NCBI RefSeq assembly: GCF_000186345.1
Contig: NC_014962.1
Location: 1,674,001-1,738,000, forward strand
Source: Isosphaera pallida ATCC 43644
Lineage (GTDB): Bacteria; Planctomycetota; Planctomycetia; Isosphaerales; Isosphaeraceae
Direction: 5' to 3'
DNA: 64,000 bases
Of the stretch, positions 1-64,000 are shown one piece after another. The notes beneath the pieces are model-generated. The model ran no database searches and had not been told where the DNA came from. It was given only the letters and a program-made list of their open reading frames with translations. Within the stretch, counting starts at the first letter, position 1; the number at the start of each line of letters is the position of its first letter. The position numbers were made by a program, and so were the translations under genes.

Positions 1-174
1 CGTATAGATTGGGGCGTGGGGAAACAAGAGGGCGAGTTGCTCGAGGCATTTTTCGCCGCCGCGACGTCCGGTGAGCCAGTCGTGGATCAGGGCGGGGCGG
101 AGGGAGAGCGAAGGCGATTCGCCATGATGGGGGAGAGGCGAGGGGTTCGGCGGATCAAGGCGGAGAGGACTCAT
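1..174 (-). CDS. GT4-family glycosyltransferase, N-terminal fragment (runs off left edge)
   Basis: Reading the minus strand from the ATG at 174 gives 58 open codons to the window edge. After a Pro/Ser-rich stretch of about 27 residues comes LIHDWLTGRRGGEKCLEQL followed by a LFPHAPIYT-like segment. This is the standard first strand, glycine loop and helix of family-4 glycosyltransferases that add sugars such as mannose to lipid-linked or exopolysaccharide acceptors. Only the N-terminal part of the acceptor domain is visible, so substrate cannot be judged. It is divergent from the GT4-GlgE gene, with about 150 bp between the two starts. The fragment has no stop codon inside the window. The family call is fairly secure; the exact start is less so. 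Confidence 0.7.
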   Translation of the reverse strand, partial: MSPLRLDPPNPSPLPHHGESPSLSLRPALIHDWLTGRRGGEKCLEQLALLFPHAPIYT

Positions 175-326
175 AACGCGGCGTCCTTGCCGGGTGAGCT
201 GGGAATCAAACCAAGCGAATCGAACCATCCGGACCGACGGGTCCAACCCAGGTTGCGAACGGGGTGGCAACGAAGCGAAGCAAGGGGGAGAGAACTTGGA
301 GGCGAACCAAGCGGAGGGATGGTAGG

Positions 327-3300
327 ATGATCGCACGATCCGGGCAACCCCGACCCTGCGAGGCTAACCCGTTGCGACCGTTGCTTTCTTCCTGGTTCTT
401 TGGCTCTACCCCCCCAATGTCCGACTGGAACGGAGGGGCTTCATCCCCGTCGGCGGCAGTAGTGCCGGGAGCGCCGGCGTCCATCCTTCGCCCGGTCCCG
501 GTGCTTCTTACCATCACCGAGTTGGAGGTCGGTGGAGCAGAACGGGCGCTGGTGGAATTGGCGACCCGGTTGGATCCGCAACGCTGGCGTGTCACGGTTG
601 TCACTCTGGCGGAGCGGGGACCACTGGCCGAACCCCTGCGGGCTAGTGGAATCGAAACGGTGGCGTTGGGGTTGAACTCGATTCGACAGATCCGCCGAGG
701 GATTCGTCAGCTGTCCCAAATCCTTCTTGAGCGACGAATCGAGCTGGTTCAGAGCTTCCTGTTTCACGCCAACCTACTCAGTCGTTGGGCTGTAGCGCGG
801 TTGGCACGACGTCACCGCCGAGAAGGCGCAGCGCGGCGAACGACGTGGGGGGAAGCTCAGGAGGTTTGGACGCCCAAGGTGGTGCTGTCGGGAGTTCGGG
901 TGGCCGACCCCCGCCGCTGGCGTCTTTGGCTGGATCGCCACCACCTAGATCTTTGCGCCGGTTGGGTTTGCGTGTCGGAGGGGGTCAAGCGGCAATATCT
1001 CCAGGCGGGCTTTCCCGAATCGAAGCTGTTCGTGATTCCCAATGGGGTGGACCCACAACGGTTCGTTGGACTGGACGAAGGACCGAAGGTCTTCGGTGAG
1101 GCCGCCCAGGATGGACCGGTGGCGCTATTCGTCGGCCGCCTAGAGCGGCAAAAAGGTTGGGAAACCTTGATCGAGGCCGCCGCGCGGTTGCATCGTGAGG
1201 GACCGAACTTGGCCGGGATACCCCCGCGGTGGTTCTTGGCGATCGTGGGCGACGGTCCCGACCGGGAGCGGTTGGCGCGTCGAGTTCTGACCACGCCGGG
1301 TCTGAAGGAGCGGGTCGCCATTTTGGGATTCCGCGCCGACGCCGATCGTTTGATCGCCTCGGCCGATCTGCTGGTCTCCCCCTCGCGTTGGGAGGGGATG
1401 CCCAATGTCGTTCTAGAGGCCATGGCCGCCGGCAAGCCGGTGATCGGCACGCGGGTGCAGGGAACCGAGGACCTGGTGATCCACCACGAGACCGGTCTGC
1501 TGGTTCCTCCCGACCACCCCGCCTCGCTGGCTAAGGCGATGTACGACCTGTTGCGAAGTCGTCGAATGCGGCGAGAGATGGGGATGGCTGGCCTAAGACG
1601 GGTCGTCGAACGCTTCAGCCTGGACGCGGTCGCCTTGGCCTACGATCGGCTCTGGTCGCGGTTGCTGAACTTGGACCCGCCCCCCCCTCCTCGCGCAAGC
1701 GAAGGCTCTTCTCTGAGATTTGCCCACACTGTCGTCTCGCACGCCAACGAGCCGCAGAAGATCGCCGAGGGTGTGGTGAAGACCGTCCGCTCCGAAACGG
1801 TCAACCCACCGTCAACCATTCCGGCAGGATCTTCCGTCGCACTGACCGCTCCGGCGGCGACCAACCCACCCGGCGGCGACCAACCCACCTCACACGCCGC
1901 GGCTTCAAGTTCACCCGTCGCGTCAGTTGAGCCAATCGTTCCGCTTGACGAGGTGGACGAGGTGGGTCAAGCCGCCGAATCTGCTGGGATCGCCATCGAG
2001 CCGGTCGAGTCTGGGGAAGCGGTGCCGGAATCACGCTCGATCCCGCAAGTCACTGCCTCGCCCTCTACGGATCACACCAACGAACCGACACCCGCGTTCG
2101 AGTCGTCGGCCCCGCCACCCCATCCTTTTGACACACCCGAACAGATTGACACGCCCACTCCTTCCGAGGTTGCCTCACCCATGCCGATCAGCCTGCCAAA
2201 GTTCGTTCGCGTCGGTTTCGCCGGCGACCGTGAAAGCCGCTCCGCCGACGCTCGTCCCGACGTGGCCTCGTCTTGCGACTCCTCAAGCCCCCCCGCGCGG
2301 GTGGTCATCGAAAAACTCTTGCCGGAAGTCGATGGCGGAGCTTGGCCGGTGAAGCGAAGCCTAGGCGAAAGCTTGGAGGTAACCGCCCACATTTTCGCGG
2401 ATGGTCACGACGTGTTGCGGGCCGACCTTCTCGTGAAGGGGCCAGACGAGACCACGTGGCGGACTATTCCCTTAGTCGCTGGCTACAACGACGAATGGCG
2501 GGCGACAATTCCTCTGGAGCGTTTGGGTCTGTATCAGTACAAGGCGGTCGCCTGGATCGACCAGTTTGCGTCCTGGCGTCAGGAGGTGACCAAGAAGTTC
2601 GAGGCAGGCCAACCGATCCATTCCGAACTTCTGGAAGGGGCGGCGATGATCGCCGAGACCGCCCGTCAGAAAACCCTCCCGTCGGAGGATCAGTCGATCC
2701 TGACTAAAGCCTCCTTGGCCCTGGCGGACGCCAACCTGTCCGAAGCCGACCGCTACGCCCTTGTCCACGGCGAACCGCTGACGCGAGCGATGGCCAACCA
2801 CGCGCCTCGCAGAAGCGCGGCAGAATCAAACCGAGTCGGCCGAGTTTTGGTCGAACGCGAGTGTGCGCGGTTCAGCTCCTGGTATGAACTCTTTCCCCGT
2901 TCCTGCTCGCCCAACCCCGGGGTTCATGGCCGTTTCGACGACCTCATCGCCACCTTGCCTCGAATCGCGGCGATGGGCTTCGACGTGGTCTACCTGCCGC
3001 CGATCCACCCGATCGGCACCAGCTTCCGCAAGGGACGCAACAACGCTTTGCAAGCCGAGCCGGGGGACGTTGGCTCCCCCTGGGCCATCGGTTCCCCCGA
3101 AGGCGGCCACGACGCAATCCACCCCGAACTCGGCACTGTCGAGGATTTCAAGCGCGTGGTGGCCGCCGCCCGCGACCACGGCCTGGAAATCGCGCTCGAC
3201 ATCGCTATCCAGTGTTCGCCGGATCACCCCTACGTTCAAAACCATCCCCAGTGGTTCCGCCACCGTCCTGACGGCTCGATCAAGTACGCCGAGAACCCCC

Positions 3301-4241
3301 CCAAGAAGTATCAGGATATCTATCCTCTGGACTTCGAGTGCGAGGATTGGCGAGCACTTTGGGAGGAGATGAAACGCATCTTCCTGGTCTGGATCGAACG
3401 CGGTGTCAAGATTTTCCGGGTGGATAACCCCCACACCAAACCGTTCGCCTTCTGGGAGTGGCTCATCGACGAAGTGCGTCGAGTCGAGCCCGAGACGATC
3501 TTCCTGGCCGAAGCCTTCACCCGTCCCAAGCCAATGGCTCATCTCGCCAAACGCGGCTTCAGCCAATCCTACAGCTATTTCACCTGGCGCAACACCAAGG
3601 CGGAACTGACCGAGTTCCTCACCGAACTGACTCGGGGGGACTGGGTCGAGTTCTACCGACCCAACTTCTTTGCGAACACCCCAGACATCCTCAGCGAATA
3701 CCTTCAACACGGCGGACGGCCCGCCACCATGGTTCGACTGATCCTCGCCGCTACCCTCGGCACCAATTACGGCATCTACGGCCCGGTCTTCGAGCGGTGC
3801 GAAGTGACCCCGGCGCGTCCAGGGTCGGAGGAATACCTCGACAGTGAGAAGTATCAGTTACGCTACTGGGGCGATCCCTCGCCCAACGACCTCAGCTGGC
3901 TGGTCACCAAGATCAATCAGATCCGGCGGGATCACCCCGCGCTCCAGTTCTTCCGCGACCTGGAGTTCCACCCAACCGACTCCGACCACGTCTTGTGCTA
4001 CAGCAAGATCGCGCCCGACCGTTCGGACGCGATCCTCGTGGCGATAAACCTCGACCCCCATCAGACCCACTGGGCCCGGGTTGAAATCCCCGCCGAACGG
4101 TTTGGCCGTCACCCCGGCGAATGCTTCGAGGTCCACGACCTGCTCACCGGAGCCCGCTACCTCTGGTCAGGCGGCACCAACACCGTGGGCCTCGACCCCC
4201 AAGGGATTCCCGCCCACGTGTTCCATATCGAGATGCGTTAA
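327..4241 (+). CDS. glgE: GT4 glycosyltransferase fused to GlgE-type maltose-1-phosphate maltosyltransferase
   Basis: A 1304-residue protein. Residues about 56-450 form a GT4 glycosyltransferase: an N-terminal TELEVGGAERAL loop and the E-x7-E nucleotide-sugar motif in EGMPNVVLE (E356, E364). Residues about 451-655 are a Pro/Ser/Thr/Glu-rich linker. Residues 655-1304 match full-length GlgE, which extends linear alpha-1,4-glucan from maltose-1-phosphate. This part has the N-terminal beta-sandwich domain, then a GH13 barrel with the nucleophile in FRVDNPHTKP (D1033) and the acid/base in LAEAFTRP (E1062). The ATG at 327 has GGAGGG eight bases upstream, better than the GTG at 264 or ATG at 417. 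GlgE is usually a separate protein of about 650-700 residues. The GT4 half resembles cell-surface polysaccharide transferases more than GlgA or GlgM, so whether both halves serve one pathway is open. Confidence 0.9.
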   Translation: MIARSGQPRPCEANPLRPLLSSWFFGSTPPMSDWNGGASSPSAAVVPGAPASILRPVPVLLTITELEVGGAERALVELATRLDPQRWRVTVVTLAERGPLAEPLRASGIETVALGLNSIRQIRRGIRQLSQILLERRIELVQSFLFHANLLSRWAVARLARRHRREGAARRTTWGEAQEVWTPKVVLSGVRVADPRRWRLWLDRHHLDLCAGWVCVSEGVKRQYLQAGFPESKLFVIPNGVDPQRFVGLDEGPKVFGEAAQDGPVALFVGRLERQKGWETLIEAAARLHREGPNLAGIPPRWFLAIVGDGPDRERLARRVLTTPGLKERVAILGFRADADRLIASADLLVSPSRWEGMPNVVLEAMAAGKPVIGTRVQGTEDLVIHHETGLLVPPDHPASLAKAMYDLLRSRRMRREMGMAGLRRVVERFSLDAVALAYDRLWSRLLNLDPPPPPRASEGSSLRFAHTVVSHANEPQKIAEGVVKTVRSETVNPPSTIPAGSSVALTAPAATNPPGGDQPTSHAAASSSPVASVEPIVPLDEVDEVGQAAESAGIAIEPVESGEAVPESRSIPQVTASPSTDHTNEPTPAFESSAPPPHPFDTPEQIDTPTPSEVASPMPISLPKFVRVGFAGDRESRSADARPDVASSCDSSSPPARVVIEKLLPEVDGGAWPVKRSLGESLEVTAHIFADGHDVLRADLLVKGPDETTWRTIPLVAGYNDEWRATIPLERLGLYQYKAVAWIDQFASWRQEVTKKFEAGQPIHSELLEGAAMIAETARQKTLPSEDQSILTKASLALADANLSEADRYALVHGEPLTRAMANHAPRRSAAESNRVGRVLVERECARFSSWYELFPRSCSPNPGVHGRFDDLIATLPRIAAMGFDVVYLPPIHPIGTSFRKGRNNALQAEPGDVGSPWAIGSPEGGHDAIHPELGTVEDFKRVVAAARDHGLEIALDIAIQCSPDHPYVQNHPQWFRHRPDGSIKYAENPPKKYQDIYPLDFECEDWRALWEEMKRIFLVWIERGVKIFRVDNPHTKPFAFWEWLIDEVRRVEPETIFLAEAFTRPKPMAHLAKRGFSQSYSYFTWRNTKAELTEFLTELTRGDWVEFYRPNFFANTPDILSEYLQHGGRPATMVRLILAATLGTNYGIYGPVFERCEVTPARPGSEEYLDSEKYQLRYWGDPSPNDLSWLVTKINQIRRDHPALQFFRDLEFHPTDSDHVLCYSKIAPDRSDAILVAINLDPHQTHWARVEIPAERFGRHPGECFEVHDLLTGARYLWSGGTNTVGLDPQGIPAHVFHIEMR

Positions 4242-4388
4242 GCTCGACCTGAACTCCTTGACGTGATCGCTGATGATATCCTCGTCTACCCCGCCCGCCG
4301 CCAATTGGTCCCGCCGGATCCTCGCGCGGCGGGCGTTGCACCTCCAACCCGACGACGACGGAACTTGGCGAACTCGTCCTCATTCGAC

Positions 4389-4416
4389 TTGCGAATCGCA
4401 ACACGGTCTCTATACT
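4389..4416 (+). promoter_or_regulatory. candidate sigma-70 promoter for mqnA
   Basis: TTGCGA at 4389-4394 and TATACT at 4411-4416 are separated by 16 bp, about 65 bp before the mqnA start. The -10 box matches five of six consensus bases, the -35 box four. Found by eye only. Confidence 0.3.
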
Positions 4417-4480
4417 TCTTTCGGTTTGTTCCGACACGATCGTTGACACGGTTCACTCTGAAAGCAAAGGATTGGCCGCG

Positions 4481-5353
4481 ATGTCTTGGCCCTCCCCGCC
4501 AGCCTTTGAAGCGATCCCTCCGGGTTTGAGGGTGGGAGCGGTCAGTTATCTGAACGCCAAGCCGTTGTATTATCGTTTGACCGAGTGGGCTCCAGAGCTA
4601 GAGCTGACGATTGATGTACCCAGCCGTTTGGCGTCGGGGTTGCGTGACGGCACGCTCGACGTGGCGTTGGTGCCATCGATCGAGGCGATCCGAGGAGCGG
4701 CGTCGGAAGGTTTGACAATCTTGCCCCAACTGGCAATCGCGGCTCGGAAGGAAGTGCGAAGCGTCAAGCTCTTTGCCCGTACGCCTTGGAAAGCGGTGCA
4801 ACGCTTGGCGCTGGATGAGGGGTCGCGGACCTCGCAAGCGTTGTGTCGGATCTGGTTGGCGGAAGTTCAGGGGGTGTGTCCCGAAACGATCGAGACGCAC
4901 CCATTAGGGGTGCCGATCGAGGAGAGCCTAGCTGACGCGGTGCTGCTGATCGGCGACCGGGCCATGACGGTGAACCCGGAGCCGTTTGTGGCCGTGGTCG
5001 ATCTGGCCCACGCTTGGAACGTCTGGACCGGCCTGCCATTTGTGTTCGCCGTCTGGGCAGTTCGTCCAGGGGTCGATCTGGGCGGACTCCCCCACCTTCT
5101 GATCCACTGCCGCGACCAAAGCCTTGCCCAAGCCGACTTGTTGGCCCAACGATTCGGGGTCCCCCTGGGTCTCGATCGGGCCGAGGCGTTGGATTATCTG
5201 ACCCAGGTTCTTTCCTATGATTTGGGACCGACCGAACTACGCGCCTTGAGGCTCTTCGCCCGGAAAGCCGCCGCGTTGGGTCTGGCCCCGGAGGGTGTCG
5301 ATCTTGTTTTCCACCAACCCCCGCGTGGACTCCCTCTTGAGACGCGCCGTTGA
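4481..5353 (+). CDS. mqnA: chorismate dehydratase MqnA (menaquinone, futalosine route)
   Basis: A 290-residue cytoplasmic protein of the usual length for MqnA, which dehydrates chorismate to 3-enolpyruvyl-benzoate, the first step of the futalosine pathway. The N-terminal signature LRVGAVSYLNAKPLYY and the following SRLASGLRDGTLDVALVPS segment are characteristic of this periplasmic-binding-protein-like fold. The ATG at 4481 is chosen; a TTG at 4472 is also in frame. The 3' end overlaps mqnC by up to 59 nt, pointing to co-transcription and translational coupling of two consecutive-pathway enzymes. Confidence 0.93.
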   Translation: MSWPSPPAFEAIPPGLRVGAVSYLNAKPLYYRLTEWAPELELTIDVPSRLASGLRDGTLDVALVPSIEAIRGAASEGLTILPQLAIAARKEVRSVKLFARTPWKAVQRLALDEGSRTSQALCRIWLAEVQGVCPETIETHPLGVPIEESLADAVLLIGDRAMTVNPEPFVAVVDLAHAWNVWTGLPFVFAVWAVRPGVDLGGLPHLLIHCRDQSLAQADLLAQRFGVPLGLDRAEALDYLTQVLSYDLGPTELRALRLFARKAAALGLAPEGVDLVFHQPPRGLPLETRR

Positions 5354-6449
5354 CGGAGAGCGTCTTCGCTTCGATGAGGGTGTCACCCTGATTCGCGAGG
5401 CCGAACTGCTGGCCTTGGGCAAAGCAGCCCACGCGATTTGTCAGCGTTTGCATCCCGAACCGTACCGCACTTACAACATCGACCGCAACATCAACTATAC
5501 CAACGTCTGCACCGCGGTTTGCGACTTTTGCGCCTTTTACCGCAAAGTCAACCATGAAGAGGCATACCTCCTCGACCGCGAGACGCTCTATCAAAAGATT
5601 CAAGAAACCCTCGACCTAGGGGGGGATCAAATTCTGATGCAGGGTGGATTACATCCTCATCTCCGAATTGAGTGGTACGAGGAGTTGTTGCGCGACATCA
5701 AGAGCCGGTTCCCGACACTGAACATTCACGGCTTTTCGCCACCGGAGATCCACCACTTCACCAAGGTGTCCAAGCTGCCGCTGAAAACCGTGCTGGAACG
5801 TCTCAAAGCGGCGGGTCTAGGGTCGCTGCCTGGCGGCGGCGGCGAAATTCTCGTGGACCGGGTACGCAAGGCGATCACCCGCGGCAAAGTGCTGACCGAT
5901 GACTGGCTCAACGTCCACCGGGTCTGGCACGAACTAGGTGGACGCTCGACAGCGACCATGATGTTCGGCCACATTGAAACCTTGGAGGAACGGGTCGAAC
6001 ATCTGGAACGAGTGCGTCAGCTTCAGGACGAGACCGGCGGTCTGACCGCATTCATCTCCTGGACCTTCCAACCCGACCACACCGACATGGCCGACGTGCC
6101 GCCCGTGGGTGCCTTCGAGTACCTCCGGACCCAGGCGTTGAGCCGAATTTACCTGGACAATGTGCCCAACATCCAATCCTCCTGGGTAACTCAAGGCGGG
6201 AAGATTGGCCAAATCGGTCTGATGTTTGGGGCCAACGACATGGGCAGCCTCATGCTAGAGGAAAACGTTGTCTCGTCGGCGGGCACGGTGCATCATCTGT
6301 CGCTTCAGGAGATCCGCCGCGCTATTTCCGAACTTGGCTACATTCCGCGGCAGCGAAACGTGTTTTACGAGTATATCGACGCCGACCCCTTGGCTTGCGA
6401 CAGCGTTACCTCCCCAACACCGACCTCGCCCGAACCAGTCCTAGCCTGA
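5295..6449 (+). CDS. mqnC: cyclic dehypoxanthinyl futalosine synthase MqnC (radical SAM)
   Basis: A radical-SAM enzyme of about 384 residues that cyclises dehypoxanthine futalosine in menaquinone synthesis. The cluster-binding cysteines are in CTAVCDFC (C72-x3-C76-x2-C79), the CxxxCxxC pattern. The later segments LPGGGGEIL and TATMMFGHIETLEERVEHL are typical of MqnC rather than MqnE. It overlaps mqnA. GGAGG at 5290-5294 directly abuts the GTG at 5295 but lies nine bases before a TTG at 5304, so the true start may be 5304, which also gives the more usual N-terminus. The partner genes mqnB, mqnD and mqnE are not in the window. Confidence 0.92.
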   Translation: MSILFSTNPRVDSLLRRAVDGERLRFDEGVTLIREAELLALGKAAHAICQRLHPEPYRTYNIDRNINYTNVCTAVCDFCAFYRKVNHEEAYLLDRETLYQKIQETLDLGGDQILMQGGLHPHLRIEWYEELLRDIKSRFPTLNIHGFSPPEIHHFTKVSKLPLKTVLERLKAAGLGSLPGGGGEILVDRVRKAITRGKVLTDDWLNVHRVWHELGGRSTATMMFGHIETLEERVEHLERVRQLQDETGGLTAFISWTFQPDHTDMADVPPVGAFEYLRTQALSRIYLDNVPNIQSSWVTQGGKIGQIGLMFGANDMGSLMLEENVVSSAGTVHHLSLQEIRRAISELGYIPRQRNVFYEYIDADPLACDSVTSPTPTSPEPVLA

Positions 6450-6653
6450 TGCTGGACGGCCGCCGCGGTAACAACTTCCAGCGTTCGCCCGTGGTCCACC
6501 CTCTCGCTCCGGAGCGTCCCGGCAGTTATCATCGGGATGGGATTCAATGGGGCTGCGTCCGGTCATGGACCGTTCGATCCAACCTGGTCCGCTTCCAGCC
6601 CATCGCGTATGCACAGGGTCGAACCGGACGCCAACGGCGAGGAGACGCGCATC

Positions 6654-7337
6654 ATGGGTCAGATGATCGAATTCAAGCGTCCCGACGGCAAAGCGGCTTC
6701 AGGTTATTTAGCCACCCCCGCGGAGGGTCAGGCCAAACCGGGCAACCCGGCGGTCCTGGTCATCCAGGAATGGTGGGGAGTGAATCCGCAAATCAAATCC
6801 GTGGCCGACCGCTACGCCGCACACGGCTACCTCGCGCTCGTGCCAGATCTCTACGACGGCAAGGTGGCGACCAATCCCACCGAGGCGTCCAGCCTCATGC
6901 AGAAGCTCGACTTCGTGGCCGCCACCGATCAAATTGTTCAGGGCGGTCTGAATGCCCTCAAGGCCAAAGGAGCCGGTAAGGTCGGCTTGACCGGCTACTG
7001 CATGGGCGGGGCGGTCACCTTCCTCGGCGCCTCGCGGCTCAAAGGTCTCGCCGCGGCCGTCGCCTTCTACGGCCTGCCCTCACAAGGCTTCGACCCGGCT
7101 ACGATCACGATCCCGGTTATGGGGCACTTCGCCTCCAAAGATGGATTCATCCCCATCGCCAAGGTGTACGAGTTCGAAGCTACCCTCAAGAAAGCGGGTG
7201 TTGATGTCCGCTTCTTCACATATGAAGCTGACCATGCGTTCTGCAACGAAACCCGTCCCGAAGTCTACAACCCCGAGGCCGCCAAGCTCGCTGACGAACG
7301 CACATTCGCCTTTTTCGCTGAGCATTTGGGATCTTGA
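6654..7337 (+). CDS. dienelactone hydrolase family protein
   Basis: A 227-residue alpha/beta hydrolase. The nucleophile is the cysteine of GYCMGG (C116). The other triad residues are D163 in ASKDGFIP and H194 in YEADHAFC, the Cys-Asp-His triad of dienelactone hydrolases. The family hydrolyses carboxymethylenebutenolide and related esters or lactones; the real substrate here is unknown. The ATG at 6654 is chosen because the family fold starts there (MIEFKRPDGKAASGYL) and GAGGAG lies upstream. The in-frame ATG at 6537 would add 39 residues unlike the family. No signal peptide is seen, so it is probably cytoplasmic. Confidence 0.85.
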   Translation: MGQMIEFKRPDGKAASGYLATPAEGQAKPGNPAVLVIQEWWGVNPQIKSVADRYAAHGYLALVPDLYDGKVATNPTEASSLMQKLDFVAATDQIVQGGLNALKAKGAGKVGLTGYCMGGAVTFLGASRLKGLAAAVAFYGLPSQGFDPATITIPVMGHFASKDGFIPIAKVYEFEATLKKAGVDVRFFTYEADHAFCNETRPEVYNPEAAKLADERTFAFFAEHLGS

Positions 7338-7494
7338 TCCCGTTTGTTCCCCACGCCACTTTTTCTTTCTCTCCCTCATCAGGATCAGCGCGGACGGTCG
7401 GGTGGGGATGGGAACAACTGGCTGGGGCCCGTCCTCATCGCGGGCCTCGATCACAACCAAGAACTCCGATCCCGATCGAAATGGTCACGCGGCA

Positions 7495-7863
7495 ATGAGT
7501 CGATCATCCCTCACTGGTTGCCTTGACGAACCGCCAACCGACTTGGCCCCTGTCGTCCGCGTCGAGGTCGAGTTCTTCGGGGTTCCTCGGCTCAAGGCGG
7601 GAGTTCCACGAATCCAGGTGGACTTGCCGACGGTTGATCCCGCCCAAACCGTGAGCAATCTTCAGTGCTTGCTCGATCGTCTGGCCGACATGTTGCCCAA
7701 CCTCGTTGGTGCGGTTCTGATCCGCGACCAGCCCGACCAACCCGCAACACTCCATCCTGCGTACCGAGTCAGTCGCGGAACCGACGAATTCCTGGACAAC
7801 CCTCACGCCTCCCTAACCCCCAACTGCCAACTCCTGCTGCTCTCGACCGATCTCGGCGGATAA
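7495..7863 (+). CDS. MoaD/ThiS-like ubiquitin-fold small protein ending in Gly-Gly
   Basis: A 122-residue protein. From about residue 22 it reads VRVEVEFFGVPRLKAGV, then a TVSNLQCLLDRLADMLP helix, then a YRVSRGTDEFLDN turn, and it ends LLLLSTDLGG. Order and spacing fit the beta-grasp sulfur-carrier proteins MoaD and ThiS, whose C-terminal diglycine is adenylated by a MoeB/ThiF enzyme and thiocarboxylated. Those are usually 65-90 residues; here there is an N-terminal extension of about 20 residues and an internal insert. No MoaE, MoeB, ThiF or ThiG gene is in the window, so the pathway is unknown. The ATG at 7495 is chosen; longer in-frame versions enter the previous gene's 3' end. Confidence 0.6.
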   Translation: MSRSSLTGCLDEPPTDLAPVVRVEVEFFGVPRLKAGVPRIQVDLPTVDPAQTVSNLQCLLDRLADMLPNLVGAVLIRDQPDQPATLHPAYRVSRGTDEFLDNPHASLTPNCQLLLLSTDLGG

Positions 7864-7980
7864 ACCTCGTCACCCCTCAGACAACCTCTCGCCACACGCC
7901 GTCCATTCAATGAAAACCAAGCCGAGATTGTCGCCCCTCACGTTCGACCATGTTCAGGTTCCCCCCTCGTTTCAAATCGA

Positions 7981-8742
7981 ATGATGCGTCATTCACTCAC
8001 CATCGCCTCAAAACGGATTCTCGCTCGACTGCCGCGGTCTTGGAGGCAATCGCTGCGTCGAAGCGCGTATGGTCGTCAGGTACGATCAGGCCGCTTCGTG
8101 CTGTACGAGCCGGAATTTCACCGCTTGGGCGACTGGATTGGTTCGGGTGATTGGGTCATCGACGTAGGTGCAAACATTGGGATTTACACAATTCGATGTT
8201 CCGATCTTGTGGGCCCAAAGGGACGAGTGATCGCCTTAGAACCGGTTCCGGCCACGTTCGAGTTACTCGCCTCGAATTGCGGCTGGGCCCGTCATCGCAA
8301 CATCACCCTGTTGAACCTCGCGGCAAGCGATCATGTCCACTCAACCGTCATCCGCATTCCTCGCGCTGCTTCGGGACTGGACGACCATTTCTCCGCCGAG
8401 TTGGTCAAACCCAATGAGGCGTCATCCAACACCGAAGACTCATCATCCTTGGTCCCTTCCCACTTGGTTGAGGAGGAAGACCGCGTGGCGATTCTGGGAG
8501 CACCGCTCGATGGGCTGATGCCTTCGCCACCCCAACGGATCAAACTCATCAAGATCGACACCGAAGGACATGAAATCCATGTTCTCAAAGGCGCGGACCG
8601 CTTGATCCGGCGCGATCGGCCGGTCATCATCCTCGAAGCCAACAAGGAAGCCGCCACCTACCTCCGCGATTTGGGTTACTCAATCGCCCATGCTCCCGGC
8701 TCGCCTAACTACGTCGCCGAACCCGCTCCCATCCCGTTCTGA
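7981..8742 (+). CDS. FkbM family SAM-dependent methyltransferase
   Basis: A 253-residue methyltransferase. The SAM-binding loop is VIDVGANIGIYT from residue 59, followed by GRVIALEPVPATFELL (motif II acidic residue E) and IKIDTEGHEIHVLKGA, the last being diagnostic of the FkbM family. These enzymes O-methylate sugars or natural products. The N-terminal 45 residues are basic and precede the fold. There are two tandem Met codons at 7981 and 7984 and no clear Shine-Dalgarno. Neighbouring GT4 genes at the left edge suggest, without proof, a role in modifying surface glycans. Confidence 0.85.
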   Translation: MMRHSLTIASKRILARLPRSWRQSLRRSAYGRQVRSGRFVLYEPEFHRLGDWIGSGDWVIDVGANIGIYTIRCSDLVGPKGRVIALEPVPATFELLASNCGWARHRNITLLNLAASDHVHSTVIRIPRAASGLDDHFSAELVKPNEASSNTEDSSSLVPSHLVEEEDRVAILGAPLDGLMPSPPQRIKLIKIDTEGHEIHVLKGADRLIRRDRPVIILEANKEAATYLRDLGYSIAHAPGSPNYVAEPAPIPF

Positions 8743-8808
8743 GGAGGGATTCTTGACTACCGCAACGATGTCGATGTCCCACCAACCAACCCCCCGGAGA
8801 ACGCCGCG

Positions 8809-9603
8809 ATGAGTTCGCCCATCGGTCCCTGGACGGAGTTGGTGGTGACTCCTGAAGGGGTGGCGCGGTTGGAGATTCGGCGTCCTGAAGCACTCAATGC
8901 GCTGAACTCGGCCGTGTTGGCCGAGTTGCGGGCGAGGCTAGAGGACATCGCCCGGTTGACGCCGTCGCCTCGGGTTTTGGTGCTGGCCAGCGCGGGGGAC
9001 CGCGCGTTCGTGGCGGGATCGGACTTGGCCGAGTTGGTCAATTTGGGACCCAACGAGGCTGAAGAATTCTCCCGCGCCGGTCAAGACATTTGTCATCGTC
9101 TGGAACTGCTTCCCTGCGTGGTCGTGGCACGGGTTCAGGGCTTCGCGCTCGGAAGCGGTACGGAACTGGCGTTGGCGTGCGATTTGGTGATCGCCTCGGA
9201 AACCGCCGTCTTCGGCCTGCCTGAGACTGGCTTGGGAGTCATCCCCGGTCATGGCGGCACCGCGCGGCTGGCCGCGCGGGTTGGCTTGGGCCGAGCTCGT
9301 GAGCTGATGATCACGGGGCGAAAACTCCCCGCTGCCGAGGCATTGCGCTTGGGTTTGGTCGATCGGGTCGCCCCGGCCGACCGACTCGACGCTGAACTCG
9401 ACGCCCTAACGGCTCACCTGACCCAACGATCGCCGTCGGCCCTCGCCGCTCTCAAAGCCCTGATGCGATCCCCCTCTGCCACTCTGGAAGCCCGGCTGGC
9501 CGAAGAAACTCGGGTCTTCTCGAACCTCTTCGGCGCACCCGACCAACGCGAGGGGATGACCGCCTTCCTTGAGAAACGCGCCCCACGATTCCGAACCGAT
9601 TGA
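8809..9603 (+). CDS. enoyl-CoA hydratase/isomerase (crotonase) family protein
   Basis: A 264-residue crotonase-fold enzyme acting on acyl-CoA thioesters. Visible features are the CoA/oxyanion segment DRAFVAGSDLAEL, the first catalytic glutamate E119 in GSGTELALACD, and the second, E139, in LPETGLGVIPGHGGTARL. Both hydratase glutamates are kept, favouring a true enoyl-CoA hydratase over an isomerase or decarboxylase, although chain length and pathway cannot be read. GGAG precedes the ATG by nine bases. It stands alone, convergent with the DsrE-like gene, with a possible shared terminator between them. Confidence 0.9.
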   Translation: MSSPIGPWTELVVTPEGVARLEIRRPEALNALNSAVLAELRARLEDIARLTPSPRVLVLASAGDRAFVAGSDLAELVNLGPNEAEEFSRAGQDICHRLELLPCVVVARVQGFALGSGTELALACDLVIASETAVFGLPETGLGVIPGHGGTARLAARVGLGRARELMITGRKLPAAEALRLGLVDRVAPADRLDAELDALTAHLTQRSPSALAALKALMRSPSATLEARLAEETRVFSNLFGAPDQREGMTAFLEKRAPRFRTD

Positions 9604-9667
9604 CCCGAGCCGAATGGAAGGGATCCGGCCAGAAGTCGCGTGGTTCGCAAACCAGATCTGAGCATCG

Positions 9668-9698
9668 GGTGGGCTCGTGGTCCTTGGACCATCCCACC
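9668..9698. terminator. candidate bidirectional terminator between convergent genes
   Basis: An interrupted hairpin: GGTGGG (9668-9673) pairs with CCCACC (9693-9698), enclosing TGGTCC-TT-GGACCA (9678-9691). It lies between the crotonase stop and the DsrE-like stop. There is no U-tract, so function is uncertain. Confidence 0.35.
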
Positions 9699-9709
9699 CC
9701 GACGGGGGG

Positions 9710-10189
9710 TCAATAATCCACGACCTTGTCGGCGTCCAGGATCACCTGAGCGAGAATCCCGTCGGGACCAATCCGAACACCAGGAATCACCTTACCTTCG
9801 CTCAGACCAGCCGCGTGGGCGCAGTGAGGACAAACCACCACCTGACCTCCCGCCTTCAGAAAAGCGCTCAGAAGCTCGCCGACGCTGGGTCCGTTGCCCC
9901 AGGTTAGGTTGGAGGGTTGGTGAGCGTCCACCAGCCGAACACCCTCCAGGTCCAACATGAGGGTCACTTGCGACCCCTTGGCTTGCAGGGTGTTGGCCAC
10001 CTTGAGCGCCATCGTCGCCGCGTGTAGGTCGTTGGTGAACCGACTCAGATGCACCACCACCTTCTGGCCCTCCGGCACGGGAACCGCCTGGGGGTCGGTG
10101 GGCGTCTGCGGCGTTGCGAACCCACCGAACCCCATCGCTAGCATCGTCAAGCCTGCTGTCACCCAACCGCTCAACGTCATCGCGTTCAT
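9710..10189 (-). CDS. exported DsrE/DsrF-like protein
   Basis: A 159-residue protein with an N-terminal hydrophobic signal (LSGWVTAGLTMLAMGFGGFA) and then a DsrE/F-like fold: KVVVHLSRFTNDLHAATMAL, VTLMLDLEGVRL and the cysteine-containing VVVCPHCAHAAGL segment. DsrE-family proteins handle sulfur relay or bind small thiols; the CPHC pair lies where the family's reactive cysteine sits. The ATG at 10189 is preceded by GGGGAG seven bases upstream, which fixes the start; an upstream in-frame extension to 10303 lacks one. The export signal suggests a periplasmic location. Function is not known. Confidence 0.75.
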   Translation of the reverse strand: MNAMTLSGWVTAGLTMLAMGFGGFATPQTPTDPQAVPVPEGQKVVVHLSRFTNDLHAATMALKVANTLQAKGSQVTLMLDLEGVRLVDAHQPSNLTWGNGPSVGELLSAFLKAGGQVVVCPHCAHAAGLSEGKVIPGVRIGPDGILAQVILDADKVVDY

Positions 10190-10570
10190 TGCGTTCTCCC
10201 CAAAACTGCCCCGAGCTGGGTCGCCCAGCATAGCGACGCATCGTTCCGAATAACACGCCCTCCTCTCAATCGAGAGGCTCTTGGGCGACCAATAATCCGA
10301 CATTCAGGGCATTTTTGAGAGTACGTCTTGCGTAGGTGGGCGGTCAAGAGCTAAGCAGAAAAACGGGGTTGGACCGAGTGGGCGTGTTCCGAGGTAGGAC
10401 GCGGCAAGAGGCTTGAGGAAGGGAAAAGGGGTGGGCGTGACGACTTGGCGATGACGGGGCCGAGGGTGTATCCTCAGAGCCGTTTTCGTTCGGTTGGGTC
10501 GATCGGGTTGGGAACCATAGCAGTAAGGATTTTCCTTTTCTGATTGTTTTCTGTTTTCGTCGGAGGCATC
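10190..10570. other. intergenic region between divergent DsrE-like and transketolase genes
   Basis: About 380 bp without a convincing gene. It holds a perfect hairpin CCTCTC-AATC-GAGAGG at 10262-10277, about 70 bp upstream of the DsrE-like start, which could be an operator or a leader structure. No clear sigma-70 pair was found by eye. Confidence 0.4.
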
Positions 10571-12715
10571 ATGTCCGTGTCCGTCCCCTCCTCGTTGGAA
10601 ACCCTCTCGATCAACACGCTGCGCGCTTTGGCGATGGACGCGGTCCAGAAGGCCAACTCGGGCCATCCGGGCACTCCGGTCTCGCTGGCCCCGGTGGTGT
10701 ATGAATTGTGGCGCAACACCTTGCGCTACGATCCCGCCGATCCGATCTGGCCCGACCGCGACCGCTTCGTGTTGTCGGTGGGTCACGCCTCGATGCTAAT
10801 TTACGGGGCGTTGCATTTGGCCGGGGTGAAGGCGGTTGGTCCCGACCCCGACGGAAGCACCGGCTTGATCCACGGCCAAGGCCACGGCCGCCGTCCAGGC
10901 GATCCCCACGCTCTGGCGGTCTCGCTGGAGGATATCAAGGCGTTTCGGCAACTTCACTCTAAAACGCCCGGCCACCCTGAATACCGCCTCACGCCCGGCG
11001 TGGAAACCACCACGGGGCCTCTTGGCCAGGGTTTGGCGAATTCAGTGGGCATGGCGATCGCCGGACGTTATCTAGCCGCGCGCTACAATCGTCCGGGCTT
11101 CGACCTGTTCACTCATCGGGTTTATGCGTTGTGCGGCGATGGCTGTATGATGGAGGGAGTCAGCAGCGAAGCCGCTTCCCTGGCTGGTCACCTCAAACTC
11201 GCTAACCTTTGCTGGATCTATGACTCCAACCACATCACCATTGAGGGTGGCACTCATCTGGCCTTCTCGGAGGATGTCGGCAAGCGATTCGAGAGCTACG
11301 GCTGGAACGTGCTGAAGGTGGACGACGCTGAGGATCGCGTCGCGCTGGCTCAGGCTCTGGCCCAATTCCAGCGAACAACCGACCGGCCCACCCTGATCAT
11401 TGTCACTAGCGTCATCGCGCGGGGCGTTCCCGGCAAAGAAGGCTCGCACAAAGCCCACGGCGAACCTCTGGGCGAGGAGGCGGTCAAAGGGGCCAAGCTC
11501 CATTACGGCATGGACCCCGACGCGCGCTTCGTGGTGCCGCCCGAAGTTTACGAGGACTTTCAACATACCTTGGGCCGTCGTGGCGCAGAGTTGTCCCGCG
11601 CCTGGAAAGCCCAATTGGAGACGTATCGCCAGGCTTACCCGGATCTGGCCGCCGAGTTGGACGTGTGGCTCAAGCGCGAGTTGCCCGCGGGTTGGGACCG
11701 CGACATTCCCACGTTCCCCTGGCAGTCTACCAACGACCCTCAAACCGGTAAGACCACGGTTCCCAGCCTGGCAGGACGCGACGCCTCCGGTCGAGTTCTC
11801 AATGCCATCGCCAAGCGGGTCCCCTGGTTGATCGGCGGCTCCGCCGACCTCGCTCCCTCGACCAAGACCACGCTCACTTTCGAGGGGGCCGACTCGTTCC
11901 AGGCCGAATCCCCCCACGGCCGGAATTTCCACTTCGGCGTGCGTGAACACGCGATGGGTTCGATCATGAACGGCATGGCGGTTTCGGGGCTGCGTCCGTT
12001 CGGTTCGGGGTTTTTGATCTTCTCCGACTACGGGCGGCCCGCAATCCGTCTGGCGGCGATCATGGAGATCCCGGTCATCTACATTTTCACTCACGACTCG
12101 ATTGGAGTGGGCGAGGATGGGCCAACCCATCAACCGATTGAACAACTCGCCAGCCTTCGAGCCATTCCCCACCTCATCGTCATCCGCCCCGCCGACGCCA
12201 ACGAAGTGGCCGAAGCCTGGCGAACCCTGATGCCCATGCGCGACCAGCCCGTGGTGCTAGCTTTGACCCGTCAGGCTCTACCCACGCTGAACCGCGATCG
12301 CCTGGCCCCGGCCTCCGGTCTTCGCAAAGGGGCCTACGTGTTGGCCGATCCTCCCGCTGGTCAATCCCCTCGACTCATTCTGATCGGCACCGGAAGCGAA
12401 GTGGCCCTCTGCGTCGAGGCCGCCGAAGCCCTCCATGCGCGGGGCATCCCCACCAGAGTCGTCTCGATGCCCTCTTGGGAACTCTTCGAGGCCCAGCCTC
12501 AAGCCTACCGCGACGAAGTGCTGCCGCCTTCGATCACGGCGCGGGTGGCAGTCGAGATGGGCTCGACTCTCGGTTGGTCCAAATATGTCGGCCCCACCGG
12601 CTCTGTGATTGGCATGAACGGCTTCGGCGCTTCGGCCCCCTTGAAGGATGTCACCCGTCACTTTGGGTTCACCGTGGAGAATGTCATTGCCCACGCCGAA
12701 CGTCAGCTAACGTGA
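10571..12715 (+). CDS. tkt: transketolase
   Basis: A 714-residue transketolase of normal length. It is a thiamine-diphosphate enzyme moving two-carbon units between ketose and aldose phosphates in the pentose phosphate pathway. The N-terminal AVQKANSGHPGTPVSLAP, the thiamine-diphosphate motif starting GDG (G189-D190-G191, GDGCMMEGVSSEA) and the second-domain HDSIGVGEDGPTHQPIE are all present. The ATG at 10571 sits four bases after GGAGG; nine codons upstream in frame are disregarded. It appears monocistronic. Confidence 0.95.
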   Translation: MSVSVPSSLETLSINTLRALAMDAVQKANSGHPGTPVSLAPVVYELWRNTLRYDPADPIWPDRDRFVLSVGHASMLIYGALHLAGVKAVGPDPDGSTGLIHGQGHGRRPGDPHALAVSLEDIKAFRQLHSKTPGHPEYRLTPGVETTTGPLGQGLANSVGMAIAGRYLAARYNRPGFDLFTHRVYALCGDGCMMEGVSSEAASLAGHLKLANLCWIYDSNHITIEGGTHLAFSEDVGKRFESYGWNVLKVDDAEDRVALAQALAQFQRTTDRPTLIIVTSVIARGVPGKEGSHKAHGEPLGEEAVKGAKLHYGMDPDARFVVPPEVYEDFQHTLGRRGAELSRAWKAQLETYRQAYPDLAAELDVWLKRELPAGWDRDIPTFPWQSTNDPQTGKTTVPSLAGRDASGRVLNAIAKRVPWLIGGSADLAPSTKTTLTFEGADSFQAESPHGRNFHFGVREHAMGSIMNGMAVSGLRPFGSGFLIFSDYGRPAIRLAAIMEIPVIYIFTHDSIGVGEDGPTHQPIEQLASLRAIPHLIVIRPADANEVAEAWRTLMPMRDQPVVLALTRQALPTLNRDRLAPASGLRKGAYVLADPPAGQSPRLILIGTGSEVALCVEAAEALHARGIPTRVVSMPSWELFEAQPQAYRDEVLPPSITARVAVEMGSTLGWSKYVGPTGSVIGMNGFGASAPLKDVTRHFGFTVENVIAHAERQLT

Positions 12716-12852
12716 TCCTGTCTCGCCCAGACCCGACCCAAACCCAATCCGAGCCGCCAAGTCACCCCTGGACTTCCACACCCAAACCCGTCCATCATCC
12801 AATCGCGCGAGGCGAATAGGAAATGGACGGGAGAGGGGAAAGGAGAACTGAG

Positions 12853-14175
12853 TTAGACGGAAGAATCAGCTGCGTCCGGCTCGTCGAGCCAACGCCCGGC
12901 GAACATGGTCGCCAACACGGGACGGTCGGAATCAAACAACAGATCGTGAGGATCGTCCGCATCCCGTTCGGGCAAGCCGACGACCGCCAGATCGGCCGAC
13001 TTGCCGGGGCGAAGGCTGCCGGTGATCGTCTCAGCACGCAACGCCCACGCGCCGAAGAGTGTGGACATGGTCAAAAGCAGTCGTCCCGATAGGCGGGGAT
13101 CGCGGCGTCGGAGAAACCGCGCTTCGTCCAGAACGCTCAAGGTTGGGGCCGAGGCCAGGCTGTCGGTCCCCAAGCAGACAATCGCGCCTTGATGGAGCAA
13201 TTCCAGAAAGGGGTGGGGAGGGTGTCCGAAGCGGGCGTGAGTGCGCGGACAATACACCAACGCCACCCGTTTGCCCGGCGGTGCGGCGTCTGGCCGGAAT
13301 TGCCAAAGCTCGTCGGGGCGCAAATCATTGCCGTGAGCGACGAGCCAATCGGTCTGCTTCAACTCGTCCCGACGAATGTAGTCAGTGGGTCTGGGTCCGA
13401 TTGGCTCCCATTCGTCGTCCCAGGCTCCCAACTCCTCCAGGAACTCGCGCAATGGGCCTTGACCGGATTCCAGCAGCATCCGCTCTTCAGGCATTTCCGC
13501 TAGATGGGTGGTCAGGGGCAGCCCGCAACCAGCGGCCCTCTGGTAAAGCCAACCCGCGGTGCTATAAGGTGCATGGGGGCTCAGCCCTACCCGGCAGCGA
13601 CTGATCACCTGCTGTTGGGGTGTTACGGTGCGCAGCCAATCCCAAGCGCGCTCATTGGTTTCCAATCCCCGTTGACGCTTGAGACCCAACACCTCGGAAA
13701 ACACGACCCCACCCACTGGCGCTGCGGAGATCGCCGGCCAACTCGCCCCGGCGGTGGTGATGTCGGCCAACAAGGTGGTCCCGGCCCGCAGCGCTTTTTG
13801 AAGATTCTCGGCGGCCCGCCGCGCCAACTCCTCCAACCCGACCCCGATTCGTTGTCCCACCACCCGCTTGAGCCAGGCGACCTCGTTTTCCGGGACAACC
13901 GCGACGGTCGAACCTGTGGCGTCCCGGTCGGGATCCGGCATCTCGAGCGGTTCCCCTTGAAGGCGACTCAACTCAAGATGGGTATGAGCGTTCACAAACC
14001 CCGGCACGATCGCCGCGTTGCCCAGGTCGCGGTCCAGGATCTCGCCCCGATAAGGGCCGACCCTGAGCAACCGGCCCCGCTCGCGGTCGTAGGTCACCAC
14101 CCCTTCGGGAATCGGCTCCCCCTCGACCGGAAAGACCCAACGCGCTCGAATCGTCACCCTCGGCGACACCGTCAT
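12853..14175 (-). CDS. metal-dependent amidohydrolase (deaminase family; possible aminodeoxyfutalosine deaminase)
   Basis: A 440-residue amidohydrolase. Metal and catalytic residues follow the S-adenosylhomocysteine/cytosine deaminase pattern: H64 and H66 in NAHTHLELS, H201 in LSPHAPYS, H224 and E227 in THLAEMPEE, H281 in VAHGND, and D338 in CLGTDSLAS. Such enzymes deaminate adenine nucleosides or related heterocycles. In some bacteria a member of this family deaminates aminodeoxyfutalosine (MqnX) in the menaquinone route; mqnA and mqnC lie 8 kb away, which makes this a reasonable but unproven candidate. The ATG at 14175 has a GGGA about eight bases upstream. Cytoplasmic; convergent with transketolase. 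Confidence 0.8.
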   Translation of the reverse strand: MTVSPRVTIRARWVFPVEGEPIPEGVVTYDRERGRLLRVGPYRGEILDRDLGNAAIVPGFVNAHTHLELSRLQGEPLEMPDPDRDATGSTVAVVPENEVAWLKRVVGQRIGVGLEELARRAAENLQKALRAGTTLLADITTAGASWPAISAAPVGGVVFSEVLGLKRQRGLETNERAWDWLRTVTPQQQVISRCRVGLSPHAPYSTAGWLYQRAAGCGLPLTTHLAEMPEERMLLESGQGPLREFLEELGAWDDEWEPIGPRPTDYIRRDELKQTDWLVAHGNDLRPDELWQFRPDAAPPGKRVALVYCPRTHARFGHPPHPFLELLHQGAIVCLGTDSLASAPTLSVLDEARFLRRRDPRLSGRLLLTMSTLFGAWALRAETITGSLRPGKSADLAVVGLPERDADDPHDLLFDSDRPVLATMFAGRWLDEPDAADSSV

Positions 14176-14534
14176 GACGCGATTCCCGCAATTCGGCGAC
14201 TTCGTTGCATTGCGCCCCGCTGCATCAATGCTCTGCGCTTGGATATTCAGTTGAACCGGATCGCGCCCCTCTTGGCAACCTCTTGGCGATCCGCAGCTCC
14301 GCTTCCAACGGCTTTCGTTCCAGCCTCAAAACTCGCCGCAACCCACGCTTGACGACCGCGCCAGAACCTTCTAGCGTGACAAAGCCAAGCGCGATCCTCA
14401 ACCTAGTTGACTCCCTCCTACGCGCCTTTCTTTCGATTGGACGCTTGCTTTCGCCTCGACGCCAACGACACGCCGAATCGCATGCTTGAATCGATCCTCC
14501 CCCTCCCAAATCCTTGCTTGGAGAAGCCCCGCCC
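14176..14534. other. intergenic region between divergent amidohydrolase and YqgE genes
   Basis: About 360 bp with no convincing coding region on either strand and no promoter pair that I trust. Short open frames here have no start signal and no recognisable motif. Confidence 0.4.
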
Positions 14535-15083
14535 ATGAAATCACTCAAAGGTCACTTGCTGATTGCCCATCCTTCCTTGCTCGACCCCAACTTCACCAAA
14601 ACCGTGTTGCTGATGCTGGAACATACCCAACTCGGCGCGGCCGGCCTGGTCCTGAACCGACCCATCGACGGGACCGTGGCCGCGATCTCCCAAACCGCCT
14701 TCAACCACCCCTGCGACTGGGAAAAACCCATTCATCTAGGTGGCCCGGTTACGGGACCACTCACTATTGTTCACCAATGCGCGGAATGGGCCGATCAGGA
14801 AATCCTCGACGGGGTTTACTCCACGATCGACCGCGACAAGCTGAGCCAAATGGTCTTGCTCAAGCCCGAACCCTCCTTGGTTCTGTTCAACTGCGCTGGC
14901 TGGGGACCCGGACAGCTGGAATATGAACTGGCCGAGGACTCGTGGTATCATTGTCCCGCAACACCTGAACACATTTTTTGGAACGGCATGGGAAACCTGT
15001 GGGACGCCGTGATCCGTCCGTTTTCGACCAATCGGGTCGCGCGGATTGTCAAACACCTGCCTCCCGACGCGACCTTGAATTGA
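14535..15083 (+). CDS. YqgE/AlgH family protein
   Basis: A 182-residue protein with the family's signature order: LKGHLLIAHPSLLDPNF at the N-terminus, AAGLVLNRPIDGTVA, then IHLGGPVTGPLTIVHQ and a C-terminal LFNCAGWGPGQLEYELAEDSWY. YqgE/AlgH proteins are small cytoplasmic proteins of unsettled function, historically linked to alginate regulation in Pseudomonas. The ATG at 14535 has GGAGAAG about nine bases upstream. It is convergent with the serine hydrolase gene. Confidence 0.9.
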   Translation: MKSLKGHLLIAHPSLLDPNFTKTVLLMLEHTQLGAAGLVLNRPIDGTVAAISQTAFNHPCDWEKPIHLGGPVTGPLTIVHQCAEWADQEILDGVYSTIDRDKLSQMVLLKPEPSLVLFNCAGWGPGQLEYELAEDSWYHCPATPEHIFWNGMGNLWDAVIRPFSTNRVARIVKHLPPDATLN

Positions 15084-15192
15084 TCGCATTCATGGCGTGG
15101 TGATCGTCGAGTCGATTCTCTTGTTCGACTCGGAGCGAGTGAGTTGGCGGCGCGACCAGCGAGCGCATCGCCGGTGTGGGTTAGGGGATTGA

Positions 15193-16407
15193 TTAATGCC
15201 ATTCCAGGGTTTCCAGGAATCGAACGCAGGAGGGTTCCAAGCTCGGATCGGCCCGAGCCATCAGCAGAACCACTGCGGCCCGACGGTCGGGACGAATTCC
15301 GAGGAAGGATCGGAATCCCCCTGTTTCGCCGTTGTGCCACAAGAAGAAGACGCCGTGCTTGTCGTCGGCCGCTGGTAAGCGACGGAACCAGTTCAAGCCT
15401 ACCTCAGCGTGTTGTGGTTCGATCACGAACCAGGTAGAGGTGGCCCGGCGAATCGCCGACGCCAGAGGCGCTTTGGGGTTTTCTAAGCCCTCCAGGTGCG
15501 CTTGGGCGAACCGAAGCAGATCAGCGAGGGTCGAACGGATGCCGCCCGCGCCGTCGTAGACGTCGAAGTCCCAAAAGGGAGCCGGCGTCCCATCCCGCTT
15601 CCGACCGGCAACCCGCCGAGTGGGATCAGGACGTTGATCGTTCGAGGCGGTTGAGGCCACCGTGTCGGACATCCCCAACGGACCCACAATCACCCGGTCG
15701 AGCAACGCGCCATAGGTACACCCAGCGCGCCTCGCCAAACCATGTCCCAACATCCCTACACCTAAATTGGAATAGAGGTGGCGTTCACCGGGGCGACTGA
15801 GCAGCTTCAAATGCGGCAGCAAGCGAACCAGACTCGCCTCCGTGGCGTTTTGGTAAGGATTGGAGCTGGAAACCGACGCGACCAAAACATCGCCTCCGAG
15901 CCTCGGTAGGCCCGAAGTGTGGGTTGCTAAATGCCGAGGCGTGAACGGCACGCCCTCGAAGGTGGGCAGCTTCCAAGCGTCCCGGATCTCCTCGGGCAGC
16001 AGCAGCGCGAATGGTTCATCCAGCGCCACACCGTCGGTTTCAACCGCGTGGGCCAACAACAAACCGGTAAAGACTTTGGAAATCGAACCGATCTCGAAGA
16101 TGGAATCGGCTCGGGGTGGTTCAATCCGAGCGGCCGGGCCGTTTGAAATCGTTTCGGCTTTGCCAAAACCAGCGAACTCGGCGTGACCGTCCCGAATCCA
16201 ACCAACCGCCACCGCCGCGTTGTCGTGGTTCTCGCTCCACGCGCGACAGGATTCCCGCAGTGCTTCGGTGGGATCAAAATCGTCTCGGAGGCTGGCAAAA
16301 TCCGGCCGGGCGGCGACCCAACCCAACCGCCATCCGGCCGCTCCCAAGGCGACCGTCCACGTCGCGGCCCGCAATATTGAACGGCGACCTAGCGGTGAAC
16401 CTAACAT
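15193..16407 (-). CDS. Tat-exported beta-lactamase-family serine hydrolase
   Basis: A 404-residue class C beta-lactamase/DD-peptidase-like hydrolase. The N-terminus carries a twin-arginine signal (GRRSILRAATWTVALGAAGW), so it is exported folded. The nucleophile motif SxxK is S108-I-S-K111, the YxN motif is Y212-S-N214, and a C-terminal WHNGETGGFRSF matches the third (KTG-like) box. These enzymes act as esterases, peptidases or beta-lactamases, and the sequence alone does not decide. The promoter described at 16412-16440 would start transcription at or beside the start codon, so the mRNA may be leaderless. Confidence 0.85.
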   Translation of the reverse strand: MLGSPLGRRSILRAATWTVALGAAGWRLGWVAARPDFASLRDDFDPTEALRESCRAWSENHDNAAVAVGWIRDGHAEFAGFGKAETISNGPAARIEPPRADSIFEIGSISKVFTGLLLAHAVETDGVALDEPFALLLPEEIRDAWKLPTFEGVPFTPRHLATHTSGLPRLGGDVLVASVSSSNPYQNATEASLVRLLPHLKLLSRPGERHLYSNLGVGMLGHGLARRAGCTYGALLDRVIVGPLGMSDTVASTASNDQRPDPTRRVAGRKRDGTPAPFWDFDVYDGAGGIRSTLADLLRFAQAHLEGLENPKAPLASAIRRATSTWFVIEPQHAEVGLNWFRRLPAADDKHGVFFLWHNGETGGFRSFLGIRPDRRAAVVLLMARADPSLEPSCVRFLETLEWH

Positions 16408-16411
16408 TGTT

Positions 16412-16440
16412 ATATAACCTTACAAGAATCAATGTGACAA
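16412..16440 (-). promoter_or_regulatory. sigma-70-like promoter of the serine hydrolase gene
   Basis: On the minus strand TTGTCA (16435-16440) and TTATAT (16412-16417) are spaced by 17 bp; TATATA one base further also fits with 18. The region is markedly AT-rich against a GC-rich background. The expected start of transcription falls at about 16405-16407, on the ATG itself. Confidence 0.55.
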
Positions 16441-16648
16441 GTAAATGAAACCAATAACATAATTTGGCCAACGCTCCTTCGCCCGCGGTTCACCTAACCC
16501 CACGGCGCGATGGAATCGTCCAAGATCGACCACCGGGTTGTCAAGCCTCACGGTGTTCATCACAATCGACACCCGCCGGGCGACGGCGAAACCCGGCCCT
16601 GCCAACGATTGGAGGCCGCTTTCTTCTCAAGAGACTTGAGCTTGTCCA

Positions 16649-17416
16649 ATGACCACCTCGAACTCCGCCGAACCATCCCTCCGCTCTTCCGCCGTTCGGA
16701 TCGCCATGTGGTCCGGCCCCCGCACCATTTCCACGGCCATGATGCGTTCCTGGGGAAATCGTCCCGACACCTTTGTGAGCGACGAACCGCTCTACGGGTA
16801 TTATTTGCGCAAAACTGGGGCCAACCATCCCGCCGCCGCCGAAATCATCGCCACGATGGAAACCGACTGGACCAAACTGGCCGCGTTCCTCTCCGGTCCC
16901 ATCCCCGAAGGCAAGACGATTTGGTTTCAAAAACAGATGACGCATCACTTGCTTCCCGAGATTCAGCGCGATTGGTTGACCCAACTTCGCCACGCCTTTT
17001 TGATCCGCGACCCGCGCGAGATGCTTCCCTCGCTGCTCAAAGTCACCCCTCACGCCAACCTCGCCGACACTGGCTGGCCCCAACAGGTTGAACTCTTCGA
17101 GTGGGTTGCCGAGCGTTACGGCGAAATCCCTCCGGTCGTCGATTCCCGCGACGTGCTGGAACATCCCCGCGGCGTTCTGAGCCGTCTCTGTGAACGGCTC
17201 GGTGTGCCGTTCCACGAGGCGATGCTCTCCTGGCCACCCGGACCCCGCAAAACCGACGGCATCTGGGCTCCTTACTGGTATCAGGCCGTTGAACAGTCCA
17301 CCGGATTCCAACCCTACACTCCCAAAACCGAGGCCGTGCCGGAATCACGCCGCGATTTGCTCAATCGTTGCATCGAACTTTACGAACAGCTGGCAGTCCA
17401 CCGCATTCGTCCCTGA
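16649..17416 (+). CDS. sulfotransferase-like P-loop protein
   Basis: A 255-residue protein with the sulfotransferase fold. The PAPS-binding P-loop-like segment is IAMWSGPRTISTAMMRSW near residue 18. Then come FVSDEPLYGYYL, a FLIRDPREMLPSLLK segment (the RDP motif contacting the 3'-phosphate) and a C-terminal LCERLGVPFHEAMLSW typical of the family. The acceptor is unknown. The class IV aminotransferase follows 73 bp downstream on the same strand. In plants, proteins named branched-chain aminotransferase-like carry this kind of domain fused in front of the aminotransferase, so the pair may act together. Confidence 0.8.
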   Translation: MTTSNSAEPSLRSSAVRIAMWSGPRTISTAMMRSWGNRPDTFVSDEPLYGYYLRKTGANHPAAAEIIATMETDWTKLAAFLSGPIPEGKTIWFQKQMTHHLLPEIQRDWLTQLRHAFLIRDPREMLPSLLKVTPHANLADTGWPQQVELFEWVAERYGEIPPVVDSRDVLEHPRGVLSRLCERLGVPFHEAMLSWPPGPRKTDGIWAPYWYQAVEQSTGFQPYTPKTEAVPESRRDLLNRCIELYEQLAVHRIRP

Positions 17417-17489
17417 GACAAACTCTCTTTATTTGAATTAGCTTGAATCTCATCGTCTGTAGGTCAATCACCGTCGGGAGATCTTCGCC

Positions 17490-18407
17490 ATGTTGCAAAC
17501 CTTCGACCCTCGCAACCGTGACCTGTTGGTCAATATCAACGGCGTGTTGATCCATCGTGATCGGGCCGGAATCAGTCCGTTCGACTCGGCGGTGCAGGGA
17601 GGCGATGCGGTTTGGGAGGGGTTGAGGCTTTACAATGGCCGCGTCTTCCGCCTGCGCGAACATCTGGACCGACTGCGACGCTCCGCCCAAGCGTTGGCCT
17701 TCTCCACGATTCCCAGCCATGAGTCGATCATTGCCGAGATCAAGAAGACGTTTGAAGCCAATCGCATGTACGACGGCGTTCATACCCGTTTGACATTGAC
17801 CCGAGGGGTCAAAATAACCTCGGGCATGGATCCGCGTTTGAACCAGTTCGGTCCCACCCTGATTGTACTGGCCGAGTTCAAACCACCGGTCTACGGCACC
17901 AAAGGGATTCGTTTGATTACGGCCAGCGTGCGACGACCAAGCCCCGATGTCATCGACCCCAAAATCCATCATTGCAACCTGATCAACTCCATCCTCGCTA
18001 AGATCGAGGCCAACGTCGCCGGGGCCGACGACGCTGTGATGCTCGACAACCACGGTTTCCTGGCGGAAACCAACGCGACGCATCTCTTCGTGATTGAGGG
18101 GGGGGTGGTTCGCACCAGTCGCCCGGTCGCCTGCCCCGAGGGAATCACCCGCGCTGTGGTCTTGGAACTTTGCCGCGACCACGGCATCCCACATGAGGAA
18201 CGCGACTTGACCCAGGCCGAAGCCTATCGCGCTGATGAATGTTTCTGCACCGGCACAATGGGGGAACTCGTCCCGGTTCACCAACTCGACGGCCGACCCA
18301 TCGGCGATGGTCAAACCGCTGGACCGATCACTCAACGTTTGATCACCCTGTTTCACCAACGAGTGGCCCAGGAAGGCGAACGCCTGATCGACTCAGCCTT
18401 CGACTGA
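17490..18407 (+). CDS. class IV aminotransferase (branched-chain / D-amino acid aminotransferase-like)
   Basis: A 305-residue fold-type IV PLP enzyme. It opens VNINGVLIHRDRAGISPFDSA, with GDAVWEGLRLYNGRVF as in IlvE and D-alanine aminotransferase. The likely PLP lysine is K158 in DPKIHHCNLINS, and FLAETNATHLFVIEGG is the phosphate-binding region. It may transaminate branched-chain amino acids, but the family also includes aminodeoxychorismate lyase and D-amino acid transaminases, so ilvE is not assigned. GGGAG sits shortly before the ATG. Probably co-transcribed with the sulfotransferase-like gene upstream. Confidence 0.85.
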   Translation: MLQTFDPRNRDLLVNINGVLIHRDRAGISPFDSAVQGGDAVWEGLRLYNGRVFRLREHLDRLRRSAQALAFSTIPSHESIIAEIKKTFEANRMYDGVHTRLTLTRGVKITSGMDPRLNQFGPTLIVLAEFKPPVYGTKGIRLITASVRRPSPDVIDPKIHHCNLINSILAKIEANVAGADDAVMLDNHGFLAETNATHLFVIEGGVVRTSRPVACPEGITRAVVLELCRDHGIPHEERDLTQAEAYRADECFCTGTMGELVPVHQLDGRPIGDGQTAGPITQRLITLFHQRVAQEGERLIDSAFD

Positions 18408-18609
18408 CCACCAAGGACACTCGTTCTTAATGTTGTCTTAATGTGAGATCCACGTTGCACAAACTCAAAATTTGACTAACATTCTCTGTTATTTCTTCAA
18501 TCTTTCTTGCTGACTTGATTGGCTCTTCAACAGGATTGGTCAAGCTCAAAATGGCTCCGCCGTGAGCGCGGAGAGATCGAAGTGCCTCATCCTGGAAGGG
18601 CTTTCCGCG

Positions 18610-19488
18610 ATGGTGAATCAAAAGACGTTGCGGGGATTGGTCGCTGTGGCGTTGCCGCTTGCGATCCTCACCGCGCCGGCACGAGGTGACATCACCACGT
18701 TCAACTTCGACGGCAACCTAGCGGCCGACCCGGGTACTGGTCCCTCGACCCTTGGCTACTTCAACGGCGTGGTCACCTCGTCAGCCGTGTCGTTCGGCAC
18801 CACCCAAAGCTTCGGGATCGCCGATTTCGCCGACGGCGTCGGCACGGTCATGCGGATTCCGGCTTTTTCCCCTCTTCAGGGCATCGAACTCATTCCCAAT
18901 CGTCCCGCCAACGGCGGTGGGAGCTTGATCAACCAGTACACGATGATTTTTGACGTTTACATCACCGGCACCAACTGGTTCGCCTTCTACCAGACAAACA
19001 ATTTGAACCTCAACGACAGCGAATTCTTCAAGAACCCAGGCCCAATCGGTGGCATCGGAATCAATGGCAATTACAGTGGTGGACTTGCGATCAACACCTG
19101 GGCTCGAGTGGGGGTGGTGGTCGATTTGACCCAGCCCACGGCTAATCGGATGCGTAAGTTCATTAATGGGGTTTTCGTCGGCCAAAACACCGGGATCACC
19201 GGCGTGGACGGTCGCTGGGCGATGTTCGCGGGCACGACCCGAACTCTGCTGTTCACCGATAATAACAATGAGACGACACCGGCGTTTGTGGGGGCGTTTC
19301 TGTTCGCCGACGAAGCGTTCAGCGACGCGCAAATGCAAGCCTTGGGCGGTCCGTCTGCCTTTGGCTTCGTTCAGCCGCTCAACGACCCGATTCCGGAACC
19401 TTCTACTTGGCTGATCTCAGCTCTGGTGCTGGGGATCGTCGGAGTCGTTGGTGTGCGTCGCGCCCGAATCGGGCGGAGCGTCGCTTGA
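18610..19488 (+). CDS. PEP-CTERM sorted exported protein, LamG-like
   Basis: A 292-residue secreted protein. It has an N-terminal signal (LVAVALPLAILTAPARG), a body rich in Asn/Gly with beta-strand character resembling a concanavalin/LamG-like domain (NQYTMIFDVYITGTNW), and a C-terminal PEP-CTERM tail: PEPSTW, a hydrophobic helix, and RRARIGR. Such tails are cut by an exosortase and direct the protein to the cell surface or matrix; no exosortase gene is in this window. The ATG at 18610 follows an upstream in-frame extension that lacks signal character. Precise role unknown. Confidence 0.85.
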   Translation: MVNQKTLRGLVAVALPLAILTAPARGDITTFNFDGNLAADPGTGPSTLGYFNGVVTSSAVSFGTTQSFGIADFADGVGTVMRIPAFSPLQGIELIPNRPANGGGSLINQYTMIFDVYITGTNWFAFYQTNNLNLNDSEFFKNPGPIGGIGINGNYSGGLAINTWARVGVVVDLTQPTANRMRKFINGVFVGQNTGITGVDGRWAMFAGTTRTLLFTDNNNETTPAFVGAFLFADEAFSDAQMQALGGPSAFGFVQPLNDPIPEPSTWLISALVLGIVGVVGVRRARIGRSVA

Positions 19489-19578
19489 TCGATCCTCCGG
19501 CTTCGTTGTGTGGGGACGTGACGGTTTGGGATCGCTGACTGGTTTGTCCTGACGCAGCGCGGTTGCCACGCGGTTTCA

Positions 19579-19594
19579 ACACGCCTGAGCGTGT
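19579..19594. terminator. candidate hairpin between convergent PEP-CTERM and TolC-like genes
   Basis: ACACGC-CTGA-GCGTGT forms a perfect 6-bp stem with a four-base loop between two converging genes. There is no U-tract, so it may be a weak bidirectional terminator only. Confidence 0.3.
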
Positions 19595-19637
19595 CGAGAC
19601 CGCGGCGCGTTTGCGAGCGCAGAGGATACACGACGAG

Positions 19638-22112
19638 TCACTTGGGAGCTGGCGGCTGGGAGATCGCCAGTCCGGAGGGGGGACCAATGGCGTGGGTGTT
19701 GGAGCCGGGGGGCACAGGTCCCACGGCGTGGCTTAGCGCGTTGGCGGCTCGACGCAGCGGAACCACTGGTCCATCGCGCCAGGGTTTGACCGCCTGAACA
19801 TGAGTGGGAATGACACCCTCCACGCCCACTGGCAACGGATCCGCGTTCGCCTTGAGCTTCGCGGAGTCCGCCTCCTTGCCGAGAGTGACGCTTCCCGTGT
19901 TGGGATCATGGATAATGACTGGATTTCCAAGCGCGCGAAGCAAACGGAATTGGGTCAGATTGTGGTCGGTGGTGGCCTGAAGGTGTTCCCGTCGGAGGTG
20001 ATCGAGCGCGAGAAGGGTTTCGAGAACGTCGGCCGGTGGTCGATCGCCGTCTCGGAGTTCCTCGACGTGGCGACGATAGGTTTCGACCGCCTCCCGGACG
20101 TTGGCTTCAAGCAGGGTCATCCGTTCGGAGGCGGCGGTGAGGCGACGGGATTCGGCAACCACTTCGGCGGCGACCTGATCCTGCACCTGAAGCCACCGAA
20201 GCGCCGCGGCCCGTTGTTCGGCGGCGCGGCGCCGGACCTCGGCCCGATCGGCCAACCCCAACCCCTCGACCTGCCAGAACAGTCCCACGTCGGCGTCGCC
20301 GCGTCCTCCCAAGCCACCAAGGTCGCCGTCGCCCCCGCCGGCGAAGCCGCCGCCGGTATAGCTGAGAGCCAGGCTGGGCACCAGAGGACGCAGACGGGCT
20401 TGGCGCAGCCGGGTGAGGGTTGCTTCAACCAGTTCGCGCGCGCTTTCGAGTTCGGGGCGATGTCGCAGGGCGGTCACAATCAACTCGTCGAGGTCAAGGT
20501 TAGGCGGGACAAGAGGAACCGCCAGGGCTGCTGGATCGGTCGGGGCGACCAAAATCCGTGGGTCTAGACGCAAAAGCCCCACCAGTTCGGCCGAAATTGC
20601 CTGAAACTCGCCCCGCTCGCGGACGGCTCGCGCCTGGAGTCGGCGTTGTTGGTCACGCGCTCGCCTGAGGTCGGTCGCCAGTTGTGGAGCGATCGCTGAC
20701 TCGGTTTCCAGCAATTGAGCCACGAGTTCCAATTCGTCTAGAGTTTGATTGGAGATTGTCCAGTGTCCCAAGGCTTGAGTGAGACGAACATACGTTTCGG
20801 CGGCTCGTAGCAAAGCATCATTGGTGACGGCGGCCTGGTCGGCTTGACGCGCGGCCGTTTCTTGAAGGGCCGCGAGCGGCTCGAAGATGGCGTCGGAGAA
20901 CCGGATCACGCTGGTCAAGACGTTGCCGCGTTGAGGACCCCCGGCGGGGATCGGACCTTGAGCGGACACGCCGGCGGTCGCTCCGCCGCCCAGAAAGAGG
21001 CTGTTGCGGCCAACATCCACAACCTCGCCGCGCTCGTTTTGAACCCGACCATCCAGACGGAGGAACTGGGTTCCAAAGAAAAGGTTAGGAAGCCAAAGTG
21101 TTTTGGCCCTCTCAGCGCGTGCGGTGGCAATCTGCACCCCTTCGGCGGCCAGAGCAATCTCTAGATCGTGAGCTCCGGCCAACTTGAGAACGCTTGGCAG
21201 GTCGATCGGATAAACCTGGCTCGCTCCCAGCGTGATGGAGCGAATCGGTTGCGGTTGAATCTCGGCCGTAGCAGATGAAGGCGGAGCTTGGGACTCACGA
21301 GAAGGGCGTGGCTGGATCGAGCCAGCTTCGTTGTGCGGCTCTAAGGAGTTCGAGGAGGGTTTGACACGAATGGAGCCCAGTTCATCGGGCGTGGCGACGG
21401 GTTCGAACTGAGTTTCGGGGGGAGCCTCGACCAACTCCAGCAAGGTTGGCGGCTCGGAGGAGGTCTTCTCAGACGTGCGGGGTGTGGAAGCCGGGTTTGG
21501 TTCACTCATGACCAAGGGCGTCGGCGCGGAGGACCGCGTGGCCGCGTCGGTAGATAGGATGGGAGAGGGTCGGGAGAGGTCGACCGCGTCGGGAGGCAGA
21601 GCCCGATCGCCGGGTTCCATCATCAACGGCTTGGCAGTGGCTGAGGTCCCCGGCGGAATGGATTCCACGTCCGGGTCATGCCCATGAGGAGGGTTGCTTG
21701 AATGTGGAGCGCTAGATGCCAACAGGATGGGTGGCGGGGGAACAGTCTCCGGATCGAACGGAACAGCGTGGTGGGGCGGTACGTCCGTCGCGGCGCGGGA
21801 TGGCGGTGGAGGGGATGCTGGTGATGATCGGGTCTGGGCGACGGATTGCACGGGAACGGCGTCTTGATCCTGGTCTTTCACAGGGGTGGGGTTCCAAGCC
21901 GGCAAACGGCGCGCGAACGCGGGGGGATCGCTTGATTCGAGCTTGGGCGCGTTGATTCGAGCCTTCCAGGGCCAACCACCGCCAGACCAGGCCCAACCCA
22001 GCCCACCCAGGCCCAGAACCAACGCCACCGCAACCCGTCGTCGCGTGCCGAGCCACCACGCTGAGCGTGCCGGGGAACCGGCGTTCGTCGCGACGGTGCT
22101 GGGTCGGGTCAT
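19638..22112 (-). CDS. TolC-like outer membrane efflux protein with long low-complexity N-terminal linker
   Basis: An 824-residue protein. Residues 27-42 form a hydrophobic segment after a triple-arginine stretch (signal peptide or anchor). Residues about 50-290 are Pro/Ser/Thr-rich low-complexity sequence. From about 293 (VYPIDLPSVLKLAGAHDLEIAL) to about 740 it shows the alternating long helices of the OEP/TolC family, with two related halves. TolC homologues form trimeric outer-membrane channels for drug or metal efflux or type I secretion. They are usually 420-500 residues, so the linker is exceptional. GAGGTGAG precedes the ATG at 22112. No inner-membrane pump or periplasmic adaptor is adjacent. 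Confidence 0.85.
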   Translation of the reverse strand: MTRPSTVATNAGSPARSAWWLGTRRRVAVALVLGLGGLGWAWSGGGWPWKARINAPKLESSDPPAFARRLPAWNPTPVKDQDQDAVPVQSVAQTRSSPASPPPPSRAATDVPPHHAVPFDPETVPPPPILLASSAPHSSNPPHGHDPDVESIPPGTSATAKPLMMEPGDRALPPDAVDLSRPSPILSTDAATRSSAPTPLVMSEPNPASTPRTSEKTSSEPPTLLELVEAPPETQFEPVATPDELGSIRVKPSSNSLEPHNEAGSIQPRPSRESQAPPSSATAEIQPQPIRSITLGASQVYPIDLPSVLKLAGAHDLEIALAAEGVQIATARAERAKTLWLPNLFFGTQFLRLDGRVQNERGEVVDVGRNSLFLGGGATAGVSAQGPIPAGGPQRGNVLTSVIRFSDAIFEPLAALQETAARQADQAAVTNDALLRAAETYVRLTQALGHWTISNQTLDELELVAQLLETESAIAPQLATDLRRARDQQRRLQARAVRERGEFQAISAELVGLLRLDPRILVAPTDPAALAVPLVPPNLDLDELIVTALRHRPELESARELVEATLTRLRQARLRPLVPSLALSYTGGGFAGGGDGDLGGLGGRGDADVGLFWQVEGLGLADRAEVRRRAAEQRAAALRWLQVQDQVAAEVVAESRRLTAASERMTLLEANVREAVETYRRHVEELRDGDRPPADVLETLLALDHLRREHLQATTDHNLTQFRLLRALGNPVIIHDPNTGSVTLGKEADSAKLKANADPLPVGVEGVIPTHVQAVKPWRDGPVVPLRRAANALSHAVGPVPPGSNTHAIGPPSGLAISQPPAPK

Positions 22113-22448
22113 AATCTCACCTCGTCCGACTCGTCCATTCCCTTGTCAAGCCGTTCCCGTCGAACCCGCTCGAACCTCCCCATACCGTCCCGTCTCCAGA
22201 CCCAACGGAAACGCTGCCGTCTGGGAAACAGGACCGACATCGGGTAGAGTGCGTCGAGGAACGCTCCACTTCGCCTTGGATCACCAACCAGACCCAAGGC
22301 AAATTGAGGGCGAACCACGAATCCCTCCTCCGATGGTTTCGGTTCGACTGCATGGGAGCTTGAGTCCGATTTCATCGATTCCTCTGATGTGGAAAGTCGT
22401 GGCGATTCCTTCGACTCCATCGATTGGGCGGTTTGGGGAGCGGGCTCC
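22113..22448. other. intergenic region between divergent TolC-like and CNNM transporter genes
   Basis: About 335 bp expected to hold two divergent promoters. No clear -35/-10 pair was found by eye, and open frames here lack start signals. Confidence 0.35.
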
Positions 22449-23939
22449 ATGACGGGGAGCGACGCGGCGTTGGTGGCGCTGCTGTTGTTCGCCAACGCGC
22501 TGTTTGTGGCCGCTGAGTTCGCCCTTGTGAAGGTCAGGGTGAGCCAAATCGACGAATTGGTTGAACGTGGTCACACCTTGGCCAAAATGACCCGACGAAT
22601 GCTCGACCAGCTGGACAGCTACATTTCGGCGGCCCAGTTGGGGATCACGCTGGCGAGCCTGGCGCTGGGGCGTGTCATCGAATCCAGCGTCGAACCGATG
22701 ATCGCCGGGGCGTTCAAGCGCTTGGGTTTGGAGGACTCCGCGGCCGGGATCGAAGCACATGGCGGGGTTGTCGTCCCCCTGTTGGCGTTGGGAATCACCA
22801 CCTTTTTTCATATCAGCCTAGGTGAACAGGTACCCAAGATTCTCGCCATCCGCACCGCACGAACCGTAGCGCTTTGGACCGGGCCGCCGATGGTCGTATT
22901 CCACTTTGTGTGTTACCCGGTCATCGTATTGTTCAGCGGTTTCACCAACTTCGTGTTGCGGCTGATGCGGGTGGCTCCGGCTGATCTGGAGCATTCGCAC
23001 ACCTCGCACGAATTGCGCAAAATGGTGGCCGAGAGCTTTCGCAGCGGCCAATTGACCGATGAATCCCGCTCGATGATCGAAAACGTCCTCACGCTGGGCG
23101 AGAAAACCGCGCGACGAGTTATGATTCCGCGTCCCGACATTGTGTCGCTGAGTCTGTCTCGGCCGTTCGAGGAGAACCTCAAACTCATCCGCACCAGCCA
23201 CCACAGCCGCTTGCCGATTGGTCGGGACGACTTGGAGGAAATTCTTGGGGTGGTCCACGTCAAAGACGTGGTCGAAGCCGAAGGACGGTTGGCCTCCAAC
23301 GACGACCTGGTGGCTCTGGCTCGCCCGGTTCCCCTCTTTCCCGAAACCATTCGACTCAACCAACTGTTCAAAGAGCTTCGGGCAAGGCAAACCCATCTCG
23401 CGATGTTGGCCGATGAGTTTGGCAGTCTGGTGGGAATGGTGACTCTAGAAAACGTGTTGGAGGCGTTGGTCGGTCCCATTTTGGACGAATTCGACCAGGA
23501 GCCCCCCGAAATCCAAGCCGACTCCACACAGCCCGGCGCGTTCTGGATCCTTCCCACCTGTCCTCTGGACACCTTTGAACAAGTGTGTGGTCTGAAGCTG
23601 TCGAACCAGACCGAAGCCGATACCCTTGGGCAATTCGTTTTGGAGCGGTTGGGGCGGTTGGCCAAGATCGGCGATGTCGTGAACGTAGGCGCGCATCGTT
23701 TGCGCGTGATCGAAGCCGATCGAACCCGAATCCGACGTCTTCGGCTTGAACCGATCAGCCCAACTGGGTTGTCATCGTCATTGACGCTAGCGGTGGAAAC
23801 CGCCACCGCGAAGGTGGCGGCCGATCCCATCGTCGCTCGCGTTGAACACGAGGCCGGGTTTTCTCCGGTTTCGGATCTCGGCGACCAGGCGATTGCCACC
23901 ACATCCGGGGAGGATCGCCGAGCCAAGGAGTCGGACTAG
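22449..23939 (+). CDS. CNNM/CBS-domain membrane protein (HlyC/CorC family)
   Basis: A 496-residue inner-membrane protein. Residues 1-190 are the CNNM (DUF21) membrane domain, starting LVALLLFANALFVAAEFALVKV. Residues about 210-330 are a CBS pair (RVMIPRPDIVSLSL, LPIGRDDLEEILGVVHVKD, LAMLADEFGSLVGMVTLEN). Residues about 350-435 are the CorC/HlyC C-terminal domain. The family exports or regulates Mg2+ and Co2+ and senses nucleotides through CBS. The ATG at 22449 has GGGGAG upstream; an in-frame extension from 22389 is not needed. It is divergent from the TolC-like gene. Confidence 0.92.
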   Translation: MTGSDAALVALLLFANALFVAAEFALVKVRVSQIDELVERGHTLAKMTRRMLDQLDSYISAAQLGITLASLALGRVIESSVEPMIAGAFKRLGLEDSAAGIEAHGGVVVPLLALGITTFFHISLGEQVPKILAIRTARTVALWTGPPMVVFHFVCYPVIVLFSGFTNFVLRLMRVAPADLEHSHTSHELRKMVAESFRSGQLTDESRSMIENVLTLGEKTARRVMIPRPDIVSLSLSRPFEENLKLIRTSHHSRLPIGRDDLEEILGVVHVKDVVEAEGRLASNDDLVALARPVPLFPETIRLNQLFKELRARQTHLAMLADEFGSLVGMVTLENVLEALVGPILDEFDQEPPEIQADSTQPGAFWILPTCPLDTFEQVCGLKLSNQTEADTLGQFVLERLGRLAKIGDVVNVGAHRLRVIEADRTRIRRLRLEPISPTGLSSSLTLAVETATAKVAADPIVARVEHEAGFSPVSDLGDQAIATTSGEDRRAKESD

Positions 23940-24028
23940 GCAAGGAAAGAACACTCAAAAAGAATCGATCGATCACGCCCCGCTTTCCACTTTCCCGGCG
24001 AACCAAGATCGAATCCGAATCCAGTCGT

Positions 24029-24700
24029 TCAGCGCGAGATGTCCTCCTCGAAGAATTTGAGGAATTCCTCGTCCGAGATCATTTCCTCGTCGGGCTTGGA
24101 TTGAGGAGTATACTGGAGTTCAAACTCTTCTTTAGCCACGATGTCGGACGAATTGGAATCACCTTTGGCGTGACGAGAGGACGAGGACCGCGCTCCTGAA
24201 GCGGTTGGACGCTCCAACTCGGAGTTCTCCTCATCAATGCGGATGCCTGCCGGAGCGGAACCGGCCGATCGCGCCTCGCGGGTGAGCCCAGCCAGTTCCA
24301 TCAGCGACTTGCGGCCATGTCCCGACTCACCGCCTTGGCTGTGAAGTTCCCGCTCGATTTCAATGAGTTGCTGATGACCCACCACGCTGTCCGGGGCATG
24401 GGGTTCATATTCGATGCGGTACAGGTGAGTGGCGAACGCCAAAATGTCGTCGGGCAGAACGGAATGCTCGGTGGTGATGCGTTGACCGTTGATCAACGTG
24501 CCGTTGGTGCTGCCCAAATCCCGGACGTACCAAAGGCCGTTGTGGAATCGCAGCACACAGTGTTTGCCCGAGACGTTTTCGAAATCGAGACGAATATCGT
24601 TGGTTGGACGTCGCCCCACCTTGAGCTCGCCACGAACCAAGGGAACCGGATCGCCGCCGCCGATGGGCTTGAGGGTTCCCAGCAGCTTAGTGTCAGACAT
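24029..24700 (-). CDS. FHA domain protein
   Basis: A 223-residue protein with an FHA domain at about residues 20-95. The conserved residues are all visible: GRRPTNDIRL, VSGKHC and LRFHNGLWYVRDLGSTNGT. FHA domains bind phosphothreonine peptides, so this protein probably reads Ser/Thr kinase signalling; a kinase gene lies 7 kb away. The C-terminal half is charged, without recognisable domain. GAGG lies 11 bases before the ATG. The adapter role is inferred from the family. Confidence 0.9.
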   Translation of the reverse strand: MSDTKLLGTLKPIGGGDPVPLVRGELKVGRRPTNDIRLDFENVSGKHCVLRFHNGLWYVRDLGSTNGTLINGQRITTEHSVLPDDILAFATHLYRIEYEPHAPDSVVGHQQLIEIERELHSQGGESGHGRKSLMELAGLTREARSAGSAPAGIRIDEENSELERPTASGARSSSSRHAKGDSNSSDIVAKEEFELQYTPQSKPDEEMISDEEFLKFFEEDISR

Positions 24701-25331
24701 GACTATGAGGACCTCGCAAGCGGACGAGTCGTTCCGTGGAAGAAGACCGTAACGGAACCATGTTCAAACCCGCCTTTGGTATGACAAGTTCCTGGCTGCT
24801 ACAGCGGGCGAAGGAAAAGAAAAACGATCGACTCGACTGAGCCAGGCGACTCGTTTCCACCTTCAGGGTAGTCGTCCCCCTTCAGTTCGAGCAAGTCGAA
24901 ACCTCCAACAACTTGGTGGTGCGGTGAGTCAAACCCCGAATTCTACGAACAACGGCGGCGGGTTGGGACGGCTCGGAACCTGGTCGCTCGTCGATCCAAC
25001 CGTCTTGTCAAGGGCGCGTCGGTTGTTTAGAATCATGAATGCTTCCACCGAGCGCGAGGTGGGATGCGTCGCCGATCCCATTTCCTCATTTTTTCGCGTC
25101 GCGTGGATGACCATCGCGCAGGTTACCGCACGACGCGCCGCTCCGGTGATCGGACGGCTCTGGTTCCATGTTTCGATCCGTTCCGATCAGATCTCCCAAC
25201 TGGTCGCTTTTCCCATCGGCCAGAATGGGTCGCCTTGATTCAGAACTCCGGATCGCTCCCGTTCCCAGTCGCCCCCGACCCACCGACGGCTCGGCCCTAA
25301 CCCGGGGCCGTTTCCTTCCCTGCCCCCCATT
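24701..25331. other. long intergenic/leader region upstream of rpsA
   Basis: About 630 bp with no convincing gene. An open frame at 24924-25238 lacks a ribosome site and any domain. The strong promoter at 25005-25033 lies inside, implying a leader of about 290 nt for the S1 mRNA. Confidence 0.45.
25005..25033 (+). promoter_or_regulatory. strong sigma-70-like promoter for rpsA
   Basis: TTGTCA (25005-25010) and TAGAAT (25028-25033) are separated by exactly 17 bp, each matching five of six consensus bases. Transcription would start near 25040, about 290 nt before the S1 start codon. Confidence 0.55.
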
Positions 25332-27116
25332 ATGGTTGATCGAAACCTCCTTCGCGAATTTGACGTCGATGACGACGAAATGCAATCCATCGTCGCCGTT
25401 GACGGCCCCGACGCCCTGGACGACTTCCTGGGTTCGGGTCCCAGTTACGAGAATAACACCATCGTTCCCGGTAAAATCATCGACATCCTCAATGACGAGG
25501 AAGTCGTGGTGGATGTCGGGTACAAGTCCGAGGGCCGAGTTAAGCTCTCCGAATGGAGTGACTCCCCCCCACCGCAGATCGGCGACACCGTCGAATTCCT
25601 GCTGGAGGATATGAACGACCAGACCGGGGAAATCGTGCTCTCGTACCGCAAGGCTGAGCGCATCCGGGCCTGGGAACGAGTCATCGCCAAGTACAAGGAA
25701 AACGATGTTGTCAAGGGTAAGGTCACCCGCAAAATCAAAGGTGGCCTTCTGGTCGATATCGGCGTCAATGTCTTCCTCCCCGCCAGCCAGGTTGATATTC
25801 GGCGGCCTCCCGACATCGGCGACTACATCGATCAGGAGATCGAGTGCGTCATCCTCAAAATCGACGAAGCCCGTCGTAACATCGTCGTCTCGCGGCGCAA
25901 ACTCATCGAAATGACCCGTGAACTCCAGAAGAAAACTCTTCTGGCTGAGATTGAACCGGGCCAAATTCGCAAGGGCGTCGTCAAGAACATCGCCGACTTC
26001 GGCGCATTCGTGGACCTCGGCGGCATCGACGGCCTGCTGCATATCACCGACATGTCCTGGGGACGGATCAACAACCCCACCGACATGGTGGCGATCAACG
26101 ATGAAATCGAAGTTTACGTCATCCACGTAGACAAGGAAAAGGAAAAAATCGCGCTGGGACTCAAACAAAAGACCGCCAGCCCCTGGGACAACGTGGCCGA
26201 GAAGTACCCCGTCGGCAGCAAGGTCACTGGCGAGGTCGTCAATGTGATGTCCTATGGCGCGTTCGTCAAACTGGAAGAAGGCATCGAAGGTTTGGTTCAC
26301 ATCTCCGAAATGTCGTGGACCAAGCGCATCAACCACCCCAGCGAACTGGTCAACATCGGCGACAAAGTCGAAGTGGTCGTGCTCAACATCAACAAGGAGA
26401 AACAGGAAATCTCCTTGGGTATGAAGCAAACTCAGATCAATCCTTGGGACCAGGTCGCCGTCAAGTATCCGCCCAACACCGAGATTGAAGGCACCGTTCG
26501 CAACCTCACCAACTACGGCGCGTTCATCGAGATCGAAGAAGGGATCGACGGCTTGCTGCACATCTCTGACATGTCCTGGACACGGAAAATCGGTCACCCC
26601 AACGAGCTTCTGCAAAAAGGGGAGCGCATCCGCTGCCAGGTCCTGTCGGTCGATCAGGAACGCAAGCGGATTGCGCTGGGACTCAAGCAACTCCGCGAGG
26701 ATCCCTGGGAAAACGATATCCCCAAACGCTATCAGCCCAATCAGATGGTCACCGGCAAGGTCACCAAGCTGACCAACTTTGGTGTCTTTGTCGAACTGGA
26801 GCCAGGTTTGGAAGGCCTCCTGCACATCTCCGAACTCTCCGATCAAAAGGTCGAGAGTCCCGACGACGTGGTGCAACTCGGCCAGGAGATCGAAGTTCGC
26901 GTCTTGCGGGTCGATCGCAACGAGCGTAAGATCGGTTTGTCGCTCAAGAAGCCCCCGTCCGACGAGGTTGCCGGAGCGGAACTCGGGGAACGTCAACTCG
27001 CTGAAGCCGGTTCCGACGAGGATGCCGCGAAGCAGACTTCGCCCGCGACGTCGTCGGCTCCGCTCAAGGGAGGGCTGGGCGAGTCCGGCCCGCTTTTCGA
27101 AATGCCTTCCTCCTGA
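25332..27116 (+). CDS. rpsA: 30S ribosomal protein S1
   Basis: A 594-residue protein with six S1 RNA-binding repeats at about residues 41-112, 125-197, 212-283, 295-370, 382-457 and 470-540. Repeats 3 to 6 carry the usual YGAFV/FGVFV and GLLHISDMS motifs. S1 brings mRNA to the 30S subunit. Repeats 1 and 2 are divergent, as is usual because they bind the ribosome. The C-terminal tail of about 50 residues is acidic and Ala/Ser-rich. It stands alone with its own promoter and a strong terminator at 27154-27190. Confidence 0.95.
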   Translation: MVDRNLLREFDVDDDEMQSIVAVDGPDALDDFLGSGPSYENNTIVPGKIIDILNDEEVVVDVGYKSEGRVKLSEWSDSPPPQIGDTVEFLLEDMNDQTGEIVLSYRKAERIRAWERVIAKYKENDVVKGKVTRKIKGGLLVDIGVNVFLPASQVDIRRPPDIGDYIDQEIECVILKIDEARRNIVVSRRKLIEMTRELQKKTLLAEIEPGQIRKGVVKNIADFGAFVDLGGIDGLLHITDMSWGRINNPTDMVAINDEIEVYVIHVDKEKEKIALGLKQKTASPWDNVAEKYPVGSKVTGEVVNVMSYGAFVKLEEGIEGLVHISEMSWTKRINHPSELVNIGDKVEVVVLNINKEKQEISLGMKQTQINPWDQVAVKYPPNTEIEGTVRNLTNYGAFIEIEEGIDGLLHISDMSWTRKIGHPNELLQKGERIRCQVLSVDQERKRIALGLKQLREDPWENDIPKRYQPNQMVTGKVTKLTNFGVFVELEPGLEGLLHISELSDQKVESPDDVVQLGQEIEVRVLRVDRNERKIGLSLKKPPSDEVAGAELGERQLAEAGSDEDAAKQTSPATSSAPLKGGLGESGPLFEMPSS

Positions 27117-27153
27117 TTCAACTTGTCAGGATCATTCTTCATCCATATCCATA

Positions 27154-27190
27154 GGGAGACGGCGATTACCAATCAAGATCGCCGTCTCCC
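27154..27190 (+). terminator. rpsA terminator
   Basis: A perfect 13-bp stem, GGGAGACGGCGAT (27154-27166) with ATCGCCGTCTCCC (27178-27190), and an 11-base loop, followed by a T-rich ATTTCGTTTCG. It lies 37 bp after the S1 stop and may also end the converging methyltransferase transcript. Confidence 0.8.
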
Positions 27191-27218
27191 ATTTCGTTTC
27201 GCTTCCTCAAACCGTGCT

Positions 27219-27938
27219 TTAGTCTTTTTTTATAAATCGCAACAGGTAATTTTCCTTCAATGGTACAATCGGCCGGTCCTTGAGAACGAATCCAGCCTCC
27301 AGAATCTCGCGTGTGAATACTTCTTCACCTGCGCGTACATGATTGATAATCCAATCAGAGCTTTCTCCGGGGATTCGCTTGAAATCGACCAACACAACCA
27401 TGCCACCCGGCTTGAGCGCGTCGTGAATGCGACGCATCATCGCCCTGGGCTTTTCGAAGTGATGATAGGTGTCGCAGATGAATACAAGATCGACCGAATG
27501 GGGTTTGAGGTTGGGTGAGTCATCGTCTCCGAGGACGGTCTCGACTTGATCGATTCCTTCCTTGCGGCATGATTCGGCGATGTGTTCCAAAAACTTGGGG
27601 GCGATGTCCACAGCGTAAACCCGACCGGTTGGGCCCACTTCGGCGGCGAACAACCGCGTGAACAGACCGGTTCCGGCTCCGATGTCGGCGATGGACATGC
27701 CGGGTCGGGGTTCGCAGGCGGCAACGATTTCTCGTCGGTGTACGAAGACCTCGCGGCTTTCACCTTCAAAGGTGGCGACGTAGCGTTCCACATCGGGGTT
27801 GCGAAACGCCTCGTTGATTTCAGGCGGAACCGCGGGTTCGTCAGGCGTGGCTGGGGGTTCTTGACCCCATACCACTACCCCCGACCACCAGACCAAGCCC
27901 GTTGTCCAAATCGTCCAACCGTATCGATGTAAGTTCAT
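27219..27938 (-). CDS. exported SAM-dependent methyltransferase
   Basis: A 239-residue protein with a methyltransferase fold: IADIGAGTGLFTRLF (residues 83-97, SAM loop), VYAVDIAPKFLEHI, VDLVFICDTYHHFEKP and LKPGGMVVLVDF. Preceding it is a typical Sec signal peptide (WTIWTTGLVWWSGVVVWGQ), so the enzyme would sit outside the cytoplasm, where SAM is not normally expected. The ATG at 27938 is chosen because GAGGAG lies nine bases upstream; a Met at 27947 abuts the site. Substrate unknown. The epimerase-like gene ends 130 bp upstream. Confidence 0.85.
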   Translation of the reverse strand: MNLHRYGWTIWTTGLVWWSGVVVWGQEPPATPDEPAVPPEINEAFRNPDVERYVATFEGESREVFVHRREIVAACEPRPGMSIADIGAGTGLFTRLFAAEVGPTGRVYAVDIAPKFLEHIAESCRKEGIDQVETVLGDDDSPNLKPHSVDLVFICDTYHHFEKPRAMMRRIHDALKPGGMVVLVDFKRIPGESSDWIINHVRAGEEVFTREILEAGFVLKDRPIVPLKENYLLRFIKKD

Positions 27939-28046
27939 CGATGTCATCTCCTCGGAGACGTCGTCCTCGTTCCGTGAAAGGAAAACGGATTTTGGCGTTC
28001 TTCTAAGGTGTGAGAATCGCCCGAGATGGTCGATAATGGACTGGAT

Positions 28047-28156
28047 TTGGAATGGGTCTCGGAGGGCTTCAATCGCCCGGTGGATCGCCGCCTGGGAGGG
28101 TCCACACTTGGAATGGATCTTCCGGGGGGTCTTCAATCGCCCGGCGGATCGCCGCC
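28047..28156. repeat. imperfect tandem duplication (period 61-64 bp)
   Basis: Copy 1 is 28047-28092 and copy 2 is 28108-28156. Each begins TTGGAATGG and ends in a 26-bp core (28067-28092 and 28131-28156) with one mismatch. The 64-bp offset between the cores is not a multiple of three, so the epimerase-like reading frame passes through the two copies in different frames and meets its stop inside copy 1. Confidence 0.85.
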
Positions 28157-28998
28157 AAAAACGAGGAACGCGAGGAAGGAATGGGCGGACCGACTCGCAA
28201 AACCACCACATTCAGGCCGGCCGCGTCGCTCAAGGAACGCGCCAATCGTTCAAGACTCCATTTCACTGCTGCGCGGGCCGAACACGGACGAGGAGGTGGG
28301 GCGAAGTAAGCGAACGGAGCTGACCCAGCTTCGGTCGCGGTGGACTCGCGGACAACCTGATCACCCAAGACGTCGGGCGTGGAGAGGAGAATGATCCGAT
28401 CGACCCCTGCAGCGGCCGCGGCGTGAAGCACGTTGAAGGAAGAATCCAGGTCGCACAGGGTAAGCTGCGACCAGTCATCGGTCGTCTCAGGACTCTCCGC
28501 GAGATGGAGAACCACGTCAACTTCGTCGAAATAGGCCGTCCAGGACTCATCCCAGACGGACAAATTCGCCCGAATCAGACAATCCGCTTGGTCGTCGCTT
28601 TGGTCCGTCTCATCACCGAGAAGAAGGCACTCACACTGTCCACACCACTCTTCCACCACCCATTTTGCACGAACTCCTCCAGCTCCGGTGATGAGCAAGG
28701 TTGGCGGCGCGTCGGGAGTGGGATCGCCGTCATCCGGGAGGGGGGGATTGAGCAGGTTCAGCGGGGGAAGAGGCCGACGTTCCAAGGTCTCGAAATTCCC
28801 AACAAGTCGGAAATCGCGGATCGGATCGACAAAGAACCAATGTTCAACATGATGCGATCCAAAAACGACGACAAGAAGCGATTCTCGGGATCGAAGTGAC
28901 GTGGTTGACCGCACTCTGGGCGTGCTGTTGAACGAACGCCTTCCGACACGTGAACCACCGCAGAGGCAAGCCAACGACGGCGGGAATCGTCTATCCAA
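28069..28998 (-). CDS. NAD-dependent epimerase/dehydratase-like protein, degenerate
   Basis: A reading frame of up to 309 residues with a Rossmann-type extended SDR core: TLLITGAGGVRAKWVVEEW near residue 98, VDVVLHLAESPE, NVLHAAAAAGVDRIILLSTP, and LNVVVLRVGPPIP. Two signatures are weak. The glycine motif ends in A instead of G, and the usual YxxxK catalytic pair appears as R-A-A-V-K, lacking the tyrosine. The C-terminus is set by a duplicated segment that shifts the frame. The start is uncertain: TTG at 28998 is the longest option, GTG at 28914 an alternative. It may be a pseudoenzyme, a binding protein or a decaying gene. Confidence 0.6.
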   Translation of the reverse strand: MDRRFPPSLACLCGGSRVGRRSFNSTPRVRSTTSLRSRESLLVVVFGSHHVEHWFFVDPIRDFRLVGNFETLERRPLPPLNLLNPPLPDDGDPTPDAPPTLLITGAGGVRAKWVVEEWCGQCECLLLGDETDQSDDQADCLIRANLSVWDESWTAYFDEVDVVLHLAESPETTDDWSQLTLCDLDSSFNVLHAAAAAGVDRIILLSTPDVLGDQVVRESTATEAGSAPFAYFAPPPRPCSARAAVKWSLERLARSLSDAAGLNVVVLRVGPPIPSSRSSFLAAIRRAIEDPPEDPFQVWTLPGGDPPGD

Positions 28999-29102
28999 AC
29001 CTAGAGGGTCGAAATCAGTGGGGTGTGATCCCCCTTCCAGGGCGGGTCAAACGAGCGGGTGCGGAGAAGGAAGGTCAAACGAACGGAAGCCAATGGTGGT
29101 GG

Positions 29103-29573
29103 TTACCAGGCGAAGTGAGAGAAGGCGCGGTTCGCCTCAGCCATCTTGATGGTGTTGTCCCGCTTGGAGATCGCCGCGCCTTCGCGGTTGTAGGCGGCGA
29201 TCAATTCATCAGCGAGCTTGACGTGCATCGGACGGCCTTTCTTAGAGCGGGCCGCCTCCAGAATCCAACGAATCGCCAAGGTCTGCTGACGGTCCTTTTT
29301 GACCGGCATGGGGACTTGATACGTAGCGCCACCGACACGCTTGGAGCGTACTTCCATGAAGGGCTTGACATTCTCCACCGCTTTGGTGAACACCTCCAAA
29401 GGCGGCTCCTGGGCGACCCGCTTCTCGATCAGGTCCATCGCGCGGTAGAAGACCGAGCGGGCGACCGATTTTTTGCCGTCGTGCATTAAGCAGTTGACAA
29501 ACTTGCCAACCAGCTTGGATTGAAAGCGGGGATCGGGCCGGAGTTTGGTTTGGCTGGCGGTGAATTTACGCAT
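29103..29573 (-). CDS. rpsG: 30S ribosomal protein S7
   Basis: A 156-residue S7 of normal length. It has the family segments [53 protein letters not shown] and the C-terminal [11 protein letters not shown]7 nucleates the 30S head and contacts the exit-site tRNA. The ATG at 29573 gives the standard N-terminus (MRKFTASQ). It follows rpsL on the same strand after a 244-bp gap; fusA and tuf, which commonly follow, are absent here. Confidence 0.97.
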
Positions 29574-29817
29574 AACAACGACAGATCCCGAAAAGGGGCC
29601 CACGAAACGAACCGAACGCGGAAGGTGGACGGACTTGCATCCCGGCTGAGAACGGAAACGGCGTCCGTCAATGGAGCGGGAAAAGCGATCTGGGGACGTG
29701 ACCACCTCATCCCGCGCCAGCAGGATGACATCACAGCGCAACGAGGATGAACACGGAAGGTGTGGGGTTGGGAGAGGAACCACCACGCCCATTCCCAACC
29801 TTTGCTTCGAGTGGATG

Positions 29818-30225
29818 TTACTTCTTCTTGACCGCGCCCTTGCCGGTGGCGGCGGCTTTCTTCTTGGGAGAACCGTACTTGGAGCGGGCTTGCTTGCGGT
29901 CACCCACCCCTTGACAGTCCAACACGCCACGGACGATGTGGTAGCGCACGCCGGGAAGGTCGCGGACGCGGCCGCCACGCACGAGGACGATTGAGTGTTC
30001 TTGGAGGTTGTGGCCTTCACCGCCGATGTAGGCGGTGATTTCCTTCTGGTTGGACAGGCGAACGCGCGCCACCTTGCGAAGCGCCGAGTTGGGCTTCTTG
30101 GGGGTCATCGTCTTGACCTGAAGACAAACCCCTCGCTTAAAGGGGTTACCTTCCAGCACTGGCGATTTGGACTTGTAGACTTTCGCCCGTCGGGGCTTGC
30201 GAACCAACTGGTTGATCGTCGGCAT
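29818..30225 (-). CDS. rpsL: 30S ribosomal protein S12
   Basis: A 135-residue S12. It opens [12 protein letters not shown] and contains the streptomycin-region sequences [19 protein letters not shown] and [18 protein letters not shown]. The C-terminal tail is lysine-rich. S12 sits at the decoding centre. A good promoter lies about 100 bp upstream. First gene of an rpsL-rpsG pair. Confidence 0.98.
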
Positions 30226-30324
30226 GACCTGATTTCGGACCTCGCACTACCGGCCTTGGAGACGCCGGGTCGGATCACAAATGGCGGGGTCTCGGTCTTC
30301 CGGGACGATCCCCGCGAAAAGCTC

Positions 30325-30353
30325 ACTATAACGCGATGATGGCACCGGGTCAA
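30325..30353 (-). promoter_or_regulatory. sigma-70-like promoter of rpsL-rpsG
   Basis: On the minus strand, TTGACC (30348-30353) and TATAGT (30325-30330) are spaced by 17 bp, both five of six consensus bases. Transcription should begin near 30318, about 93 nt before rpsL. Confidence 0.6.
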
Positions 30354-30404
30354 CCCGGTTCATCGCAAGACGATCGATCTCACCGCGCTGGGGAAGGCTC
30401 CACG

Positions 30405-31505
30405 CTAGACTGTGGGGGAAGAGGCTGGGGCAGGGGTGGCCGTGGGGGACGTCTCCAACCCAGTAGCTGGGGTGGGGGCATCGCGAACCTGGTCGGATTC
30501 CACTTTGAAAACCCCGATTCGGCGGAAACGCTGATAACGCCGCTCAACCAACTCGTCGAGAGGCAACGCCGACAATTCCCGCAACGACTTGACCAAATAG
30601 GCCTTGAGCAATGAAGCCGCCTCGGTCGGGTCGCGATGAGCGCCGCCAGCGGGTTCGGCCACAATGTCGTCGATGATGCCCAGACGTTTCAAGTCCGGCG
30701 CGGTCATTTTGAGCGCCTCGGCGGCGCGAGGGGCGTGTTCAGCGCCCTTCCAGAGAATTGAGGCGCAGCCTTCGGGACTTATCACCGAATAGTAGGCGTG
30801 TTCCAACATCGCCACCTTGTCGCCTACGCCAATTCCTAACGCGCCGCCTGACCCCCCCTCGCCGATGACCACACAGACGATCGGTGTCCGTAGACTGGCC
30901 ATTGCCATCAGGTTCTCCGCAATCGCCAGAGCCTGACCGCGTTGTTCCGCGGTGATGCCTGGATAGGCTCCCGGAGTGTCGATGAGGCTGACGATCGGTA
31001 GTTTGAACTTCTCGGCCAGTTTCATTTTGAGCAGCGCCTTGCGGTAACCTTCCGGGTGAGCGCAGCCGAAGTGACAGGCGGTCCGCTCGGCCAAATTCTT
31101 GCCCTTTTGTTGACCGACCAGCATCACCTTGGTCGAATCCAGCCGAGCAAAACCAGTGACGATCGCGGGATCCTCTCCCACGGCGCGATCGCCGTGGAGC
31201 TCCTGGAACCCGTCGAAGATCAGGCTGAGATAGTCGCGGGTCTGAGGGCGTTTGGGGTGACGAGCCACCTGCACCTTTTGCCACGGAGTAAGGTTGGCGA
31301 AGATGGTGCGCCGCAGGTTGGCAAGTTCCCGACGCAGGGCGCGGATTTGCTCCCGCAGTGCCTGACTATCGGCGGTCTCTTCACCGGACGTGGATGAACC
31401 ACCGGCGCGTTGGGATTGGAGTTCGAGTTCGGTAAGCCGGGCTTCCATCTCGTAAATGGGGGCCTCGAACGGCAACCGGACTTCCATTGAGTTTAAAGTG
31501 GACAT
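30405..31505 (-). CDS. accA: acetyl-CoA carboxylase carboxyltransferase subunit alpha
   Basis: A 366-residue AccA, the subunit that with AccD transfers the carboxyl group from biotin to acetyl-CoA in fatty acid synthesis. Visible: an N-terminal helical region with YEMEARLTELELQSQ, then VARHPKRPQTRDYL, HGDRAVGEDPAIVTG, DTPGAYPGITAEQRG, and the oxyanion-forming EGGSGGALGIGVGD. It is longer than the usual 315-320 residues because of an N-terminal spacer and a Thr/Pro/Ala-rich tail. No clear Shine-Dalgarno is seen at the ATG. accD is not in the window. Confidence 0.95.
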   Translation of the reverse strand: MSTLNSMEVRLPFEAPIYEMEARLTELELQSQRAGGSSTSGEETADSQALREQIRALRRELANLRRTIFANLTPWQKVQVARHPKRPQTRDYLSLIFDGFQELHGDRAVGEDPAIVTGFARLDSTKVMLVGQQKGKNLAERTACHFGCAHPEGYRKALLKMKLAEKFKLPIVSLIDTPGAYPGITAEQRGQALAIAENLMAMASLRTPIVCVVIGEGGSGGALGIGVGDKVAMLEHAYYSVISPEGCASILWKGAEHAPRAAEALKMTAPDLKRLGIIDDIVAEPAGGAHRDPTEAASLLKAYLVKSLRELSALPLDELVERRYQRFRRIGVFKVESDQVRDAPTPATGLETSPTATPAPASSPTV

Positions 31506-31781
31506 GGTGGGGGGCTGAGAGGGACGAAGCGTCGAAGCCGACGGAGTCCGGGGAATGGACGATCAACCCGGCGGTCCTCTTTCCTACAGCTCAGTTTGGC
31601 CGACTTGGTTGTTTGGGACAACCCCAACCCACCAAATTGGACGTCGCCTTTCCTGATTGCCGCTTGAGTGAACGTGGGGTGACGGGTCGAAGTGAATCGC
31701 CTATCGCAACGTAACGTAACATAAGCAGGGCCGCGTTCGACTTGGGTTAGGTTGGGACCGGGTTGGAGGGAATGCGTGGGT

Positions 31782-32666
31782 TTAGGCCTCCTGAGTCGCA
31801 GGGTCGGGATCATCCTTGAAGATGCGAATCGTACGCAAGCGGGAGAGAAACGCCATCATCGACTCGGGACGTTTGCGGGGATCCTTCTGCAACATTGACA
31901 GCACCAAGTCCGCGAACTCCGGCGTGATATTGGGATTGTGGACGATGGGCGAGGCCGGTTTGGCGCGAAGATGCTTCTCGAATAATTCGGCACGCGAGTT
32001 GGCACGAAAAGGTTGACGCCCTGTGACCATTTCGTAGCAGGTGACGCCGTAGCTATAAATGTCAGCCGAGACGGCCGGCGGCAAGCGGAGGATTTGTTCG
32101 GGTGACATGTAGCTTTCCGTACCTTGACAAGGTGGTCGGATCCTCAACAGCCTCGCCAACACCGAGGGGGGGCGACGAGCCAGGGCATAGTCGATCACCT
32201 TGGTCTCGCCGGCTTTGTTGACCAGGATGTTTTCCGGCTTGATGTCGCGGTGGATCCAGCCCTTGTCGTGCATGTACGCCAACCCCCGCGCCGCTTGGAT
32301 CATCACCCGCCGAATCCGCGACGGGGTGAAGTTGAATTTGTCGGCAAACTTGATGAGTTGCCGTAAATGGTTGGATGGAAAATAGTCCATCACGAAGTAG
32401 GGCATCTCCCCCTTGCCGACATACTCATGAACACGAATAAGGTTGGGATGATTCAATTCCATCCCTAGCTTGGCTTCGAACGCCAGTTGTTTGCGTTCGT
32501 CGGGATCAGCCGCTCCAGCCTCGCGAAGTTGCTTCATGGCGTAGCGGCGACCGGTATCAAGCTTGATGACTTCCATGATGTCGCAGGACTGGCCGCGTTG
32601 AAGCATCCGCACGACCTTGTAACCGCCGATTACCTCATCGTCCTGGGTCGTCGCGCTGGTCGCCAT
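31782..32666 (-). CDS. Ser/Thr protein kinase, non-canonical
   Basis: A 294-residue kinase-fold protein without a transmembrane segment. Key residues kept: K45 in AMKQL, E64 in helix C, the catalytic loop HRDIKPEN (D141, N146) and the metal-binding aspartate D159. Two features depart from the family: the glycine loop reads LQRGQSCDI with one glycine only, and DFG is replaced by DYA. The C-terminal lobe, with a TESYMSPEQI activation segment and DIYSYGV, is standard. GGAGG lies eight bases before the ATG at 32666. It could be an active but unusual kinase or a weakly active one. Confidence 0.88.
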   Translation of the reverse strand: MATSATTQDDEVIGGYKVVRMLQRGQSCDIMEVIKLDTGRRYAMKQLREAGAADPDERKQLAFEAKLGMELNHPNLIRVHEYVGKGEMPYFVMDYFPSNHLRQLIKFADKFNFTPSRIRRVMIQAARGLAYMHDKGWIHRDIKPENILVNKAGETKVIDYALARRPPSVLARLLRIRPPCQGTESYMSPEQILRLPPAVSADIYSYGVTCYEMVTGRQPFRANSRAELFEKHLRAKPASPIVHNPNITPEFADLVLSMLQKDPRKRPESMMAFLSRLRTIRIFKDDPDPATQEA

Positions 32667-33220
32667 GCTGAAAACCTCCGCCAACGAGTCCGCTATCTTC
32701 CTTCCAAGCCGCCCTGGTCGAGTCGAGGGAACAATTCGTCTCGCAAGTTTAGCGTCCATTCCGCACGATCGAAACCCGTCGCCCATCCATTCACCCAGCC
32801 GACCTTATTTACATGATTTGCCGTTATTTAACGTGTCGTCATTGTCCGGAAAGCTGTGTCCAATGAGATCAGACCCTTTCATCCGACCGACCTAACCTGG
32901 TGGGTTCAGGCATCACGAGAGGCCGGATCGACAGGGCCGTTGGGAAGGTCGTCACCGTCAAATCCGGTGATTCACGCTTTCCTTGAGCCTTCCGGCTGGT
33001 TGTCGCGTGGGTTGAAACCAGTTTCGGTGGAATTGGTTCGCTGGTGTGGTCCGCGTTTTGGACGTCTGAGTCAACAGGTGGCAAAACAGGTTCGATTTCC
33101 GACCGATCAAAGCGGATCGGCGAGACAACGCGGGTTCGGTTGGACGATTTGCCTGGGAGCGAATGGGGGTCATACTTAGAGATGGTTCTTGTTGCCCGGG
33201 CTGGGAGAGAGGCGGATCAG
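32667..33220. other. intergenic region between divergent kinase and ftsK genes
   Basis: About 550 bp. It contains an AT-rich patch at about 32807-32835, a plausible place for a promoter, but no confident -35/-10 pair. Open frames here lack start signals; the ftsK frame is open upstream from 33044. Confidence 0.4.
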
Positions 33221-35743
33221 ATGAGCGGCAACGCAGCGCGTGGCCCAACACACGGTCGAGTTGTGGGGAGACCCGCCGTGACGGAGCGTCAGGATGGAGG
33301 ATGGCGGACCCGGGCTGTTACCTTGGGCTGGGCGGTCGGTTTGATCTTTGGGGGCATGGCCTTGGTTGGGTTTGACCCGGCTGATGGTCCCTGGGCCTCG
33401 GCCTCGCCGGCCAACGCGCCGGTGAGCAATCCGTGCGGTCCCGCGGGAGCGTGGTTGGCGGCGATCGTGATGCAAACCATTGGCTGGGGTTGGCCGATCG
33501 CTTACGCCTCCGCGATTGTGTTGGTTGCGCGCCGATGCCGAGGAGACCTCCCACCCAGCTTGCTCGACCTCCTTGGCGTAGCCTGCTTGACGTTAACCTG
33601 CGCGACCTTGTCTCAGCTTGGCGGGGGCGAGCTACTGGCGTGGAGGAGTCCGGCGGTGGGTCCGGGCGGCTACTTGGGAGCGTTGACTGGTCTGGCGTTG
33701 ACCGAGACGCTGGGAGGACGAGGTTCGGGACTGATTCTGACCGTCACTGCCACAGTGGGAATCATGCTCACACGAAGCTGGCTTGTCATCGAGCCGCTCG
33801 ATGGAATTTCCGCCTGGATCGTTCGCCGCAGTTGGTGGCGGCGATTCCGGCGTGCTCAATCTTCAAGTGGCACGGCGTTGGCTGCGCGCAGTGGCTCGAT
33901 TCCGTGGCGCGATCAACCGCTGTTGCCTTATGAGCCTCTGGAGGAATCGCTCTCTCCAGAGCCGGCCTCCGTCGCCGCCCACGAGTGGGCGGAACGGACC
34001 CCGGCGGTTCCGAGTCTCCAACCAGGGCAGGGGCGGGCGAATCGTTGCGATCCAACGGTTCGGGCTTGGACGACAGCCGAGACTCCCCCCGCGAAACGGG
34101 CCTCGTCGGCCGAAACGCCTTCTCTTGCCACGCCCCGCTTGTCAAGCGACCCCGGGGGAGCAGACGCGGGGGCCCTGGTGCGGATTGGGTACCCCGCCTA
34201 CGCGCTAGCAATCGGGGCTGTCGAGCCGTCTCGATCGTTGGCCGACTACGAGCCTCCGTCGCTGGAACTGCTCGACCCCCCTCCGATCATGCGTCATCAG
34301 GAGGACGAAGCACGGGTGAGAGAACGCGCGGCGCTTTTGGAACAAACCTTGGCCGATTTTGGTTTGAACGTGCGGGTGGTTCAGATCGACACGGGGCCAG
34401 TCATCACGCAGTTCGAGATCGAGCTGGAGGCCGGTTTGCGAGTGTCGCGGATCGTCAGTCTGGCCGACGACCTGGCCGTGGCGTTAGCGGTGCCCAGCGT
34501 GCGGATCGTCGCGCCGATCCCTGGCAAAAATACGGTGGGAATCGAGGTGCCCAACGAGCGTCGAACCTTCGTCAAGATGGTCGAGATCGTCGAGCAAACC
34601 CGCAACGAAGTCACGCGGAAGCGAATCCCCCTCTTCTTGGGCAAGGATGTGAAGGGTCGCCCGTTGGTGACCGACCTCACCGAGATGCCCCACTTGCTCA
34701 TCGCCGGGCGCACCGGGTCGGGAAAATCGGTCTGTCTCAACGCATTGATTGTGTCGATGTTGTTAACCCGTCGTCCCGACGAGTTGAAGCTGATCCTCAT
34801 CGATCCTAAAAAGGTCGAGCTGATGCCGTACCGTCGGGTGCCTCACCTGATGCATCCGGTCGTCACGGATATGGACAAGGTCGAGCCTTTGCTCGCCTCG
34901 TTGGTCAACCTGATGGAAGAGCGCTATACTTGGTTGTCACGGGCCGGGGTGCGGGACATTCAGACTTACAACAGTCTGGGACCGGAGGAGATTCTCGCGC
35001 GAATTCGCCCGGAGGATCCCGAGGAGGCCAAACGGGTACCCACGCGAATGCCCTACGTGGTGATCGTCACCGACGAAATGGCTGACCTGATTATGACCGC
35101 CGCCAAGGAAACCGAGACGCACATCGTCCGCTTGGCCCAAAAAGCCCGCGCTGTCGGCATCCATCTGATCTTGGCCACCCAACGCCCCGTGGTCGAAGTC
35201 ATCACGGGTCTCATCAAAGCCAACATTCCTGGACGCATTGCGTTCCAGGTGCGGGACCGCTCCAACTCGCGGATCGTCCTGGACACGATGGGAGCTGAAC
35301 GCTTGCTTGATCGTGGCGATCTGTTGTTCATGTATCCCGGCACGGCCTCGCTCATTCGTGCCCAGGGCGTGTTCGTCACCGACCACGAGGTGCATCGCGT
35401 CTGCCGCTACTTGGAACGCTATCCAGTCGAATACTGCAAGGAACTCACTCGACCGGCCGGGGGACCACTCTCGGGCAAGGATCGGGCCGCAGCGCTCAAG
35501 GAGCGCGACGAGCTTTACGAGGCGGCCATCGAAATCGTCATCCGCGAAGGCCGTGGTTCCTGCTCGTTGCTCCAGCGGGCCTTGGGAATTGGTTACGGTC
35601 GCGCGTCGCGTTTGATCGACTTCATGGCCGAGGACGGCGTGGTGGGCGAATACAAGGCGGGCGGCCCCCGTGAGGTCCTCGTCTCACTTGAAGACTGGGA
35701 GGCGATGAAGGCGGCCGAAGCGTCTAGCAGCGGCCTGGATTAA
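33221..35743 (+). CDS. ftsK: DNA translocase FtsK/SpoIIIE family
   Basis: An 840-residue protein. The N-terminal third holds about four hydrophobic membrane segments (LGWAVGLIFGGMALVG, GAWLAAIVMQTIGWGW and two more). A Pro/Ser-rich linker follows, then the motor domain with Walker A GRTGSGKS (residues 496-503), a Walker B in VIVTDEMADLIM and ATQRPVVEVITG. The C-terminus is the gamma winged helix (GSCSLLQRALGIGYGRASRL) that reads KOPS-type DNA signals. It pumps chromosomal DNA through the closing septum. The ATG at 33221 has GGAGAG upstream; ATG 33182 is an alternative. Confidence 0.93.
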   Translation: MSGNAARGPTHGRVVGRPAVTERQDGGWRTRAVTLGWAVGLIFGGMALVGFDPADGPWASASPANAPVSNPCGPAGAWLAAIVMQTIGWGWPIAYASAIVLVARRCRGDLPPSLLDLLGVACLTLTCATLSQLGGGELLAWRSPAVGPGGYLGALTGLALTETLGGRGSGLILTVTATVGIMLTRSWLVIEPLDGISAWIVRRSWWRRFRRAQSSSGTALAARSGSIPWRDQPLLPYEPLEESLSPEPASVAAHEWAERTPAVPSLQPGQGRANRCDPTVRAWTTAETPPAKRASSAETPSLATPRLSSDPGGADAGALVRIGYPAYALAIGAVEPSRSLADYEPPSLELLDPPPIMRHQEDEARVRERAALLEQTLADFGLNVRVVQIDTGPVITQFEIELEAGLRVSRIVSLADDLAVALAVPSVRIVAPIPGKNTVGIEVPNERRTFVKMVEIVEQTRNEVTRKRIPLFLGKDVKGRPLVTDLTEMPHLLIAGRTGSGKSVCLNALIVSMLLTRRPDELKLILIDPKKVELMPYRRVPHLMHPVVTDMDKVEPLLASLVNLMEERYTWLSRAGVRDIQTYNSLGPEEILARIRPEDPEEAKRVPTRMPYVVIVTDEMADLIMTAAKETETHIVRLAQKARAVGIHLILATQRPVVEVITGLIKANIPGRIAFQVRDRSNSRIVLDTMGAERLLDRGDLLFMYPGTASLIRAQGVFVTDHEVHRVCRYLERYPVEYCKELTRPAGGPLSGKDRAAALKERDELYEAAIEIVIREGRGSCSLLQRALGIGYGRASRLIDFMAEDGVVGEYKAGGPREVLVSLEDWEAMKAAEASSSGLD

Positions 35744-35984
35744 ATGGATCGACGCAATTCGTCTGGGGAGAGTGATGGGATTCCAACCGGAAGGGGCAAT
35801 GCGCTCCACCCATCCCTTCGCTTCGGCCACACGACTCAATCAGACGAGGAACAAACCCTCTTGCGGTAAGACGACACATTAAATTGAACGAGGATGATTT
35901 GATCTGATCCATCGAAGCGTTCGAATCTCAGAGAAAACACGGGAAGAAACCTTCCCTCCCCGACCAGACCAAATGGGAGACCGG

Positions 35985-37202
35985 TCATGGACCGATCCCT
36001 GCGGTTCCAGACTCCTGACGAGCCTTGAGCCGAGCCAAGGCGGCCTGGGCCTCCGAATCGAGTGGATTTCGCGCGATGAGCAGTTGGTACCAGGCGGCCG
36101 CCTCGGCGTGACAACCGATCCGTTCGCAAAGGTCGGCCATGATTCGCCATGATTCGGGATTGTTCTGATTCTCAGGCAATCGCAATTGATGAAGTTGGTG
36201 AGCGTATCGCTCATGGTCGCGGGCGGCGTTGAGCCATCGATCGGCCTCGGGATCATGAGCCGCTTTGAGGGATTGGGCCAGGCCGATGACCCCTTCGCGG
36301 TCTTCGGGGGCAAGTTCAACGGCGCGACGGTAAAACGCGGCCGCATCGTTGGGGTGGTTGCGATACAATGCGAGTTTTCCTCGGAGTCGGAGGCTCTCGA
36401 CGTGGTCGGGCGGATTGGCGGCCAGCAGCGCGTCAGCCTGGTTCAAGTCCCCCCGCGCCAGTTCTGCCTGGGCGCGGACAAGTCGAACCTCCGGGTTTTC
36501 TGGGTCGAGGGGTTGCAAGATCGCCAACCCCTCGTCGATCCGGTTCAATGCAATCGCTGCCCGCGCCAAAGCCAGGCGAGACCATTCGTCGGTGGGCTCG
36601 GCCCGAACGAACCGCTGCAAGTCATCGAAATGTTCGGCCGCGTCCCACGTGTTGTAGCGGGTCAAGCACCAGAGATACACATCGTAGGGGGTCAGCGTCC
36701 CGGTTTGGGCCAGTGCCTGATAGCGTGCGCGCAACTCCGCGCGACGGACCTGGTAGCCCAGAATGTAGATCAGCTCGCGGTGAGCCTGGACGAGGTTGGG
36801 GTCGAGTTGAGTCGCGCGGGTTAAAGCCCGTTCAGCGGAGGCCAGGCGATGGCGACGGAGTTCCAGCTGCCCCTGTTTGAGACGAACCTGAGCGCTGAGG
36901 GGAAATTCGTCGGGGATAGCCGCCAAGGCTTCGATCGCCTCGGCGATTCGGTTCTGTGCAATCAGACATTGGGCGCGGAAGAGACCCAGATCGTTAGGAT
37001 CGACCTGGGGCATTGACTCGAGGCGCTCCAAAATCGCCTGGGCGGCGGCGAGGTCCTGACGGTCGAGAGCCTCGCGTCCCCGCTCGAGCCACCCCTCGGC
37101 CAATTGGGTCGTATTGAGGTTGAAACGGACCACAATTGCCGCCACAAGCAGGACGCAGGCGGTCCCCAAAACCACCCAGGATGTGCGAAAACGCGGCGTC
37201 AC
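35985..37202 (-). CDS. TPR-repeat protein with N-terminal membrane anchor
   Basis: A 405-residue protein. Residues 9-26 are one hydrophobic segment (WVVLGTACVLLVAAIVV), followed by consecutive tetratricopeptide repeats (ERGREALDRQDLAAAQAILE, LASAERALTRATQLDP, AAAFYRRAVELAPEDREG and AAAWYQLLIARNPLDSEAQ). It probably sits at the membrane facing the periplasm as a protein-protein scaffold. The GTG start overlaps the stop of the UnbV/FG-GAP gene by four bases (GTGA), so the two are translationally coupled and probably work together. Function unknown. Confidence 0.85.
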   Translation of the reverse strand: MTPRFRTSWVVLGTACVLLVAAIVVRFNLNTTQLAEGWLERGREALDRQDLAAAQAILERLESMPQVDPNDLGLFRAQCLIAQNRIAEAIEALAAIPDEFPLSAQVRLKQGQLELRRHRLASAERALTRATQLDPNLVQAHRELIYILGYQVRRAELRARYQALAQTGTLTPYDVYLWCLTRYNTWDAAEHFDDLQRFVRAEPTDEWSRLALARAAIALNRIDEGLAILQPLDPENPEVRLVRAQAELARGDLNQADALLAANPPDHVESLRLRGKLALYRNHPNDAAAFYRRAVELAPEDREGVIGLAQSLKAAHDPEADRWLNAARDHERYAHQLHQLRLPENQNNPESWRIMADLCERIGCHAEAAAWYQLLIARNPLDSEAQAALARLKARQESGTAGIGP

Positions 37203-39139
37203 GGTTCAACGATCTCGTGGTATTGGTTGGTCCTCAGTTCGTGACGGCTCACCGTCCCTTTGGGCCAGGTGACCTCGACGACGACGGTTTCGGTTTCGAC
37301 CGTCCCCAAACCGATGATCATCCGTGGATCATGACTGCTCAACATGCTCGTCCCACCTTTGCGCCAACGGGTGAGGGTTCGAGAGCCAACTTGGATTTCA
37401 ACCTTCGCGCCCACGGCATCCCGGTTGGACTGGGTTCCCACCAGCTTGAGCTGGAGCCAGGAGAAGCGGGGTGACTCGGTGCGGTTGAGGAGAACCGCGG
37501 GCTTGTCGTCCTTGTGGTTGATCACGAGATCGAGTCGCCCATCGTTGTCGAGATCGCCGTAGGCGACTCCGCGGCCGACGTGGGAGGACTCGAAGTAAGA
37601 GCCGGCTTGGAGTGTGGCGAGTTCGAAGCGTCGGGGTGAGTCGGGGGATTTCTCATCCAGCGCGGTGTTGTGAAAGAGCAGGGGAGGTTGGGCATAATCG
37701 ACCTTTTGACCGATCTGGTCGCGGTTGTTGTCCACATGCCCGTTGGACACGAAGCAGTCGATCCAACCGTCGCGGTCGAAGTCCTCGAGCACGCAGCCCC
37801 AGCCAACCCAGGGCAGGCTGGCGGTCGCCAGGCCGGCGGTGGTGGTCATGTCCTGGAAGCTGCCCCCACCCATGTTCTGATAGAGTGTGTTGTATTCGTT
37901 GGCGAAATTGGTCACGAACAGCTCAGGACGGCCATCGCCGTTGCAGTCGTTGGCCTCCACCCCCATGCCCGACTGGGCCTGGCCTTTTTCGTCGTAAGCC
38001 GCGCCGGAGAGTTCCGTGACATCCTCGAAGGTACCATCACCCCGGTTGAGGAACAAGAAATTGGGGCAAATATCGTTGGCAATGTACAAGTCCACGTCGC
38101 CATCGCGGTCCACGTCGATCGCCACCACGCCGAAGCCGCGTCCGTCGGTGCGTCCTGGGATTCGATTGCCGCCTAGGTCCACGAGGAACTCGTTGTAGAC
38201 GTTGGTGAACTTGAAGTTCCCTTCGTTGCGATACAACATGTGTTCGCTTGGCTGAATCACTAACGGGGAGCAATAAAGCCGCACGCGACGGATCTGGTCG
38301 CCGCAGAAGCGCTCGGCGTCCTTCATATCCCAGACGCCGTAGGTGCTGACATAAATATCCAGCAATCCGTCGTTGTTGTAATCGAGCGTGGCTCCACTGG
38401 AGGACCAGCGGCCCTGGAGGATGCCAGATTCGTCGGTCATGTCGGTGAAGGTGCCATCGCCATTGTTGCGATAGAGGCGGTCTTGATGATAGGTTGCCAG
38501 AAACACGTCGGGGTGACCGTCGTTGTCGAAGTCACCGACCACGACGCCGTGGCAGAAGCCCTCGAAGCCCAGACCCGAGGAGGAGGTGACATCCTCGAAG
38601 CGGTTACCGCCGAGGTTACGGTACAACCGGTTAGGACCAGTTGAGCGGCTCCCCAACGGGAAGAAGGTGGCGTTGCAAAAATAGAGATCCATCCAGCCGT
38701 CGCCGTCGTAGTCGAAGACCGCGACTCCCGATCCGTTGGCGGTGGGGAAATGCTTGTCGCTGGTCATCCCCGAGACGTGAACGAAGTCGATGCCGCTCTC
38801 GGCGGTGATGTCGAGGAAGCGGAACGGGCTGGGACCTTTTTGCGGGACGGTTTGGTAAGAGCGGGTGGCTGCGCCCCGCGCGTCCATGCCAACCAGCGAG
38901 GGGGAAGGGCTTTGGTCGACGGGCAGCTCGGCCTCCCCTTGGGATCGCATCAAGGATCGGCTATCCAACTGCTGGTTGCTTGCGATCGGGGGGGATTCCG
39001 GGCCACAGCCCACACCCACCCACGGCAGCGACACGACGAGGACCATGAACCCCGCGGCAATCCCGCCCTGGAAGGGCGATTCTTGAGCCACCGCCGCGCT
39101 TAGGGCCGCGTTGGTCCCAGATCGTATGAACTTGGGCAT
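37199..39139 (-). CDS. FG-GAP repeat / ASPIC-UnbV (CRTAC1-like) exported protein
   Basis: A 646-residue protein. After an N-terminal hydrophobic segment with a possible lipobox (VGVGC), it has at least seven FG-GAP-type calcium-binding repeats, for example FDYDGDGWMDLYF, GDFDNDGHPDVFL, IDVDRDGDVDLYI and GDLDNDGRLDLVI, forming a beta-propeller. The C-terminus is the ASPIC/UnbV domain (LQLKLVGTQSNRDAVGAKVE). This is the CRTAC1 type, common in planctomycetes, likely outside the cell and calcium-dependent. The ATG at 39139 is chosen; a longer frame to 39259 is unlikely. It overlaps the TPR gene by four bases. Confidence 0.88.
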   Translation of the reverse strand: MPKFIRSGTNAALSAAVAQESPFQGGIAAGFMVLVVSLPWVGVGCGPESPPIASNQQLDSRSLMRSQGEAELPVDQSPSPSLVGMDARGAATRSYQTVPQKGPSPFRFLDITAESGIDFVHVSGMTSDKHFPTANGSGVAVFDYDGDGWMDLYFCNATFFPLGSRSTGPNRLYRNLGGNRFEDVTSSSGLGFEGFCHGVVVGDFDNDGHPDVFLATYHQDRLYRNNGDGTFTDMTDESGILQGRWSSSGATLDYNNDGLLDIYVSTYGVWDMKDAERFCGDQIRRVRLYCSPLVIQPSEHMLYRNEGNFKFTNVYNEFLVDLGGNRIPGRTDGRGFGVVAIDVDRDGDVDLYIANDICPNFLFLNRGDGTFEDVTELSGAAYDEKGQAQSGMGVEANDCNGDGRPELFVTNFANEYNTLYQNMGGGSFQDMTTTAGLATASLPWVGWGCVLEDFDRDGWIDCFVSNGHVDNNRDQIGQKVDYAQPPLLFHNTALDEKSPDSPRRFELATLQAGSYFESSHVGRGVAYGDLDNDGRLDLVINHKDDKPAVLLNRTESPRFSWLQLKLVGTQSNRDAVGAKVEIQVGSRTLTRWRKGGTSMLSSHDPRMIIGLGTVETETVVVEVTWPKGTVSRHELRTNQYHEIVEP

Positions 39140-39299
39140 GTCGAATGTTCCGTTTCTCGAAGAAGCCGACGCAACGCGCAGACCCGACCTTACCGCGCTT
39201 AGGTACGACCACGCCCCCCAGCGCGGGACTCGCCCATATTCTACGAACCACGTCGTCAATTTGCTCGCGCAAGTGGCCAGCCGGGGCCAATTGGCGGGG

Positions 39300-40733
39300 T
39301 TAGCCCTGTTGAAGCTGGTTGATCTTGTTGTAGAGGGTCTTCAAAGCGATGCCCAGCTCCCGGGCGGCAGCGGGTTTGTTGCCGTTGTGCTTCTCCAAAA
39401 CTGCTTGAATGTACCGCATTTCCACGTCGCGCAGCGACATCCCGCCCTCAGGAACTCGAAAGTGTGGTCCCGCCACTGCCGTGGCGTGAGGGGCCGATCC
39501 CAGAGAGACGGTTCCGGTGGCGGACCCCGACCGAAGGTGGCCTGTGGGGTTGGTCATTGGTAAATGTTCCGGGGTAATTGGACCAGAACCAGCCAGGATC
39601 ATCGCGCGCTCCACCACGTTGGCCAGTTCCCGCACGTTGCCCGGCCAGCTATGTCGCGCCAGCGCCTCGTAAGCTTCGGGTGTGACCCGCGGCGGCTCAA
39701 TCATTCCCCGACGGCTGGCGAAGCGCCGGATTAAGTGATCGACCAACCCGGGCAGATCCCCCACCCGCTCCCGAAGCGGAGGCAATCGAATTTCAAATGT
39801 ATTGATCCGAAAATACAAATCTTCGCGGAAGGTGTCGGCGGCGATCATTTCGGGGATGTTTCGGTTGGTGGCGCAAAGGACGCGGACATCGACTCGGAAC
39901 GGTTCGTTCTCCCCGACCCGGCGGATTTCGCCGGACTCTAGAAAACGCAGGAGTTTGACTTGGAGGGACTTGTTCAGTTCGCCGACTTCGTCGAGGAACA
40001 AGGTGCCGCCGTTAGCGACCTCGAAGAGTCCTTTGCGGTGCGAGTCGGCTCCGGTGAAGGCTCCCTTACGGTGGCCAAACAGTTCGCTTTCGACGAGATG
40101 CTCGGGCAACGCGCCGCAGTTGACCGGAACGAAGGACCCGCCAGCGCGATTGCTGCGTTCGTGGAGGTTGCGAGCCACCAGTTCCTTGCCGGTGCCGGTC
40201 TCGCCCAGAATCAGCACGGTCGCGTCGGTCGGGGCCACGGTGTCGATCAGCCTTTGAATCGCCTGCATTCCCGGGGTCTCGCCCACCAGGGTGGGTGCCC
40301 CCTCGGCGTGTTTCAGACGGGTCTCGAGCGCGGCAGCCTTGTTGGCCAGATCGCGACGTTCGGCGACCCGCTTGAGCAGCACTTCCAACTCGGCCCACTT
40401 GCAGGGCTTGGTGAGGTAATCGAATGCCCCCAAACGCAGCGCCTGCACCGCAGTCTCCAACGACGCTTGACCAGTCAATAACACCACCTGGGTCTCAGGT
40501 GAACTTTTCTTGATTCGCTCCAAGACTTCGATGCCGTTGAGGCCCGGCATCCGAATATCCAGAATCGCCAGGTCGAAACTGGATTTCTCCGCGGCTCGGA
40601 CAGCCGATTCGCCGTCGGAGTGAACCGTGACCTCGTGGCCCAACCGGGGTAGCTCCAGCCGCATCACGTCGCGTAGATGGGCCTCGTCGTCGGCGAAGAG
40701 GATCCGCAAACCCGCACTGCTCTTGTCATTCAT
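39300..40733 (-). CDS. NtrC-type sigma-54-dependent response regulator
   Basis: A 477-residue protein. A receiver domain (residues 8-125, phospho-acceptor D59 in LAILDIRMPG) is followed by an AAA+ domain (about 145-380) with Walker A GETGTGKE and the sigma-54 contact loop GAFTGA. The Fis-type helix-turn-helix at the C-terminus is LEKHNGNKPAAARELGIA. It activates sigma-54 RNA polymerase when phosphorylated. GGGAGC lies nine bases before the ATG at 40733. It follows its histidine kinase by about 100 bp, so the pair forms a two-component system. The genes controlled are not evident; no -24/-12 promoter was confidently found here. Confidence 0.95.
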   Translation of the reverse strand: MNDKSSAGLRILFADDEAHLRDVMRLELPRLGHEVTVHSDGESAVRAAEKSSFDLAILDIRMPGLNGIEVLERIKKSSPETQVVLLTGQASLETAVQALRLGAFDYLTKPCKWAELEVLLKRVAERRDLANKAAALETRLKHAEGAPTLVGETPGMQAIQRLIDTVAPTDATVLILGETGTGKELVARNLHERSNRAGGSFVPVNCGALPEHLVESELFGHRKGAFTGADSHRKGLFEVANGGTLFLDEVGELNKSLQVKLLRFLESGEIRRVGENEPFRVDVRVLCATNRNIPEMIAADTFREDLYFRINTFEIRLPPLRERVGDLPGLVDHLIRRFASRRGMIEPPRVTPEAYEALARHSWPGNVRELANVVERAMILAGSGPITPEHLPMTNPTGHLRSGSATGTVSLGSAPHATAVAGPHFRVPEGGMSLRDVEMRYIQAVLEKHNGNKPAAARELGIALKTLYNKINQLQQG

Positions 40734-40832
40734 GCCGATCGCTCCCGTTGTGTTCAACCTAACTGGTTTCGATCCATCGTCTCGTGTTGGTTGTCGGCGT
40801 CGCGGCCGACTCGTCGGGTAGTTTGACGTTGT

Positions 40833-42584
40833 CTACGCGGCGTGAAAGACCTTGCCCCGGCTCGGGTCGGGTCCCTCGTCGCTGGGTCCAGCGATGGCGC
40901 GGATCCGCGAGTCGGAGTCGGCGTCAAACACGCCCGGAGCCACCGGCAAACGCACCACGAATCGCGCTCCCCGGTCCGGCCCGTCGCTCTCGGCGAAGAT
41001 CAAACCATCGTGTTGGGAAATGATGCGGTGTGTGATCGACAAGCCCAACCCGGTTCCCTTGCCGACCGGGCGGGTGGTGAAAAACGGCTCGAAAATGTTC
41101 TCCAGCACCTCCGGAGTCATCCCCTTACCATTGTCCACGAACTCCATCTCGGCCATGCCCTCAGCGTAGCGCAACGTGATCACCAACCACCCTCCCGGAT
41201 CGACCGAATCCAAGGCGTTGACCACCAGGTTGAGCGCGACTTGTTTGATCTCCTGGGCGTCGGCCAGGGCGTAGACCGCCTCGGTGGACTTCACCTCGAT
41301 CGACTTGCCCCGATACTTGCCGAGATGCCGGACCATCTCGACCACGTCGGTCACCAGGGCGTTCAATTCGGTCGGAGCGCGCCTCAACTCGCTGGTCCGG
41401 GAGAAGTCCAGCAGCTTTTCGGTAATGCGTTTGCAGCGGAACGCCTCTTCTTGGATCATGCGCAGATAATCGCGCACGGCGTCCCCCTCTTCGCCACCCG
41501 AGCTGGAAGGGGGACGATTCGGCGAGATCAAACGACGTTCCAACGCCTCGGCGCAGAAGGCGATCGAAGCCAGGGGATTGTTGATTTCATGAGCGACCCC
41601 GGCGGCCAGGAAACCGACTCCGGCCAGACGCTCGGAGCGAATCAACTGCCGACTGCGTTCCTGCACTTGACGCTCCAGGTCGTCGTAGGTGGCGCGGATG
41701 CGGGCGGTCATGTCGTTGAAGGCTTCGGCCAGCGACTGCATCTCGTCGCCGGTCTGAAGCAAAATGCGGAAATCGAATGCTCCGCGCCCTACTCGTCGGA
41801 CCCCACGATGGAGTAAACGCACCGGGTACAACACCCAGCGATGAACCAAATAGGCCAACGCCAACAGCAAAAACAGCACCAGGACCGCCGAGGTCCAAAC
41901 AATCACCGTGCTGGCGGCGTGGTCGCGGCGGGATTGTTCCAGAATGTTGTAAAAGTCCCGGTAAAGATGGCCAGGCAACTGCATCGCGGCCCGTTCCAGA
42001 CGCTCCAACCGCTCCTCTGGCGAGGGATTTCGCTCCTCGTCCTCTTCTTCGTCGCCGCCGGGAGACCGCGCCCCCGGCTGGTCAGTCTTGCCGGTCTCAC
42101 CGCGAAGGGCGCGACGAGCTTTGGCCTCGGCGTTGAGACGCTCGCGGTAGCTGCGAGTGCCCGGCATCACCGGTTCGACCACCGCGTCGGGCTTGAGTTC
42201 GGCCAGCAACGCGGTGAGATTCTCGTCGATCTTGAAGGCGACGATCAGTTCATCCATGCCGTCGTCGAACCGATTGCCCTTGGCCCGATTTTCGATCAAC
42301 AGGCGGTGATAACCCTCCAGCGCCTCGCGCGACCGATTGACCGTAGCGGTCAAGGCGGAACGCCCTTCCGGGGTGGTGGTCTCGCGGCTGTCCAGCCGCA
42401 CGATCTGTTCCAAAAGGCGACCGGCGGCTCCAAGTTCCCGCAACTGATCGACCAGCATGGCGTGGCTGGTTGAGAAAGTCCGAAGTCCCTGGATCGCGCC
42501 TCCTAAGAGGATCACGATCATGGTCAGGACCAGGGCTAAGCCCAAGACCAATTTGGTCTGGATCGTCCAACGGGGCGGCGTCAT
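40833..42584 (-). CDS. membrane sensor histidine kinase
   Basis: A 583-residue kinase. The first membrane helix is at residues 12-33, followed by a long extracytoplasmic sensor region and a second helix at about 222-243. HAMP is at about 245-297, and HisKA has the phosphorylated histidine H332 in AAGVAHEINNPLAS. A HATPase domain follows, with N box KQVALNLVVNALDSV, G1 DNGKGM and G2 GTGLGLSI. It autophosphorylates and passes phosphate to the NtrC-type regulator encoded just downstream. The ligand is unknown. GGGAG precedes the ATG. Confidence 0.95.
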   Translation of the reverse strand: MTPPRWTIQTKLVLGLALVLTMIVILLGGAIQGLRTFSTSHAMLVDQLRELGAAGRLLEQIVRLDSRETTTPEGRSALTATVNRSREALEGYHRLLIENRAKGNRFDDGMDELIVAFKIDENLTALLAELKPDAVVEPVMPGTRSYRERLNAEAKARRALRGETGKTDQPGARSPGGDEEEDEERNPSPEERLERLERAAMQLPGHLYRDFYNILEQSRRDHAASTVIVWTSAVLVLFLLLALAYLVHRWVLYPVRLLHRGVRRVGRGAFDFRILLQTGDEMQSLAEAFNDMTARIRATYDDLERQVQERSRQLIRSERLAGVGFLAAGVAHEINNPLASIAFCAEALERRLISPNRPPSSSGGEEGDAVRDYLRMIQEEAFRCKRITEKLLDFSRTSELRRAPTELNALVTDVVEMVRHLGKYRGKSIEVKSTEAVYALADAQEIKQVALNLVVNALDSVDPGGWLVITLRYAEGMAEMEFVDNGKGMTPEVLENIFEPFFTTRPVGKGTGLGLSITHRIISQHDGLIFAESDGPDRGARFVVRLPVAPGVFDADSDSRIRAIAGPSDEGPDPSRGKVFHAA

Positions 42585-42810
42585 GCCGAGGACTCCCAGG
42601 TTTTCGACCCGTCGCGTCCCGGTTTTGCGGTTCAGCTCCGCGACCCGCGACGAAACTGGTCAACGGCGAACGCGACGGCCGCGGGCCGCCGGTTCCCTCC
42701 CGGCGTGATCCCGACGGTCGGGCCGGATGCTAGCACAGCCGGTTCGGGTCTCCTAGGCGAGTCGCGGCGGTGCGCCGATCCGTCCGCGCGCGGGTGGTCC
42801 GTAATCAACA

Positions 42811-43257
42811 TCAATTGGGGTCGCGTGACGAGATTCCACCTGGTACCAAATCCAGTTTTTCTTCTTCTTGGTAGGCCGTGTACTTGTCGTGGCGTCCTTT
42901 GGATTGGTCCACCGGATACTTGCGATCGGCCAGCTTGAGCTTTTCATCCAAAGCTGACGCCAGGTCGATTCCGCAAACGTCGGCCAAGCGGACCAGCGCC
43001 CAAAGGCAGTCGGCCAGTTCGTGCGCCCAAGCCCGACGGTGTTCGGGATGCCGTAGGGCGTCGGCCACATCCGCGTGACTTTTGAAACGACCCAGTTCCA
43101 TGACCTCCGCCGCTTCGATCGCCAAGGCCACGGCCAGCTCTTTGGGAAAATGAAACCGCTCCCACTCTCGGGCCACGCTGAACTCTTTGACCCAACGCTT
43201 AACATCGGCCAATGTCGTCTCGTTGTCGCAAGGCGTCGCGTCGTTTGGGATGCTCAT
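42811..43257 (-). CDS. MazG-like nucleotide pyrophosphohydrolase
   Basis: A 148-residue all-helical MazG-like protein (RS21-C6/dCTPase type). The metal-binding motif E-x-x-E ... E-x-x-D is seen as AIEAAEVMELGRF followed by AHELADCLWAL. These enzymes hydrolyse (d)NTPs to (d)NMPs and pyrophosphate, often removing abnormal nucleotides. The ATG at 43257 is chosen as the family N-terminus; the frame is open further upstream to 43506. No Shine-Dalgarno is obvious. It appears to be a single gene. Confidence 0.85.
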   Translation of the reverse strand: MSIPNDATPCDNETTLADVKRWVKEFSVAREWERFHFPKELAVALAIEAAEVMELGRFKSHADVADALRHPEHRRAWAHELADCLWALVRLADVCGIDLASALDEKLKLADRKYPVDQSKGRHDKYTAYQEEEKLDLVPGGISSRDPN

Positions 43258-43423
43258 GGCTTCAGAGTCCAGAATTGGAGTGGAAGAGAAGAATTGCGAT
43301 CGAAGAACGCGGGATGGAAACGTTCGAGGACTTAGAGGTTGAACATGGGGGGCAAAGGTGGGTAATCGAGGAACAAAGCAGCGAGGGATCGATCCCTTAG
43401 CAGCCTCGATCCGATCGGGACTC

Positions 43424-44608
43424 TTACGGGTTGACGCGGCCTTGATCCGATTGGCATGTGGCCAACGTTGTCGCGCAGCGCTCCTCCAACCAGGCGAAGA
43501 GGGCAACGCGGGCTTCTTCGGGAAGAGTATGCCCCCGGCGATGGTTGAGCATCCCCAACGCCTCGGGATGGCCTAACCGATCCCAAACTGTCCCGGCGGC
43601 GCGAATCAAAGGCTGGGAGCGAGCGCCATCGGCTGAGTCCCCTCCAATCAATGCGAACCCGCGGGGCGCGATGAGGGTGAGCAACTCGACATGATTCAGC
43701 CGAAGATGGGGCCGATGGGGGTCGGGATCGGGATCGGGATCGAGCAAGGTTCCCAGATACCACGGGTCGTTCCAGTTGGAATGGGTCAACCCCAACCCTC
43801 CCTCGCTGAAAACGGTCGCGGCCACCCGATCGTCGAAGGCGGCGAGATAGAGGGCCTGTTTGGCTCCCAACGAGTGACCAACTGCCGCGATTCGCATAGG
43901 ATCGACACCCGGTTGGCTCAAGAGCAGATCGAGGGCGGCTTGAGCATCGGTGGTCATTTTGGCCAGTCCCGCCACCGGTTTCCCGGCTTGTCGCTCCAGC
44001 CAGGCGACCGCTTGGTGGTAGCGGTTGGCTTGGGAGTGCCTCCAGAGGAAGCACTCTGGACACACCACCACCCAGCCTCGACGCGCCAGGTCCAGACCCA
44101 GATGTTTGGAGGCGTCGGCGGTCAAACCGGCCGGCTGACGAATCGTCTCGTCGGTGGTGGAATGAAACACCACCGCGCCGGGACGCAGACGCACGACGTT
44201 CTGAGCGTCTTCGCGGCGGTTAGACGCGGAGGTCGATTCGATGGGACGCAGGAGATACGCTCTCCAGACAGCGTCCGGCTCCGAACCGTATTCCACCAGG
44301 CGGCGGATCACGCCGGCGTCATGGTCCTCGGCACGGACCACAGGAACGGTCGGACGACCGCGTGCCGGCCCCAGGCGATCCAGGCCGATCGCCTCGCGCC
44401 ATTGGGCACGCAGGCGTTGACGCCGCGCGTTCCAGGCTTGGGTGTCGGTAAGAGGCTCGTGCCGTTCATCGAACCACGGTGGCACGATCCTCCGGGCATC
44501 CTCGTCGGGAGGATCGGGATCAGGATCGGGAAACGCGCGGTCGATTCGACGGGGTGGGTCGTTAGGATGAGGTCGAGACGACGAGGAAGAAGCGAGCGGG
44601 CGACGCAT
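43424..44608 (-). CDS. alpha/beta hydrolase, acetyl-xylan-esterase/dienelactone-hydrolase-like
   Basis: A 394-residue protein. Residues from about 85 form an alpha/beta hydrolase with the nucleophile S246 in AAVGHSLGAKQ, a likely acid in GGDSADG (D324 or D327) and H360 in HRRGH. The fold and the FHSTTDETIRQ segment suggest a carbohydrate-esterase-like activity; the substrate is unknown. Two short Asp-Pro repeats (PDPDPDPP near residue 27 and LDPDPDPDPH near 290) are encoded by GGGATC-type hexanucleotide repeats. GAGGA lies five bases before the ATG at 44608; a TTG at 44620 is an alternative. No signal peptide is seen. Confidence 0.8.
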   Translation of the reverse strand: MRRPLASSSSSRPHPNDPPRRIDRAFPDPDPDPPDEDARRIVPPWFDERHEPLTDTQAWNARRQRLRAQWREAIGLDRLGPARGRPTVPVVRAEDHDAGVIRRLVEYGSEPDAVWRAYLLRPIESTSASNRREDAQNVVRLRPGAVVFHSTTDETIRQPAGLTADASKHLGLDLARRGWVVVCPECFLWRHSQANRYHQAVAWLERQAGKPVAGLAKMTTDAQAALDLLLSQPGVDPMRIAAVGHSLGAKQALYLAAFDDRVAATVFSEGGLGLTHSNWNDPWYLGTLLDPDPDPDPHRPHLRLNHVELLTLIAPRGFALIGGDSADGARSQPLIRAAGTVWDRLGHPEALGMLNHRRGHTLPEEARVALFAWLEERCATTLATCQSDQGRVNP

Positions 44609-44769
44609 GGGTGTCCTCAATTGGATTGCGTAACGGATTGAGTCAACGCATCATGGATCGAACGCAACGCGAGTTCAACGGGGGTTGAACCTGCTCGCTC
44701 CCTCCCAACCCGAGGCGCAGCCGGGTGTCGCCCCCACGACCAGGCACTCCGGCGGCGAGGGGATCGCTC

Positions 44770-47448
44770 ATGGCGGGCCAGGACAACATGGGATCGTTCA
44801 CCACTTTGATCAGCTGTCCAAGCTGTGGTTTGATCCAACGCCCGCCCCAAGCGTCCGACTCCCACCCGGCCGCTGGGCTGGCCTCGACTAATGAGCCACT
44901 TCCCCCGCCCCACAACCGGCGCGGGGCTCAAGGCCCACAAAGACGCTCCCCCAAGCCCCGCCGCTCGCCTCCCACGCGACGGCCGCGTTGCGCTCGTTGC
45001 GGGAGTCGGATTGGACCGCGACGGGCCTCGAGCGACAATTTTCCCGCGGCGATGCTGTCGCTGGCGGGTTTGATCATGTTTCCCTGGGCGATCGGGTTGC
45101 CATTCCTCCGAATCGAGCAACTCGGCTCCTCGAGCGAAAACTCGTTGCTGGGAGGAATCTGGAAATTGCTGACCAGCGGCGATGAATTCGTTGGACTGGT
45201 TGTTCTGCTGTTCTCGCTCGTGCTGCCACCCTTGAAACTCCTGGTGTTCCTAGCGCTAAGTTGGCGACCGGGGCGGCTCTCGCCCCGCCTGCGGAGTCTG
45301 TGCCATCGGGGGGTTGAACTGGCAGGTCGTTGGGGGATGTTGGATGTGTTGTTCGTAGCGGTGTTGCTCGCGTTCGTTAAGCTCGGCCACTTGGTCAGCT
45401 TCGAGGCGGGGTTCGGACTGATTGCCTTCGGCTTGTTCGTCGTCTTGAGCTTGGCAGTGGGTCTGGTCTTTGATCCTCATGGTCTCTGGGAGACGCCCTG
45501 GATGCCTCTTTCACCCCAGCGCGATGAACCCTCCCCGTCGGCCGCGACGGACTTGCGATCCAAGCCCTCGCCCCCTGCGGCCCCGGCAAGCGACAGCTCA
45601 TCTTTGTTTAACGTGAGAACCGCGGCCGCGACGCCCGCGACACCGTTGGGTGTCGCGGCTCCAGACACCGGCCAGGTCAAGCCAGCGCCCGCCCCCTCGG
45701 CGGACCACCAGGCGGAAGCGTGGCCCTATGCCTTGACCGATGGTCAATGGCGTCAACGTCAGCGGTGGCAAACCGCCCGTCCCTCAGTTTGGCGCTGGTT
45801 GTGGAGCCTGGCCCCCTTGGGGGTGACGCTTCTGATTGTCGCGTGGCTGATCTGGGCTCCCCCCCAAGGCGTCCTGGTGACGATCCGTTTTAGTCAAGGT
45901 CATGGAATTAAGCCCGGTGACCCCCTGATGCATCGAGGCATCGAAGCGGGCCGGGTCGAGAAGGTGGCGCTGGCCGACGATTTGACTGGGGTGAGGGTTG
46001 AGGTACGGCTTTCTCCCGAAGCCAACGACCTGGCTCGGGCGGGAAGTCAATTTTGGGTGGTCCGCCCTCAGTTGGACATCAACGGGGTGGCCGGTCTGGA
46101 GACCCTGCTGGGGTCCAAGCACATTTCGGTGCTGCCGGGACCGGCCGACGCTCCCCGAGCGCGGGAGTTCGTGGGACGAGACGACCCGCCACCCCTGGAC
46201 CTTCAGGAACCCGGCGGGCTCGAAATCGTGCTTCAAGCTCCCGCCTCCGCCGGGTTGCGTCCAGGTACCCCGGTGGAATACCGCGATCTGCGAATCGGCT
46301 CGGTGGTCTCGGTGAACCTAGCCTCCGATGGCGGGGCGGTGGAAGCGCGCGTTTACATCCGGCCGAATCATGTGGGGTTGATCCGAACTAACACCCGATT
46401 TTGGAGGAGCGGAGGAATCAGGGCCAGCGGGGGCTTGAGCGGCTTGACTCTAGAGGTTCCTCCACTCGACCGGTTGTTGACCGCGGGCATCGAGGCGGCG
46501 GTTCCCGACCCTCCCGGTCCCTTAGTGCGCCCCGGACGGCGTTTTGTTCTTGAGGACGCCCCCCCCGAGAACGCTCGGACTTGGCGTCCCGTCCTGTCCG
46601 AACCGATTTTTCCCACGACCCCGAACTTTCCCACGACCAATCCGCCCAGTTGGGCCGCGGGGACGGCCCCCCGTGTCATTTCCGCTGCCCTGTCCTGGAA
46701 CGAGTCGGTGGTGTTGGGAATGGGGTCGCGGTCTCGAGACCGTTTAGGGTTGGTCATCGTGGTGCCCGGTGGTCTGCTGGGCCCCCTGGACCTGCTCGGT
46801 CCCCCAACCTGGGCCAAAGGAGGCGCAGCCGCCTTGCGTCTGGCCGAGCCGTTGATCCCCGGCCAAACTCCCCCCGCCCCTGACCTGACCGATTCACCTT
46901 GGCTAATGGGTCCGTTGCTGGCGGTTCGACGACTTCCTTCGATGGAAGCACCACCCCCGGCGAATTCCCATTCATCTTCTCACAACTCGACCACCTCTTT
47001 GGCGTCCGGGTCTCCCGATCATACTCAAACCGGGTCGGTGGCGTCCCAGTCTGGCTCCCCTGCCAATTTCTCTCAGCTTCCCCACGCCTGGCCACTCGAA
47101 CGATGCCGACGACCAGGCGAACCCGAAGACTGCTGGGTGGTCGGAACCGCTGATCAACCGGCCCGCTTCCTGGCCGCGGCTCGATTGAGCTCCACCCCCG
47201 AACCGGATCGCTGGCGGATTGACCCCGCCCTTTCGCCTGAAGCATTCCCTCACGGCGCGGCGGTTCTCGCTGTGTCCGACGGTCGCTTGCTCGGAGTGGT
47301 GGTCCGGCCCCCCAAAGAATCGGTCGCCTGGGTCGCTTGGATCGATCCCGCCGTACTGAGTCAGTCCGCCGAAGCCTCGACCTCGTCCCCGCCTCCGGTT
47401 GATCGAGTCTCCGAGTCAATCACATCCACATCCAGTCGAAGTCCCTAA
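44770..47448 (+). CDS. PqiA-like membrane domain fused to PqiB-like MCE domains
   Basis: An 892-residue protein joining two usually separate parts. Residues 1-90 have two CxxC motifs (C16/C19 in CPSC, C74/C77 in CARC), as in the zinc ribbons of PqiA. Residues about 93-240 are a PqiA-type membrane domain. A Pro/Ala-rich linker leads to a helix at about 350-370 and two MCE domains at about 372-470 and 481-560, which bind phospholipid-like cargo (QGVLVTIRFSQGHGIKPGD and EIVLQAPASAGLRPGTP). In E. coli PqiA and PqiB are separate proteins and move lipids between membranes. The rest is low-complexity, with a small globular tail. ATG 44770 (GAGGGG upstream) or 44788 may be the start. Confidence 0.8.
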   Translation: MAGQDNMGSFTTLISCPSCGLIQRPPQASDSHPAAGLASTNEPLPPPHNRRGAQGPQRRSPKPRRSPPTRRPRCARCGSRIGPRRASSDNFPAAMLSLAGLIMFPWAIGLPFLRIEQLGSSSENSLLGGIWKLLTSGDEFVGLVVLLFSLVLPPLKLLVFLALSWRPGRLSPRLRSLCHRGVELAGRWGMLDVLFVAVLLAFVKLGHLVSFEAGFGLIAFGLFVVLSLAVGLVFDPHGLWETPWMPLSPQRDEPSPSAATDLRSKPSPPAAPASDSSSLFNVRTAAATPATPLGVAAPDTGQVKPAPAPSADHQAEAWPYALTDGQWRQRQRWQTARPSVWRWLWSLAPLGVTLLIVAWLIWAPPQGVLVTIRFSQGHGIKPGDPLMHRGIEAGRVEKVALADDLTGVRVEVRLSPEANDLARAGSQFWVVRPQLDINGVAGLETLLGSKHISVLPGPADAPRAREFVGRDDPPPLDLQEPGGLEIVLQAPASAGLRPGTPVEYRDLRIGSVVSVNLASDGGAVEARVYIRPNHVGLIRTNTRFWRSGGIRASGGLSGLTLEVPPLDRLLTAGIEAAVPDPPGPLVRPGRRFVLEDAPPENARTWRPVLSEPIFPTTPNFPTTNPPSWAAGTAPRVISAALSWNESVVLGMGSRSRDRLGLVIVVPGGLLGPLDLLGPPTWAKGGAAALRLAEPLIPGQTPPAPDLTDSPWLMGPLLAVRRLPSMEAPPPANSHSSSHNSTTSLASGSPDHTQTGSVASQSGSPANFSQLPHAWPLERCRRPGEPEDCWVVGTADQPARFLAAARLSSTPEPDRWRIDPALSPEAFPHGAAVLAVSDGRLLGVVVRPPKESVAWVAWIDPAVLSQSAEASTSSPPPVDRVSESITSTSSRSP

Positions 47449-47887
47449 GCGTCGCAGCCAACCACGCCGCAACGCAAGCCCGCGAACACCCCCACGTCGG
47501 CTCCGTACCCTGCGGGAACCGTGGCATCCCCTCGCGTGTCGCCCCATCATGCCGAACCACGATTGATCGAGCATCGTATCGAACAGTGGTGGAGCCTGGC
47601 GAACCATTCGATTCGCAAACCCCATCGACCTGAGCCTTCCCAGGAGCGATTTGGAACGGTACGATCGAGAACCCGGTTGTGGGAGCGCGACAACCGGGTT
47701 TTCGCACTTCCTGGGGAAATTCGGCAAAACGGCGTTCGAAGCCAAACCCAAGGGAGACCAAGTCCCAAGGGGGGTTTGACCCCGGCGGGACTCGGCGTTA
47801 CGATCGAAAGCGACCCTCGTTCCGCAGCCCGGAGCCCTCCGGCCGACGAGTGGTCGGGTTCTTCAGACGAGAGAAAGGGGGTGAGCC
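47449..47887. other. intergenic region after the PqiA-MCE gene
   Basis: About 440 bp without a convincing gene. It contains the terminator at 47670-47700, and the upstream region of the 107-residue gene, with GGGGGTGAG just before its ATG. Confidence 0.45.
47670..47700. terminator. bidirectional terminator-like hairpin
   Basis: AACCCGGTTGT (47670-47680) pairs perfectly with ACAACCGGGTT (47690-47700), an 11-bp stem and 9-base loop, followed by TTCGCACTTC. It lies 220 bp after the PqiA-MCE stop. Confidence 0.6.
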
Positions 47888-48211
47888 ATGCCCCTGTTCG
47901 AGGTGGAAACGACTTCACACATCATGATCGCGTCGGCTGACGACGAGAAAGCCGCGCGTGAATTCGCCGCCACAAACTACCCCACCGAAGAGATTATCCG
48001 CGTCACCCATCGTCCCCGAGACGCCTGGGTGATCTCCAAAAACCTGCTGGGGATCGTCGGCACGATTGATGTGTGCGCCACCGCTCGGGAATGTCTGGCT
48101 CAGGCCAAGGGCGACAAGCTGCACGCCGTGCGTCTTTACATGAATCATACCGGGTCCGACCTGGAACAAGCCCGCAAGGTCATCGAATCCAACATGGCGA
48201 TGGGCTGGTGA
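47888..48211 (+). CDS. unrecognised 107-residue protein
   Basis: A 107-residue protein that I do not recognise. It has a clear ribosome-binding site (GGGGGTGAG) just before the ATG, and a balanced codon-like composition, supporting that it is real. The sequence alternates strand and helix: VETTSHIMIASADDEKAARE, then a WVISKNLLGIVGTIDV segment and a charged helix LEQARKVIESNMAMGW. No signal peptide or membrane segment. It could be a small alpha/beta cytoplasmic protein. glgC begins about 390 bp downstream on the same strand. Confidence 0.75.
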   Translation: MPLFEVETTSHIMIASADDEKAAREFAATNYPTEEIIRVTHRPRDAWVISKNLLGIVGTIDVCATARECLAQAKGDKLHAVRLYMNHTGSDLEQARKVIESNMAMGW

Positions 48212-48602
48212 TCCCCTCGCTTAGCCTCGCCCCGCAAGACGAGAAAGGTGTCGTGTGGAAGTCGTGTCGCGTCAAGTCGTTCCGTCACGTTGGTCCACTC
48301 GGAAACCATGATCAACGGGATGGGTCAGCTCAACCCTACAACGGCCTTCCCCGACACCTTGCGACCCATCAATCGCCCGTTTCAACCGTCTTGGTTTAGC
48401 TTGAACTCGATTCGCTTGGTCGTCTTGATCGTGTCACGCCTTGTCATGTCGAGTCAGAACGACGTGAAGGGAGTGTCGATTGAGGTTAGTTTTACGTTCC
48501 GATTCGTGCCGACCCCGCCGGCTAAGTCGCCGCGCGGGCGGGGCCTGTAGGCGAAGCGAAGCGGCGTCCCCCCACGAACCACGCCCCGCGACGAGAGTCA
48601 AC
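48212..48602. other. intergenic region upstream of glgC
   Basis: About 390 bp. No convincing coding region; the glgC frame is open from 48480 but without start signals. No promoter pair was trusted by eye. Confidence 0.35.
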
Positions 48603-49907
48603 ATGGCCCGCGCATTGACCAATCGCGTCATTAGCCTGATTTTGGGTGGCGGGCGAGGCACACGCCTCTACCCCCTCACAAAAAGCCGCAGTAAACCCGC
48701 TGTGCCCATCGGCGGCAAGTATCGCCTGATTGACATTCCAATCTCCAACTGCATCCACTCCGGCCTGAATCGAATCTATGTCGTCACCCAATTCAACTCG
48801 ATGAGCTTACATCAGCATATTGTCAACTCTTATAAGTTTGACATGTTTGGTGGTGGCTTTGTGGAGATTTTAGCCGCTCAACAGACGATGGAACATGAAA
48901 GCTGGTACCAAGGGACCGCCGACGCGGTGCGCCGCAATGTTCCATATTTCGATCGCAACGACTGCGACCTGGTGCTGATCCTCTCCGGCGACCAACTTTA
49001 CCGCATGGACTTCGGCGAGATGATTGCCCGTCACCGCGAGACCCAAGCGCAGGTGACCATCGCCGCGTTGCCGGTGGACGAGGAGGCGGCCACCGGTTGC
49101 GGAATTATGAAGATTGACGACCAGAACAAGGTCACGTTCTTCCTCGAAAAACCCAAGACCCCTGAGACCCTTGCCCAGGTGCGTTCCAATCCGGTTGACC
49201 TCGCCCGTTTAGGCGTGACCAGCGACAAGCCGTACTTGGCCAGCATGGGGATTTATCTGTTCGATCGCCAACTTTTAGTCGAACTCCTCAAGTCCACCAC
49301 TGCGATGGACTTCGGCAAGGAGATTTTTCCCGAGCTGATCCGAGGAGGACGCTACGACCTCCGGATTTATCCCTTCCAGGGATATTGGGAGGACATTGGG
49401 ACGGTGGGGGCGTTCCACCAGGCCAACATCGAGTTGACCCTCCCCAATCCTCCGTTCCGATTCATCGAAAACGATCGGGCGATTTTCACCCGTCCCCGCT
49501 TCTTGCCCTGCTCGCTGCTCTCGGGGGTCACGGTGAGCAACAGTCTGATCTCCGATGGTTGCGTGATTGGCGAAGGCTCGGTGATCGAAAACTCGGTCAT
49601 TGGCGTGCGGGCCGTCATCGGCCGCGATGTTGTCATCCGCAACTCCTACATTATGGGCAACGACTCGTTCGAGCCCCAGGATCTCAAGGCCAAGCGACTG
49701 GCGAGCGGCGAACCGACCCTGGGGATTGGCGACGGCTGCGTGATCGAAAAGGCGATCATCGACAAGAATCCCCGCATCGGCCGCAACGTCCATCTCATCA
49801 ACGTCAAAGGGGAGATTGACGCTGAGGAAAACGCTTATGGCATGATCCGCGATGGCGTGGTCGTCGTCCCCAAGTTCACCCTCATCCCAGACAACACCCG
49901 TGTGTAA
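48603..49907 (+). CDS. glgC: glucose-1-phosphate adenylyltransferase
   Basis: A 434-residue GlgC that makes ADP-glucose from ATP and glucose-1-phosphate for alpha-glucan synthesis. Visible: the nucleotide-binding ILGGGRGTRLYPLT, SKPAVPIGGKYRLIDIPISN, WYQGTADAVRRN, the metal site LSGDQLYRMDF, and FLEKPKTPE. The C-terminal left-handed beta-helix (ISDGCVIGEGSVIENSVIG) is present. With the GlgE domain at the left edge, ADP-glucose would feed glycogen or the maltose-1-phosphate route. The ATG at 48603 gives the standard start; upstream codons are non-conserved. Confidence 0.95.
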   Translation: MARALTNRVISLILGGGRGTRLYPLTKSRSKPAVPIGGKYRLIDIPISNCIHSGLNRIYVVTQFNSMSLHQHIVNSYKFDMFGGGFVEILAAQQTMEHESWYQGTADAVRRNVPYFDRNDCDLVLILSGDQLYRMDFGEMIARHRETQAQVTIAALPVDEEAATGCGIMKIDDQNKVTFFLEKPKTPETLAQVRSNPVDLARLGVTSDKPYLASMGIYLFDRQLLVELLKSTTAMDFGKEIFPELIRGGRYDLRIYPFQGYWEDIGTVGAFHQANIELTLPNPPFRFIENDRAIFTRPRFLPCSLLSGVTVSNSLISDGCVIGEGSVIENSVIGVRAVIGRDVVIRNSYIMGNDSFEPQDLKAKRLASGEPTLGIGDGCVIEKAIIDKNPRIGRNVHLINVKGEIDAEENAYGMIRDGVVVVPKFTLIPDNTRV

Positions 49908-50479
49908 GACAGAGATTCGTCGGGCTCATCGCCGACCGACAACGCATCCCATTGGAATCCCACCCTTGCGACAAGCAGGTTTGTGACCGCGCGGCGTTGT
50001 CGGTTGGTTGAATACCATCTCCCCCGGCTTGGTCCACACGCTCAGCCGCCGACGCGGAGGAAGGTCGTTTTTCAAGGGACTTTGATTGAGATAACGATCC
50101 AACCTTGCAAGACGTCCAGAAACTCTACGATCTCGTTTCTTTTACAAGACGAACTAAACCTAACCTCGGTGCGGCGCGTCAGTTCATCCTGGTGAGGGAT
50201 TCCCTCAAACTACCTGGGGCTTGGTCTCGGGCAGGGTTGGAACGTCGATGGCAACCGGGGAAAGACTCGTCTGTCGCGTCGCGGTGGGTTCTCTCCCAAC
50301 CAAGTCCGTCGGAATTTCAATATATCAATCTAAGCCGGGATGTTCTCCATTCGGCCACCTCGCACGCATCCATCAATTTTTCAAACGATCTTCTATAAGG
50401 ATTCACGAAACCCTCACGGATACGTTATTCTCCTAGGATACATTAGCCACGTTCAAATCCGAAGCGAGGCGTTCGGTTA
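49908..50479. other. intergenic region between glgC and the first DUF1559 gene
   Basis: About 570 bp of non-coding sequence. Open frames here do not resemble proteins. The last 100 bp are AT-richer and probably carry the promoter of the DUF1559 gene, though no strong pair was seen. Confidence 0.35.
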
Positions 50480-51622
50480 ATGGCTGACCGTCCGTCGAAA
50501 GCTTTTTTTTTCCGGAGTCTGAACGTGCGTTTTTGCGACTCATTACGGCTACCCCAAGCCAGGCACCGCGGATTTACCCTGATTGAACTGCTGGTGGTGA
50601 TCGCCATCATCGCGGTTCTGATCGCCTTGCTGCTGCCGGCGGTCCAGTCAGCGCGAGAAGCCGCTCGTCGCGCACAGTGCACTAACAACCTCAAGCAAAT
50701 CGGCCTGGCGTTGCACAATTTTGAAAGCGCCAATGGTTACTTCCCGCCCGCCGCGGCGTTCCCGACCCACAACCTCCCCACGATCCTGCAAACGACGATC
50801 CATCCCAACATTTTGGCCCAACTTCCACGCCAGTTCAGCGGCACTTGGGGCGATGCGTCCACGCTGGCCAACCCGCTGGTCCATAGCTGGGTGACCTTTT
50901 GTTTGCCCTACATGGAACAACAGGCGGTTTTCAACTCGTATAACCTATTCCAGCAATTCTGCGGTCCCCCGCGTCCCGCGTCGCAAGGGACGATTCACGC
51001 CAATCACACCGCGATCAGCTCAGTCATCAACACCTTGCTCTGCCCCTCTTCGCCCCAGGGACAGAAGATCGAGACCAACGCGAGCGCCAGCGTCGGTCTG
51101 CCTCCTCTGGTGCTCCAGATTGAAGGGTTCCACCAAGCGGTGAGCGACTACGCGGTCAACGACGGCATCAGCTTGAATCTGATTCCGGCCTTCGCCGACC
51201 CACCGCTCAACGGAGTCACCCCGCCTCCCGATCCGGCGATCAAGGGGATCATGCAGTTCAACGTGCCCCGGCGAATCGCTGCGATCACGGACGGCACCTC
51301 CAACACCTTCCTTATCTCCGAGGACGCCGGGCGTCCGGGTAACTACACCCGTCGTGGTTTTCGCCCCGGTCGTATCTCTGGCGCTGGCTGGGCCGACTAC
51401 GAATCCGAATACATCACCCACGGGGCCGGTGCCAACGGCGGTCCTAACTGCCACACCAACTGCATCAACGACAACGAGGACTTTTCGTTCCACCCCGGTG
51501 GGGCCAACAAGCTTTACGCCGACGGGACAGTGCGATTCGTCAAGGAAACGATGGCCATGCGCGTCTTCGCTCGACTCATGTCGTTTGACGGCGGCGATAT
51601 CGTCTCTGCCGACCAACTCTGA
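50480..51622 (+). CDS. DUF1559 (HX9DG) pseudopilin-like surface protein, copy 1
   Basis: A 380-residue protein of the DUF1559 family, common in planctomycetes. It has a type III (pilin-like) leader cut before FTLIELLVV, with the conserved Glu at +5, followed by a single hydrophobic helix ([16 protein letters not shown]). The body has the DUF1559 signature and ends with the HX9DG motif ([12 protein letters not shown], then TVRFVKE). It is presumably processed by a PilD-like peptidase and placed outside the cytoplasmic membrane. This copy has a longer basic leader of about 30 residues before the Gly-Phe junction, unlike the other four copies. Confidence 0.92.
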
Positions 51623-51788
51623 TTTCCGGCAACCAACCCCACTTCGCTTCGCGTTTGCCAAGTCGGCCCCCCAAGCCCTCTCTCATCCCTCGTGGATCGC
51701 AAAACCGCGGTCCACGGGGGGGGTGGGATGAGGTTACTTCGTTCAGTCCATCCCCATCCATCCTTCCCCCCTACTGAATCTCATCACG

Positions 51789-52247
51789 ATGATGATTTCA
51801 CGAAAGCCGGCCCATTTTGGTTGGAATGCGTCACTTCTGGCGTTGATCTTGGTTGCGATGCGTTGCCTCATCGGCTGTGGCGAGGACTCCTTGCGGATGC
51901 CAAGGGTTCCGGTCTCAGGTCGTGTGACGATCGACGGCCAACCCCTGGCGGAGGCCACCGTGGTCTTTCTTAAGAAAGGGGGGTTGGCCGACCCTAATGC
52001 CGACGCTCCCCGCGGCGTCACCGATCAGGATGGCCGCTATCAACTCTCGACCTACGCCGAGAACGATGGCGCGCCTCAAGGAGAATACCTGGTGGGGATC
52101 ATCACCGCCCCCAACACCGAAGGATTGGTCAAGCGTGACGATCCGCTCAAGGGACGATACGCCAACCCCGAAACCTCCGGTTTGACCTTCACTGTGCCTG
52201 CCGAAGGAAGCGACCAAGCCAACTTCGACCTGCAAGCCGTCAAGTGA
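51789..52247 (+). CDS. lipoprotein with transthyretin/carboxypeptidase-regulatory-like domain
   Basis: A 152-residue putative lipoprotein. It has a hydrophobic N-terminus ending in a lipobox-like LIGC, then a beta-sandwich-like region VSGRVTIDGQPLAEATVVFL, GVTDQDGRYQLSTY and GEYLVGIITAP, typical of carboxypeptidase-regulatory or transthyretin-like domains. It lies 166 bp after the first DUF1559 gene on the same strand, a pairing often met in planctomycetes, and may be a partner at the cell surface. Confidence 0.8.
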   Translation: MMISRKPAHFGWNASLLALILVAMRCLIGCGEDSLRMPRVPVSGRVTIDGQPLAEATVVFLKKGGLADPNADAPRGVTDQDGRYQLSTYAENDGAPQGEYLVGIITAPNTEGLVKRDDPLKGRYANPETSGLTFTVPAEGSDQANFDLQAVK

Positions 52248-52574
52248 TCGCCAATCGACAACCCGCCCCCTACTTATCCTTAGCCGACGATCGATCTCCA
52301 ACCACTCGGGATAGATCGTGGGGAGGCGGGTCTACGTTTTCGAGACGGCGACCCGATTGGGAAAGGTCGGTTCAGAGAACAAGAAGGGAACAACCTCCAG
52401 CGCAGTCTTGCGGCCAACTCGTTCTCGTTCCACAATCGACCACCAAAGAACGGGGTGGCTTCCCGTCTCATGGGATCGCCTTCGTCTTCAGCCACCGCGC
52501 CTCCTAGGTCGCATGGCGTGCCGAAGACGATGCGACGACCCGCAACTCTGATTGAACTCCACGAGCGATCCACC
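52248..52574. other. intergenic region between lipoprotein and prolyl oligopeptidase genes
   Basis: About 325 bp with no convincing gene; the oligopeptidase frame is open upstream from 52455 but lacks a start signal there. No terminator hairpin was recognised. Confidence 0.35.
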
Positions 52575-54827
52575 ATGACGCTTCTTTACCCCGGAACCGG
52601 ATTGGTGTTCACCACCCTCATCCTGTCGGCTGCCGCGTGGCCACACGCCGCGGCTCCCCACGCCGTCACGGCGACGCGATCCCCTGTTCCAGACGAGCAT
52701 CGGGACGACACGCCCATGCCGCCCACGCCTCCCAGCCCCAAAAAGGTGCCGCACACCGTGGTGTTCCACGGCGAGACCCTGGAAGACCCCTATTTCTGGA
52801 TGCGCAACCGCGACGACCCAGACACGCTGGAACACCTCCGCGCGGAGAACGCCTACCTTGACGCGGTCGCCCAACCCACCATTCAACCCTTGGCCGACCG
52901 TCTCTACCAGGAAATGTTGGGCCGCATTCAGCAAACCGACCTGAGCGTGCCGGCCCGCAAAGGAACCTACGCCTACTACAACCGCACCGAGGAAGGCAAA
53001 CAATATCCCCTCGTCTGCCGTCGTCCGGTCAACCCCAACGGCGAGGTCGCGGAAACTCCTGAGGACATCCTGCTTGATCTCAACCAATTGGCCCAAGGCA
53101 AGCCATACCTAGCCCTGGGCACCTTGGAGGTTAGCCCCAACGCCCAACTCCTGGCTTACTCGATCGACGAGACCGGTTATCGCGTCTATACCCTTCGGAT
53201 TAAAAATCTCCGAACGGGTGAACTGTTGCCGGACACCTTGGAGAAAGTCACCGGTGTGGCTTGGTCGAGCGACAATCGCTTCCTGTTCTACACCGTCGAA
53301 GATGCGGCCAAACGATCCTTTCGGCTCTATCGCCACGTGGTCGGCCAGGCCGACTCCTCCCAAGACGTGTTGATCGACGAGGAACCCGACCCGCTTTACG
53401 ACCTCGAGATTGAAACCACTCTGGACGACCGCTACCTGCTGGCAACCCACTCCAGCTTTGAAACCACCGAAATCAAGATCCTCCGGTTGGATCAACCCGA
53501 ACGTCAGCTCGCCACGATTTTGCCCAAGGTCGAAGGCCGGCGCTACTCGGTCGCCCACCGCGACGGACTCTGGTTCCTCGTCACCAACCAAGATGCTCCC
53601 AATTTCAAGCTCGTTGTTGCGCCAGTCGATCGCGCTGAACCGTCCAACTGGGTCGAGGTCATCCCCGCCTGCGACGAGCAAACCGTCGAATCGGTCGAGG
53701 TGTTCAAAAATCACGCTGTGGTTCGCTTGACCCGCGACGCTTTGCCGCGTCTTTTGGTCATTGACCTCAGCGAGGTTCAGGCAACCACCCCCCCTCTCGA
53801 CCCCTCGACCTGGCCCCGGCACGAAATCACCTTCCCCGAGCCGGTCTATTCCACCTATCCCGGTGACAACCGCGAATACGACACCACGACGTTCCGCCTG
53901 ACCTACTCCTCGTTTATTACCCCGACCTCGATTTATGACTACGACCTGGTCAGTCGGGAGCGGGTTCTCCGCAAGCAAACACCAGTGCTGGGTAGCTACG
54001 ACCCTAATCAATACGTCTCGGAGCGGATCGAAGCGACCAGCCACGACGGAGTGATGATCCCGATCTCATTAGTGCGCCGGAAAGAGACCCCGCGGGACGG
54101 CTCGGCTCCCTGTTTGCTCTACGGCTACGGCTCCTACGGAGCCAGCATCCCAGTGGCGTTCGACTCCAACCGACTCGCGCTGTTGGATCGCGGCTTCGTC
54201 TATGCCCTAGCCCACATCCGAGGCGGGGGAGACAAAGGGGAATCGTGGTACGCTGACGGCAAGATGGCCAAGAAAATGAACACCTTCTTGGACTTTATTG
54301 CTTGTGCCGATCATCTGGTCGAACGGGGCGATTGCGCCCGCGATCGTCTGGCGATCGAAGGCGGCAGCGCTGGGGGCTTGCTGGTCGGAGCCACTCTGAA
54401 CCTGCGGCCCGACCTTTGCCGGGCGGCGATTTTGAGTGTGCCGTTCGTTGATGTTCTCAACACGATGTCTGACGAATCGCTGCCCCTCACAACGGGCGAG
54501 TTTTTGGAGTGGGGCAATCCCAAGATCAAAGAGCAATACGACTGGATGCGTCGTTATTGCCCCTACACCAACATCAAACACGCCGATTACCCGGCCATTC
54601 TGGTTGAAATCTCGCTCAACGATTCCCAAGTTCCCTATTGGGAGGGCGCTAAATACGCCGCCCGTCTTCGCGAGCGACGGCTCAAAACGGACACCGATCC
54701 CGTTTTGGTCAAAGTCAACCTCGATGCTGGACACGGCGGGGCCTCGGGGCGTTACGACAGTTTGAAGGAAGAGGCGTTCCGCTATGCCTTCCTGCTCAAC
54801 ACCCTCAACGCCGCGGACTTCCAATAA
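52575..54827 (+). CDS. exported prolyl oligopeptidase family serine peptidase (S9A, oligopeptidase B-like)
   Basis: A 750-residue peptidase. An N-terminal signal (LVFTTLILSAAAWPHAAA) implies export. The propeller-containing N-terminal domain starts at ETLEDPYFWMRNRDD. The catalytic Ser S598 is in IEGGSAGGLLVGA, D683 in SLNDSQVPYWEGAKY and H720 in AGHGGASGRYDS, the S9 triad. Cleavage would be after proline or basic residues of short peptides; the sequence is closest to oligopeptidase B. The ATG at 52575 begins the signal peptide. It stands alone on the plus strand, between the lipoprotein and the empty stretch that follows. Confidence 0.92.
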   Translation: MTLLYPGTGLVFTTLILSAAAWPHAAAPHAVTATRSPVPDEHRDDTPMPPTPPSPKKVPHTVVFHGETLEDPYFWMRNRDDPDTLEHLRAENAYLDAVAQPTIQPLADRLYQEMLGRIQQTDLSVPARKGTYAYYNRTEEGKQYPLVCRRPVNPNGEVAETPEDILLDLNQLAQGKPYLALGTLEVSPNAQLLAYSIDETGYRVYTLRIKNLRTGELLPDTLEKVTGVAWSSDNRFLFYTVEDAAKRSFRLYRHVVGQADSSQDVLIDEEPDPLYDLEIETTLDDRYLLATHSSFETTEIKILRLDQPERQLATILPKVEGRRYSVAHRDGLWFLVTNQDAPNFKLVVAPVDRAEPSNWVEVIPACDEQTVESVEVFKNHAVVRLTRDALPRLLVIDLSEVQATTPPLDPSTWPRHEITFPEPVYSTYPGDNREYDTTTFRLTYSSFITPTSIYDYDLVSRERVLRKQTPVLGSYDPNQYVSERIEATSHDGVMIPISLVRRKETPRDGSAPCLLYGYGSYGASIPVAFDSNRLALLDRGFVYALAHIRGGGDKGESWYADGKMAKKMNTFLDFIACADHLVERGDCARDRLAIEGGSAGGLLVGATLNLRPDLCRAAILSVPFVDVLNTMSDESLPLTTGEFLEWGNPKIKEQYDWMRRYCPYTNIKHADYPAILVEISLNDSQVPYWEGAKYAARLRERRLKTDTDPVLVKVNLDAGHGGASGRYDSLKEEAFRYAFLLNTLNAADFQ

Positions 54828-56339
54828 ATCCCCTACACACTCGTCCTTTGAGACCTCTTTGTCGCGCGGACCGGTTCGAGGGGGTTGACCTTGACTCGTC
54901 GCGCGACTAGGATTTTGCCAGTGTTTTTGAGACACGATTCCCAACACGAATTGCCCACCCACCCGTGATCCCACCTCAATGCAGAGCGGCTGACTTACCA
55001 AACACACGCGACCCGATTCCGCACACTTGGTTGGGGAATCTGGGCCAAGTGCGGTTTTGGGTCAAGTTCTGGGCGGGTGTGTGGGCGGTGTTGGCGATCG
55101 TGCCGTTGCCCACACCCGATGTTCCCGCGCCTCTCAGTGGCCATCGGGAGGTCACGCAAGGATACTGGCAATCGATCAGGTTTTCGGAATCACCCACCTT
55201 TTCCTGTCACGCAACCCACGGCGTCCCCGCTTATCATTCTCCTGGCTGTCGATGTCGTCATCATGGAATCGACGGCTCCTCCTGCTGTCGGAATCCATTG
55301 CCCAGTCGCCTTCAATTACTCCGTCTTCAGAACTTGCCACAAGATTTGGATTGGAGCTCATGTTGCCTTGAAGACCGCTCGGGCTGCGTGTGCGACTCTG
55401 TGCCGAGTCACCCCGCGGTTCCTAGAAGTAAGAATGAGGACCGTTTCGACCGAGTTGATCTCAACTGGCGTCTCGAAATCAAGTCAATTGGTCCCCGTGT
55501 GGAATCCGCCTCGGCGTGGGCTTCATTATTGGGTCACGGTTTGGAACCCCCCCAGCCACCTCCACCACCTCCTCGTGTCGTCTGAATTGGTCGCTGAAGA
55601 TACAAGGCTGCGGTTGGATCTTCCCGCTCTGGGTTGCATCAACCGCGCTTGGTCGAATGTGTCAATATACAACCTGGGAACTCTGAACTGGCGATGCTCG
55701 CCGAGGATCCGTACTCGACGACGCAATGTCGCTCTGCGCTTGAAGCGGGAAGAGGTCCGCTGATCTATATCCAATCCGCGTGCACGCCTCAACAAACCTG
55801 ACGGTTTTGTGGCGACGCTTCAACGCCGGTTGATTGGATGCCAGCCATTCCAGCCGGATAACTGATCGTGTCATCCGCGCCTTTAAGATTCCGCATGAGC
55901 GACCACCGTTGGAACGATCGGTGCGCGAGACCGCGTTGATTGGGTCAATCAGCATGACGCAGGGTGGTCCTCTTCGAAACCCCACTGTTTCTGGAGCGGG
56001 GGACCAACGAACGAGACCCCGTGTTGGGCGAGGGTGTCAACCGCGGACTCGGTCGAGCTCGATTCGATGCGCCAGCCTTACATGAACCGCCAATCATGGA
56101 TGGTTCGGTGCTCCACGACCACGAATTCGTGTTCGAGGTTGGGATTCCTCGTTCGGTTCTGACCGCGTTACAGGAAACGCATCGCGGGTTTGGTTTTATC
56201 TAACGAGTTCGAGTAAGAAGACAAGTTTTCCCCTTTCCGCACTTCGTGCGATCCCCTTGGAGGAGGTCCCAATGAAGCGCGTGCAGGTTAACGGGACCTT
56301 CAGTTTCCTTTCATTTGTACAATCGTATAGGAAGATGAA
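54828..56339. other. 1.5-kb region without recognised genes
   Basis: The longest gap in the window. Frames of 200-230 codons at 54965-55585 and 55077-55763 overlap one another, have no start signal or domain, and are Cys/His/Arg-rich in a way typical of chance frames. It contains an 8-bp GTCGCGCG / CGCGCGAC inverted repeat (54861-54868 and 54900-54907) with a long loop. It may hold decayed genes or unknown non-coding elements. Confidence 0.5.
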
Positions 56340-57338
56340 ATGAAAAAACGCTGCGGTTTCACCTTGATCGAGCTTCTGGTGGTGATCGCCATCATCGCGG
56401 TGTTGATCGCCTTGCTGCTTCCAGCGGTGCAGGCAGCCCGCGAAGCGGCCCGTCGAGCACAGTGCATCAACAACCTCAAGCAGATTGGTCTCGCAGTCCA
56501 CATGTACCACGATGTTTTCAAGGTCGTGCCGCGTGGCAGCGATAGTCACGAATACACGTTCAGCCCTCTGGCGCGGATTTTCCCATACCTTGAGAACAAT
56601 GCGCTTTTCAACGCGATTAATTTCGACGTAGGTTTGCGTTACAGCCCAGCCAGCGGGCGCGGGGCGTTCGTGCGGGTCGAGAACACGACCGTGACCTTGA
56701 CCCTGGTGCGGACCTACTTGTGTCCCAGCGATGGCAACAACGAAGGCGTCTTCGAAAACCAGTGGCGCGCGTCCAACTACGTCGCGTGTTCCGGGACAGC
56801 GTTGGTTCCTGGTCAGCAAAATCTGCCTTGGAATCAATGGTCCTCGGTGCTAGACGGCGTCAGTTTCCATCAGTCGTTGATTGGGTTTCAGGCAATTACC
56901 GACGGCCTGAGCAACACTGCGCTGATGAGCGAGAGCCTAGTTGGGTTTCAACCCTCGCCCACGGGGGTCGGTCCTTTCGACGTGCGGTTGTTCCATGTGA
57001 TGACCGGTACCACCGTACCACCGTTGCCGCCCACCGAGGCCCGTTGTCAGATCACCCCCTCCAGTATTTGGCGAGGCGGCCGCAATATTTCCTGGGCGCT
57101 AGGACGTTTGGATAGCGCGCTTTACAACCACGCCTATCTTCCCAACGATCGCCGTCCCGATTGCCTGGGGCAAATCCAGGTCGGTTGGAAGACGGCCCGA
57201 AGCAACCACCCCGGTGGGGTCAACTTGGGGATGTGCGACGGTAGCGTGCGGTTCATCAAGGACACAATCAACCCGGTGACCTGGCGCGCTCTGGCCACCC
57301 GCGCCGGTGGCGAGGTCATCTCCGCCGATGCGCTATGA
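56340..57338 (+). CDS. DUF1559 (HX9DG) pseudopilin-like surface protein, copy 2
   Basis: A 332-residue DUF1559 protein. A short basic leader (MKKRCG) is followed by FTLIELLVV, the prepilin peptidase site with Glu at +5, and a single helix. The end has HX9DG ([12 protein letters not shown], then SVRFIKD). AGGAAG precedes the ATG by several bases. The first 65 bp encoding the pilin-like helix (56355-56419) are identical to those of the 59226 gene, showing recent common origin or gene conversion. Presumably exported and membrane-tethered. Confidence 0.93.
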
Positions 57339-57502
57339 CATGACATCGCGTCTTGTCAAGCGGACGTGTCAACACCTCAACTGCGGTTGTGCCTACCACG
57401 CTGCTGAAATCGACCTTGGCTAAGGCTCAACCGCTCCCATTTCTCCACTCTTGCGTTTTTCCTGACTCTTACGTTTTTCATTACGTTGATATCCTGACGA
57501 CC

Positions 57503-59029
57503 ATGAAACGTTTTCTCTATTTGCTCCATCGCCGCTGTGGGCTGATTGTCGCGCTGCCCGTGGTGTTTTGGACCCTCAGCGGGATTCTCCACCCGACGAT
57601 GTCCTGGTTGCGGCCCGTGCCGGCGACCATGACGCCGCTTCCGATCATCTTGACCGAATCCGACCTCAGCTACGACTTGGGCGAGACGCTGCAACGTCAC
57701 GGGGTCGGTCTCATCCAGTCTGCCTCCCTCGTTACCGACGGCGAACGGACCCTGATTCGGGTAGTTCCCGCCGACGGCAGTGAACCACGCCATTTCGACT
57801 TGCGCGACGGCTCGGAACGTCCCAACGGCGAGGCCGCCTGGGCCGAACGCCTGGCCCGTCACTATGCTGGCGAACCCAACGCGGCGGTCGTTTCCAACAC
57901 CGTGTTGACCCATTTTGTTCCCGAGTATCGTGAAATCAATCAATATATGCCGGTTCGACGGGTCGAGTTCGACCGTGCTGATCGCCTCCGGGTTTACCTC
58001 GATCCCCAAAGCGGTGCGTTGGGAAGCCTAGTGGATCGGACCCGCGGTTGGCTGACGCAAGGGTTCGCCTGGTTCCACAACTGGACCTTTCTCGACGAGG
58101 TCGTTCCCTCCTGGATTCGACCCGTCGCCTTGGTGGGTTTGAGCATCCTGGCATTGATTTCTGGCGTGAGCGGCTTGCTGACCTATAGCCTGGTTCGGAC
58201 CAAAATCGGCAAGGCCGCGCAAGCGGGGGGATTGCCCATCCGCACCCGCCTGCGTCTCGCGCACCGGACCCTGGGCGTCCTTATCTCGCTGGCGTTCGTC
58301 ATGTTCGCGGCGAGTGGGTTGCATCACGCGCTGCATAAAGAGATTCGGACACCGCAACCCGATACCTCGGCTAATGGTCCCGCCCTCGATCCCTCGACGT
58401 TCGCCGTGGGACTTAAAGAGGCCTATCGTCTCGCCAGCGAAACCGGGCCGATCGTCAACCTGGCGATCGTCTCGCTGCCCGACGGCCCGGCCTACCGTTT
58501 CGCCCACCCCGTGGCCCGTTCCCCCAAACCCCTCGAACCAGCCAGCGGTTCCGACCAATCCGCCCCCTCACCATTGCCCGTGGCTACCTACATCCACGCC
58601 CAAACTGGTACCAAACTCTCCTCTCAAAGCGACCTTGTCCTCGCTCAACGACTGGCCACCGAATGGACCGGTTATCCGGCCGATCTCATCGTTTCCAGCG
58701 AACTCGTTGCGACCTTCTCGATGGATTACCCGATGATTTTTCGTCGGTTGCCGGTTGTCAAAGTGACCTTCGACACCCCCAACCGAGAGACCTTGTTCAT
58801 TGACCCTGCCTGGGGTGTTTTGGCCCGCCACTTGGTGAGCGAGGATATCCCACCGGCGCTAACGTTTCACTTTCTGCACAAGTGGCACTTTTTGGATTTT
58901 ATGGGCAAGGACGCCCGCGATGGCGTGATGGTGGCGTTTTGCGGCGGCATCGCCCTGGCCACTGGATTGGGCGCGGCGACCTGGTGTACGGGCCTTCGAC
59001 GGCGTGGACACCGCAACCCCGCCGCCTGA
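57503..59029 (+). CDS. PepSY-associated transmembrane protein
   Basis: A 508-residue membrane protein. It starts with a helix after MKRFLYLLHRRCG, then a periplasmic PepSY-like region, a second helix at about 210-230 (PVALVGLSILALISGVSGLL), a conserved RLAHRTLGVLISLAFVMFAASGLHH-type helix (divided here for brevity), another periplasmic region, and a C-terminal helix. The N-terminal HRRCG and the AHRTLG histidines fit the PepSY-TM family, whose members occur in iron/siderophore reduction and peptidase regulation. The ATG at 57503 is chosen. It lies within the DUF1559 group on the same strand; role unknown. Confidence 0.8.
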   Translation: MKRFLYLLHRRCGLIVALPVVFWTLSGILHPTMSWLRPVPATMTPLPIILTESDLSYDLGETLQRHGVGLIQSASLVTDGERTLIRVVPADGSEPRHFDLRDGSERPNGEAAWAERLARHYAGEPNAAVVSNTVLTHFVPEYREINQYMPVRRVEFDRADRLRVYLDPQSGALGSLVDRTRGWLTQGFAWFHNWTFLDEVVPSWIRPVALVGLSILALISGVSGLLTYSLVRTKIGKAAQAGGLPIRTRLRLAHRTLGVLISLAFVMFAASGLHHALHKEIRTPQPDTSANGPALDPSTFAVGLKEAYRLASETGPIVNLAIVSLPDGPAYRFAHPVARSPKPLEPASGSDQSAPSPLPVATYIHAQTGTKLSSQSDLVLAQRLATEWTGYPADLIVSSELVATFSMDYPMIFRRLPVVKVTFDTPNRETLFIDPAWGVLARHLVSEDIPPALTFHFLHKWHFLDFMGKDARDGVMVAFCGGIALATGLGAATWCTGLRRRGHRNPAA

Positions 59030-59225
59030 TTTGATTCACCATCCCCTCAAGTGCCACGACCGTCCAAGCTCGGCTCTCGCTTGGCCTCCGTCTCAGACTC
59101 CGTCCTGTTCCTCTTCACCTCACAGGGCTGGGTTGATTTCAGTTTCTTTGATTTATGTATTCTTCAAATAAGACCTTTCAATCACAAGGTCCATCAACCA
59201 CGATCAATTACGAGGTCCACCGACC

Positions 59226-60239
59226 ATGACTCCGAGATCGTTCCCTCGCAATGGTTTCACCTTGATCGAGCTTCTGGTGGTGATCGCCATCATCGCGGTG
59301 TTGATCGCCTTGCTGCTCCCAGCGGTGCAGGCAGCGCGCGAAGCGGCCCGCCGAGCACAGTGTATCAACAACCTGAAGCAAATCGGTCTGGCGATGCACA
59401 ACTACCACTCGGCGCTCAACTCGTTCCCGTCGGGTTGTATCTATCCCACGAACAACCCCAATCCTCTGATTCCCCTGATGCACTACCGTTGGTCAGCGTT
59501 CGCTCAACTGGCTCCCTATCTGGAGCAGTCGGCGATCTCCAACGCCTTCAACTTCAACTTCCCGGTGGCCTCGGGTTCGACGCCAATTTTCGGCGTGGGA
59601 CCGTTTACTTTCTTCCCGGCCAACAACACAGCGCGTCGCGCGGTCATTCCAACCTTTTTGTGCCCGAGCGATCTGGGTCAACCCGTTGACCCCAACTCAG
59701 CGCCAGGCAATTACGTGGTCACCGTGGGTGATGGTCTCAACGGCGGCAACGGTTTGGGCGGCAATGGCGTCTTCCCGATCGAGCTATCGATGAGTGTGGC
59801 GACCATCACCGATGGAACCAGCAACACAGTGGCCGTTTCGGAACAGCTGTTAGGACTTCCCGGCGTGGCGGCTCAGACCACCGGAACACCGTTTCCTGCC
59901 GACCTGAGACGCTCGATGGCCCGAACTGTCAACCCGATGACCGATGCCGGTTGCAACACCCCGATCGGCTGGCGGTTTGAACGCGGCGCGGGATGGTGGG
60001 ATGGCGACTACCGCAACACGCTGTACAACCACTACCTCCTGCCCAACTCCCAACGATACGACTGCATCACCTTCCACAACCCTGGCTGGAAGGCGGCGCG
60101 GAGCAACCACCCCGGCGGCGTCAACGTCTTGATGGCCGACGGCTCGGCCCGCTTCGTCAAGGACACGATCAACCCCGTGACCTGGCGCGCCTTGGCGACC
60201 CGTAACGGCGGTGAAATCGTCTCCGCCGATGCGCTTTAA
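59226..60239 (+). CDS. DUF1559 (HX9DG) pseudopilin-like surface protein, copy 3
   Basis: A 337-residue DUF1559 protein with leader [10 protein letters not shown] before FTLIELLVV and HX9DG near the end ([12 protein letters not shown], then SARFVKD). GAGG sits about ten bases before the ATG. Its last 152 bp are identical to those of copy 4, and its pilin-like N-terminal 65 bp match copy 2. The body differs between copies, with regions rich in Asn and Pro that probably face outward. Confidence 0.93.
60084..60235 (+). repeat. 152-bp direct repeat, copy A (3' end of DUF1559 copy 3)
   Basis: Identical by eye to 61209-61360, including synonymous sites. It covers the last 50 codons, containing the HX9DG motif. 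Confidence 0.85.
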
Positions 60240-60353
60240 GGTTCCTCTCTTCGTTGGTTCAGCGTCTTCTCACTCCCATTTCTTTCCAAACCACGGGAAT
60301 CGGACCTCTCGCTCATTCGGTTCGATTCCCCTCATTTTGACCAGGGTTCCACC

Positions 60354-61364
60354 ATGAGTCCATCACGCCCTGTCTCCGCCACCCCGTTGCGTTCCGGTTT
60401 TACTTTGATCGAACTCTTAGTGGTGATCGCCATCATCGCGGTGTTGATCGCCTTGCTGCTGCCGGCGGTGCAGGCAGCGCGCGAGGCCGCCCGCCGCGCA
60501 CAGTGCATCAATAACCTGAAGCAGATCGGTCTGGCAGTCCACATGTACGAAGGTATTCAAGGCTGCTTCCCTCCCGCGGCGCAAGGACCAATCTATCAAT
60601 TTGGACCTCTCGCCCGACTGTTCCCCCACTTGGAGCAAACGGCTCTGTTTGCAGCGTTCAATTTCGATCTGGGGTTGCGTGCTGGGGGCAACGCGCCGTT
60701 GCGTCCCGAAAATGCCACGGCGGCGGGAACCTGGGTTGCGACTTACCTTTGTCCTAGCGATGGCAACAATCAGCGGATTCTTGATCCCCAGTATCGGCCC
60801 ACTAACTACATGGGCAACGCTGGCACGGGCGTGCCCGACGACGGCAACTTCCTCAATCCGGCCGCCGACGGCCTGATCTTCGTCTCGGCCGTGGTGCGAT
60901 TCGCCGACGTCACCGACGGCTTGTCTAACACAGCTGCCTTCAGCGAGTCGCTCATTGGCGACGGAATCAATGTGCCCGCTGGTTCGCCGCTTCAAGATGT
61001 TCGGGTGCGTTACCTCCACCTGGGCATGGAGCAACCGCCCACCACTCGGCCTTCGCTCTCCAATTGCGGTCTCAACGCCACGTCGCCGTTTCCTTGGCGT
61101 GGCGACCGTAACTACGCCTGGGCAATTGGTCGCATGGACACCTCGCTTTACAACCATTTCTTCACGCCTAACGACCGACGGCCTGACTGCTACCACACCC
61201 ACGTCCGCGGCTGGAAGGCGGCGCGGAGCAACCACCCCGGCGGCGTCAACGTCTTGATGGCCGACGGCTCGGCCCGCTTCGTCAAGGACACGATCAACCC
61301 CGTGACCTGGCGCGCCTTGGCGACCCGTAACGGCGGTGAAATCGTCTCCGCCGATGCGCTGTAG
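60354..61364 (+). CDS. DUF1559 (HX9DG) pseudopilin-like surface protein, copy 4
   Basis: A 336-residue DUF1559 protein with leader [15 protein letters not shown] before FTLIELLVV. The C-terminal 50 codons are identical in DNA to copy 3. The gene lies 114 bp after copy 3 on the same strand, so they may be co-transcribed. The middle region is most similar to copy 2 ([20 protein letters not shown]-type order). The HX9DG motif is [12 protein letters not shown]. Confidence 0.93.
61209..61360 (+). repeat. 152-bp direct repeat, copy B (3' end of DUF1559 copy 4)
   Basis: Identical by eye to 60084-60235; indicates recent duplication or gene conversion between the two neighbouring genes. Confidence 0.85.
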
Positions 61365-62012
61365 ACCAACAATATAGAATTGAAATCATGTTTTATATAA
61401 TTTATATATTGACGGAGCAGTCTCCCCAAACGGTTGATTTCCCGATGATTCCCGACTTTGAACAGTTTGTTCCCACGAGTGAAACATGAGGGGAGAAAAG
61501 TGAAGTGGGAAGGTCACGATCCCCTATCAGGGTTGGGGGTGCGGTCCCATCAATTGGAATGGTTTGATGGAACTTAATTTGACGTATGGTTCAGGCGCGG
61601 CCGGCTCCTAGGCCTTGCGCTCTGGGCTGTCGAAACAACCCCTTTCGGAGTCAGAACTAGGGGATCGGTCGAGAACGAGTCGCTTCCCAACGAACGGTCA
61701 TTGTTGGTAGACCCTCGTCATTTCAAACTACAGCTTCGTCTCGAAGGAACATTTTCTTAGCATCCCCAAACGTCCGGTTTGATGATAGGGAGAGATTTTT
61801 CGAGTTCTATCCTCTTGACGACAACTTGTTGTAATGGCACTTTAGCGTTCCGTCCTTGTTCGGTGTCGTGCTCAATCGACTCAGAAAGTGCGCGTTTCCA
61901 TCCAGGGAATGCGTTCACGGAACAGAGGAGCACGCGCTCGCCAACACATCATGTCTGATTGACCGGGACAGTGCATGTATTCGCTGTTTCTTTTTAGGGA
62001 GGCTCTCTAAAG
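61365..62012. other. long intergenic region before the last DUF1559 gene
   Basis: About 650 bp, without a convincing gene. It starts with an AT-rich island (61366-61412); TTGAAA and TATATA spaced by 17 bp within it resemble a promoter, but no gene follows for 600 bp. ACAACTTGTTGT near 61823 is a small inverted repeat. GGAGG precedes the ATG at 62013 by about ten bases. Confidence 0.45.
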
Positions 62013-63068
62013 ATGAGTCGAAAGTGGAACCTCCGATCGGGTTTCACCCTGATCGAGTTGCTCGTGGTGATCGCCATCATCGCCGTCTTGATTGCTTTGC
62101 TCCTGCCAGCGGTGCAATCGGCACGCGAGGCAGCCCGCCGGGCGCAATGTGTTAACAATCTCAAGCAGATTGGGCTTGCTCTTCATAACTACGAGAGTGT
62201 GGAAAACACCTTCCCGGTCTTCATGATCCCCGCTCGGTGCGCGAACACGCCGCACAACGGGTCGGACATCTGGGGGCCGAGTGTATTCGTTCGCTTGCTC
62301 AACTACATGGAAGGCACGGCGCTTTCCAACGCTTTCAACTTCACGATTTCAGGTACCTTTGGTTGTCCGGCAAGCGAAGGTGGCGCGTTGGCCAACACTA
62401 CGGTACGGGAGAGTTCAGTGGCGGCGTTTTTGTGTCCTTCGGACTTTCCCACGCCGCGAACTGGGGGGAACTATGCCCCGTCGATCGGTCCGCAATATAA
62501 TTACTGGAACTTGGACAGCCGAAACCGAGGTTTGGGATTGGGGATGTTCGCTCGCCGCAGTCATACCCCTTTGAACACTGTCACTGATGGGTTGAGCAAC
62601 ACTCTGGTGATTGGCGAGCAACTCAAGGGTGGCAACGGCGAACGGCGCTTGGGTGGAGCGGATCGATTCCTTGGACTCGCCTGGCCCGGTGGTGAAGGCG
62701 ACGGAACGGCTTTGGCCACGTCGATGCCTGAGGGGCTGGTCAACTTGCAGCAGTTCCAGCAATCCTGCAACCAGTTGCGTCAGGCCAACCAGAACGTAGG
62801 CACCTCGGCCAACCTGTTCTGGGCAGCGGGTCGCGCTGATGTCGGTCCGGTTTTGAATTCCCTTCAGCCCCCCAACTCGCCCAACGCCGATTGCCACGGC
62901 AACCAAGCTGCCGGAACGCTGACGGCGCGGAGTCGGCACCCTGGCGGCGTCAACGTGCTTATGGGCGATGGCTCGGTGCGGTTCATCAAGGATACGATCA
63001 ACCTGAACGTATGGTGGGCATTGTCCACCCGCAACCGAGGTGAGGTCATTAGCGCCAGTGATTTCTAA
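62013..63068 (+). CDS. DUF1559 (HX9DG) pseudopilin-like surface protein, copy 5
   Basis: A 351-residue DUF1559 protein, with leader [10 protein letters not shown] before FTLIELLVV and HX9[14 protein letters not shown]. It is the most divergent of the group in its middle region (longer, Gln/Asn-rich). GGAGG lies about ten bases before the ATG. Two small lipoprotein genes follow at once (gaps of 19 and 23 bp), and a strong terminator closes the group, so these three are probably one operon. Confidence 0.93.
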
Positions 63069-63087
63069 TCACCGAGAGTATGTCATT

Positions 63088-63324
63088 GTGAGTGTGTTGA
63101 ACATCTTCTCGTCGAGGAGCCGCGTGGTCCAGGCGTTGTGTTTGGGAAGCCTGACGATGATGGGGTGCCATTCGCCCTCCTCACCATCAGCTTCATCGCC
63201 TCGCGTCACCCGAGAATCGTGTCCCGCTGCGGTCCTCAACCCGAGTGACGACGCGATCCGCAGCTTTTACCAACAGTACGAGACGAGTGAGGACCCTCGG
63301 TTCCAGCCGCTCGAGGGTTTCTGA
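63088..63324 (+). CDS. small putative lipoprotein, first of a pair
   Basis: A 78-residue protein read from a GTG at 63088, 19 bp after the DUF1559 stop. The N-terminal hydrophobic stretch ends in a loose lipobox-like LTMMGC (C27), followed by a Ser/Pro-rich segment. The C-terminal LNPSDDAIRSFYQQYE resembles MNVTDESLKNFYGAGDE of the next gene. It is probably membrane-anchored. I do not recognise the family. The start is uncertain because an ATG-type frame is open from 63040 inside the previous gene. Confidence 0.65.
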   Translation: MSVLNIFSSRSRVVQALCLGSLTMMGCHSPSSPSASSPRVTRESCPAAVLNPSDDAIRSFYQQYETSEDPRFQPLEGF

Positions 63325-63347
63325 TTCTTATCCCAAGGATCCGTTTA

Positions 63348-63581
63348 ATGTTGGAACATTCTTCCAAGGGTCTTCGCCGAACGATGCCTCGACTTGGATT
63401 GTTGGGAAGTCTCGGGTTGGTGGGACTCGCCGGCTGCGGCGTGGACGATTCCGGCCCGATTACCAAGGAAACTCAACCCGCGCCGATTATGAATGTGACC
63501 GACGAATCGCTCAAAAACTTTTATGGGGCGGGGGACGAGCAATTCATCGACGCCGCGAAGAAAACCAAGAAGGCTCGTTGA
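63348..63581 (+). CDS. small lipoprotein, second of a pair
   Basis: A 77-residue protein. A basic start, a hydrophobic helix (LGLLGSLGLVGLAG) and the lipobox LAGC (C30) make it a clear lipoprotein. After a short Pro/Thr linker, MNVTDESLKNFYGAGDEQF matches the C-terminal motif of the preceding gene, so the two are distant paralogues. AAGGA lies eight bases before the ATG at 63348. The tail is basic (KKTKKAR). Function is unknown; the context points to the DUF1559 protein encoded upstream. Confidence 0.75.
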   Translation: MLEHSSKGLRRTMPRLGLLGSLGLVGLAGCGVDDSGPITKETQPAPIMNVTDESLKNFYGAGDEQFIDAAKKTKKAR

Positions 63582-63645
63582 ATCCTCTAGCCGGACGGTT
63601 TGCGACCGAGCGATGGAGATGACACGAACCTTCGCTTGCTTGAAA

Positions 63646-63680
63646 GGGTGGGGATCAGGGTTCGCCCGTGATCCCCACCC
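63646..63680. terminator. strong terminator-like hairpin closing the DUF1559-lipoprotein unit
   Basis: GGGTGGGGATCA (63646-63657) pairs perfectly with TGATCCCCACCC (63669-63680), a 12-bp stem with an 11-base loop, followed by TGTCTCGTTGTC. It lies between this unit and the converging hydrolase-like gene. Confidence 0.7.
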
Positions 63681-63742
63681 TGTCTCGTTGTCGTGTGGAA
63701 ACGGCTTGGGAGTTCGACGCTTCCGACGCAACGCCATTGCCG

Positions 63743-64000
63743 TCATGGCGTCCAACGGGGTAGCGAGCGGCCGGGGGTCCAGGGCGCGCCGGCTTCTTCG
63801 AGGCGGTTGCCAAGTGCGGGCAGATCGGTCTCAATCGCGTTGCGGATCGCTTCATAAACCGGCTTGAACCCTTCAGCGGCCAACTCGTACTGACGACGAT
63901 GGGTGTGAGTCGGCCCCGTAGTGATGGTCCAGGTGCCGGAGACCGCTGTGTTGAGCCGATCCATGAGACTTTCGGGAACCGGCTCCGAACGGCGGGCGCG
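63743..64000 (-). CDS. C-terminal part of a sortilin/BNR-repeat glycosyl-hydrolase-like protein (runs off right edge)
   Basis: On the minus strand the frame is open from the window edge to a stop at 63743; only the last 85 residues are visible. They contain VPESLMDRLNTAVSGTWTI, a HRRQYELAAEGFKPVYEAI helix and the ending AGAPWTPGRSLPRW. From memory this resembles the C-termini of VPS10/sortilin-like BNR-repeat proteins that end in a GAPWTPGR-type sequence. Because the propeller domain lies outside the window, the family call is tentative. Confidence 0.55.
   Translation of the reverse strand, partial: RARRSEPVPESLMDRLNTAVSGTWTITTGPTHTHRRQYELAAEGFKPVYEAIRNAIETDLPALGNRLEEAGAPWTPGRSLPRWTP

Follow-up and report, generated by a model that had tools for sequence, protein, structure and literature searches.

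The window analysed here spans positions 1,674,001 to 1,738,000 of contig NC_014962.1 of Isosphaera pallida ATCC 43644, 64,000 nucleotides in all. It carries on its forward strand an uninterrupted reading frame of 892 codons plus stop, in which a zinc ribbon, one four-helix unit of the PqiA type, a linker, a transmembrane (TM) helix, two MCE domains and a long C-terminal region follow one another (Table 1). Three in-frame starts are available (GTG at 44725, ATG at 44770 and ATG at 44788) and the choice among them is uncertain; sequence conservation of the protein begins near residue 13. Upstream lies a divergent hydrolase gene, while the nearest co-directional downstream neighbour is at least 440 bp away. 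A DUF6793 gene (47888–48211, Pfam E 1.1e-55) lies downstream of the fusion, with a glgC-like gene next. No neighbour is shared among the fused loci described below, as judged from frames inspected by eye, the family scan having covered the window's neighbours. The host genome comprises 5,529,304 bp in two contigs, and a search of the whole 5.53 Mb returned the PqiA unit of this gene as its sole one; besides the fused gene, the genome encodes two MCE proteins, and an MlaF-like ABC gene lies immediately upstream of one of them.

The original prediction, that PqiA-like and PqiB-like (MCE) parts share one 892-residue chain, is borne out by Pfam and PDB matches that fall on the expected parts. A poor match to PqiA had been named as one way in which it could fail; residues 94–241 match Pfam PF04403 (PqiA) with 127.5 bits (E 5.4e-37, cut-off 23.8), the PqiA part matches LetA/YebS in a PDB sequence search (E 1.2e-27), and a Foldseek search with the full-chain model recovers LetA (9n8w_A, E 1.6e-7). 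The helices of the unit occupy residues 91–109, 139–165, 172–204 and 215–233 in the model. The zinc ribbon, likewise anticipated, has both of its CxxC pairs (C16/C19 and C74/C77), which are invariant across 16 aligned PqiA units. The models for two-unit PqiA proteins are matched far below their thresholds (TIGR00155, 88.6 bits versus 260.35; PRK15103, 83.2 versus 562). Between its CxxC pairs the I. pallida ribbon holds a Pro/Arg-rich, low-confidence insert of ~40 residues (44857–44973) that its relatives lack. Short PqiA-like proteins (L007, L008 and similar weak matches) cover only profile positions ~30–147, apparently without a zinc ribbon.

The full-chain model, built on 59 sequences, contains the ribbon, four TM helices, linker, TM helix, MCE1, MCE2 and a C-terminal beta domain, with a mean pLDDT of 74 and a pTM of 0.52, because of which the relative positions of its domains are unreliable. 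As in the PqiB/LetB family, the TM helix is followed by MCE domains in tandem, and the two that had been claimed are present, with Pfam, PDB matches and model in agreement: Pfam MlaD/MCE matches two stretches (96 bits, E 1.6e-27), the PDB sequence search finds LetB/YebT (E 5.8e-82) and PqiB (E 1.2e-32), and Foldseek finds LetB (E 7e-22) as well as PqiB. The NCBIfam PqiB model matches residues 347–580, although the PqiB equivalog scores 157.6 bits versus 525. Two MCE domains were found in the protein, rather than the three of PqiB or the seven of LetB, and in the full-chain model no long C-terminal helix of the PqiB needle type follows MCE2.

Table 1. Features of the fused gene, with positions counted from the first nucleotide of the window.
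Feature	Position	Strand	Evidence
Fused PqiA–MCE gene with predicted pseudoprotease part	44770..47448	+	Open frame, Pfam, PDB sequence search
Cytoplasmic zinc ribbon, residues 13–80 (C16, C19, C74, C77)	44806..45009	+	Alignment, structure model
PqiA four-helix membrane unit, residues 91–240	45040..45489	+	Pfam PF04403, LetA/YebS match, model, Foldseek
Disordered Pro/Ala-rich linker, residues 241–336, predicted cytoplasmic	45490..45777	+	pLDDT
Single TM helix, residues 339–362, anchor of the MCE part	45784..45855	+	Model
MCE domain 1, residues 367–457	45868..46140	+	Pfam, PDB sequence search, model, Foldseek
MCE domain 2, residues 483–577	46216..46500	+	PDB sequence search, model, Foldseek
Predicted C-terminal PA-clan (chymotrypsin-like) domain, residues 635–860	46672..47349	+	Model, fold matches

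Fused loci and split gene pairs in planctomycetes

A survey of planctomycetes, as proposed with the original prediction, found ten further distinct loci with PqiA and MCE in one frame, verified with profiles built in this analysis; the I. pallida protein as a single query retrieved no relative, and an alignment of planctomycete MCE parts did. The complete architecture, C-terminal domain included, recurs in L063 (the same locus as L038, from Planctomyces sp. ACE_PLA29), L039, L088, L108, L110 (the same as L171), L166 and L167. The remaining loci, L168, L169 and L170 (in G736, G653 and G659), encode an even more compact one-chain form, fused PqiA–MCE proteins of ~510 aa in which nothing follows MCE2 and the C-terminal domain is lacking. 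Frames of 620–682 aa in two other genomes (G404 and G418) resembled fusions in length and proved to be PqiA genes extended upstream by long open frames. A PqiA match occurs in 80 of 392 genomes searched in the phylum and in 66 of 397 in the class, and in none of the 24 same-family genomes searched; among 40 relatives searched, a comparable long PqiA frame was found only in G038, which belongs to another family. Presence in one family member only may reflect transfer, or loss elsewhere.

Most planctomycete genomes with PqiA have split pairs (L040–L055 and L058–L137), the direct homologues of the fusion, in which a single-unit PqiA gene (~200–220 aa) is followed by a neighbouring MCE gene with two or three MCE domains. 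The domain order is common to split and fused forms, and most split MCE proteins end in the same C-terminal domain as the I. pallida protein, but in the pairs the stop of one gene overlaps the start of the next, where the window has a single gene. With start codons picked by inspection, 12 of 14 pairs overlap by 4 nt (NTGA) between PqiA stop and MCE start, and the other two by 8 and 26 nt. At a junction of this kind a small indel would be enough to bring both genes into one frame, which is probably how the fusion arose. PqiA with a single unit is thus usual in planctomycetes, and the fusion represents a pair joined in frame, within the planctomycete branch of PqiAB/LetAB systems; the lone PqiA unit that the original prediction singled out is indeed single in both chain and genome, but it is no oddity.

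A tree built on the PqiA and MCE columns groups nine of the fused rows, the I. pallida protein among them, in one supported clade (99), in which no other member exceeds 51% identity to that protein; L108 and L110 stand apart from this clade. A constraint that put six fused rows in a single clade was mildly rejected (p-AU 0.043), which makes two separate origins of the fusion likely, though not certain.

The split MCE proteins vary in their own right. Some (L053, L045, L071, L074, L093 and others) have an extra MCE domain before the usual two and the same C-terminal domain, and others (L041, L043, L047 and L050) carry two MCE domains in ~300 aa and lack the C-terminal domain. One pair (L070), on a contig titled Alphaproteobacteria, is almost identical to those of Phycisphaerae and probably represents a misplaced contig in a metagenome bin.

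A proposed single-chain transporter and its stoichiometry

By analogy with LetAB and PqiAB, the models for a hexameric inner-membrane MCE pore and for the role of PqiA (PMC5561183, PMC10897342), the fused protein is most likely a lipid transporter. We assign a probability of roughly 0.7 to the full account, a single-chain LetAB/PqiAB-type lipid transporter with a hexameric tunnel, a PA-fold collar and a 1:1 ratio of its halves. Six chains, a number taken from the MCE family, would join via their MCE domains to build two rings, one stacked on the other, that enclose a hydrophobic pore; the PqiA unit or units would put lipid in or take it out at the inner membrane; and at the distal mouth, where PqiB has its needle and LetB its further rings, six C-terminal domains would form a collar for docking or gating. 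The covalent fusion would set PqiA:MCE at 1:1, which in a hexamer amounts to six PqiA units per tunnel. This specific arrangement, with each chain bringing its own PqiA unit and six pseudoproteases at the distal mouth, we advance tentatively and at somewhat less than even odds.

An ordinary LetAB-like ratio, with one or two PqiA per six MCE, would be restored if the chain were cut in its linker or if free MCE chains arose by internal initiation. The linker, whose length differs among the fused homologues, is predicted to be disordered and hence cuttable (residues 250–323 have pLDDT under 50 in the full-chain model), and in-frame start codons occur in the linkers of the I. pallida gene and most other fused genes, L166 and L167 among them, including an ATG at residue 196 of L166 that lies near the expected mce start. 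Most of these codons, however, lack a good Shine–Dalgarno-like sequence, and the linker of L039 contains no in-frame ATG, GTG or TTG before the TM helix, so that internal initiation cannot yield a TM-anchored MCE chain there. Furthermore, retention of the fusion across a clade as diverged as the one described above suggests that the covalent link is tolerated or useful, and we consider separation of the two halves unlikely.

The single-chain transporter would probably not make a complete bridge across the envelope by itself. The simplified bridge of the original prediction stands in so far as the transporter parts are in one chain, but two MCE rings without a needle look too short to span the periplasm. 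The proposed check for a pqiC-like gene came back empty, with no PqiC (PF03886) match in a Pfam search of the genome in which controls were positive, and the same kind of search found neither MlaA nor MlaC, although a diverged partner would escape either search. Given two rings, no needle and no detected PqiC, MlaC or MlaA, a complete bridge by itself is unlikely, and we infer that the C-terminal crown may dock another partner.

A C-terminal domain predicted to be protease-shaped

The C-terminal region, to which the original prediction could give no function, is now placed by modelling in the PA clan, apparently with its triad lost. Residues 600–866 modelled alone on 63 sequences gave a mean pLDDT of 76.9 and a pTM of 0.74, with a core mostly above 90 and a low-confidence insert at ~695–763. 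The top Foldseek rows for this model are all PA-clan proteases (E from 1.5e-4), VIA-align superimposes it on TEV protease (1lvm_A) with Z 15.2 over 183 residues and rmsd 3.8, and the profile of the region alone matches a TEV-like protease (E 6e-4); Pfam offered no family and nothing consistent for the domain. These matches point to a predicted chymotrypsin-like double beta-barrel fold.

No His-Asp-Ser/Cys triad was found in this domain. In a profile alignment read by eye, the nucleophile slot holds His828, beside a conserved Gly and aligned to the mutated nucleophile of the TEV-like entry, and the catalytic-Asp slot is mostly Gly; a motif alignment puts Asp674 in the catalytic-His slot, so that all three assignments come from alignments and none from coordinates. 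At the nucleophile slot, 48 of the 63 sequences have His, 2 have Ser and none has Cys. With the triad slots replaced, the domain is predicted from its sequence to be catalytically dead, a protease in shape only. It might instead be active in another way, binding a metal or ligand at Asp674/His828 or acting as an unusual hydrolase: Asp and His co-occur at the catalytic-His and nucleophile slots in 40 of the 63 sequences, and there is a precedent in MamO, described as a repurposed trypsin-like protein that binds metal (PMC4794232). Yet the make-up of the nucleophile and Asp slots speaks against activity, the Asp/His pair is missing from the fused L063, and the absence of the entire domain from L168–L170 means that it is dispensable in some lineages; we regard such an activity as quite improbable and retain the catalytically dead domain as the better reading.

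Reality of the fusion and its relation to known systems

We discard the view that two separate genes look fused here through an assembly or frameshift error, the former of which was also foreseen in the original prediction: although no other searched genome of the family has PqiA, the ten other distinct fused loci come from independent assemblies, which rules out an assembly join, two of them (L039 and L166) from single-contig genomes (G140 and G494), and the fused linkers are long and variable yet stop-free.

Among known systems, LetAB (YebS–YebT) of Escherichia coli provides the best sequence and fold matches and, like the fusion, combines a zinc-ribbon PqiA-type membrane protein with an MCE tunnel. 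It differs in having two chains, two PqiA units in LetA and no PA-fold tail, where the fusion has one chain and one unit, and LetB has seven MCE domains (PMC5561183). The PDB entries 9n8w and 9n8x together contain 2 LetA and 12 LetB chains, a ratio of 1:6, so that one LetA per six LetB contrasts with the six PqiA units that a fused hexamer would carry. E. coli PqiABC also shares with the fusion a PqiA unit and PqiB-type MCE domains, but PqiB, ~230 Å long, comprises a coiled-coil needle besides three MCE domains, and PqiC is octameric (PMC10897342), whereas the fusion has two MCE domains and no needle, and no PqiC was found in the genome. The Mla-Pqi chimeric system Mpc of Brucella, likewise a mixed MCE system found in diderms, is a chimera in operon composition (Mla-like parts with a PqiC-like lipoprotein) and has no PqiA–MCE fusion (PMC12436622). 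The PA-clan proteases, such as TEV protease, HtrA/Deg and picornaviral 3C, share the predicted fold of the C-terminal domain, but in the fusion the triad positions are replaced and the domain belongs to a putative lipid-transport protein.

Least expected were the 1:1 ratio that the fusion imposes and the tail with its resemblance to a pseudoprotease. No description of such a ratio, of a PqiA–MCE fusion or of an MCE protein with a protease-like tail was found in the open literature covered, although the fusion may be listed among the supplementary architectures of PMC5561183. If the proposed account is true, six PqiA per tunnel and a pseudoprotease crown would be a stoichiometry and a tip new relative to LetAB, PqiABC and Mla. 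A natural one-chain version that fixes the PqiA:MCE ratio would offer a single-gene target for reconstitution and cryo-EM, and bears on how, and in what numbers, PqiA/LetA proteins pass lipid to the MCE tunnel. The putative pseudoprotease tail suggests that MCE tunnels can end distally in more ways than with a needle or additional rings. Planctomycetes, in which the lipid traffic of the envelope has received little study, would have a short type of tunnel without the known outer-membrane partners.
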